Source: a virus
IMG/VR virus record: IMGVR_UViG_3300031951_000899
Coordinates: 1-29,271 of that record
Length of the DNA stretch: 29,271 bases
Strand: one strand, 5' to 3'
The notes below the pieces were generated by a model that had not been told where the DNA came from, made no database searches, and saw nothing but the letters and a program-made list of their open reading frames with translations. The position numbers and the translations under genes were made by a program. This document shows positions 1 to 29,271 of the stretch, one piece after another. How positions within the stretch are numbered: the stretch's first letter is position 1; every line of letters starts with the position of its first letter.

Positions 1-64
1 ACGCGAGCGTTCCAACACCTGCGGTTTGCAGGACGGAACCAACGGCGTCGAGGATTGCGCTCAT
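1..64 (-). CDS. Probable tail terminator protein, N-terminal fragment
   Basis: Only the first 21 codons are in the window; the gene continues past base 1. It starts at the ATG at 64, overlapping the stop of the neck gene as ATGA. The visible peptide begins MSAILDAVGSVLQTAGVGTL, which resembles the N-terminus of small tail-terminator or tail-completion proteins of actinophages (typically ILDAVGxxLxxxGVGTL). Such proteins cap the tail tube and join it to the head. Position after adaptor, stopper and neck genes fits. The function is inferred from a short N-terminus plus gene order. Confidence 0.6.
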   Translation of the reverse strand, partial: MSAILDAVGSVLQTAGVGTLA

Positions 65-450
65 TCTTCCACTTTACTTTCAACAGCCTCGCGAAGATAC
101 GGAGCAATCCTTTCAGGGAAACCTTCTAATGCGGCAGTAAAGGGGATCTCCAAATACTTGTAGGTCTTGCCCTTCTTATGTCTCGCCTCAGGGTCCTCAT
201 GAACTATGAGCGCATAGGAAGCGGCAGGTCCGCCATAACCCACGAACGCCATGCCATCACCGGACTCGACGACTCCCGATGCCTTCAAGAAACCTTTGTC
301 TACCGGAACGAGCCGTTGCGATTCCCTGAAGATTGCTTGCGCCTCACGGTAAAGAGCCTTGTCGAGCGCAGTCGGGACCGAAGTCTGTAAGTCATTGAGT
401 TTGTTGAACAACCCAATGAACCCGGTAAACGAAACAGAGAACGAAGTCAT
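61..450 (-). CDS. Neck/tail-component protein, HK97 gp10-like
   Basis: 129 residues. The central segment, an alpha-helical REAQ..RESQRLVPVDKGFLKASG stretch followed by VGYGGPAASYALIVHEDPEARH and a KYLEIPF strand, is the typical layout of HK97 gp10-like head-tail connection proteins: helix, 'P-V-D-x-G-x-L-xxS', beta strands, then 'YAxxvHE'. Such proteins form part of the neck or tail completion ring in siphoviruses. It lies 6 bp after the stopper gene and overlaps the tail-terminator start by ATGA, matching the conserved adaptor-stopper-neck-terminator order. The family call is by motif recognition, without an alignment. Confidence 0.8.
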   Translation of the reverse strand: MTSFSVSFTGFIGLFNKLNDLQTSVPTALDKALYREAQAIFRESQRLVPVDKGFLKASGVVESGDGMAFVGYGGPAASYALIVHEDPEARHKKGKTYKYLEIPFTAALEGFPERIAPYLREAVESKVEE

Positions 451-456
451 TCTATG

Positions 457-780
457 TCACCCGTAATGAACGATGGTGTGATGAGTCCCCTGCTCATCAT
501 GAAACTCATCGACAGCGATGATTGGGGCTAGAACATTCCCCGGCAGTAGCAGCCGATCGTTGATCGTTACGGTTGGAGCGTTAGGCAGATACACCCGGCC
601 AACCGCAACACGCTCCTGCCCGTCCGGCGCTGTGACCTTACGGTTCCCTGTTTGTATGCGGCACGCAGAGTAAGTCGTAGGCGTACCATGCGTGCGCTTG
701 CCGTAAGAATCCAAACTAGACACCGCAGCGATAGTCACGGTGTCGGTCATAAGTTCAGCCAAAGCAGCGTCGAGGGCCAT
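457..780 (-). CDS. Head-tail stopper / head closure protein
   Basis: 107 residues with short N-terminal helix then mostly beta structure (SYGKRTHGTPTTYSACRIQ, VGRVYLPNAPTVTINDRLLL, ending in HTIVHYG). This is the profile of small beta-barrel head-completion (stopper) proteins, often annotated as minor capsid or head closure protein, which plug the portal channel and dock the tail. It lies 2 bp after the adaptor stop and 6 bp before the neck gene. The identification leans on size, fold pattern and position between adaptor and neck genes. Confidence 0.65.
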   Translation of the reverse strand: MALDAALAELMTDTVTIAAVSSLDSYGKRTHGTPTTYSACRIQTGNRKVTAPDGQERVAVGRVYLPNAPTVTINDRLLLPGNVLAPIIAVDEFHDEQGTHHTIVHYG

Positions 781-782
781 GA

Positions 783-1169
783 CTACAACGTGTACTTATC
801 TAGAAGGCCGATAGTGAACTCCGCACCGAGCGCGTTTGCATTAGCAACAGGGATCGGCGGTAACGCCGCACTATTAGCAAGCCCGGACAAATGATCGGCT
901 AGGTGCTGATACTGCTGCGACTTCTGAGAGAAAGACTCGGAAAGAGAGAGATCGCCGACGGAGCGAGACTGATCAGACTGTCGAGCGAACTTCGCCGCAA
1001 TAGAACGAGCCGCTGCGATAGCAGCAAACGCCGGCTCATTGTAGACGCTTAGCGTGTAGTTGATTTCTTCGTTACTAATCAACTGATCCGTCGTGTCGGT
1101 GTCGCCGACAAGGAACCGAACGGCATCGGTATCAGATGATGCAGGATTCCCCGAATACGACCAAGTCAC
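783..1169 (-). CDS. Head-tail adaptor (connector) protein, gp6/gp15-like
   Basis: 128 residues, mostly helical. The N-terminal TDAVRFLVGDTDTTDQLISNEEINYTL is the classic opening of phage adaptor proteins that bind under the portal (D-x-VRxxIGDTD....LLSDEEI). The rest is alpha helical (AAIAAARSIAAKFARQSDQ and later helices). I chose the GTG start at 1169: it is preceded by AAGGAGAAATCAC and overlaps the upstream stop as GTGA. It opens the adaptor-stopper-neck-terminator run. Confidence 0.8.
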   Translation of the reverse strand: MTWSYSGNPASSDTDAVRFLVGDTDTTDQLISNEEINYTLSVYNEPAFAAIAAARSIAAKFARQSDQSRSVGDLSLSESFSQKSQQYQHLADHLSGLANSAALPPIPVANANALGAEFTIGLLDKYTL

Positions 1170-1648
1170 GTGATTTCTCCTTCTACGGAATCTGTACCAC
1201 CTATTGTGCCACGAATCATCTTTGGGCGATCGTCTCGTTCCTTATGCGCCTCGGCGTACTCCCTCAAAGTGAAGGCGTGCCACATAACAGCGTCAAGGTG
1301 ATGCGAACCCAACTCGGGGTCAATGTCCTCACCATTCCACCACGCCCATAGATGTCGATTCAATGCGTTGAACGAAATCGACCACGGATAACCTCGACGC
1401 CAGTTGTGGTCGTCGTACTTTGCTGCGCCTCTGCCGCAATGTTCGGCGAGCGCATGTAGCGGCATTTCGGGGATTAGATCGTACCGGGCAAGTTTCGTGC
1501 CCTTCTCTCCGCCGGTTTCAGGATCAACGTAGCGAACCTCGCCGCTACTGATCCCCTTCGGCGAGTTCTCGCCAAGTGGCGAAGACCCGTCGCCACCGCT
1601 GCGAGAGCCGGCGTCGAGGTTGCTTCGTTTGTTGTTCTCCCGTGGCAT
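1166..1648 (-). CDS. dATP/dGTP diphosphohydrolase-like protein (DUF5664)
   Basis: 160 residues. After a polar, Gly/Ser-rich N-terminal tail (about 1-35) comes GGEKGTKLARYDLIPEMPLH, a CGRGAAKYDDHNWRRGYPWS segment, NALNRHLWAWWNGEDIDPE and HHLDAVMWHAFTLREY. These are hallmarks of the phage DUF5664 family (dATP/dGTP diphosphohydrolase N-terminal domain in Pfam), an all-helical MazG-like fold whose E/D/H residues bind metal and nucleotide. The likely role is altering the nucleotide pool during infection, or relieving it of selected dNTPs; activity is not shown here. It sits just upstream of the adaptor (GTGA overlap), an odd place for a metabolic gene. Confidence 0.8.
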   Translation of the reverse strand: MPRENNKRSNLDAGSRSGGDGSSPLGENSPKGISSGEVRYVDPETGGEKGTKLARYDLIPEMPLHALAEHCGRGAAKYDDHNWRRGYPWSISFNALNRHLWAWWNGEDIDPELGSHHLDAVMWHAFTLREYAEAHKERDDRPKMIRGTIGGTDSVEGEIT

Positions 1649-1693
1649 GAGACTCCCGTTCGTTACGTTCTTCTACATCATCGTTCATCGGAC

Positions 1694-1734
1694 ACCTATG
1701 TACCTATCAGCATGAAAGGTCTTGCAACCTATCA
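1694..1734 (-). promoter_or_regulatory. Repeated ACCTAT(CA) boxes in an intergenic gap
   Basis: In the roughly 100-bp gap between the metallophosphoesterase and the DUF5664 gene, ACCTAT occurs three times on the plus strand (1694-1699, 1702-1707, 1727-1732). The last two extend to ACCTATCA (TGATAGGT on the coding strand). AGGT-TGCAAG-ACCT on the coding strand adds a short inverted repeat. Closely spaced boxes upstream of an operon start suggest a regulator-binding site or part of a promoter, but I see no convincing -35/-10 pair. Confidence 0.3.
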
Positions 1735-1748
1735 AACGAGTGAAAGAT

Positions 1749-1764
1749 GAAGTTACAAAACTTC
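1749..1764 (-). terminator. Small stem-loop at the metallophosphoesterase stop
   Basis: A perfect 6-bp stem, GAAGTT-TTGT-AACTTC on the coding strand, overlaps the stop codon and is followed by the pyrimidine-rich CATCTTTC. It could be a weak terminator, but the stem is AT-rich and short. Confidence 0.3.
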
Positions 1765-2997
1765 TAAATCGCCCCACGGTCGAGCGCCATATCCGGTGCC
1801 GACTCCAAGCATTAGTTGACCTGCCGGCGAGTTATTGCCGGTTTGTGCGGTCCACCAATACGAACCGCCATCCTGAGCAGGGCATTGGATGTGCGTGCGT
1901 CCTGTTGATTCAGCGATGACTAGATGATGGAAGTGACCGTTGATGAGAATGTCGGCATCGGCGATCGCTTGCCTTCCCATGATCTGTCCGGTCCACCACT
2001 TTTCGGCTTTCATTGCAGCATGACCGCCGCCGTTGAACTGATGCCCGTGCGCTAGACCTACGTTCACGCCGGATACGCCGAGCACCAAAGTAAGGTCGCG
2101 TGGCAGTACGGCTGTTACATGGCCATAACGCTCGACGTTATGTTGGCAAATCTCAGCGACTTCTTCGATTACGGCTAAGTCATCGTTGTCGGTCCAAGTG
2201 GTGAACGCTTTGCCGTCTTTGCGGTTCTCTCCGTGGTTGCCCGGTATGCCGGCTATTACGACACGGGGAACGAGCGCAGAGGCTACGTCAACGGCGTGGA
2301 GCCACAATCGTCGAGCGACACGTTTCTGTTCCCTGCGGTCAAGGTCAGTTTGAAACGCTTGCATGGCATAGTGACCGGAGCATTGCTCAACGGTGTCGCC
2401 CATGCCGAGGAGGTAGATCGCTTCGGGTGGACGACCCGATGCTTTCATGCGCTGCACTTTTGCGGTCATAGCGTCAAGTCCGTTGAGGATGCGCTCGACG
2501 GTAGCCGGCGTGCCACCCCCCTCACCCTTGCCTATCTGCCAATCAGACAGCGGGACCACAAGAGACACAAGAGACGCAACATTTGAAGGTTGCTTGCGTT
2601 TCTTTCGTTTCATTATTGCGGCACAAAGTTCATCTATGTCGCACCGATCGCCGGATGCGGAACGGTTGCGAATAGTTGCCCTGTAATACCGCAGACGACG
2701 GATCTGTCCGCCACCGACGTTTGCGTCCCAGCCTCGAACCTGCACTGAGCCGGGAACTACCTCGGTAGTAGACGGATCAAGATTCCAATCAGCGAGCAGT
2801 TCGCTCCACAACGCATCGTTAGGCTCAACTTCAAGTGCGCCGGTAGTTATCTGCCCTTCGCTGCCATCCCAAGCGATGCCGGATTCCCATCCCGCTGGAG
2901 CGGGAGTCGCTTTGCGATCTGATCGTCGTAGTGCAGCGTCGAGCGCATCAGGGTCTTGACCGGGAATAGAGATTGCGTCGTCATACGAACCGGTCAT
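1753..2997 (-). CDS. Calcineurin-like metallophosphoesterase
   Basis: 414 residues. The C-terminal two thirds carry the five metallophosphoesterase motifs in order: SDWQIG (D152, Q154), GMGDTVE (D201), GNHGE (N254, H255), AHGH (H317, H319) and GHFHH (H355, H357). These residues hold two metal ions in the Mre11/SbcD/lambda-phosphatase superfamily. The usual first-motif histidine (DxH) is Gln here, a substitution tolerated in some family members. The N-terminal 140 residues are not recognised: tryptophan-rich, with a basic KRKKRK stretch near 130-136. Similar proteins in actinophages lie next to a small HTH-like gene, as here (ATGA overlap with 2994-3290). The substrate (DNA end, RNA, protein phosphate or cyclic nucleotide) cannot be told from sequence. 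Confidence 0.85.
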   Translation of the reverse strand: MTGSYDDAISIPGQDPDALDAALRRSDRKATPAPAGWESGIAWDGSEGQITTGALEVEPNDALWSELLADWNLDPSTTEVVPGSVQVRGWDANVGGGQIRRLRYYRATIRNRSASGDRCDIDELCAAIMKRKKRKQPSNVASLVSLVVPLSDWQIGKGEGGGTPATVERILNGLDAMTAKVQRMKASGRPPEAIYLLGMGDTVEQCSGHYAMQAFQTDLDRREQKRVARRLWLHAVDVASALVPRVVIAGIPGNHGENRKDGKAFTTWTDNDDLAVIEEVAEICQHNVERYGHVTAVLPRDLTLVLGVSGVNVGLAHGHQFNGGGHAAMKAEKWWTGQIMGRQAIADADILINGHFHHLVIAESTGRTHIQCPAQDGGSYWWTAQTGNNSPAGQLMLGVGTGYGARPWGDLEVL

Positions 2998-3290
2998 GTG
3001 TACGCCTCATCGGGGCAAGAACATGAACGGCGTCGGTGCCTACCAAGAGTGTCAGGTCGCAGACTAATCCCGAGTGTCTCGTTCACTGCGGCGATGATCG
3101 GAGCGTGTGTCAGTTCCTCCACGGGCAGGTTGATGTAGCCGACTAGCCGGGTCCGATACTCGCCGGGATCGAGTTCGATGATGAGTCGACCAACCGCGCA
3201 CCCGCGCGCGTACCAAGTGTTTCGATGTCCCTCAACGAGTGAGGCGAGAGCGTCGGCGTCCGGGGTTGGTGGTTTCGTCATGAGGTCCAT
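2994..3290 (-). CDS. Small putative DNA-binding protein, HRRRSCSC C-terminus
   Basis: 98 residues. The body reads as helices, ending in ISLRPDTLGRHRRRSCSCPD, which resembles small actinophage proteins with a C-terminal HTH-like 'S-x-x-T-x-x-RHRRGxCxC' tail, a likely DNA-contacting helix plus a Cys pair. ATG at 3290 is taken as the start; ATG at 3281 (MTKPPTPDA) is equally possible because neither has a strong Shine-Dalgarno. It overlaps the metallophosphoesterase start by ATGA, so the two are probably translated together and may cooperate. No function assigned. Confidence 0.65.
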   Translation of the reverse strand: MDLMTKPPTPDADALASLVEGHRNTWYARGCAVGRLIIELDPGEYRTRLVGYINLPVEELTHAPIIAAVNETLGISLRPDTLGRHRRRSCSCPDEAYT

Positions 3291-3325
3291 TCTTACCGAT
3301 AGGGGAGAAGAACTAACGCATGGTG

Positions 3326-3892
3326 CTAACGAACCGCTCCAACCTGAGCCACCGAAACCATAATCGAGGGGGAAGCAGGGGTTACGGGAGTCGTTCCGAC
3401 CGCACGGGATCGCAACGACACGTCAGTAGACGTCGAGTACCAATACAACTCAACATAGTTTCCGGCGGCGGGTGCGGTGCCAACGAAAGTGATAGTCAGC
3501 AGTTGTGATGACGGCACGCCGGGGTTCTTACGAGCCGGCACAGTAATCTCAGTCGTTGAGTTCGCATAGTCCGAACCGTTGAACTTGATCCAAAAGAAAG
3601 AATCCTGACTTGATTCTGAGAGATTAGAAACCGAAGCGACATAGGTCAGTGTGTAATCGCCCGGATTAGCGAACGTAATCTTTGTTTCATCAACGACGCT
3701 CACTCCATACGAGCCGAAGGAGTTGTTCAGCGTAATAGGTTGCGGAGTGTTGATCGCTCCGAGCGCTTGAGTTCTAGAGTCAAAGAAACCTCCGAAGAAC
3801 CCAAAGTTGAAGGCCGTCTGCAACGCGTTCGTAGCGTTCTGCCAGTCACCTTTGTCGGAGTTCTTGAAGAACTGCCGATCATCAAACGCCAT
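3326..3892 (-). CDS. Jelly-roll (C1q/TNF-like) structural protein
   Basis: 188 residues. After a short helical N-terminus (about 1-35), the protein is a series of beta strands with the pattern ITFANPGDYTLTYVASVS, FFWIKFNGSDYANSTTEITV, LLTITFVGTAPAAGNYVELYW, ending MVSVAQVGAVR. This is the look of C1q/TNF-type jelly rolls found in phage decoration, fibre or minor structural proteins (I-x-F-x-x-x-G-x-Y, then W-x-x-x-N-G, then Y-x-x-L-x-W). The location downstream of the capsid gene supports a virion surface or decoration role. The start follows GGCGGAGATTCTC. Confidence 0.65.
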   Translation of the reverse strand: MAFDDRQFFKNSDKGDWQNATNALQTAFNFGFFGGFFDSRTQALGAINTPQPITLNNSFGSYGVSVVDETKITFANPGDYTLTYVASVSNLSESSQDSFFWIKFNGSDYANSTTEITVPARKNPGVPSSQLLTITFVGTAPAAGNYVELYWYSTSTDVSLRSRAVGTTPVTPASPSIMVSVAQVGAVR

Positions 3893-3913
3893 GAGAATCT
3901 CCGCCGGTAGTCA

Positions 3914-4153
3914 CTACGATGATGGGTTCTTCGTTGATGCCCGTTTCTTGACGGGCTTCTTTGCCGGCGTTGCCTTTACGGGCTCGACGACGGCTTGATC
4001 CTCAACGGGGATTGCTACGAGATAGCCACGATCAACGAGTTGAAACGCGTTACGCCATTCCGTAACGTCAACGATCTCGCCGGGATTCATGCGAACCCCA
4101 TCAGCGTCGAACGGACGACGAACTCGATGAGGGCCTACGGGTGCAACGGCCAC
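3914..4153 (-). CDS. Small structural-region protein with Lys/Ala-rich tail
   Basis: 79 residues, GTG start at 4153 with AAGGAGTGTCCTA upstream. The N-terminal 50 residues look like a small SH3-type barrel (RRPFDADGVRMNPGEIVDV, then WRNAFQLVDRGYLV). The C-terminal 25 are Pro/Ala/Lys-rich (ATPAKKPVKKRASTK). Short proteins of this kind often follow the major capsid gene in actinophages, but I cannot name the family. It is the first gene after the strong stem-loop at 4181-4219, so expression may be attenuated relative to the capsid gene. Confidence 0.65.
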   Translation of the reverse strand: MAVAPVGPHRVRRPFDADGVRMNPGEIVDVTEWRNAFQLVDRGYLVAIPVEDQAVVEPVKATPAKKPVKKRASTKNPSS

Positions 4154-4180
4154 TAGGACACTCCTTGTAAACAGACGAAT

Positions 4181-4219
4181 CTCCCGCCTACGCCGAGGGG
4201 ATGGCAGCGTAGGCGGGAG
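4181..4219 (-). terminator. Strong stem-loop after the major capsid gene
   Basis: A perfect 13-bp stem, CTCCCGCCTACGC (4181-4193) and its complement (4207-4219), with a 13-nt loop. It begins 13 bp past the capsid stop and on the coding strand is followed by ATTCGTCTGTTTAC, moderately U-rich. A rho-independent terminator or partial attenuator that lowers expression of downstream genes relative to the capsid protein is the likely role. Confidence 0.75.
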
Positions 4220-4231
4220 AGAATGTCAGGG

Positions 4232-5209
4232 TCAGGCTACGGCAGTACCGAAGAAGAACCCAAGGTCAGGTGCGGTCACCTTGTTGGCGAATGCAAGTTC
4301 GCCTTCAACGCGATCAGCCTTGAGGAACTCCATGCGGATGCGGCTAACGCCGATCGTTGCGCCAAGCCCACCGGAAACTCCACGCCATGCGAACGTGTAG
4401 CCAGCAGACGGAGTCATGAGGCCGGGGTTCGGTGCGGAGTAGGTAAGAAGGGCAGACTTGCCGGTGTTGAACGCGTAAGCGGCGGTTGCGCCTTCAGCGT
4501 TGGTTGCACGAACCGACGACGACACAAGGACACGCTCAACATCGAACAGGCGAGCCATGATGTCAGTTGTGATGACGTTCGAGGACGTGTACTTGATACG
4601 GTCGACAAGGTCCGGGTGGTTACGCAACTTGCGGTACACCTGATAACCGAGGACGAGCGTGTTCGGCATAAAGCCGGTGGTGCCGAGAACGGTTTCCTTG
4701 CCGGCTTCGATGTCCTCAATGGGATCGGAGTTGGCGTAGTCGCTCCACTGCTTGAACTCGTTCGTCGAGGGGGTACCAGCAACGCCGGCCCAATCGGTTC
4801 CCCAAACGCCAGTCGTGATGAAGTCAGAAACAAACTGAACTTCTTGACGAAGAAGGAGTCGGGAGGTGACGAATTCGGTCGCTTCACGATCCGGGACGAG
4901 CGGCGTGTCGCTGTTCGCACGGGTCTGATCGCCAACGTCCTTGTGGAAAGCCCACACGTCAGCGTTGTATGACGAGGTTGTCAGGTTGTAACCGGAGCCG
5001 GCGGACTCGGTTGCGTCTGCTCGACGCTGAGCCTCGTCACGGAACCAATCGTTCTTCGTGTAGACAAAGAACTTGTCTGACTTCTTGTCGACGGGGATCA
5101 CCGGGAAAATCTTGTTCGCGATGAAGTTCTCTTGCGCCTGAAGATAAGCGATTGAGATGTTCGTCAACGGAGCGTCGACGTGAACCTGATTCAAGTTTGG
5201 CTGTGGCAT
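4232..5209 (-). CDS. Major capsid protein (HK97-fold type)
   Basis: 325 residues. N-terminal VHVDAPLTNISIAYLQAQENFIANKIFPVIPV is the typical opening of this capsid family. It has a long helix with RLLLRQEVQFVSDF, the P-domain sequence MPNTLVLGYQVYRKLRNHP and a C-terminal GLMTPSAGYTFAWRGV plus IRMEFLKADRVEGELAFANKV. These match the large actinophage/proteobacterial phage capsid family with HK97 fold that is not obviously proteolysed. It follows scaffold and decoration genes, the standard order. The start is set by GGAGACTGACTA upstream of ATG 5209. It is likely the most highly expressed gene here, consistent with the strong stem-loop right after it. Confidence 0.9.
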   Translation of the reverse strand: MPQPNLNQVHVDAPLTNISIAYLQAQENFIANKIFPVIPVDKKSDKFFVYTKNDWFRDEAQRRADATESAGSGYNLTTSSYNADVWAFHKDVGDQTRANSDTPLVPDREATEFVTSRLLLRQEVQFVSDFITTGVWGTDWAGVAGTPSTNEFKQWSDYANSDPIEDIEAGKETVLGTTGFMPNTLVLGYQVYRKLRNHPDLVDRIKYTSSNVITTDIMARLFDVERVLVSSSVRATNAEGATAAYAFNTGKSALLTYSAPNPGLMTPSAGYTFAWRGVSGGLGATIGVSRIRMEFLKADRVEGELAFANKVTAPDLGFFFGTAVA

Positions 5210-5223
5210 TAGTCAGTCTCCGA

Positions 5224-5622
5224 TCACGCAGCGCGACTTGGCGCAGCGCAGTTGACGATTGCGGACATGATGTCGCCCGATGCAGCACTCGAAAGTGGCG
5301 AGGCAACAACATACTTGGTGGTATCGGTGCCGGCGGCAAGCGGAGTTGCGGTGCCGGTCGAGGTTGTACCGAGCAAGAAATGAGTCCCTTGCGTGATGGT
5401 TGCACCAGCCTTCAATTTGGTGCCACCTACCACAAGGATTTCGGCTTCCTGTCCGGAGGTCGGTGCGTTCTGAAGAACACCAATCGGGATGTCAGTTGCT
5501 GCTGCAACGGCGACGACCTGATTGCTGGAGTTCTGCTTCACGAATGTGTACTGGAGCGCCGAAAGATCAGCGCCAGCGACGCGAGTGATCTTGACGGCGT
5601 ATGCGGAGATTTCGTATGCCAT
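5224..5622 (-). CDS. Capsid decoration/cement protein (DUF2190-like)
   Basis: 132 residues, almost all beta strand with Gly/Ala/Thr-rich turns: PIGVLQNAPTSGQEAEILVV, TKLKAGATITQGTHFLLG, TKYVVASPLSSAASGDIMSA. The alternation 'V-x-G-x-A-x-x-x-A-x-x-G-x-x-v-x-V' and 'kAGaxItxGxxv' are features of DUF2190-type proteins found between scaffold and capsid genes, which act as trimeric head decoration proteins. Spacing is 2 bp to the scaffold stop and 14 bp to the capsid start. The assignment rests on composition and context. Confidence 0.7.
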   Translation of the reverse strand: MAYEISAYAVKITRVAGADLSALQYTFVKQNSSNQVVAVAAATDIPIGVLQNAPTSGQEAEILVVGGTKLKAGATITQGTHFLLGTTSTGTATPLAAGTDTTKYVVASPLSSAASGDIMSAIVNCAAPSRAA

Positions 5623-5624
5623 GT

Positions 5625-6407
5625 TCAGGCACCCTTCTCGGTGAGGTGACGGAGATACAGTTCAGGGTTCTGCTCGGCGACCTTTACGAACGCCTGCTCG
5701 AACGTGGGTGAAATGCCGGCTTCAAGAGCCGACTTCGCTAGACCTTCCAGCGTCTCGTAGGCATCGCTACCTTCGGGACGACCGGCCTTGCCGATCTCAG
5801 CGAAAATGCCAGCGCTTTCAGCCTGCGCGTTAGCGGCGGAAAGCACCGTCTCGACGGCACCGGCAAGGTCCGAATCAATGTCTGCGACCTTACGCAGCAT
5901 CGGTCCAACCTCAGCGGCATCGATTGAAAGTGAAGTCCACTCGGCAGCCTTAGCGATAGCGGCCTCGTCGGCGCGTGCTGCACGCTCCTTGCGGAGTTCG
6001 TCTTCGGTTGCTGCTGCCTTGGCAAGTGCTTCAGTAACAGCGGCCTTCTGATCGTCGAACATCTTGCGAAGCGATTCGGGAACGGACTTCATCAGTTCGT
6101 CCTCGACATCTTCGACAGCAGGTTCGGTTTCAGCGTTGGCGTGGAGTGCCGCTTCAAGTTCGGCAATGCGCTCGTTCGCCTTGGCGAGTTCTTCGGCCAG
6201 CGTGTTGTCGACCTCAACCTCAATGGTTTCTTCAGGCATTGATGCCTCCGTGTTGTCGGGGTGGCCAGTAGCGGCCTTGATTGCGTCGAGGATTTCTTTT
6301 GCGTCGTTGGAGTCGGTCGCCTTCATGACCATCCATCCCTCACGAAGATGGGCTGGGTGGTCAACGCCGGATGTTTCCTCAATCGTCATACTTACGAGTT
6401 TGGGCAT
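5625..6407 (-). CDS. Scaffold / capsid assembly protein
   Basis: 260 residues from ATG 6407, chosen because TAGGAG lies 5-6 bases upstream; the GTG at 6413 would abut the Shine-Dalgarno. The first 30 residues (KLVSMTIEETSGVDHPAHLR, then EGWMVMKA) match the short beta segment typical of phage head-maturation/scaffold proteins ('tI-x-E-x-S-x-V-D-x-P-A-h-x-x-E-G-W-x-v-mKa'). Next comes a long acidic, Ala/Glu-rich coiled coil (about 70-165) and a helical C-terminus (EQAFVKVAEQNPELYLRHL) that may bind capsid protein. No obvious protease triad is visible. The function is internal scaffolding of the procapsid. Confidence 0.8.
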   Translation of the reverse strand: MPKLVSMTIEETSGVDHPAHLREGWMVMKATDSNDAKEILDAIKAATGHPDNTEASMPEETIEVEVDNTLAEELAKANERIAELEAALHANAETEPAVEDVEDELMKSVPESLRKMFDDQKAAVTEALAKAAATEDELRKERAARADEAAIAKAAEWTSLSIDAAEVGPMLRKVADIDSDLAGAVETVLSAANAQAESAGIFAEIGKAGRPEGSDAYETLEGLAKSALEAGISPTFEQAFVKVAEQNPELYLRHLTEKGA

Positions 6408-6442
6408 CTTCACTCCTACAGCAGAGAACGAGCCGCCGGCGA

Positions 6443-6458
6443 CGTTGCGGTTGCAACG
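6443..6458 (-). promoter_or_regulatory. Leader hairpin upstream of scaffold gene
   Basis: Perfect stem CGTTGC-GGTT-GCAACG between the proposed promoter and the scaffold start. A neighbouring GAGAC/GTCTC pair (around 6460-6478) could form a second stem. It would lie in the 5' untranslated leader and might stabilise the capsid operon mRNA. Confidence 0.35.
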
Positions 6459-6487
6459 CGAGACGACCCGGAGTCTCGACGACTGAA

Positions 6488-6515
6488 AGAGTATCAGCGA
6501 CGAAACCTACGTCAA
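6488..6515 (-). promoter_or_regulatory. Putative sigma-A-type promoter for the scaffold/capsid operon
   Basis: On the coding strand TTGACG (6510-6515) and TACTCT (6488-6493, matching the actinobacterial TAnnnT -10) are separated by 16 bp. They lie in the only intergenic gap (about 145 bp) between the endolysin stop and the scaffold start. The rest of the gap holds the leader hairpin and one CTCGACGA element (6475-6482). Confidence 0.5.
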
Positions 6516-6553
6516 GCAATGGCATAGCGATCTAGATAATCGCGTTAGGACCT

Positions 6554-7309
6554 CTACGAGTTCTCAAAGAACTTGCGCATATCGTTTACCTTGAACCAAT
6601 CGCACCAAGGTCCACCACCGGGAACCGATTGCCACGATCCCCACAGTTCGCCATACGCTGCGAGTTGCACGACGAGGCGACCGTCTGCGGCTTGCTCAGC
6701 GAGCAGGTTCGAGCCGGAGATACCACCACGGAGTTCAACCCACGGGCCAATAGGTCCCTTCGGTGTTCCTGACCAGCAGCCAACAACTTGACCGCCTTCA
6801 GTCAAAGCGATGTATTCATCGCGTCCATCAACATTCTTGAAATGAAACATGGTCTTATCTTTCGTTGTGCTGGGGCTTGGGGTTGGGGCGATTGCATATG
6901 GTGGTCGAGCGATCTCAGCCATGCCGCCACCATCAAACGGGAACCAAAGGTCTTTCACGCGTGACCCGTTGACATTGCCGTTTCTTGTCCACGCCCCGGA
7001 TTCGGTCAATCCGATAATCATGGCGACGTGGTCGTATCCGCCCGGAGTTGATCCCCATTCAAACGCGACAAGATCGCCCGGTAGAGCGGTACGGACATTG
7101 TACGAGTTGCGGCCTTGCGCTCGATAGTCATCGAAACACGCAGACACCCACGCATAACGAGTCGGGATGCCGCATGAGGAAAGCGCCATGCTTTGGAACG
7201 CCATACACCAAGCAGTTCCCCGGCTAAGGGGATACCAAGCCCAAGTCTCGTCGCCACCTTGATTGAGGCGAGCGCCTTCAAATGCAAGTACCTCGTCGGC
7301 GGTAGTCAT
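6554..7309 (-). CDS. Endolysin with N-terminal CHAP domain
   Basis: 251 residues. Residues 1-135 form a CHAP peptidase/amidase domain. The catalytic cysteine is C35 in GTAWCMAF, PGDLVAFEW (77-85) is the usual strand after the core, and H94 in YDHVAMIIG is the catalytic histidine. A Pro/Ser/Thr linker (about 138-152) leads to a C-terminal region with a repeated pattern (DEYIALTEGGQVVGCWSG, then GRLVVQLAAYGELWGSWQS) like PLL/tectonin-type beta-propeller or lectin repeats, probably the wall-binding part. The enzyme would cleave peptidoglycan peptide or amide bonds at lysis. It has ATGA overlap with the preceding small gene. No holin is recognised for certain; the tiny membrane protein at 7470-7562 is a candidate. 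Confidence 0.85.
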   Translation of the reverse strand: MTTADEVLAFEGARLNQGGDETWAWYPLSRGTAWCMAFQSMALSSCGIPTRYAWVSACFDDYRAQGRNSYNVRTALPGDLVAFEWGSTPGGYDHVAMIIGLTESGAWTRNGNVNGSRVKDLWFPFDGGGMAEIARPPYAIAPTPSPSTTKDKTMFHFKNVDGRDEYIALTEGGQVVGCWSGTPKGPIGPWVELRGGISGSNLLAEQAADGRLVVQLAAYGELWGSWQSVPGGGPWCDWFKVNDMRKFFENS

Positions 7310-7443
7310 GCTTCTACGCCTTCGAGGTTGGGGTGGGGCTCGCCGGGTGGCGGATCAAAGTGTGGGATTAGGCCGGCAGCGTCAGGGTTCGGAATCGCAT
7401 CGGTGTCGGCGTAATCAACTTCGGGTGATGGTTGATCGGTCAT
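7306..7443 (-). CDS. Small acidic proline-rich protein
   Basis: 45 codons from ATG 7443, stop overlapping the endolysin start as ATGA. The product is acidic and proline-rich (PSPEVDYADTDAIPNPD, then HFDPPPGEPHPNLEGVEA), likely unstructured. The Shine-Dalgarno is weak. Support comes from exact abutment with the endolysin and the lack of any other use of the interval. Function unknown. Confidence 0.6.
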   Translation of the reverse strand: MTDQPSPEVDYADTDAIPNPDAAGLIPHFDPPPGEPHPNLEGVEA

Positions 7444-7469
7444 GCAGCGAATGTATCACCATCAACGAT

Positions 7470-7562
7470 TCAGTAAACGGAGAAGATGTACCACGCCCAT
7501 GTACCACTAAGAATCAAGATGGCGATAACGCTGACAAGTACCCAAAGGTTCTCAGTGTTCAC
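7470..7562 (-). CDS. Tiny single-span membrane protein (30 aa)
   Basis: GTG start at 7562, 10 bp after the stop of the HTH-type gene, with TAGGATTCGCAAC upstream. The product is almost all one hydrophobic helix (NLWVLVSVIAILILSGTWAW) with an acidic N-terminus and YIFSVY end. It lies two genes upstream of the endolysin, so a pinholin-like or lysis-regulating role is possible but unproven. Confidence 0.6.
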   Translation of the reverse strand: MNTENLWVLVSVIAILILSGTWAWYIFSVY

Positions 7563-7572
7563 GTTGCGAATC

Positions 7573-7881
7573 CTAGCCAACTTGCTGCTCTAGTTCTTCG
7601 TCGAGCCACCAATGCGGACCCCATAGTTCCGCCGGGTGATGACCGATAATGACGGCGGCCCGGTCTGCCCGTTCGACGGGAACGCCTTCGGCTCGCCATC
7701 TACGCAAAGTGCGTGGGCCGATGTGAAGGGTTTCGCAGATTTCCTTTTCCTTCACGCACATCTTCGAGTTTTCGCACCCGGAGCAATACCGGCAACCCCC
7801 GTCGATGTGGATAGGCCGTCCGGTGATGGCAACGATCTTGTCTAGGAGCGGTTGCGCTGACAGTCGTGCGTTTGAGGTCAT
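7573..7881 (-). CDS. Putative HTH regulator with four-cysteine cluster
   Basis: 102 residues. Residues 30-42 hold C30-x2-C33-x2-C36-x5-C42, able to bind a metal ion or Fe-S cluster. C49 lies nearby. This is followed by KEKEICETLHIGPRTLRRW, an HTH-like stretch (helix, 'L-H-I-G', recognition helix TLRRWRAEG), and a hydrophobic WGPHWW end. A Fe-S or zinc-dependent transcription factor is a reasonable guess. ATGA overlap with the upstream gene. It sits in the second accessory block, just before the lysis genes. No exact family recognised. Confidence 0.7.
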   Translation of the reverse strand: MTSNARLSAQPLLDKIVAITGRPIHIDGGCRYCSGCENSKMCVKEKEICETLHIGPRTLRRWRAEGVPVERADRAAVIIGHHPAELWGPHWWLDEELEQQVG

Positions 7882-8072
7882 GGCGCTGTTTGTGCTGCTT
7901 CGATGAGGGCATCGAGCAGGACGATCGTGGTGCCTAGTGTGTCAATCGTTTCTTGCCGTACGTTCGGGTCAAGTGTTCCGCCGGCGGTGTCGTCCGTTAG
8001 AAGCCGAGCAAGTCTGTCTTGGCAGGCTCGACGAACTACGCGTAGAGAGAAAGGTGAAAGTTCAAGATTCAT
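7878..8072 (-). CDS. Hypothetical protein, helical, 64 aa
   Basis: ATG at 8072 with GGGGATAACA upstream; stop overlaps the next start as ATGA. The sequence is predicted helical (SLRVVRRACQDRLARLLTDD and LGTTIVLLDALIEAAQ), suggesting a helical hairpin. No family recognised. It contains one CTCGACGA element (8027-8034) encoding part of its VVRRA region. Confidence 0.65.
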   Translation of the reverse strand: MNLELSPFSLRVVRRACQDRLARLLTDDTAGGTLDPNVRQETIDTLGTTIVLLDALIEAAQTAP

Positions 8073-8087
8073 TGTTATCCCCGTCTG

Positions 8088-8471
8088 TCAGTCTTCGTCC
8101 ATAAACGAAACGTTGAGTGCTTCAATGAGATCATAGACAATCCAGCACAGCACCTTGCGCGCCATGTCCGTTAGCGTCTCGCCCTTCTCGGCGGCACCTT
8201 CAATGCCCATCTCTGCTGCGTACTGATAAGCGCAAAGATCGGTGAAGACTCGCCAAACTTCATAATCAGAAACAGGCACGGTCGTCGAGGCTACGTCCCT
8301 CATTAGGTAACTGAAGTCGTCGTAGTCGTGACGGGTTTCTTCCCAAGTCTCGGCGATGTGGATTAGGAACTCTGCGCCGGGGCTTGTGTGGCCGTCGGGT
8401 TCGGCGATGTGCTCGACGAGTCGTTTGAGAATGAACGCCTTCTTGAGTTCGTCTTTCGTAAGTGTGCTCAT
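8088..8471 (-). CDS. Hypothetical protein, helical, 127 aa
   Basis: ATG at 8471 with a clear ACAAGGAGCAACACT leader. Mostly helical and acidic (KAFILKRLVEHIAEPDG, EFLIHIAETWEETRHDYDD, ARKVLCWIVYDLIEALNV). No family recognised. Two copies of the CTCGACGA element fall inside (8282 and 8412). It is the first gene after the hairpin at 8514-8558, so it may begin a sub-operon. Confidence 0.75.
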   Translation of the reverse strand: MSTLTKDELKKAFILKRLVEHIAEPDGHTSPGAEFLIHIAETWEETRHDYDDFSYLMRDVASTTVPVSDYEVWRVFTDLCAYQYAAEMGIEGAAEKGETLTDMARKVLCWIVYDLIEALNVSFMDED

Positions 8472-8513
8472 AGTGTTGCTCCTTGTGGTGGTCGGCGGTG
8501 TAGCCGAAGGGTG

Positions 8514-8558
8514 GTAGAACGCTAGCGCGTGCGGCTAGCGGCGTTGCGGTGGTTCTAC
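8514..8558 (-). terminator. Compound hairpin between small genes
   Basis: GTAGAAC (8514-8520) pairs with GTTCTAC (8552-8558). Directly inside on one side is GCTAGC (8521-8526), which pairs with GCTAGC (8534-8539) across a 7-nt loop; a bulge lies on the other arm. It begins at the stop codon of the 8555-8755 gene. It could be a terminator, processing site or RNA structure. Confidence 0.5.
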
Positions 8559-8755
8559 GATTCGGTCGTCGAGCGAGCGCCGGCGATTAGGCGTTCGATG
8601 CCGGCCCAGTATTCGCCCTCTAGGGCTACGAGCCATTCCGGGGCCGGTACTACCGGCGGATAGGTTCTAGGACGCCTGAGGGCTACTGAGGGCTGCGTAG
8701 CGCCGGGGTTCGTAAGGTCGGGGCCGGCGCTAGCCGCTACACCATCCGGGCGCAC
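8555..8755 (-). CDS. Hypothetical protein, 66 aa
   Basis: GTG start at 8755, supported by CGGAGGTCGTTTC eight bases upstream and a 19-bp overlap with the end of the preceding gene. The N-terminal half is Pro/Ala-rich and low complexity; the C-terminal half looks like an amphipathic helix (EWLVALEGEYWAGIERLIAGA). No family recognised. GC is high compared with the structural genes. Confidence 0.6.
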   Translation of the reverse strand: MRPDGVAASAGPDLTNPGATQPSVALRRPRTYPPVVPAPEWLVALEGEYWAGIERLIAGARSTTES

Positions 8756-9039
8756 GAAACGACCTCCGGGTTGGCGACCATTACGTCATGTGGATTGATG
8801 TCCTCGACCGGGACTCCGCAACAACCGGTCCATTCGTCATCGCCCATGAACACAAGCAAATGTGTCGTTGGAATTGAAAGTAGATTGCGGTCGATTCGTT
8901 CATGCCGGGAACCGACCTGCACTTTCGCAACCTTCGAGTGCGGATGGATGTAGAGCAGGATTCCAACACGACCGTCCGGCATTCGAACTACTCGACGATG
9001 ACGGGCATCGGTGGGGCGAGGCTTGCGGGTCGCCGGCAT
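8737..9039 (-). CDS. Hypothetical protein with small beta-barrel look, 100 aa
   Basis: I placed the start at ATG 9039, which overlaps the stop of the preceding tiny gene as TGATG; reading further upstream gives an implausible Arg/Ser/Pro-rich sequence that crosses the tiny gene. A basic N-terminus (RKPRPTDARHRR) precedes strands VVRMPDGRVGILLYIHPHSKVAKVQV and a segment ending MGDDEWTGCCGVPVEDI. It resembles small SH3-like phage proteins, but no family is recognised. Confidence 0.65.
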   Translation of the reverse strand: MPATRKPRPTDARHRRVVRMPDGRVGILLYIHPHSKVAKVQVGSRHERIDRNLLSIPTTHLLVFMGDDEWTGCCGVPVEDINPHDVMVANPEVVSCARMV

Positions 9040-9185
9040 CACGTCGCCTTTAGCGTGGCAGCGCTGATTGCTCCAACCGCTACGCCGACGGCTAGCCCTA
9101 CCGCTAGACCGAACGCAACAGCGACGGCCGCTGTAGTGCAACTGACGAGGATCAGTAGGAAGCGGGCTTGCCTTCGCCCGGTCAC
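9039..9185 (-). CDS. Small hydrophobic membrane protein (48 aa)
   Basis: GTG start at 9185 overlapping the previous stop as GTGA; its own TGA overlaps the next ATG as TGATG. It has a basic N-terminus (TGRRQARF) followed by about 35 hydrophobic residues with an Ala-Val-Gly repeat (AVAVAFGLAVGLAVGVAVGA), long enough for one bent span or a glycine-zipper helical hairpin. Such repeats favour tight helix packing, so oligomerisation in the membrane is plausible. The overlaps on both sides strongly support that it is expressed. Confidence 0.7.
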   Translation of the reverse strand: MTGRRQARFLLILVSCTTAAVAVAFGLAVGLAVGVAVGAISAATLKAT

Positions 9186-9406
9186 GACAGGAACCTTCCG
9201 GGTGCGAGGTCGTCGAGCGTGTCAAGGAACTCGTCTTCGGCGAGGCCGGGTGGGAACTGTTCGAAGTCGGATAGAACCCAGTCGCCGGCATCGTTGCCGA
9301 TGAGATGACGTTGCGATGGATGTCGTTTGTCTGCTTTGCGTTCGACCGCAGTCAATCCGGTTTCGGGGTCATAGGCGAAACGCCAATGCCGATAGGTGAA
9401 GATCAC
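9182..9406 (-). CDS. Hypothetical protein, 74 aa
   Basis: I chose the GTG start at 9406: AAGGAGG lies 4-5 bases upstream, and the gene overlaps the stop of the tiny gene before it as GTGA. Continuing upstream would read through that gene with an Arg/His-rich, unlikely sequence. The product (TYRHWRFAYDPETGLTAVE, then DAGDWVLSDFEQFPPGLAED) is acidic towards the C-terminus. No family recognised. Confidence 0.65.
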   Translation of the reverse strand: MIFTYRHWRFAYDPETGLTAVERKADKRHPSQRHLIGNDAGDWVLSDFEQFPPGLAEDEFLDTLDDLAPGRFLS

Positions 9407-9507
9407 ATGCCCTCCTTTATGACGGCACGGACGGCGGCGATGATGACGGCCGCTGAGAATCCGCAGATAAGGATTTGGCTGCCACGGGTAATGAGCCAAG
9501 TCGTCAT
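9403..9507 (-). CDS. Tiny membrane protein (34 aa)
   Basis: ATG at 9507 overlaps the previous stop as ATGA, and its TGA overlaps the following GTG. The product has a hydrophobic core (SQILICGFSAAVIIAAVRAV) flanked by basic residues, a single transmembrane helix. Its last codons carry the AAGGAGG Shine-Dalgarno of the next gene, showing tight packing. Function unknown. Confidence 0.65.
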   Translation of the reverse strand: MTTWLITRGSQILICGFSAAVIIAAVRAVIKEGM

Positions 9508-9710
9508 GCTCGCTCCATTCCACGGGCTCGACCACAGCGTTCATGGCAGATAACGGATTCGAAGTCGGCGTAACGGTCGGCGTAATGAAACATGTCTGCC
9601 TCCGGGATGCCGTCGGTGAACTCTTTGCCGCAGATTTCGCAGCAGGAGTCGTCGGAAGTCCAATACTTCTTGAACGGGTGATCGGTGGTGATACGGACTG
9701 CGGTAGTCAT
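9504..9710 (-). CDS. Small zinc-binding protein, CxxC...CxxxC
   Basis: 68 residues, ATG at 9710 with GAAGGAGCAGC upstream and an ATGA overlap. It contains DSCCEICGKEF and, about 30 residues on, SVICHERCGRARG, a likely zinc knuckle binding through four Cys (or three Cys plus one His). Such small treble-clef-like proteins are common in actinophages and may be nucleic-acid binding. No exact family. Confidence 0.7.
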   Translation of the reverse strand: MTTAVRITTDHPFKKYWTSDDSCCEICGKEFTDGIPEADMFHYADRYADFESVICHERCGRARGMERA

Positions 9711-10222
9711 GCTGCTGCTCCTTCGTTGTGGTGGTTAGTGATGAAATAGCGTGCGTCTCGTAACGTGTTGAACGTGTCGCCGGTGGAGATTAGTTCTACA
9801 TCGCCATGCTCTTCGTCGAGTTCGTAGCGTGCGAGATTCCAGTAGGGACGACCTTCGCTGTCCTCCTGTACCGACACTACGAGCGTTCCGCACACCGGAT
9901 CGCCGGTCGTGGTTTCGTACCACCCGGCTCGAACCTTGTGTAGCCGAACCATACTCGGCGACCTACGGGCTCGACGAGCGGGTGGGACATACACGCGCAC
10001 GTTCGATGTTAGGTAGTAGGCACGGTCGTAGGTGTTGACTCCCCCGTCGTGAGTGAGGGAGTAAGTCACCATGACCTTGTGTTGCAGATAAGGAGTCACA
10101 GCGACGACTTCGGCACCGAGCCAACACTTCCTGAAGTCGCTGCTGCGGTCGACTTTGATCATGCCGACAGTCAAATCCGCTGCTTGAATTGTTTGCACCT
10201 CGTCGAGGTTTACCGTCTTCAT
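9707..10222 (-). CDS. Hypothetical protein, 171 aa
   Basis: ATG 10222 overlaps the previous stop as ATGA. It appears to have two beta-rich halves joined by an Arg/Pro-rich linker (VPPARRARRSPSM, around 80-92). The first half begins VNLDEVQTIQAADLTVGMIK, resembling phage proteins with a small barrel; the second includes VRAGWYETTTGDPVCGTLVV and a C-terminal TGDTFNTLRDARYFITNHH. No recognised domain. The linker is encoded across a CTCGACGA element (9970-9977). Confidence 0.7.
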   Translation of the reverse strand: MKTVNLDEVQTIQAADLTVGMIKVDRSSDFRKCWLGAEVVAVTPYLQHKVMVTYSLTHDGGVNTYDRAYYLTSNVRVYVPPARRARRSPSMVRLHKVRAGWYETTTGDPVCGTLVVSVQEDSEGRPYWNLARYELDEEHGDVELISTGDTFNTLRDARYFITNHHNEGAAA

Positions 10223-10449
10223 GAGTTTGCTTCTTTCCGGTAGCGACGCGCCTTGCGAATGATGAACTCAATCGCCGGCGAGTCAATCTTTGATCCGAGG
10301 TCGATGCCGGCCCAACTCTCTAGCCGGTCAATGAAGTCGAATCGGTTGATCGGCTCGTCGAGGTAATACCCCTCAACGATTCCGTATGCGTGTTCAAGGA
10401 TTTCGTCGGTGACATCTTCCTTGGAGGTGACTTCGATCGGGGCGCTCAT
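10219..10449 (-). CDS. Hypothetical protein, 76 aa
   Basis: Start at ATG 10449 because it overlaps the previous stop as TGATG; the longer reading upstream lies inside the preceding gene. Acidic and helical (KEDVTDEILEHAYGIVEGYY, then NRFDFIDRLESWAGIDLG), with a basic C-terminus (IIRKARRYRKEA). No family recognised. Two CTCGACGA elements (10200 just past the end; 10355 inside). Confidence 0.7.
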   Translation of the reverse strand: MSAPIEVTSKEDVTDEILEHAYGIVEGYYLDEPINRFDFIDRLESWAGIDLGSKIDSPAIEFIIRKARRYRKEANS

Positions 10450-10856
10450 CACAGGGCCACCGTTGAGACGAGCGCCGTGCGGCGACCTCGAACAGTGCGG
10501 AACGTGATCGCCCATTCGGTTTCGTCGACCGGGGCCGGCGGAGCGAGTTTGTCTCGCAGTCCCTTCATCGATCGAATGTGCTGGGCTCCGGAGCGGCGAC
10601 ACTCGTCGGGACCATCTTCCATCTGATCGGTCCATCGGTTGATGATGTCGTCGATGTCGTCGAGTGCATCGGTCATCGATGAGATGTGGAGGTAGGTGGA
10701 CTTGCCTTCGGTGGTGATCGTTCCCCAAACCGGGAGTCGATCCGGGTCGCCGTTGGTTTCGTTGATCTCGTTCTGATCTTCGTTTACTTCGAGCCGGTAC
10801 TGGATTTCGTTGGCTTGGAGTTTCGTGATCTTGATTTTGATTTCGTTGGTGGTCAT
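10449..10856 (-). CDS. Hypothetical protein, 135 aa
   Basis: ATG 10856 follows AACCAAGGGGAATGAA in an A/C-rich leader, so the longer reading from 10952 is rejected. Residues 1-50 are lysine/isoleucine rich (EIKIKITKLQANEIQYRLEV), then DRLPVWGTITTEGKSTYLHI, an acidic helix with DALDDIDDIINRWTDQME, and a beta-like C-terminus. No family recognised. Confidence 0.7.
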   Translation of the reverse strand: MTTNEIKIKITKLQANEIQYRLEVNEDQNEINETNGDPDRLPVWGTITTEGKSTYLHISSMTDALDDIDDIINRWTDQMEDGPDECRRSGAQHIRSMKGLRDKLAPPAPVDETEWAITFRTVRGRRTALVSTVAL

Positions 10857-10885
10857 TTCATTCCCCTTGGTTGTGTTGGTTGATT

Positions 10886-11104
10886 TCACTTGCAGGATTC
10901 GCATCCGGTGCCGAGCATGTGGAGCGCTCGACCAGCGGACATGGTCACCCACGAACCCCGTGGCGTTTCGATGAAAGTCATTTCGATAAGATCGTCGATC
11001 AGTCGATCAACTTCGTTGTTGAGGTAGTTGCCGCCGTGTCCGTTTCGACCGCAGGCGACTTCGCCGTTGTCGTTGATGAAGAGCATCTGCTCGGTGGTGT
11101 TCAT
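10886..11104 (-). CDS. Hypothetical protein, 72 aa, first gene after leader copy A
   Basis: ATG 11104 preceded by CTAAGGAGTCAC, the end of leader copy A. Contains FINDNGEVACGRNGHGG, a helix EVDRLIDDLIEMTF and the C-terminal MLGTGCESCK, where a CxxC could bind metal with C18. It opens the second accessory block. No family recognised. Confidence 0.7.
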   Translation of the reverse strand: MNTTEQMLFINDNGEVACGRNGHGGNYLNNEVDRLIDDLIEMTFIETPRGSWVTMSAGRALHMLGTGCESCK

Positions 11105-11172
11105 GTGACTCCTTAGGTAGCGCCGGGCTCGTCCCCGGTACCCACTACCTTAGCCGGTCGGCCTAGCCGGTG
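11105..11172 (-). promoter_or_regulatory. Leader cassette copy A
   Basis: On the coding strand this holds two CCGGCTA boxes 13 bp apart, then CCGGG-GACGAG-CCCGG, then the Shine-Dalgarno AAGGAG and the ATG at 11104. Its distal 25 bp (11148-11172) are identical to those of copy C (22948-22972). It is likely a shared 5' regulatory leader, either promoter-associated or a translation-control structure; no canonical promoter is visible. Confidence 0.65.
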
Positions 11173-11182
11173 CCACAACCCA

Positions 11183-11220
11183 AGAACGCCGCCACAGTAA
11201 AGGGATCGTGGCGGCGTTCT
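11183..11220 (-). terminator. Strong stem-loop after the Dps-like gene (cassette copy A)
   Basis: A perfect 13-bp stem, AGAACGCCGCCAC (11183-11195) with its complement at 11208-11220 and a 12-nt loop. Its loop and inner stem match the conserved CAGTANNGGNATCG core found at the other two cassette copies. It separates the head operon from the second accessory block and is a likely rho-independent terminator or attenuator, though the following U-tract is weak. Confidence 0.7.
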
Positions 11221-11243
11221 ATGAGGGGGTTGGCAAGGTAGGT

Positions 11244-11258
11244 CCGGCGCTACGCCGG
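11244..11258 (-). terminator. Short GC hairpin next to the Dps-like stop
   Basis: CCGGCG-CTA-CGCCGG, a perfect 6-bp stem with 3-nt loop, 15 bp past the stop of the Dps-like gene and before the larger hairpin. A CTCGACGA element (11265-11272) directly abuts that stop. Confidence 0.5.
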
Positions 11259-11272
11259 AGCGGGCTCGACGA

Positions 11273-11821
11273 CTAAGCGATCGACGCAGACAACTGCCAA
11301 CGCCACTTGTCGTGCTGATCAATACGTTCGGCGATGAAGTTCTCAACGCCTTCCGACTCCACGTCGCCAGCGACTTCGTATGCCATCTTCAACGACGCAA
11401 GAACAACATCGTTCGCAGCGAGCAAATCCGCAGCAAGATCAGCCGGCAACGGAGACGCAACCGGAACATCGACGATCGTGCGAAGCGCCATAAGTTCAGG
11501 CAAACGGAACGGAGCGACGCCGCCCGATTTCAGGATGTTCTCAGCGACCCCATCTACCGAGCCATAAACGTCCTCGTAGATAGCGCCGAACAGTTCGTGA
11601 TACTGAGCGAAGTCGGCTCCACGGACATTCCAATGAAACCCCTGCGCACGCAAACTCATCGAGATCACATCGGCAAGCAATACGCGTAGAGCGGAGATAA
11701 GCATCTGCGGATCGACGGGCATTTCGTCCTCGACGTCCATCATCTCATGTTCCGCTTTTGATACCGACCCACGTTGCGCTACAACTTGCCGGCCTTCATT
11801 GCGATTCACCCAAACGGTCAT
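11273..11821 (-). CDS. dps: Dps/ferritin-like protein
   Basis: 182 residues, ATGA overlap with the upstream head gene. Residues 40-180 form a Dps four-helix bundle. RAQGFHWNVRGADFAQYHEL carries H63 and H75, and YEDVYGSVDGVAENI carries D90 and E94. Their spacing (12, 27 and 31 from the first His) equals the ferroxidase-site ligands of E. coli Dps, so the intersubunit iron site looks intact. The C-terminus (FIAERIDQHDKWRWQLSASI) is also typical. The N-terminal 35 residues are an extra extension. Dps proteins oxidise and store iron and protect DNA. In a head operon the protein could be packaged, protect DNA, or have been adapted as a structural protein; which one is inference. Confidence 0.85.
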   Translation of the reverse strand: MTVWVNRNEGRQVVAQRGSVSKAEHEMMDVEDEMPVDPQMLISALRVLLADVISMSLRAQGFHWNVRGADFAQYHELFGAIYEDVYGSVDGVAENILKSGGVAPFRLPELMALRTIVDVPVASPLPADLAADLLAANDVVLASLKMAYEVAGDVESEGVENFIAERIDQHDKWRWQLSASIA

Positions 11822-13968
11822 AACACACCTTCCTCGGTTTCAAGATCAATCATTACTCGTTCGCCACGGCCACCTATCGAGTAGCCGCGAATCTTTCCTT
11901 GACGGACAAGGTCCCACGCCCAAGGTTCCCAAACAACACCCATGTAGACGGTGCCGGCAGGGAACTCATGATCGGTTACTTTGCCATCTGCATCAGACAT
12001 AGGGACAACAACCGGCATCGGCCACGTCAGCGCTTCAACCCATTCGCCTGCAACTACGTCGAGGTTGTGTTGCAAACGGATCTGCCGGTCGGAGTTTCTA
12101 ACGTAATCCCAAAGAGCCTGTTGGAGTTGCTCCGAGTCAGTCCACTCGCCATGAGCGTCATACGAATCGGGGACGTACCACGGGCCGAGCGTGTATCGAC
12201 GTTCCTCAGACTTCATGAACACGCCGGCAGTCTTATCTAACGGATCAATGACCGTTAGCGTCGAGACCTTATGGCCAACGCTTTGATCGGTTGCCATCCA
12301 ACCTTGAGAAGTGCGACGCCAAACGTTGATAAGGACCGCTGGGTCATCTTCGCTTCCGTTGACGGTAAACGTGGAATCGGGAATGTTTAGTTTGCCCTCG
12401 GTGACGATTCGGGTGATCTTTCCGCGTGCGGTTCCACCTGACGATCCCCACGAAACGAACGAGCCGACCCGCACGTCTTCGGCTTTGCTAATCACCGGTG
12501 GTGTCGGCTGTCGTCGAGTACGTCGCGTACTTGACCCCATAGGCACATCAACGTGAACTTCCGAAACGGTCGGAGATTTCTCAACGCTGTCAAGAATGCT
12601 GCGTGTCCATGAGATTGCCGGGTCGCCACCCCACGCTGCCCACGCAACACGACCGGCGGACGGGTAGTTATCTTCACCCGGCGACCACCCTTGACCCTGC
12701 TTATCTACAGCATGGCGAGCGAGGTAGGACGACATGCGTTGGATAATGTCAAGCGATACGGCTCGACCAGCGGCTAGGTCGGATGCGCGTCGACGGCCAA
12801 CCGGTGTGAAGTTGTCGCCGGCGTAGCCTTCTTCGATCCAGCGGACTGCGCGTTGCGCTTCTTCCTGCACGCCCTTTGGTGGCGTGTACATCTCCGCTTT
12901 CTTGAACCGTTCTATCTCCGCTAAGCGTTGTTCGGCTTCGGGGAGTGTTGCATAACACCCAAAGGAACGGGAGCCATCAGCGGAAGTGACGCAATAACCC
13001 TCGTCGGTTTCAACGATATCTTTCATGAAAGACATCTCAACGTCGAGTTCTTCGTCGGGGAGTTCAGGGCCGAGTAGCCGGGTGCGCTCGGGGATTACCC
13101 ACAAACGACAGATGCCTTCCGGCATGATCGCACCTTCGACCCAGTAGCAGCCTGCGGTTTCAGGGCAATACGCAACACAGTTAGCACATGCGAGATTGTC
13201 GTCAGCGAATGGTGACGGCTCCATGTAGTGCGCTTCGTCGGCGGTGAAGTAGCCGGCAGTCTCGACGATCTCGTCGATAGAGGCAGCGAGCATCGCTGAG
13301 CGAACGGTTAGGTCGCCGATGTCGGCTCCGTGATCGTGTTCGTGTTCATAGTCGTAGGCATGCATTTCGTGAGCCATCTTGCCTACGACCCCATTGCAAA
13401 TCGTGCCTTCTTCGGGCGCCGGTCCACCACAGATGCGGCAGCGCAACACGCCTTTACGCGTAGTCCAAACGGCACGCTCGAACGCGTGCGGCGCACGGGC
13501 GGCGATGCGTTTGCGGTTTCGGGCGATGGCTGCGTTTTCCTGCTCGAAGGAAAGACCTTTGCCGAATACGGAACGGAAGCGACCTAACAACCCAACACGC
13601 TGCTGCGGATACGATTGTGTGTCGTCGTATTCCTCGTCATCAGCGTCGGCGTATTCATCGTCGCCGTTCCAGTCGGGTTCAGGAAACTGCACCTCCGTGT
13701 GTTCGGCGGGTGCGGGTGGTTCGTCATTTACTTCGGGTGCGGTGGTAGGCACCCACCCCTCATCGTCGTCTGATGGCATTAGCACGACCGAGTAGCCGTC
13801 ATCGGTAAGGACCGATGCGATATCTACTGTTCGAGCGCCAAGCGAAACGATGGCGTCAACCTTTGAAGCGAGGTCTGAAGGCAGGTTCGTTGCCGACGTA
13901 AGCGAGGTCAAAGGCACGTTACGAACGATGTCAATGACCTGTGGGGTTTGTTTGCTTTGTTCTTCCAC
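11818..13968 (-). CDS. Mosaic head protein with C-terminal XkdF-type domain
   Basis: 716 residues, GTG start at 13968 with CCGGAGGCTCTA upstream. In order: N-terminal alpha/beta region (1-70); acidic linker (70-120); cysteine cluster CRICGGPAPEEGTIC (177-191); CANCVAYCPETAGCYW with GICRLW (261-290), like high-potential iron-sulphur or metal-binding segments; small beta repeat with SADGSRSFGCYATLPEAEQ (about 325-350); a helical domain with QRMSSYLARHAVDK and YPSAGRVAWAAWGGD (360-450) common in phage head proteins; an SH3-like unit (500-575, SSGGTARGKITRIV, GHKVSTLTVI); and an XkdF domain (590-716, HEFPAGTVYMGVVW, GKIRGYSIGGRGER). XkdF-type domains occur in prohead protease or maturation proteins; no protease triad is obvious. 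It lies between MuF and the Dps-like gene. Confidence 0.8.
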   Translation of the reverse strand: MEEQSKQTPQVIDIVRNVPLTSLTSATNLPSDLASKVDAIVSLGARTVDIASVLTDDGYSVVLMPSDDDEGWVPTTAPEVNDEPPAPAEHTEVQFPEPDWNGDDEYADADDEEYDDTQSYPQQRVGLLGRFRSVFGKGLSFEQENAAIARNRKRIAARAPHAFERAVWTTRKGVLRCRICGGPAPEEGTICNGVVGKMAHEMHAYDYEHEHDHGADIGDLTVRSAMLAASIDEIVETAGYFTADEAHYMEPSPFADDNLACANCVAYCPETAGCYWVEGAIMPEGICRLWVIPERTRLLGPELPDEELDVEMSFMKDIVETDEGYCVTSADGSRSFGCYATLPEAEQRLAEIERFKKAEMYTPPKGVQEEAQRAVRWIEEGYAGDNFTPVGRRRASDLAAGRAVSLDIIQRMSSYLARHAVDKQGQGWSPGEDNYPSAGRVAWAAWGGDPAISWTRSILDSVEKSPTVSEVHVDVPMGSSTRRTRRQPTPPVISKAEDVRVGSFVSWGSSGGTARGKITRIVTEGKLNIPDSTFTVNGSEDDPAVLINVWRRTSQGWMATDQSVGHKVSTLTVIDPLDKTAGVFMKSEERRYTLGPWYVPDSYDAHGEWTDSEQLQQALWDYVRNSDRQIRLQHNLDVVAGEWVEALTWPMPVVVPMSDADGKVTDHEFPAGTVYMGVVWEPWAWDLVRQGKIRGYSIGGRGERVMIDLETEEGVL

Positions 13969-14053
13969 TAGAGCCTCCGGCGAGTAATGCTACTTCATCG
14001 AATGTGGTTGAGCATTTGGCTGCAACGGCTAATGCGCACCGGTGAACGTAATG
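13969..14053 (-). other. Gap after the MuF gene: open continuation of its frame
   Basis: These 85 bases follow the TAG stop of the Mu-F-like gene. In the MuF frame they stay open, with a coding-like peptide containing ALAVAAKC and TTFDEVALLAGGSS, and end inside the next gene at a TGA. No start codon lies in that frame, so this is either chance, TAG readthrough, or a small gene that has lost its start. The gap also holds the Shine-Dalgarno for 13968. Confidence 0.3.
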
Positions 14054-14959
14054 CTATTCGCCGGGGATAAGAACAGCGGTGCATCGGCACGACGGGTGAT
14101 CCGGCGGCATAGATTCGCCGTTAGAGAAGTCATCGTCGAGGGGTACCATTTCCCCGTCGAGGGATTCGCAGTCAGGACAAGCATCTCCTTCAGCAATCCA
14201 TTCCTTCTCGGAAGTGGCTCGGTTGATTAGCCCGGAGTCAGCGGCCTGCTCCCACGAAATCGCTCGACCCTGATTAGCGGCGGTCATTACTTCAGTCCTA
14301 GCGATCATTTCGCCACGCGATCGAAGCAGTCGATCCCGATACTTTCCAGCCACCCTGTTTGCTGCATCCATAGCGTCAGACGGGCTGTATCCCTGCGTAA
14401 GAAAGTCATTGAAGTTTCGGTCGTAGGTTTTCGTAACAGCCTGCGCCCAACGATCATGCAACCCAACGGTCTGTGAAAGTTGTCGAGCGATCTCGCGTGG
14501 ATCAATCTGATTTACGAAAGAGTTCGTGATGAGGCTACGGATTTCACTTCGTATGCTGTCGCTAACTTGTACAACTAACTCGCCGGAGCGAGCCGCCGCC
14601 CAAGATGCTGCGCGTGGATCGGTGACGTTGAACGTGTACTTGCCTACAGCGGCAGCAAGGTTCTTAGCCTCGGCTTTGCCGGTTTGCGTTATCTGCTGCA
14701 ACAGTACGCTGCGAGTGTCAGACATACGGAACCCGAACGCACCCCAATCGAATGCTTGTACAGCGTTCGAGACTGAACCCGAACTAAGCGCACGGGAAAG
14801 CGCCGGCGTTTCAATGCCTGCCGTTAGATCGCCGACAGCCTTAGCGAACGTGTCTGCGATCTTACGCTCAGCAGCCGTCAATCGGTTTGTGCCGATCGGA
14901 CGCGCAGGGATAACCCTGCCACCCGCTTTTCGTATGAAACGGACTGACGAGGCAGCCAC
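14054..14959 (-). CDS. Mu-F-like minor head / portal-associated protein
   Basis: 301 residues from GTG 14959, 2 bp after the portal stop. Long helical body, then the MuF signature: a conserved Arg-rich helix RDRLLRSRGEMIARTEVMTA (around 210-230), EWIAEGDACPDCESLDGEMV and the C-terminal PPDHPSCRCTAVLIPGE, where the Cys pairs probably bind zinc. MuF proteins join the portal and a few copies are injected or stay inside the head. Portal-MuF adjacency is standard in phages of this type. Confidence 0.9.
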   Translation of the reverse strand: MAASSVRFIRKAGGRVIPARPIGTNRLTAAERKIADTFAKAVGDLTAGIETPALSRALSSGSVSNAVQAFDWGAFGFRMSDTRSVLLQQITQTGKAEAKNLAAAVGKYTFNVTDPRAASWAAARSGELVVQVSDSIRSEIRSLITNSFVNQIDPREIARQLSQTVGLHDRWAQAVTKTYDRNFNDFLTQGYSPSDAMDAANRVAGKYRDRLLRSRGEMIARTEVMTAANQGRAISWEQAADSGLINRATSEKEWIAEGDACPDCESLDGEMVPLDDDFSNGESMPPDHPSCRCTAVLIPGE

Positions 14960-14961
14960 GG

Positions 14962-16290
14962 CTATTCGCCTGAGTCTCCGAGGCCGGGGACCAACGTGGA
15001 CAGAGGCGCTGATTGATCCGCCGGCGGTAGACCGGCAAGATCACGCACCCAACTTTCAAGTGTTTCGTCGGGAACGATTGCTCCGGCTTGCGAAAGTTTG
15101 AGTACGAACTCGGCGATGCCGGCAAGATCAGTTGCACCGATGTCGGCGTAAGTGAGTTTCGGGCAACGAGCGGTATCCATACCGTTGAGTTTCAGTAGTC
15201 GAGGAATAGCGTGATCGTTGAACACGTCGGTAATCCCGCTAGCCCAAGCATCGATAGCCTGCGTAAACAGGTCAATCTTTGATGTGCCGAGCGCAAACGA
15301 ACCAACATTGCTGTGGCCGAGCAGAATGAAGTCGGCAAGGACTGTCATCGCAATTCGTTGATCGTATCGAGCGATGATCTTGTCGGTATCAAACTGGCGT
15401 TGACCGCCGGACGAAAGCAGTTCTAAGCGGAAGAGTTCACGTCCGGCTTCGTCGTAGGCGAGCGGAAAGACAACGCCTTCCTGTTCGTTGCGTTTGATCC
15501 CTTGAACGATGTCGGTGATTGCTGATAGCGCTGAGCGTTGCGCTTCGGTTGCGTTACTTGCAAGCAATGACGGTGGCACATAGGCGATAGGTAGACCGGC
15601 GAGATCGCGTTCCATTCCTACCGCTTCGAACTCTTCGATGCGGCGTTTGTAATACCACGGGCGGAACGCGTTGCGGAGAATCGAACGGCCTTCAGGGTTT
15701 GCCTTCGCTACGGTCGTGCGAAAGAGCAGCGCCTTCTCCATGGGAATGGTGGCGTGAACTCCGGTCGATGGGTCCCATTGAACCATCGCTTCGAGGGCAC
15801 CGTCTTTGCCGAATATCCATTGCCAGCGACTCTCTTGCGCTCGATAAGCGATTTTACGCCAACCGATTCGACCGTCGTTGTAACGAGACTTCTTAGTCGG
15901 GTCCGTTTGATCCGGTCCAAGTCGTCGCTTGTAAACAAGTTCGTGGAACGAGAATCCGAATGGAAGCATCGTCAAGATTCCTTGAAGCAACGCTCCCCAA
16001 GATTCGTTTAGATCATGGCGGCATGACTCGACGAATTGCGCTACGTCTTCATCTGCCGGCGTGGAGTTGCCGTCTTGATCGGTGTAAGGATCGACACGCC
16101 ATTCTACGTGTAACAGCAGTTTCTCAATAGCGAATAGCAACGCACCCACAATCGGGTCGTTGTCGCTCATCTCTCGCCAAGCATTGACTGCGTTGGTTCC
16201 TCGAAGGGCGGAGAGTTGATCGTCGATGATGAAACCACCGACGCGGCGTAGGCCGGTAGTTCCAAGTTCTGTCATGTTTTCGTCGGCCAC
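14962..16290 (-). CDS. Portal protein (DUF935-like)
   Basis: 442 residues, GTG 16290 overlapping the WhiB stop as TAGTG. Key regions include NDPIVGALLFAIEKLLLHVEWRV (about 43-65), the wing beta region with FGFSFHELVYKRRLG, FRPWYYKRRIEEFEAVGMER (around 208-228), the stem-like SALSAITDIVQGIKRNEQEG, then HSNVGSFALGTSKIDLFTQAIDAW, which is the classic crown-proximal segment of DUF935-type portals. The 12-mer portal forms the DNA channel at the capsid vertex and binds terminase. The acidic loop DPYTDQDGNSTPADEDV is also typical. Confidence 0.9.
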   Translation of the reverse strand: MADENMTELGTTGLRRVGGFIIDDQLSALRGTNAVNAWREMSDNDPIVGALLFAIEKLLLHVEWRVDPYTDQDGNSTPADEDVAQFVESCRHDLNESWGALLQGILTMLPFGFSFHELVYKRRLGPDQTDPTKKSRYNDGRIGWRKIAYRAQESRWQWIFGKDGALEAMVQWDPSTGVHATIPMEKALLFRTTVAKANPEGRSILRNAFRPWYYKRRIEEFEAVGMERDLAGLPIAYVPPSLLASNATEAQRSALSAITDIVQGIKRNEQEGVVFPLAYDEAGRELFRLELLSSGGQRQFDTDKIIARYDQRIAMTVLADFILLGHSNVGSFALGTSKIDLFTQAIDAWASGITDVFNDHAIPRLLKLNGMDTARCPKLTYADIGATDLAGIAEFVLKLSQAGAIVPDETLESWVRDLAGLPPADQSAPLSTLVPGLGDSGE

Positions 16291-16577
16291 TAGCGAAGTC
16301 TCCTGCTATTGATGGCGGTAGATGCTTGTCTAATGCTAGTGCCGTCTTCGATCGCTGACATGATCTGTGTGCGCTCGTCGCGTGGATGCCCACCCCACAC
16401 GCCGAACGGCTCGTCGAGGTGATCTGTTAGGCAGCGGATTCGTACCGGACATTCCTTGCAAATGCCCCTCGCTTTGTTGACCGTATCCCGTCCGAAGAAC
16501 ACGCTCAATGGGATGCGTTCTTTGCGGCACGTTGCCCCAACCCACCAGCCGGGTGCGGCCACGAAGGGCAACCTCAT
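16290..16577 (-). CDS. whiB: WhiB-family iron-sulphur transcriptional regulator
   Basis: 95 residues. Four conserved cysteines C17, C40, C43 and C49 (C-x22-C-x2-C-x5-C) coordinate a [4Fe-4S] cluster in WhiB-like proteins. NKARGICKECPVRIRC and the G-[VI]-W-G-G beta turn (59-63) followed by HPRDER and a short basic C-terminus (NSRRLR) complete the family pattern. WhiB-like proteins bind the host primary sigma factor and act on promoters. The actinophage TM4 WhiB is known to inhibit host WhiB2 function and cause superinfection exclusion. ATGA overlap with the acidic protein upstream and TAGTG with portal, so it is cotranslated with head genes, which is unusual. Confidence 0.9.
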   Translation of the reverse strand: MRLPFVAAPGWWVGATCRKERIPLSVFFGRDTVNKARGICKECPVRIRCLTDHLDEPFGVWGGHPRDERTQIMSAIEDGTSIRQASTAINSRRLR

Positions 16578-16780
16578 TCGGCGAGTTCACCCTCGGCCAT
16601 TGCCAACGCAATGATGCGCAGCGCTTCTCGTTCTGTGAAGCCACCGTCGAGTAACGCTAGATAGATTTCGTGCAACGCGACGCAAGCCTCAACTAGAGGC
16701 GGTAGGTCTCCGTCTTCGGTTTCATCTTCGTACTCGTCGTAGTCGTCGTCGAGTTCGTCGTCGTAGTCGTCTTCGGCCAT
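16574..16780 (-). CDS. Small acidic protein, 68 aa
   Basis: ATG 16780 chosen because the upstream reading (to 16924) is implausible and crosses inverted repeats, and because a TACAAT box lies 8 bp upstream. Residues 1-26 are almost pure Asp/Glu/Tyr (DDYDDELDDDYDEYEDETED), encoded by GTCGTC-type simple repeats, followed by a helical domain (LVEACVALHEIYLALLDGG, EREALRIIALAMAEG). The acidic start could mimic DNA or bind a basic partner. Overlaps WhiB by ATGA. No family recognised. Confidence 0.7.
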   Translation of the reverse strand: MAEDDYDDELDDDYDEYEDETEDGDLPPLVEACVALHEIYLALLDGGFTEREALRIIALAMAEGELAE

Positions 16781-16788
16781 AACGAACG

Positions 16789-16794
16789 ATTGTA
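16789..16794 (-). promoter_or_regulatory. Candidate -10 (TACAAT) of a leaderless transcript
   Basis: TACAAT on the coding strand ends 8 bp before the ATG at 16780, which lacks a Shine-Dalgarno. A start site at about that ATG would give a leaderless mRNA, common in actinobacteria. I see no good -35 at 16-18 bp, so an activator or alternative sigma factor might be needed. Confidence 0.45.
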
Positions 16795-16833
16795 GCGGCG
16801 AGCGTTGACGGGGATTAGGGATGGGTGACGACC

Positions 16834-16919
16834 GGGGAACCTTAGCGACATGAAAAACGCTTTGACTCGTTGCGCTGATGACAGAAGCACTAACGAGCAG
16901 GTTCCCCTTCACCCGAAGG
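16834..16919. promoter_or_regulatory. Nested inverted repeats upstream of the WhiB/portal operon
   Basis: Within a 168-bp gap: GGGGAACCT (16834-16842) is repeated inverted at 16899-16907; inside it CTCGTT (16866-16871) pairs with AACGAG (16892-16897); adjacent CCTTC-ACCC-GAAGG (16906-16919) forms a third stem. The rest of the gap holds the TACAAT box and one CTCGACGA-class element (16933-16940). A cloverleaf-like RNA, attenuator or operator is possible. It is not a tRNA: no acceptor or anticodon arms are visible. Confidence 0.45.
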
Positions 16920-16948
16920 ATCACGGGCTAGGTCGTCGAGACTCAATG

Positions 16949-17230
16949 TTATGAACGGCGAGCGGCGATGATTACGTTGGCTAGAACTTTCGTTCGGTCC
17001 ATCTTCAAGGCGGTGGCGGTAGCGGAGACGAGGCGGTTGCGCCGGCGGTAAAGCGCCGGAACCTTGGCGAGATCGCCGGCCTTCATAGCGGCCTGCAAGG
17101 CCCTGTGCGCTTCTACTAGCGGTCCTAGCCGCCTACCTAGCCGGATACGGGCCTGCGGCCCCTGAGCGTAGCCATAGGGCTCGACGAGCGGGGTGGGTAG
17201 GGGAAGGCGGTGGTGTCGGGTTGTAGGCAT
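16949..17230 (-). CDS. Hypothetical basic helical protein, 93 aa
   Basis: ATG 17230, 9 bp after the previous stop, with TAGGCGGATCAG upstream. A Pro/His/Arg N-terminus (1-35) precedes an amphipathic helical part (LVEAHRALQAAMKAGDLAKV, then RRRNRLVSATATALKMD and a basic RRS end). High Arg/Lys suggests nucleic-acid binding. Its N-terminal region shares an extended GGGCTCGACGAGCGGGG-type sequence with an unrelated gene (9968), in another frame. No family recognised. Confidence 0.65.
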   Translation of the reverse strand: MPTTRHHRLPLPTPLVEPYGYAQGPQARIRLGRRLGPLVEAHRALQAAMKAGDLAKVPALYRRRNRLVSATATALKMDRTKVLANVIIAARRS

Positions 17231-17239
17231 CTGATCCGC

Positions 17240-17455
17240 CTACAGGCCGTACCGGGACAGTTCCACGGCCTCGTCCCGTGCGGCGATCCAAGACTGAAGG
17301 TACTCGGTCCACTCGTTCGAGTCGGTGTCGGGTTCACGACCTTCGTCCTCAACGAAACAGTCGTAGGCGAGTTCTACATCCGCCTCGCTGTATTCGTCCG
17401 GGTCGGGCTCGTACCAAGAGTCCGGTCGTCCGACGATGTGTCCGTATGCGCTCAT
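17240..17455 (-). CDS. Hypothetical acidic protein, 71 aa
   Basis: ATG 17455 with GAAAGGAAACAC upstream; the longer reading is rejected. Highly acidic (PDSWYEPDPDEYSEADVELA, CFVEDEGREPDTDSNEW), with a short basic C-terminus. Tyr/Trp plus Asp/Glu richness suggests a binding or mimic role, but this is a guess. No family recognised. Confidence 0.65.
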   Translation of the reverse strand: MSAYGHIVGRPDSWYEPDPDEYSEADVELAYDCFVEDEGREPDTDSNEWTEYLQSWIAARDEAVELSRYGL

Positions 17456-17490
17456 GTGTTTCCTTTCGGTGGTTGGTTGTAGAGGTTGAG

Positions 17491-17907
17491 TTAGGCGACC
17501 GGGAATCGAAATGCGGCAGCCGATGATGGTGTCCAAAGGTCGCCGTGGTTGTCGTCGATCATTAGACCGTCGTCGAGTAGGCGAGTGATGTTCGCCTCGG
17601 TCAAGCCACGGGTGTTGCCTTGAGCGTCGGTCGTGCAGATCACCGCCGGTCCTACGAGTTGCCGTCCCGTCATGAACGATGCGACGAGGTTGAAGCCGAA
17701 GTCATTTCGGAACAGTCCTTCCTCGTTGACCCAAACATCGCAAGCAAATCCCATCTGATCTTCGGTCTGTGCAACGCACTCGACGTATCCGCCGACGAGC
17801 GACTGGAGATCGGCGAGTGTTTGTTTGGTCGGGGCGATGAGTAGAGCATCACCGTATTCGGTGATGTAGACCCAAGAGCCGGATCGGTTAGTGGTGGTGG
17901 TGGTCAT
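17491..17907 (-). CDS. DUF3846-domain protein
   Basis: 138 residues, ATG 17907 with ACCAAGGAGAATC upstream. LADLQSLVGGYVECVAQTED, then VWVNEEGLFRNDFGFNLVAS and GRQLVGPAVICTTD match DUF3846 ('L-Q-x-x-V-G-G-y-v-E', 'vNEeG..., lvGpavv'), a domain common in actinophages and mobile elements, of unknown function. The domain occupies about 28-105; the C-terminal tail is variable. Thr-rich N-terminus MTTTTTN. It follows a stem-loop at 17933-17961. Confidence 0.8.
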   Translation of the reverse strand: MTTTTTNRSGSWVYITEYGDALLIAPTKQTLADLQSLVGGYVECVAQTEDQMGFACDVWVNEEGLFRNDFGFNLVASFMTGRQLVGPAVICTTDAQGNTRGLTEANITRLLDDGLMIDDNHGDLWTPSSAAAFRFPVA

Positions 17908-17932
17908 GATTCTCCTTGGTGGGGATAATGCA

Positions 17933-17961
17933 GAAGCGCCGCCATTTGCAGGCGGCGCTTC
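17933..17961 (-). terminator. Stem-loop between accessory genes
   Basis: Perfect 11-bp stem GAAGCGCCGCC (17933-17943) and complement (17951-17961), 7-nt loop. It lies in the 79-bp gap after the 17987 stop and before the DUF3846 gene. A terminator or attenuator is likely; the U-tract is weak. A CTCGACGA element (17978-17985) lies one base past the stop codon. Confidence 0.7.
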
Positions 17962-17986
17962 CGTTGGGGGAACTGGGCTCGACGAG

Positions 17987-18436
17987 TTACTTCGTGACTC
18001 CGAAGCAGACCTTGCGGAGATCGGCGGCGAAGAGGTTGGCGAGGTCTTGATCTTCGAACTCCATCACGAGGATCAGGGCGTAGATGTTCTTTTGGATTGA
18101 GTTGACTGCGTGCTGCCAGTCGGCGTATGCGCTTTCGATTCGCTGCGCTGGGTTTGCAACCCACTCGGCGGACCGGGGGCTGAAGCCGTCGGCGATTTCG
18201 CCACGGATCTTCGCTGCGTAGGAAGTGAGACTTTCCGACTCGACGACCATCGTGCGATGAGCGGATTCGATGTCCCATCCGGCACGAATGATTTCTTCGA
18301 AGAGATGTTCGGCGACTTTGCTGCTGTAAAGGTCGAAGCCGCACTCGACGATCGCTGCCCGGAGGTCTTCCTTGACGATGATGTGTCCGTTCGTGATGCT
18401 GCTGCGGTTTGCGGTGGTAGCGGTGGTGGTTTCCAT
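17987..18436 (-). CDS. Hypothetical protein, 149 aa, first gene after leader copy B
   Basis: ATG 18436 following leader copy B with AAGGAGACAAC. Thr-rich N-terminus, then helical (EDLRAAIVECGFDLYSSKVA, EHLFEEIIRAGWDIESAHRT), a middle helix and a C-terminal FEDQDLANLFAADLRKVCFG. No family recognised. Three CTCGACGA elements lie in or just past it (17978, 18239, 18344), the highest local density. Confidence 0.75.
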   Translation of the reverse strand: METTTATTANRSSITNGHIIVKEDLRAAIVECGFDLYSSKVAEHLFEEIIRAGWDIESAHRTMVVESESLTSYAAKIRGEIADGFSPRSAEWVANPAQRIESAYADWQHAVNSIQKNIYALILVMEFEDQDLANLFAADLRKVCFGVTK

Positions 18437-18545
18437 GTTGTCTCCTTGGTAGGCCGGGGCTGTTCCCGGTAGCCACCAACCTAGCCGGCTGCCCTAGCCG
18501 CCGCAACTGCCGCCAAACGTCGCCCCAGTAGCGGTATCGCAGCCG
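18437..18545 (-). promoter_or_regulatory. Leader cassette copy B
   Basis: Coding-strand order: a CAGTAGCGGTATCG core (near 18525-18540), CGGCTA and CCGGCTA boxes 13 bp apart, CCGGG-AACAGC-CCCGG and the Shine-Dalgarno AAGGAG before ATG 18436. It is the most diverged copy; its distal hairpin arms are weaker. See copies A and C. Confidence 0.6.
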
Positions 18546-18574
18546 CCGGCGTCGAGCCGCCCTAGCCGTAGGCC

Positions 18575-18808
18575 CTACCGACCGAGGCGCTTCCAGCGGT
18601 AGGCGTTAGCCCCATTCACGGCCCACCAAAGTGGAGCCATCGCCGCCGCTCCCCATCGCTCAAACAGCACCGCGACGACAACCCACGGGATCGAATGACC
18701 GAGCACGATCAACCATCCCCACCATCGACCTGATCCAACAATCCATTGACCTGCAATGCCAACGACTTCGAATGCAAGAAGAATCCACCACCACGATTGT
18801 TCGCTCAT
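18575..18808 (-). CDS. Small membrane protein with two to three spans
   Basis: 77 residues, Trp-rich. Spans: WWWILLAFEVVGIAGQWIVG (about 6-25), WWGWLIVLGHSIPWVVVAVLF (29-49) and a possible third before NGANAYRWKRLGR. Its ATG overlaps the methyltransferase stop as ATGA, so they are coupled. The C-terminal 'N-x-x-N-A-Y-R-W-K' is like small phage membrane proteins adjacent to various genes; family not recognised. A role with the methyltransferase is not obvious. Confidence 0.75.
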   Translation of the reverse strand: MSEQSWWWILLAFEVVGIAGQWIVGSGRWWGWLIVLGHSIPWVVVAVLFERWGAAAMAPLWWAVNGANAYRWKRLGR

Positions 18809-19719
18809 CGTCGAGCATCATCGCCGGTAACGACGGCAAGAACACTTGCGGCGAGTAACGGTGGCACCGCATTGCCGATCTGCTTGAACTGCGAAGTCTC
18901 GTTACCTTGCACCGGATACCCATCGGGAAAGGATTGCAATCGCAACGTTGAAGCCGGAGTCAATCGCTCGACGACTATCCCGTCGACGGTGATGTGCCAT
19001 TGTCCGCCGGACTTGCCGGTAATCGTTTTCGATGGCGACGTCCACGGGTCGAATGTTTGCGCGGTACTGCGATCACCTCGCACCTTCCACCGCTGACCGG
19101 TATTGACTTGCGCTCCACGCATTACCTCTGCGTTCCAATCAAGAGCAGCGGCCATAGGAACCCACGGTTGCAATCTTCCACCGAACAGGTCTTCCTGTGG
19201 ATTGTGATTGTGCGTCGGCGTAGGTGGTCGAGCACGATCGGGGTCGGTATGCGCTATGAGGAATGAACGTTCACGGGCTTGCGCTACGCCATAGTCGGCA
19301 GCGTTCAATACGCCGGCCCAAGTTGCGTAGCCCCAACCTTGCAATGTTTCTTGGAAGTCCATCCACACGGGAAGCGCTTGCGGGACTTGTTCGCACGCAA
19401 TCCATTGAGGCCGTATCGCTTCGGTCCATCGAAGAACTTCATGGATCAACTGTCCACGTTCACCTTCGAGGCCGGCTTTCGTTCCGGCCCAAGAGAAGTC
19501 TTGGCAAGGCGGCGATGCGATAAGCCCGGTTGCACCGGTGAACCGAGCGCAGTCGTATGTTGCGACATCGGTTTGGATTGTCTTATGGCCGGCAGCGCAA
19601 CGGGTTGCACACGCATCGGCATCCCATTCCAATCCGATCTCGGTGGCGTGCAAGCGCTCGTCGAGTAGGCGTAACCCTTCCGACCAGCCACCGGGGCCGG
19701 CGAATAGATCAACGATCAT
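18805..19719 (-). CDS. DNA cytosine-5 methyltransferase
   Basis: 304 residues with C5-MTase motifs in order: I DLFAGPGGWSEG (4-15, SAM binding); IV SPPCQDFSW with catalytic C72; VI EQV (110-112; usual ENV) followed by PQ; VIII QARER (147-151); a target-recognition stretch (about 175-250); IX/X FKQIGNAVPPLLA near the end. All core residues are present, so it is probably active and would modify cytosines in phage or host DNA to evade restriction. No adjacent restriction gene is visible, so it looks like an orphan enzyme. Start ATG 19719 is preceded by AAGGATTGATCGGCA. Confidence 0.9.
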   Translation of the reverse strand: MIVDLFAGPGGWSEGLRLLDERLHATEIGLEWDADACATRCAAGHKTIQTDVATYDCARFTGATGLIASPPCQDFSWAGTKAGLEGERGQLIHEVLRWTEAIRPQWIACEQVPQALPVWMDFQETLQGWGYATWAGVLNAADYGVAQARERSFLIAHTDPDRARPPTPTHNHNPQEDLFGGRLQPWVPMAAALDWNAEVMRGAQVNTGQRWKVRGDRSTAQTFDPWTSPSKTITGKSGGQWHITVDGIVVERLTPASTLRLQSFPDGYPVQGNETSQFKQIGNAVPPLLAASVLAVVTGDDARR

Positions 19720-19725
19720 TGCCGA

Positions 19726-19923
19726 TCAATCCTTGATTACGGGTTCGTACTCGTAGATGTCGAAGGCCACGCCTAGTGTTTCTTCGTCGGCGGACCCTGC
19801 CATCCAATCCACGAGAACTCGCATAGGTTCGCCGGGAGCGATTTGGATCATTAGCCCTCGAACCATAAGCGGGTCGATGTTCAATGCTGCGCACACGGTC
19901 AGGCCCAACTGGTTGCTTGCCAT
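19726..19923 (-). CDS. Hypothetical protein, 65 aa
   Basis: ATG 19923 overlaps the stop of the tiny membrane gene as TAATG, so the longer reading is rejected. Mixed alpha/beta (LTVCAALNIDPLMVRGLMIQ, PMRVLVDWMAGSADEET, VAFDIYEYEPVIKD). It looks like a compact small domain, but no family is recognised. It ends 6 bp before the methyltransferase start, so it may be coupled to it. Confidence 0.7.
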   Translation of the reverse strand: MASNQLGLTVCAALNIDPLMVRGLMIQIAPGEPMRVLVDWMAGSADEETLGVAFDIYEYEPVIKD

Positions 19924-20030
19924 TAGAACGGACCTTCGCTCGGCCCGTCCATCGGGCCTTCCATGCGTGAGCCTACCCACACAAGCACGACGGCTACCGC
20001 CAGCAGGGCGAGGATAAGCGGCACGTTCAT
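19923..20030 (-). CDS. Tiny membrane protein (35 aa)
   Basis: ATG 20030 overlaps the previous stop as ATGA, and its TAA overlaps the next ATG as TAATG. One hydrophobic span (VPLILALLAVAVVLVWVG) followed by a Met/Gly/Pro-rich polar tail (MEGPMDGPSEGPF). Overlaps on both sides support translation. Function unknown. Confidence 0.7.
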   Translation of the reverse strand: MNVPLILALLAVAVVLVWVGSRMEGPMDGPSEGPF

Positions 20031-20236
20031 GCTTGCGGTGGAAAGACTCTTACGGACATAGCGCAAACATCATGCGAATCAATCTCGTCGAGCGCAGCCT
20101 GTTCGATTTCGTCAACGGAGAGCGGTGCGTGATCGTGCGCTGCACAGAACATCCCCGAAGTGAAACCGTTCATGAGGCCGGTTTGCATCCACCGGCGGAA
20201 TAGTTCAGCGTCACTTACTTCTGTGTCTTCGCTCAT
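20027..20236 (-). CDS. Hypothetical acidic protein, 69 aa
   Basis: ATG 20236 overlaps the previous stop as ATGA. Acidic and helical (EVSDAELFRRWMQTGLMNG, SVDEIEQAALDEIDSHDVC). Contains FCAAHDHAP and one further Cys, so a metal site is possible. One CTCGACGA element (20085-20092). No family recognised. Confidence 0.7.
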   Translation of the reverse strand: MSEDTEVSDAELFRRWMQTGLMNGFTSGMFCAAHDHAPLSVDEIEQAALDEIDSHDVCAMSVRVFPPQA

Positions 20237-20499
20237 GGTTGCGGCCACCGTGCATACACAACGATCTCGTTATCCGACACGCGTCGAGAGTACGCTTCGA
20301 CTCCGACTTGCCGTAAGAAGTGCGCGTATGGCGACACACGGTTGAACGTAGGGCCGGAGCGGACAAGCGCCCATTCGCCGGGACGGGCTCGAAGGTCGGT
20401 AGCGACTCGATCTTCCCATCGGCTTCGGGTGCTTGACTTGCGGTGTGTTTCGGGTGGTGCGTCAACAAACTGAATGTTTGCGCTTGTTTCGGTAGACAT
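20233..20499 (-). CDS. Hypothetical basic protein, 88 aa
   Basis: ATG 20499 with AAAGGAAACGC upstream. Reads THRKSSTRSRWEDRVATDLR then PGEWALVRSGPTFNRVSPYA and VSDNEIVVYARWPQP, a mixed fold with two central and terminal strands. Similar small 'W-x-x-R-x-x-x-l-...-PG-x-W' proteins occur in actinophages, where the C-terminal half contacts nucleic acid in some cases; no firm family here. Confidence 0.7.
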   Translation of the reverse strand: MSTETSANIQFVDAPPETHRKSSTRSRWEDRVATDLRARPGEWALVRSGPTFNRVSPYAHFLRQVGVEAYSRRVSDNEIVVYARWPQP

Positions 20500-20523
20500 G
20501 AAACTGCGTTTCCTTTCTTCACG

Positions 20524-20796
20524 TTAGGCGTGAAGGTTAGCCGCAGGTTCGCACCAATCCCCTGCACCGAAAGTCTTACGCAGTTTGCGCAGTCTCTTTT
20601 GATCTTCGGTCCACGTCACACGAATGTATTCGTTGCATGGTTGGCTAAGGATTTCATCGGCGTGACCGATTTGCCATGCGATCACACCGAGGATGCGGGA
20701 GTGTTCCGCTTCGGTGAGTTCGACGCAGTAGAGGCGACGGGGCTCGACGACGGGTTCCGTCTCCCCGGACGGTGGGTTGTTAGGTTCCGTGCTCAT
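20524..20796 (-). CDS. Hypothetical protein, 90 aa
   Basis: ATG 20796 preceded by GAGGGGCT. A disordered N-terminus (1-20, with PVVEPRR encoded by a CTCGACGA element at 20743) is followed by YCVELTEAEHSRILGVIAWQ, a helical part and a basic TEDQKRLRKLRKTF segment. No family recognised. Confidence 0.7.
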   Translation of the reverse strand: MSTEPNNPPSGETEPVVEPRRLYCVELTEAEHSRILGVIAWQIGHADEILSQPCNEYIRVTWTEDQKRLRKLRKTFGAGDWCEPAANLHA

Positions 20797-20802
20797 AGCC
20801 CC

Positions 20803-20991
20803 TCAGTCGCTTTCGTTGGCCGTCAGGCGGTTGGTAGTACCGGCAGCACCGGGGACAGCCTTCAGGAGCCTTGCAGCCTCGTCGAGCCAGCCTTGGCGGA
20901 TCGCCTCGTTGTCTGTCCGCTCGGCGGCGGCGAGCAGCACCCGCAGGCGAGCGCCGGCGGCGGCGTTGATGTCAACGGTTTCAAAGTTCAT
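20803..20991 (-). CDS. Hypothetical protein, 62 aa
   Basis: ATG 20991 overlaps the previous stop as ATGA; the longer reading is rejected. Ala-rich, two helices (AGARLRVLLAAAERTDN and GWLDEAARLLKAVPG), probably a helical hairpin. No family recognised. Confidence 0.7.
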   Translation of the reverse strand: MNFETVDINAAAGARLRVLLAAAERTDNEAIRQGWLDEAARLLKAVPGAAGTTNRLTANESD

Positions 20992-21317
20992 AGCGAAACC
21001 TTGTGACCACCGAAGTCGACGTTGACGAAACATGAAGCGAGGTACACCGTCTCGTCGAGTTCGTCTGCGTAGACATAAGCGACTTCACCTTTGACCCATC
21101 GTTTCTGTCCACGAATGAACGTGCGTCGAACGATGTAAGCGTCGCTGCCTCTGTGGTATTCGACTTCGACTCGATAACCCTTACCGACTTCGAAGGTGAG
21201 GGTGACGGGTCCGGTGCGCCTAACGCGTCCACCCGAAACGGCGAGGACGGTCATGCGGCTGATTTGGCTGAGCATCGTATCAATGATGCGGTCGTCTTCG
21301 GTGGTCGTGATGGTCAT
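20988..21317 (-). CDS. Hypothetical beta-rich protein, 109 aa
   Basis: ATG 21317 overlaps the previous stop as ATGA. After DDRIIDTMLSQISRMTVLAV it is mainly beta (GPVTLTFEVGKGYRVEVEYH, YIVRRTFIRGQKRWVKGEVA, LDETVYLASCFVNVDFG). A small barrel or OB-like fold is plausible. No family recognised. Confidence 0.7.
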   Translation of the reverse strand: MTITTTEDDRIIDTMLSQISRMTVLAVSGGRVRRTGPVTLTFEVGKGYRVEVEYHRGSDAYIVRRTFIRGQKRWVKGEVAYVYADELDETVYLASCFVNVDFGGHKVSL

Positions 21318-21541
21318 GCTCGGCTCCATTCGTTTGCTGGACACATGAGGCCCTTGCCGCAATCACAGTTGAGTGCCTCGACGGTAACGGTGATGATCCA
21401 TTCGTTTCGACGGATCTTGAGCGGTCCGCCCTTCGCCCACACCTTGCCGGCTCGGTCACGTTCCCGTGCGGTAATGAGGCCGGCCTTGTGCGATTCCCTG
21501 AGTAGGTCGCTGACGGCGAATGGTTTCAGAGTGGTAATCAT
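21314..21541 (-). CDS. Hypothetical protein, 75 aa, with Cys cluster
   Basis: ATG 21541 after CAAGGAGAACGAC in an A/C-rich leader. N-terminal helices (PFAVSDLLRESHKAGLITAR) and C-terminal EALNCDCGKGLMCPANEW, where three Cys suggest metal binding. No family recognised. Confidence 0.7.
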   Translation of the reverse strand: MITTLKPFAVSDLLRESHKAGLITARERDRAGKVWAKGGPLKIRRNEWIITVTVEALNCDCGKGLMCPANEWSRA

Positions 21542-21594
21542 GTCGTTCTCCTTGACGGTGGTGGTTTGGTGGTTTGCGTGGTCGTCGAGCGGGT

Positions 21595-21840
21595 TCATGA
21601 TTGAGCCGCTTCCATCTCACGACGGTGGTCGGCTTTCGCCTGTTTGTAGTCGTTGTAGTAGCCGATGAACTCGTCGTACTGATCGACCGGAACTTGCGTG
21701 CTGAACACTTGAGCGATCGTCACTACGAGTGCGTGCTGCTCCATTGATCCGCTTTGCAGCGTGTCGCTGATCTCTTGAAGCGTGAGCAACTGCATTGCGG
21801 TTTGCTTGAGTTGGGTGCTGGTCTTGGTGGTGGTGTTCAT
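21595..21840 (-). CDS. Hypothetical helical protein, 81 aa
   Basis: ATG 21840 with ACGAAGGGAACACCA upstream. An alternative start at 21903 overlaps the previous stop as ATGA and adds 21 residues, so the start is uncertain. Helical (TSTQLKQTAMQLLTLQEISD, DQYDEFIGYYNDYKQAKADH). No family recognised. Confidence 0.65.
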   Translation of the reverse strand: MNTTTKTSTQLKQTAMQLLTLQEISDTLQSGSMEQHALVVTIAQVFSTQVPVDQYDEFIGYYNDYKQAKADHRREMEAAQS

Positions 21841-21899
21841 TGGTGTTCCCTTCGTGGTTTGGTTTGGTTGATGTTCGAGGTTTGCGTTACGGGTGACGG

Positions 21900-22397
21900 T
21901 CATGCTTCGACCGCCGGCTTGTAGCGAGCGAGTGCTTCTTTTGCATCGCGTTTGCGGTCGAAGTTGTCGCTTATCTGCCACGGCACTTTGCGCTCGCCGG
22001 TGATCGCATCGACGAAGATCCATGACACCCAAATGCGACCGCCGGGGGTCGGGCATCCTTTCTTGTGGAAGCGATCACATAGCGGGTGGTCGCATACAAG
22101 GCCGACTCCATCACGATCCCATTCTTGCTTGATGAGTTCGAATGTCGGCTCGACGGTGTGTCCGTTGGCGAACCGAACGGCTGCGGCAAGGAGCGCAAGT
22201 GACTTGCCTTCGAGTCGGAAGGTGGGGTCGATCCACATGGACTTGGCGAGGCGGAAAACCTCGCTGCTCATTACCGGGCGGCGGCGGTCGTATGCACCGC
22301 AGATGTCTTTGACTGTTTCCCAAGCGATCTGTTCACTTACGCCGGCGGCGTTGCTGAGATTCGTGATCGTGGTTGATCGAAGTTCGGTGGTGGTCAT
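21900..22397 (-). CDS. Hypothetical protein, 165 aa, with CxxxxC and H/C pair
   Basis: ATG 22397 with AAGGAAGACGATC upstream; a TTG six codons earlier is rejected. The first half is helical (NLSNAAGVSEQIAWETVKDI, FRLAKSMWIDPTFRLEGKSL), and the middle LVCDHPLCDRFHKKGCP may bind zinc. It ends in strands and a basic helix (DRKRDAKEALARYKPAVEA). Possibly a nucleic-acid-binding protein; no family recognised. Confidence 0.7.
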   Translation of the reverse strand: MTTTELRSTTITNLSNAAGVSEQIAWETVKDICGAYDRRRPVMSSEVFRLAKSMWIDPTFRLEGKSLALLAAAVRFANGHTVEPTFELIKQEWDRDGVGLVCDHPLCDRFHKKGCPTPGGRIWVSWIFVDAITGERKVPWQISDNFDRKRDAKEALARYKPAVEA

Positions 22398-22411
22398 GAT
22401 CGTCTTCCTTA

Positions 22412-22672
22412 TCAAGCGTTGTCGGTGGTGGATTCGGCGATGTACTGCAACTCGGCACGATCTTCTTTCGCTGCGTGAAGAAGTGCGCAGGTTCGATCGA
22501 TCTCGTCGCCAAGGCTTTGGACTTCGCCGAGTGAGTTGATCATTCCGCCTTGGACGAGTTGGCTCATGAGGTTGTTCATTCGCCGAGCGAGGATCGCTGC
22601 GTCGTCGTAGAGTTTGGCTTCGAGCCGGTTGATCTTCTTGTCTTTCTGTTCGATAAGTTCGTTGATGGTCAT
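22412..22672 (-). CDS. Hypothetical coiled-coil protein, 86 aa
   Basis: ATG 22672 preceded by CAAGGAGACAAACC in an A/C-rich leader; the upstream Arg-rich extension is rejected. The whole sequence is helical with heptad spacing (NELIEQKDKKINRLEAKLYD, ARRMNNLMSQLVQGG, DEIDRTCALLHAAKEDRAEL), probably a coiled coil. No family recognised. Confidence 0.75.
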   Translation of the reverse strand: MTINELIEQKDKKINRLEAKLYDDAAILARRMNNLMSQLVQGGMINSLGEVQSLGDEIDRTCALLHAAKEDRAELQYIAESTTDNA

Positions 22673-22701
22673 GGTTTGTCTCCTTGGTTTGTGGTGGTTG
22701 G

Positions 22702-22905
22702 TTATCGGGCGGCTCGACGAGCGGCGGCGAGGTCTTCTAGAAGGCAACTTTCGGTCAACTTGAGGCCGGCGATCCGTGCGCTGCATCGTGCGGCGATGCG
22801 ATCGTCGCCGTCGCCGAGTGCGATTGTCTTCGTGGTGTGACACATTTTGATTTCGGTGCGAGTGAGTTCGATGCGATCGAGAATGGTTTTGATGTTGGCT
22901 TCCAT
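22702..22905 (-). CDS. Hypothetical helical protein, 67 aa, first gene after leader copy C
   Basis: ATG 22905 chosen from the repeated leader's AAGGAGACATC, not the longer reading from 22947. Helical (NIKTILDRIELTRTEIKMCH, ARIAGLKLTESCLLEDLAAA) with a basic RRAAR end encoded by a CTCGACGA element. No family recognised. Confidence 0.75.
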   Translation of the reverse strand: MEANIKTILDRIELTRTEIKMCHTTKTIALGDGDDRIAARCSARIAGLKLTESCLLEDLAAARRAAR

Positions 22906-23015
22906 GATGTCTCCTTGGTTAGCCGGGGTCGTTCCCGGTAGCCCCAACCTTAGCCGGTCGGCCTAGCCGGTGGGGAATCCGGCAGAATCCGGCCCCAGTA
23001 CCGGCATCGGGGCGG
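22906..23015 (-). promoter_or_regulatory. Leader cassette copy C
   Basis: Coding-strand order: GCCCC-AGTACCGGCATC-GGGGC type hairpin (around 22990-23012, containing CAGTANNGGNATCG), two CCGGCTA boxes 13 bp apart, CCGGG-AACGAC-CCCGG, then AAGGAG and ATG 22905. Copies A and C share 25 identical bases (22948-22972). The remaining gap up to 23096 is GC-rich simple sequence with one CTCGACGA element (23073-23080). Confidence 0.65.
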
Positions 23016-23096
23016 CGGTATTACGGCAAGGGCTGGCCGGGGCGTAGGCGGCGGCGGCGCTACCGGCGGCGGCTCGACGAGCGGCGGCGGACCTAA

Positions 23097-23327
23097 TCAG
23101 CAATCAGGATGGAAATGATTCGCAGTCGTAATCGTTTCAGCATGATCGTTCCGGTATCCCGGTACACGCTCATTTGCAATGTCGTTTTGACCTGCTTTCG
23201 GCATGATCGTGCGGCAGTCGTTGCACCGGTACGTCAAGTTGTCGCTAGTCGTGCCGTCATGACCGAAGTCGTCGAGCGGTAAGTAACGCCAACACTTTGC
23301 GCAGCGCTTCGTGTCGTGAGCGTTCAC
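23097..23327 (-). CDS. Small zinc-finger protein, HNH-nuclease-like N-terminus
   Basis: 76 residues, GTG 23327 overlapping the Rpf-like stop as TAGTG. KRCAKCWRYLPLDDFGHD followed by YRCNDCRTI matches the four-Cys zinc ribbon ('C-x-x-C-g-x-x-k-p-l-d-x-F ... C-k-x-C') that precedes HNH domains in many phage endonucleases. Here no HNH domain follows; the C-terminus is His-rich (TTANHFHPDC). It may be a stand-alone or truncated nucleic-acid-binding protein. Confidence 0.75.
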   Translation of the reverse strand: MNAHDTKRCAKCWRYLPLDDFGHDGTTSDNLTYRCNDCRTIMPKAGQNDIANERVPGYRNDHAETITTANHFHPDC

Positions 23328-23917
23328 TAGAGCCAGCCGAACTTACGGCTACACCCCGGCCACGCCTTCCACCCGGATGAGGCAAGGACGCGTTCGGCGA
23401 CAACGATCTGCTGCTCTCGGCTCGCTTCCCACGGGTCCGGTGCGAACTCGCCGCCACCGAAAGACAACCATGTGGAGTAACTGCGTTGGTGCATGAACTG
23501 AAGTCCGCCACCGAAGCCGTTGCCGGTGTTCGTTGCCCAGTTGCCGCCGGCTTCGCATTGGGCGAGTTGATCCCAACGGGAACCGTCACCGGGGTCAAGA
23601 TTCGGAGCGGGTGTTTCACGTGAAACATCAACGACCGGAGCAACCGTGGTGTCCGGCGTTATGTGCTCGACGAGTTGCGCTAATGCTTCAGCGGCGGCGG
23701 CGTTAGCGTCGAGCCCGGTTCCGTAGTCAAGCGCTTCAACGTGCGAGGGGTCATCGCTTTCCGATGGACACATACCGGACTGGTAGATCAAACATCCGGC
23801 GGTTGACGTTGGTGCTTTTGTGATGGTGAGGGTTGGTGCTGCATTGCTATCGCTAACAATGGCGAGGATTACAACCACGATGCAAGCGACGATGACAAAG
23901 ACGAATAGCCGGAACAT
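23327..23917 (-). CDS. Rpf-like muralytic transglycosylase with N-terminal membrane anchor
   Basis: 196 residues. Residues 3-21 are a membrane span or signal anchor, 27-110 is a Pro/Thr/Ala-rich linker with Cys residues C42 and C50, and 113-196 is an Rpf domain: [59 protein letters not shown] and PGCS. E122 is the catalytic glutamate of the lysozyme/LTG-like fold, and C121-C189 the conserved disulphide. Rpf enzymes cleave peptidoglycan and can wake dormant actinobacteria. SD GGAGG lies four bases before ATG 23917. In a phage it may aid entry, lysis or host resuscitation. Confidence 0.9.
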
Positions 23918-24072
23918 CGGCCCTCCAAGGTCAAGGAACGGTGGCCGGCGCTACACCGGCGATACGACCGCTGTGCGGTCCTGCGTAGGTTGTCGAGGGG
24001 TAGCGTAGCCCCACCGGGGAGGCAAGCCCGCTCAGGGGCGTTGAGGGCTCGCTAGGAGCGGGACTAGGTCGG
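23918..24072 (-). other. 155-bp GC-rich intergenic gap with hairpins
   Basis: Lies between the terminase nuclease stop and the Rpf-like start. It contains GACCGC-TGT-GCGGTC (perfect 6-bp stem), a GCCGG/CCGGC pair across 7 bases, a GCTC/GAGC pair, and the Shine-Dalgarno for 23917. No ORF of note. It may separate packaging from later transcripts; a promoter is not evident. Confidence 0.5.
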
Positions 24073-24702
24073 CTACAAGGCCGATAGGCCACCTAGGTCG
24101 AAGTCGTTGCCCTTCATGAATCCAAGCGGCGCTACGTCGGGGATAATGCCGGACCCCATGCCAGTGAGTCCTAGCGACGTTATTGCCCATACCAACGCGT
24201 CGAGGCGATCCGGGGACTCGCTGCTGGATTGAGTCCAAGCAGTCAATTGATCCTCAAGGACAGAGAAGCGCAACGGACTGCCGACATGATGAACTCGACC
24301 TTGTTCGTAGAGCGCTGCTACCGGCTCGGCTCTCGCTCGTTTTCCAACGCGTGCGGTAACTCTCGTTACCGGCAAGCCTGCCCGTTGAGTTCTAAGCACT
24401 TGCGTTACGAGGTCGCCGCCTTGGTTTCCTTCGGCAATGACCCGGTCGGCCTGCCAGTCATCGAACATTTCCACGACCCGGCGAGCCCATTCGTCGACGG
24501 TAGGGCGTGCTGTGGATTCGATTGTTGCGTCGTCGAGGACGTAGGCGTGGCCGGGACACGGATCGACCCTGCACGTTTCGGGTTGGTGTGGACCGATGCC
24601 GGCGACGATGATGCCGGTTTCGTCTGCGTTCTCGCCTGAAGTCATAGCCGGATCGACGCCTACTACGACACGCGTTAGGTCTGATCGTGCGATAAAGATC
24701 AT
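24073..24702 (-). CDS. Terminase large subunit, nuclease part
   Basis: 209 residues, RNase H-like nuclease domain of terminase. VVVGVDPAMTSGENADETGI carries D17; ADRVIAEGNQGGDLV carries E91; SSESPDRLDALVWAITSLGL carries D165 and D168. These are the expected metal-binding acids. It cuts concatemeric DNA at packaging. In most phages of this family it is the C-terminal half of one ~450-500 aa protein; here it is a separate gene whose ATG overlaps the ATPase stop as ATGA. The reading frame differs, and both ends at the join have sensible extra residues, so it is a clean split rather than a one-base error. Confidence 0.9.
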   Translation of the reverse strand: MIFIARSDLTRVVVGVDPAMTSGENADETGIIVAGIGPHQPETCRVDPCPGHAYVLDDATIESTARPTVDEWARRVVEMFDDWQADRVIAEGNQGGDLVTQVLRTQRAGLPVTRVTARVGKRARAEPVAALYEQGRVHHVGSPLRFSVLEDQLTAWTQSSSESPDRLDALVWAITSLGLTGMGSGIIPDVAPLGFMKGNDFDLGGLSAL

Positions 24703-25643
24703 GTTTCGTTATCCACCCATTGCGCACGGAGCCGATCGATTTGTTCGAGCGACCATAGAGCGCCTTCAACGTCAGTAAGCATTTCGCCGTGCAACTCCTG
24801 CCTGCCGATACGGGTGCCTTCGTAGGCGGTTAGCACTTGGCTGCGGAACGACGGTGCGAGGTTGTCTAGGTTCGCATAAGTCGTATCGGTGGTAGTGATC
24901 GTCGTGGGGCGCTCGATCAACTGTCGCATCAAACGGATCGGCTTTGGAGTCGTGGTCATCAGGCAGCGAGGGTCCTGTCCGATACGCAAACCGAGCATGA
25001 GGTTGTTCCAAGACGTGTCGAGCGCATCACCCTTAGTTGCATCCGGCCACGCTGCTGATTCATCAACCCATGCGGCATCGTGCTGCGGTCCACGCAACTG
25101 CGACGGGGCATCCGCCGAATAGGTGAACGCTTGCGCACCGTTAGGCCATACGAGCCGGCGCTTCGTCGGTTGATGATCGGGGCGTGGGAGCGGATCGGAA
25201 CAAGCCATAATCCCTGAGTCCCCATAGATCATAACGTCTCGAACATCTGCACGGGTTCGACCTACGAGCGCTATGCGACGCTTCCCGTGATTCCATACTT
25301 GATCGAGAATCCATTCGGAACCGGCACGGGTCTTGCCGGCACCACGACCACCGGAGAACAACCACACCAACCATTCCCCTTCGGGTGGTCGTTGCGCTGG
25401 ACGAGAATGACGGCACTCCGGTCCATGATCCGACGAGTCGATCGGATGTTCACACCAATGCCAACCGACGTGCGGCGATCCATCGCAATCCGGGTCAGGA
25501 CAATAGAAACGACGAGTCGTATCCGTCTCGACGGAATCTAGTTCCGCTGCAACAGCAGCCCGTTCCGCATCAGACAAGCGAGCGAGCACACGCCGCCGTT
25601 GCGATGCGGGTAATCCCCGAAGGCGATCAAGAGTCGTCGTCAT
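24699..25643 (-). CDS. Terminase large subunit, ATPase part
   Basis: 314 residues. N-terminal Arg-rich helices (1-35), then a Cys/His-rich insert (C48, C53, H62, C64, H66, C77, H79) that may bind zinc, then the packaging ATPase: Walker A SGGRGAGKT (97-105), Walker B AAWVDESAAW with D194/E195, and coupling motif TTTPKP (230-235). It ends LHGEMLTDVEGALWSLEQID, the usual linker before the nuclease domain, which is encoded by the next gene. The ATPase drives DNA into the procapsid through the portal. It overlaps the small subunit by 17 bp. Confidence 0.9.
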   Translation of the reverse strand: MTTTLDRLRGLPASQRRRVLARLSDAERAAVAAELDSVETDTTRRFYCPDPDCDGSPHVGWHWCEHPIDSSDHGPECRHSRPAQRPPEGEWLVWLFSGGRGAGKTRAGSEWILDQVWNHGKRRIALVGRTRADVRDVMIYGDSGIMACSDPLPRPDHQPTKRRLVWPNGAQAFTYSADAPSQLRGPQHDAAWVDESAAWPDATKGDALDTSWNNLMLGLRIGQDPRCLMTTTPKPIRLMRQLIERPTTITTTDTTYANLDNLAPSFRSQVLTAYEGTRIGRQELHGEMLTDVEGALWSLEQIDRLRAQWVDNET

Positions 25644-26055
25644 CGTCCGCTGTGTCAGCGATTAGTTCAGCGATCCGTTTGTCGAGTAGGTCAACGTCAA
25701 CTTGCACGGGACCGCCATTAGGTCCGGTAACTTCGGTGCGTTGATAGCGGCCCCACCGGTGCGAGTGTGATCGTTCAAGGAACCAAGCCGCTGCTTGCCA
25801 CGTTCCGTTCTGTGCAGCCTGTTGGATTAGTGCAACGGATCGCACCTCGGCAGCCGCTCTAGCGTTTTCTACTGCCTCTCGGAACTCTCGGAGTTCTTTC
25901 GGTGCGTTGTCGTCGAGCGCGTCGGCCATCCATCGGTAGAAGGTCGGTTCGCTGATGCCGGCGTAGCGTGCGGCAGTCTCTTGATAGTTCCCGGCTTGGA
26001 GTGCTTGAACGATTTTCTCTTGGACTTCGGGTGTGAGTTTCGTTGGGCGTGACAT
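25627..26055 (-). CDS. Terminase small subunit
   Basis: 142 residues. An HTH at about 20-43 (ALQAGNYQETAARYAGISEP then TFYRWM) that binds the packaging site; helical oligomerisation region (REFREAVENARAAAEVRSVA); FLERSHSHRWGRYQRTEVTG, a typical small-terminase signature; and an acidic C-terminus (ADTADDDDDS) that may contact the ATPase. It lies directly before the large subunit. Confidence 0.9.
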   Translation of the reverse strand: MSRPTKLTPEVQEKIVQALQAGNYQETAARYAGISEPTFYRWMADALDDNAPKELREFREAVENARAAAEVRSVALIQQAAQNGTWQAAAWFLERSHSHRWGRYQRTEVTGPNGGPVQVDVDLLDKRIAELIADTADDDDDS

Positions 26056-26075
26056 TAGGTTCCTTTGACCGGGTT

Positions 26076-26870
26076 CTAGTCGAACACCATAACGTCAGGG
26101 TTAGCGTGCTGTTCTGTTGTGTTGTCGATCTTTGTGCCGTCTACCCATGTGCGGTTGAGCATGGGGTGGGTTTCGTCTTCCGGTCCCCAGTCTGTGTCGG
26201 GGTGGAATGCGATGACGTTGAGGTTGTCGCCGGAGTCGGCGGTGTGGAATGAGTGAACAACGTCTTTGGGGATAATCCACATCATGCCGGGGAGTAGGTC
26301 GAGGCGGTTGCCGTCTCCGTCGATGCAGTAGCCGGCACCGGAAGCGATTGCGCCGCACCGGACTGACGGGTGTGTGTGCGCTGTTTGATGGATTCCCGGT
26401 GGGAAGTGTAAGAGGTTTAGGCAGGGGTCGCCGAGCCGTGGTGGCGAAATGAGCAGGGTATCGGAGCACCTGTCGATGTAACGCAAGCGGCCCTTCGGCT
26501 CGACGGGTCCACCGATGGTGCGGAGCGGCACGAAGTCGGTTGTGTGAATGGCGACTAGGCGTGCAGGCTCATCGGGGTTGAACAGGAATGTAACCGGAGC
26601 GCTAACAGCGAAGTATTGACCGGCGACGAGTGTGACTGGTTCGAGGTTGTGGGTGTAGTCGCGCATCATGACCGTACCTTCGCTGACATACCCGAATACA
26701 GCGCCACGCGTTTCAATGATCGTGGCGTCGGTTGCCGGTGCGTGTTCTTCGGAAACCGTCTCGAATCCGTAGAGGGTTGATTCGCGTAGCGATCCGTCCG
26801 GCATCGTGTCGGTGACGGTGAGTAGAGGCCCGAAGTATTCGGTCCACGTTTGGAACTTGTCGATGATCAT
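26076..26870 (-). CDS. Bicupin protein, putative metal-dependent enzyme
   Basis: 264 residues, two cupin barrels. The C-terminal barrel (about 145-225) has HTHPSVRCGAIASGAGYCID with H165 and H167, a PGMMWIIPKDVVHSFH segment with H206/H209 completing a likely metal site. The N-terminal barrel (about 35-110, VFGYVSEGTVMMRD, LVAGQYFAVSAP) lacks His ligands and seems degenerate. Cupins of this shape include dioxygenases, isomerases and sugar-binding proteins. It is ATGA-coupled to the PAPS-reductase-family protein upstream and lies 20 bp before the terminase genes, so it probably acts with the sulphur/nucleotide-type enzymes. Activity unknown. Confidence 0.8.
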   Translation of the reverse strand: MIIDKFQTWTEYFGPLLTVTDTMPDGSLRESTLYGFETVSEEHAPATDATIIETRGAVFGYVSEGTVMMRDYTHNLEPVTLVAGQYFAVSAPVTFLFNPDEPARLVAIHTTDFVPLRTIGGPVEPKGRLRYIDRCSDTLLISPPRLGDPCLNLLHFPPGIHQTAHTHPSVRCGAIASGAGYCIDGDGNRLDLLPGMMWIIPKDVVHSFHTADSGDNLNVIAFHPDTDWGPEDETHPMLNRTWVDGTKIDNTTEQHANPDVMVFD

Positions 26871-27553
26871 TCGGTGATACTCCTTGTTGTAGCGAATCTT
26901 TCTGGGGTGATAGACGGGTCGAGGCTATTAGCGAGCCGCCACGCCTGTTCGTAACCGCCTACGAGTTTGTGTTTGAGGTTGAAGAACGGTCCGTTGCCTA
27001 CAAGTTGGCCGTGGACGTTGTGATAAATCCACGGCTTCGGGATACCGACTTTGTCCATGTACGCCCAAATGTGTTCATGCTTCCACGCTCGAATAGGGTG
27101 AAACGATCCGAGATGACGGGTCTTGTAGAGCATGTGCGGCACCGTGTTCTCTTGCGTCCGGCGACCGAAAACAACCATGTCATGTCCGTTCTCGGTGGCG
27201 TAGTCGCGCATCGTGGTGTGCTGTCTTTGCGCAAACCACTTTAGTCTGATCCGGCTATCCGTAGCGAAAAGGTATTGGGGGTTGTGTCGAAGCCAGTCGT
27301 CGTCGCGCCGTTTTTCCCATGAGATAGTTAGCCCCATGTTTGCTGCGATGTTTTGTACGTCTGCGGCCTGCCGTTCGTAGTAATGCGAAACTTCACATGC
27401 GCCGATCGTGATGCCGTGGAGCGCCATTAGGTGTGCCATAACGATGGAGTCTTTACCGCCGGAAAACGCAAGCACAGGATTAGAACAAGTGACTAATGCC
27501 GAATCAATGTCGATATGGGCTTGAGCGATTAGTTCGTCGAGGTCTGCGGTCAC
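26867..27553 (-). CDS. PAPS reductase-family protein (second SGGKDS enzyme)
   Basis: 228 residues. NPVLAFSGGKDSIVMAHLMA has the N-type ATP-pyrophosphatase PP-loop SGGKDS at 31-36. VVFGRRTQENTVPHML (about 125-142) and FHPIRAWKHEHIWAYMDKVG (about 150-170) fit the PAPS-reductase/ThiI-like fold (R-x-x-E motif and substrate pocket). It lacks the CGLH-type catalytic Cys tail of true PAPS reductases, so the chemistry is probably adenylation of a different substrate. Much shorter than the IbrA-like protein. Both ends are ATGA-coupled (ParB-like before, cupin after). Confidence 0.85.
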   Translation of the reverse strand: MTADLDELIAQAHIDIDSALVTCSNPVLAFSGGKDSIVMAHLMALHGITIGACEVSHYYERQAADVQNIAANMGLTISWEKRRDDDWLRHNPQYLFATDSRIRLKWFAQRQHTTMRDYATENGHDMVVFGRRTQENTVPHMLYKTRHLGSFHPIRAWKHEHIWAYMDKVGIPKPWIYHNVHGQLVGNGPFFNLKHKLVGGYEQAWRLANSLDPSITPERFATTRSITE

Positions 27554-28086
27554 GACTCAACCTGCTTGTCCGTGTCCGGTTTCCATGACTCCGAGAAGTC
27601 TTCGCTTGCGCCGCGTTCGATCATCTGTCCACGCATAAGCAGCCTTGTCACTTCTTCTGAGTCCATACCGAGCCGTGCTTTGAGGTCTTCCGGGGAAACG
27701 TCATACACGTTTACGAGTTCATCAACGATGTCAGCCATACGGACAACGTGATGTTTGCCGCGTGCTCGATTATGTCTAATCGTCGCCATCCGCTGATGAG
27801 CGGGATCGGGGTCAATGATTACGACCGGCACCAAGTTGTTGGTCAACGCTCCAACGTCTTTGCGCCCCGAAACCGTCCAGCGATGAAAGCCGTCAACGAT
27901 TTCGTAACGTCCGTTATCGACCGAACGAGCGACGATAGGTTGCGTCCACCCCGACTCTAGGATCGACTGTGCTAGCAACCGAAGTTCGGGAGAGGCAACG
28001 TGATTCGGGTTGTAGTCGTTTGCCTGTAGGAGTTCCCGGTCAAGCCATTGGACGTTAGATATCGGTTGTTGATCGTGGTGCGACAT
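27550..28086 (-). CDS. ibrB: IbrB-like ParB/Srx-fold protein
   Basis: 178 residues. ANDYNPNHV (22-30), SILESGWTQPIVARSVDNGR and the GFHRW box (66-70, equivalent to the ParB GERRW motif) define a ParB/sulfiredoxin-fold domain, followed by ATIRHNRARGKHHVVRMADI and an HTH-like region (MDSEEVTRLLMRGQM). Proteins of this type pair with IbrA-like PAPS-reductase proteins in prophages; E. coli ibrA/ibrB were described as regulators of immunoglobulin-binding eib genes. The ParB/Srx fold may hydrolyse NTP or bind DNA. The 32-bp overlap with the IbrA-like gene shows coupling. The gene symbol reflects similarity of pattern, not proof. Confidence 0.8.
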   Translation of the reverse strand: MSHHDQQPISNVQWLDRELLQANDYNPNHVASPELRLLAQSILESGWTQPIVARSVDNGRYEIVDGFHRWTVSGRKDVGALTNNLVPVVIIDPDPAHQRMATIRHNRARGKHHVVRMADIVDELVNVYDVSPEDLKARLGMDSEEVTRLLMRGQMIERGASEDFSESWKPDTDKQVES

Positions 28087-29271
28087 GAGTGCCTTCCGGG
28101 TCGTCGAGTATTGGGATGCGTTTCGGTAGCCATGATGCGCCTTGATCGCGCAACTCTTGGGCTTCCTTCGCGTAACGGACCTTGAACTTTTCGTACTTGT
28201 TGTATCCGGGAGCGAGGCTAGCCATGATGCGTTTCTTTAGGTCCGCTGTTTGTGCAGCCTTAGCAAGAATACGCCAAGACACACCCGTCAATGGGTGACG
28301 GCTGCTAATGAGGATTGGGTCCTCAACCTTTTTGTAATGGAATCGAATGAGGCCTTGCACGGAACGTGCCGCAGCAACCCTCATTTCATTGTCGGTATGT
28401 TGATCGATGATCTCTCGAATACGTTCTTGCGGTGTTTGATCTTTACCTAGAACGAACGGGCCATAAGCGCCATAAAGTTCGGTGTTCGCATAACGACTCG
28501 CTGCCGCAGCACCGGGGACTCGGTCAACCATTTTGTCCCATAGTTCAGGATACGCTTCATGCCATTCATGTAGGCCACGCAACGGTTCGTCACCGTATGG
28601 CGGAGCGCAGCGTTGCGACGCATGTCCCACCCCCATCATTTCAAGGATGTCGTAATACCGGTTGTAGTCCCAACCGAGTTTCTTCGGCGCAGTCCAAACG
28701 TCAGACGTAGTCCAGTCGTACACCGGATATGCCTTCACGATCCAAGGAGCAGTCTTCCACGGCGGCGTAATCCAGTTATGCAATCGGCTAGAAACTGAAA
28801 CCGCTTTCAGTCGCGTGAGCGATTCTTGCGCTCGAATACCTAGAACCGCTGCTGTACGACCGTATTCGGGACCTACAACGTATGGAACTAGTTCGTCGAT
28901 AGGAGCCCGATGCTCGTCGGTGTCGAGGTCTAATCCTTCGATTTCAGTTATCGCTTCAGGCGGAAGGTCACGCACCCATAGGTGTTTGTCTTCCGAGGCC
29001 CACGGGAACCAATACCCTGAGTCCATGGCGGCTCCGTTGCGGTGTCGTAATGGGACGCAATACCATCGAAGATCGACTTCAGGCATTTGGCTAACACGCC
29101 TTACATAATCTTCGGTGTCGGGTGCTATGGCCTCTTCGTCGAAGAAGATCGTCAGCAGCGGAAGCCGGTTGAGCCTAATCGCCGCTTCAAGGCACAGGTT
29201 GAACACGGCAGTAGAATCTTTGCCTCCTGAGAATGAAACGAACACTGTGTCGTATTCATGAAACAGGAGAT
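28055..29271 (-). CDS. ibrA: IbrA-like PAPS reductase-family protein (5'-truncated by window)
   Basis: 404 residues visible, frame open to the window end (…LLFHEYDTVFVSFSGGKDS), so the GTG at 29245 is internal and the start lies outside. The PP-loop SGGKDS lies about 14-19 residues into the visible part, then GIRAQESLTRLKA (substrate/ATP motif), VKAYPVYDWTTSDVW and QRCAPPYGDEPLRGL, which match the DUF3440/IbrA-type signature (Y-P-I-x-D-W-x-x-x-D-V-W; Q-R-x-x-x-P-x-G-D). It should adenylate a substrate or transfer sulphur; substrate unknown. It is followed immediately by the IbrB-like gene, as in known ibrAB pairs. Confidence 0.85.
   Translation of the reverse strand, partial: LLFHEYDTVFVSFSGGKDSTAVFNLCLEAAIRLNRLPLLTIFFDEEAIAPDTEDYVRRVSQMPEVDLRWYCVPLRHRNGAAMDSGYWFPWASEDKHLWVRDLPPEAITEIEGLDLDTDEHRAPIDELVPYVVGPEYGRTAAVLGIRAQESLTRLKAVSVSSRLHNWITPPWKTAPWIVKAYPVYDWTTSDVWTAPKKLGWDYNRYYDILEMMGVGHASQRCAPPYGDEPLRGLHEWHEAYPELWDKMVDRVPGAAAASRYANTELYGAYGPFVLGKDQTPQERIREIIDQHTDNEMRVAAARSVQGLIRFHYKKVEDPILISSRHPLTGVSWRILAKAAQTADLKKRIMASLAPGYNKYEKFKVRYAKEAQELRDQGASWLPKRIPILDDPEGTHVAPRSTTDI

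Follow-up and report, generated by a model that had tools for sequence, protein, structure and literature searches.

Many phages carry IbrA/IbrB pairs and 'PAPS reductase' genes, which to our knowledge have no established biochemistry and are often counted among the genes of sulphur metabolism. The prophage gene pair closest to the one described below is the IbrA/IbrB pair of Escherichia phage PhiR5_2 and of Streptococcus phages. A related cassette is the PAPS-reductase cluster (gp02-gp10) of Arthrobacter phages LiSara and Laroye, with the order double ParB (gp02), ParB (gp05), IbrA (gp06), IbrB (gp07), small terminase subunit (TerS) and large terminase subunit (TerL); a description of this cluster as a pathway was not found in the literature searched.

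The phosphorothioation systems DndBC and BrxP of BREX type 4 resemble the locus in joining a PAPS-reductase-superfamily PP-loop enzyme to a ParB-family partner (DndB), and DndC is characterised by a cysteine dyad in addition to the cysteines of a 4Fe-4S cluster (PMC10853773). The CmoA-CmoX-CmoY system of Synechococcus phage S-B43, responsible for carboxymethylcytosine hypermodification, includes a PP-loop AMP-forming enzyme with ParB genes nearby. CmoY is a phage DNA ligase and asparagine-synthetase homologue, some relatives of which have a glutaminase or glutamine-amidotransferase domain, and ParB genes accompany it (PMC12783734). In the 7-deazaguanine (Dpd) modification of DNA a ParB-like protein is again paired with modifying chemistry, DpdB being a ParB-like ATPase that acts with the base-modifying enzyme (PMC12839542).

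Gene organisation

The window analysed (the whole 29,271 nt of IMG/VR virus record IMGVR_UViG_3300031951_000899) carries four genes on the minus strand, with the order and overlaps originally predicted. The first, g1 (nt 28055..29271), encodes an IbrA-like PP-loop ATP pyrophosphatase. Its 5′ end is cut by the window end, leaving an ORF of nt 28055 to 29269; on a longer, identical contig (L002:6213-7499) the full gene has 428 codons and encodes 428 aa. It is followed by g2 (nt 27550..28086), an IbrB-like ParB/Srx-fold protein (ParB_N, 2.7e-10), g3 (nt 26867..27553), a short PP-loop ATP pyrophosphatase of the PAPS-reductase/CysD type (PAPS_reduct, 1.9e-7), and g4 (nt 26076..26870), a bicupin (Cupin_2, 3.8e-10). 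Successive genes overlap by 32, 4 and 4 bp. The placement directly before the packaging genes was also borne out: 20 bp separate the end of the bicupin gene from TerS (nt 25627..26055; phrog_4102, 8.5e-39), and this is followed by TerL (nt 24073..25643; Terminase_6N, 1.3e-23; phrog_38 / phrog_979), both on the same strand, the latter split between two ORFs that overlap (24699-25643 and 24073-24702).

All four genes were confirmed, but the operon is longer than the four-gene unit first proposed and begins earlier than the window shows. On L002 the order is SNF2 helicase, double ParB (396 aa), ParB (237 aa), IbrA, IbrB, g3, cupin, TerS and TerL, and the ParB_N domain (PF02195) is found in the upstream ParB genes as well as in g2. 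The order ParB-IbrA-IbrB-g3-cupin-TerL is preserved in a different phage (L006/L007), where the cupin is 68% identical, and the arrangement is therefore beyond chance.

PhiR5_2 has homologues of g1 and g2 in the same order and with the same kind of overlap but lacks g3, the cupin and an upstream ParB gene beside the pair, which here is embedded in a larger operon. In LiSara and Laroye, gp02 is 37% identical to the 396-aa ParB of the window phage, whereas g3 and the cupin are replaced by gp08, annotated as a methyltransferase and without a Pfam hit.

Sequence and structure of the cassette proteins

The SGGKDS motif predicted for two ATP pyrophosphatases is present in both g1 and g3, and both proteins match PF01507 and not the asparagine-synthetase type, PF00733. 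The match of g1 to PAPS_reduct (PF01507) is at 4.2e-11 and that to phrog_2302 at 5e-74, while the Pfam family DUF3440 is approached at a sub-threshold 22.3 of 25 bits. It shares 33.7% identity over 294 aa with the annotated IbrA of PhiR5_2 (profile E 6e-113), and g2 shares 41.5% with the corresponding IbrB (profile E 7e-62), so that a PP-loop, DUF3440-like protein is directly followed by IbrB and the two are homologous to named pairs. The PP-loop fold of IbrA was confirmed by Foldseek matches of the AlphaFold2 model (pLDDT 89) to CysH and FAD synthase, the PAPS domain of FAD synthase being nearest. PDB sequence searches gave no close relative.

IbrB has the ParB_N domain with the GxHR-type motif of the ParB/Srx superfamily, in the form of DGxHR and RHNRARGxH-type motifs. 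Invariant in 28 IbrB sequences are D65, G66, H68, R69, H105, N106, R107, R109, G110 and H112.

The g3 protein matches the CysD-type NCBIfam model at 3.8e-8, below its cut-off. For g4, AlphaFold2 and Foldseek gave the bicupin fold expected of it, but the metal-binding histidine pattern is confined to the C-terminal cupin domain, where an alignment of cupin relatives shows the HxH and downstream His of the cupin motif (H165 and H167 invariant, H206 nearly so). Q162 and R171 are also invariant, R171 occupying the position where Glu is usual. Foldseek matches of the modelled cupin were to generic bicupins (oxalate decarboxylase, quercetinase and ureidoglycine aminohydrolase), which do not settle its reaction. 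In INPHARED, three cupin queries gave no match and two g3 queries returned one uncultured gut record; no cultured phage with g3 or the cupin was found by these searches.

Co-occurrence across viral loci

Dereplicated IMG/VR viral loci were seeded separately by relatives of the cupin, g3 or IbrB. Far from co-occurring rarely, the genes keep company: IbrA is nearby in 49/56 cupin-seeded, 62/65 g3-seeded and 55/56 IbrB-seeded loci, in support of the single functional cassette or pathway that had been proposed. Junctions overlap in 88% of 184 IbrA-IbrB pairs, in 41/41 symporter-g3 pairs and in 89% of 65 ParB-cupin pairs, and each cassette has at least one ParB protein, usually two or more. Around the near-invariant IbrA-IbrB pair, g3, the cupin, a symporter and an amidotransferase vary. 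The cassette is thus shared by many phages that are not related to one another and has not come together by chance.

An SNF2 helicase gene is nearby in 35/56 IbrB-seeded loci, in many of which it overlaps IbrA. It is rejected as a core member and treated as lineage-specific module order, since it is near the cupin in 1/56 loci and near g3 in 2/65. Adjacency to the terminase may likewise reflect module order only.

No methyltransferase or other enzyme that could supply a 'handle' co-occurs consistently. A CmoX-like carboxymethyl handle was considered, as the window phage does have a C5 methylase, yet this enzyme is present in 3/50 cassette-bearing records (the window's own phage included) and is therefore placed outside the cassette. 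The cassette differs from the CmoX/CmoY type in having no consistent C5-cytosine methylase, which there accompanies CmoA, and in its PP-loop enzymes, which are of the PAPS-reductase type and not PF00733 ligases. The transglycosylase DpdA of the Dpd system was not recognised among the recurrent neighbours.

Genes associated with the PP-loop enzymes

In about six diverged phage lineages, a minority of the phages, the PP-loop genes are next to a gene for a class-II glutamine amidotransferase. These amidotransferases are standalone proteins encoded between or beside g3 and IbrA, and most have an N-terminal MCG. A phage-borne sodium:solute symporter gene is beside g3 in 42/65 loci. Among cellular cupin relatives, asparagine-synthetase-type PP-loop enzymes (by Pfam) are adjacent in 37/73 loci, and of the phage cupin loci without IbrA, the four that do not run off a contig end all have a PP-loop gene with SGG[IL]DS in the vicinity. 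None of these three associations (amidotransferase with PP-loop, symporter with g3, cellular cupin with asparagine synthetase) was found in the literature searched. They point to nitrogen or to an imported small molecule. The argument for nitrogen is transferred from relatives, because no amidotransferase, symporter or asparagine synthetase was detectable in the parts of the window's contig that were checked (the window and L091).

Proposed function and alternatives

The cassette probably adds a chemical group to phage DNA. Modification of phage DNA, part of the original prediction, stands as the best hypothesis, shorn of its sulphur chemistry. In its specific form, to which we give a nearly even chance, the cassette would be a late-expressed DNA-modification module, in which an IbrA-IbrB writer adenylates the target and the other genes supply or tailor a nitrogen nucleophile. 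The core writer would consist of IbrA together with IbrB, its near-obligate ParB-fold partner. IbrB, like the ParB proteins encoded upstream, may load on or open DNA, using nucleotide, and IbrA would spend ATP on adenylating the DNA at a carbonyl, carboxyl or phosphate group. A nucleophile supplied or tailored by the variable genes, bearing nitrogen and not sulphur as the incoming atom, would then displace the adenylated group. As a second ATP pyrophosphatase, g3 could produce an activated or amidated small molecule, fed with ammonia by the class-II glutamine amidotransferase in some phages and, in gut phages, with a substrate imported by the phage-borne sodium symporter. In the window phage, the bicupin may perform a metal-dependent tailoring step.

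The cassette might instead serve small-molecule or nucleotide-pool metabolism, or counter-defence, a metabolite being made or repaired (e.g., to neutralise a host defence signal) while DNA is never touched. We consider this possible, at perhaps one chance in four. The symporter, the amidotransferase, the CysD-like g3 and the cupin all suit small-molecule chemistry, and the FAD synthase domain as closest fold of IbrA fits a metabolite role. The IbrB profile also has a weak match to SerK, a free serine kinase with the ParB/Srx fold. However, ParB proteins in every cassette and a near-obligate IbrB favour DNA, ParB genes elsewhere are tied to DNA-modifying enzymes, and a late position before the terminase does not suggest early counter-defence.

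Sulphur modification of DNA, as a phosphorothioate backbone or thiolated base, is unlikely. IbrA would here act like DndC or BrxP, both of which it matches weakly (1.8e-7 and 4.8e-5); DndB is a ParB-family partner of DndC, and DndA can be replaced by host IscS-type desulfurases (PMC10853773), so that sulphur could come from a host cysteine desulfurase. Against the three cluster cysteines and cysteine dyad of DndC (PMC10853773), IbrA has a single conserved cysteine column (C95, in 47/48 sequences), and it scores 20.9 bits where the curated DndC cut-off (NCBIfam TIGR03183) is 290.4. The recurrent neighbour clusters included no recognisable DndD, DndE or desulfurase family, and the amidotransferase and asparagine-synthetase links argue for nitrogen. 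Dnd-type sulphur transfer, which had been suggested from the kinship of these enzymes with DndC, is accordingly disfavoured.

A purely regulatory role, with IbrA and IbrB co-activating the expression of prophage or host genes as in the E. coli annotation, seems quite improbable. In PhiR5_2 the genes carry the annotation 'Co-activator of prophage gene expression' and ParB proteins do bind DNA, but regulation leaves unexplained the strictly kept ATP-pyrophosphatase motif, the second PP-loop enzyme, the cupin, the symporter and the amidotransferase, and modification of promoter DNA could itself yield a regulatory effect. Assimilatory sulphate reduction by cysH-type auxiliary metabolic genes, which fits the Pfam and PHROG names and is how viral PAPS-reductase genes have been read in print (PMC8319345), is rejected as very improbable, because, although the PP-loop fold with SGGKDS is present, the C-terminal ECGxH cysteine motif of CysH is absent from 48/48 IbrA and 7/7 g3 proteins, no CysH family cut-off is reached by the cassette PP-loop proteins, and the accompanying genes encode ParB, cupin and amidotransferase proteins instead of a sulphite reductase or kinase.

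Significance

IbrA/IbrB and 'PAPS reductase' genes are now tied to a conserved partner set, in which two or more ParB proteins and a second PP-loop enzyme are joined by a cupin, a sodium symporter and a glutamine amidotransferase. This partner set argues against sulphate reduction and offers a concrete chemical hypothesis, which can be tested because the core is present in phages already in culture (Arthrobacter phage LiSara and Escherichia phage PhiR5_2), making the product, if any, directly measurable. More speculatively, the cassettes may form a modular family for DNA hypermodification: IbrA-IbrB would link a group to DNA through nitrogen, and the donor would be made by a second PP-loop enzyme, supplied with ammonia from glutamine or with a solute imported by the phage's sodium symporter, and then completed by a cupin. 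If such nitrogen-linked hypermodification is true, the chemistry would differ from that of all known systems for phosphorothioate, 7-deazaguanine or carboxymethylcytosine.

Organisation of the operon and its surroundings

In the window, an IMG/VR virus record of 29,271 bases, the cassette and packaging genes lie on the minus strand and are transcribed in the order g1 (IbrA-like PP-loop protein; 28055 to 29269, where the window end cuts the gene), g2 (IbrB-like ParB protein; 27550–28086), g3 (a second, short PP-loop protein; 26867–27553), g4 (bicupin; 26076–26870), terminase small subunit (TerS; 25627–26055) and terminase large subunit (TerL; 24699–25643 plus 24073–24702). The overlaps of 32 bp (g1/g2), 4 bp (g2/g3) and 4 bp (g3/g4), with TerS beginning 20 bp after the end of g4, bear out the original prediction of a four-gene overlapping operon directly before the packaging genes. 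Both PP-loop genes match Pfam PAPS_reduct, and g1 also matches PHROGs phrog_2302 ('phosphoadenosine phosphosulfate reductase', 5e-74). The g2 product matches Pfam ParB_N and a ParB-like PHROGs family (5e-63), and g4 matches Pfam Cupin_2 and gave no match in the PHROGs search.

Contig L002/G001 (36,297 bases) has the identical sequence throughout the cassette and continues for about 9.8 kb more, giving a full-length g1 of 428 aa. Upstream of g1 it encodes an SNF2 helicase and two ParB-type proteins, a double-ParB protein of 396 aa and a ParB protein of 237 aa. Both match phage/type II methyltransferase models, in the N-terminal ParB portion of those models.

The large terminase (24073–25643, minus strand) consists of two ORFs, one for the ATPase part and one for the nuclease part, with a 4-bp overlap. 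This split looks genuine rather than an assembly error, since a second related contig has the same arrangement (L003/L005:1920-3490); in L006 there is one 465-aa gene. Also on the minus strand are a 716-aa protein with an Hva1 TUDOR domain fused to a C-terminal XkdF-type phage protease (11818–13968), a WhiB-like transcription regulator amid structural genes (16290–16577), which suggests an actinobacterial host, and a C5-cytosine DNA methylase with an SPPCQ motif (18805–19719; PF00145, 3e-42). Such a methylase occurs in 3 of 50 cassette-bearing records and is not a regular companion of the cassette.

Conservation of the gene set

IbrA/IbrB pairs are known in prophages. Viral contigs were searched with three seeds, IbrB, a cupin alignment (213 relatives) and a g3 alignment, and neighbours were counted as six-frame ORFs on the same strand within 5 kb of the seed, after dereplication at 90% seed identity. 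Among the best 80 loci per search (for g3, among the matches listed), samples weighted towards the query's close relatives, the 56 dereplicated IbrB loci had as neighbours IbrA (55), SNF2 (35), a separate ParB gene termed ParB0 (16), cupin (9) and g3 (7); the 56 cupin loci had IbrA (49), IbrB (45), ParB0 (45) and g3 (10); and the 65 g3 loci had IbrA (62), IbrB (61), ParB0 (61), symporter (42) and cupin (14). Another phage (L006/L007), whose cupin is 68% identical, keeps the order ParB-IbrA-IbrB-g3-cupin-TerL. Frequent orders were ParB0-cupin-IbrA-IbrB and symporter-g3-ParB0-IbrA-IbrB, and junctions commonly overlapped (IbrA-IbrB, 88% of 184; ParB0-IbrA, 93% of 76; ParB0-cupin, 89% of 65; symporter-g3, 41/41). 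Tandem IbrA genes precede a single IbrB in two loci, with three copies at L239:7283-11468 and two at L008:11826-14080.

In gut-type phages, g3 overlaps a gene for a sodium:solute symporter (PF00474), and in the recurrent neighbour clusters terminase-like genes come after IbrB. A membrane transporter is unexpected at such a position in a phage operon, where it shares an overlap with a PP-loop gene shortly before the terminase region (L246:4505-5911, L011:4538-5920 and about 40 other loci). Its nearest curated relatives are pantothenate and proline symporters, with scores far below the cut-off. About six lineages (L105/106/111/112, L008, L013/L032, L169, L201 and L239; mutual identity 25–46%) have a standalone class-II glutamine amidotransferase, either adjoining g3 or placed between it and IbrA, and L120 is a weak seventh case. 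The L111 protein is a GATase_6/7 (Pfam), and the L008 gene is on the opposite strand. Most start with MCG, which was absent from the ORFs read for L013 and L032.

The cupin accompanies a PP-loop ATP pyrophosphatase across several unrelated settings, as IbrA, asparagine synthetase or SGG[IL]DS genes neighbour it in turn. Most cupin-family loci of cellular genomes are without IbrA; asparagine synthetase lies within 4 kb on the same strand in 37 of 73 dereplicated cellular loci, and Pfam confirms members. A recurrent cellular set comprises the cupin, an asparagine-synthetase-type enzyme and a zinc-ribbon protein (L252-L330; Planctomycetes, Methylococcales, Acidobacteria, Myxococcota and others). 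Seven dereplicated viral cupin loci are without IbrA, three of them cut at the cupin. The remaining four (L128, L135, L157, L158) have a nearby SGG[IL]DS PP-loop gene (about 360–410 aa; opposite strand in two), whose products matched no Pfam family and showed at most sub-threshold asparagine-synthase similarity.

Active sites and predicted folds

SGGKDS and DxE are kept across 48 IbrA sequences, which have a single conserved cysteine column (C95, 47/48) and no ECGxH motif (0/48). The best structural matches of the AlphaFold2 model of IbrA (pLDDT 89), covering about half of the model, are CysH and the PAPS domain of FAD synthase; enzymes of this subgroup transfer AMP to phosphate or sulphate groups or act on such groups. 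IbrB keeps the motifs IVDGxHR and RHNRARGxH. Conserved cupin residues are Q162, H165, H167, R171 and (nearly) H206, with R171 at a position usually Glu in cupins; the model is a bicupin (pLDDT 75), and Foldseek returned only generic bicupins.

Proposed function

The combination of a near-obligate IbrA-IbrB pair and variable accessories resembles a writer accompanied by enzymes for donor supply and tailoring. We favour a model in which ATP-dependent activation on phage DNA would come first, and a nitrogen nucleophile would then attack the activated group. Both DNA as the target and the nitrogen step are inferred, from the ParB proteins that accompany DNA-modifying enzymes elsewhere and from the precedent of CmoY. 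DpdB is a ParB-family protein accompanying 7-deazaguanine DNA modification (PMC12839542), DndB is found alongside DndC (PMC10853773), and ParB genes occur near CmoX/CmoY (PMC12783734). CmoY is homologous to asparagine synthetase and joins glycine to phage DNA; its relatives that carry a glutaminase domain presumably use ammonia (PMC12783734). In the sequence of the window phage that was checked, no amidotransferase or symporter was found, so this phage would rely on free ammonia or some other amine, or else have the accessory elsewhere.

Viral PAPS-reductase genes have been described as cysH (PMC8319345). In the open-licence literature we found no paper combining 'PAPS reductase', 'ParB' and 'cupin', and none that describes the link to the symporter or to the amidotransferase; earlier descriptions are possible.

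Two cultured phages that carry IbrA-IbrB can serve as models. Arthrobacter phage LiSara has the order double ParB (gp02), ParB (gp05), IbrA (gp06), IbrB (gp07), gp08, TerS, TerL, but differs from the window phage in that gp08, annotated as a methyltransferase, stands where g3 and the cupin would be. The other is Escherichia phage PhiR5_2 (host K-12 MG1655). The existence of these phages makes the question of IbrA-IbrB function testable.
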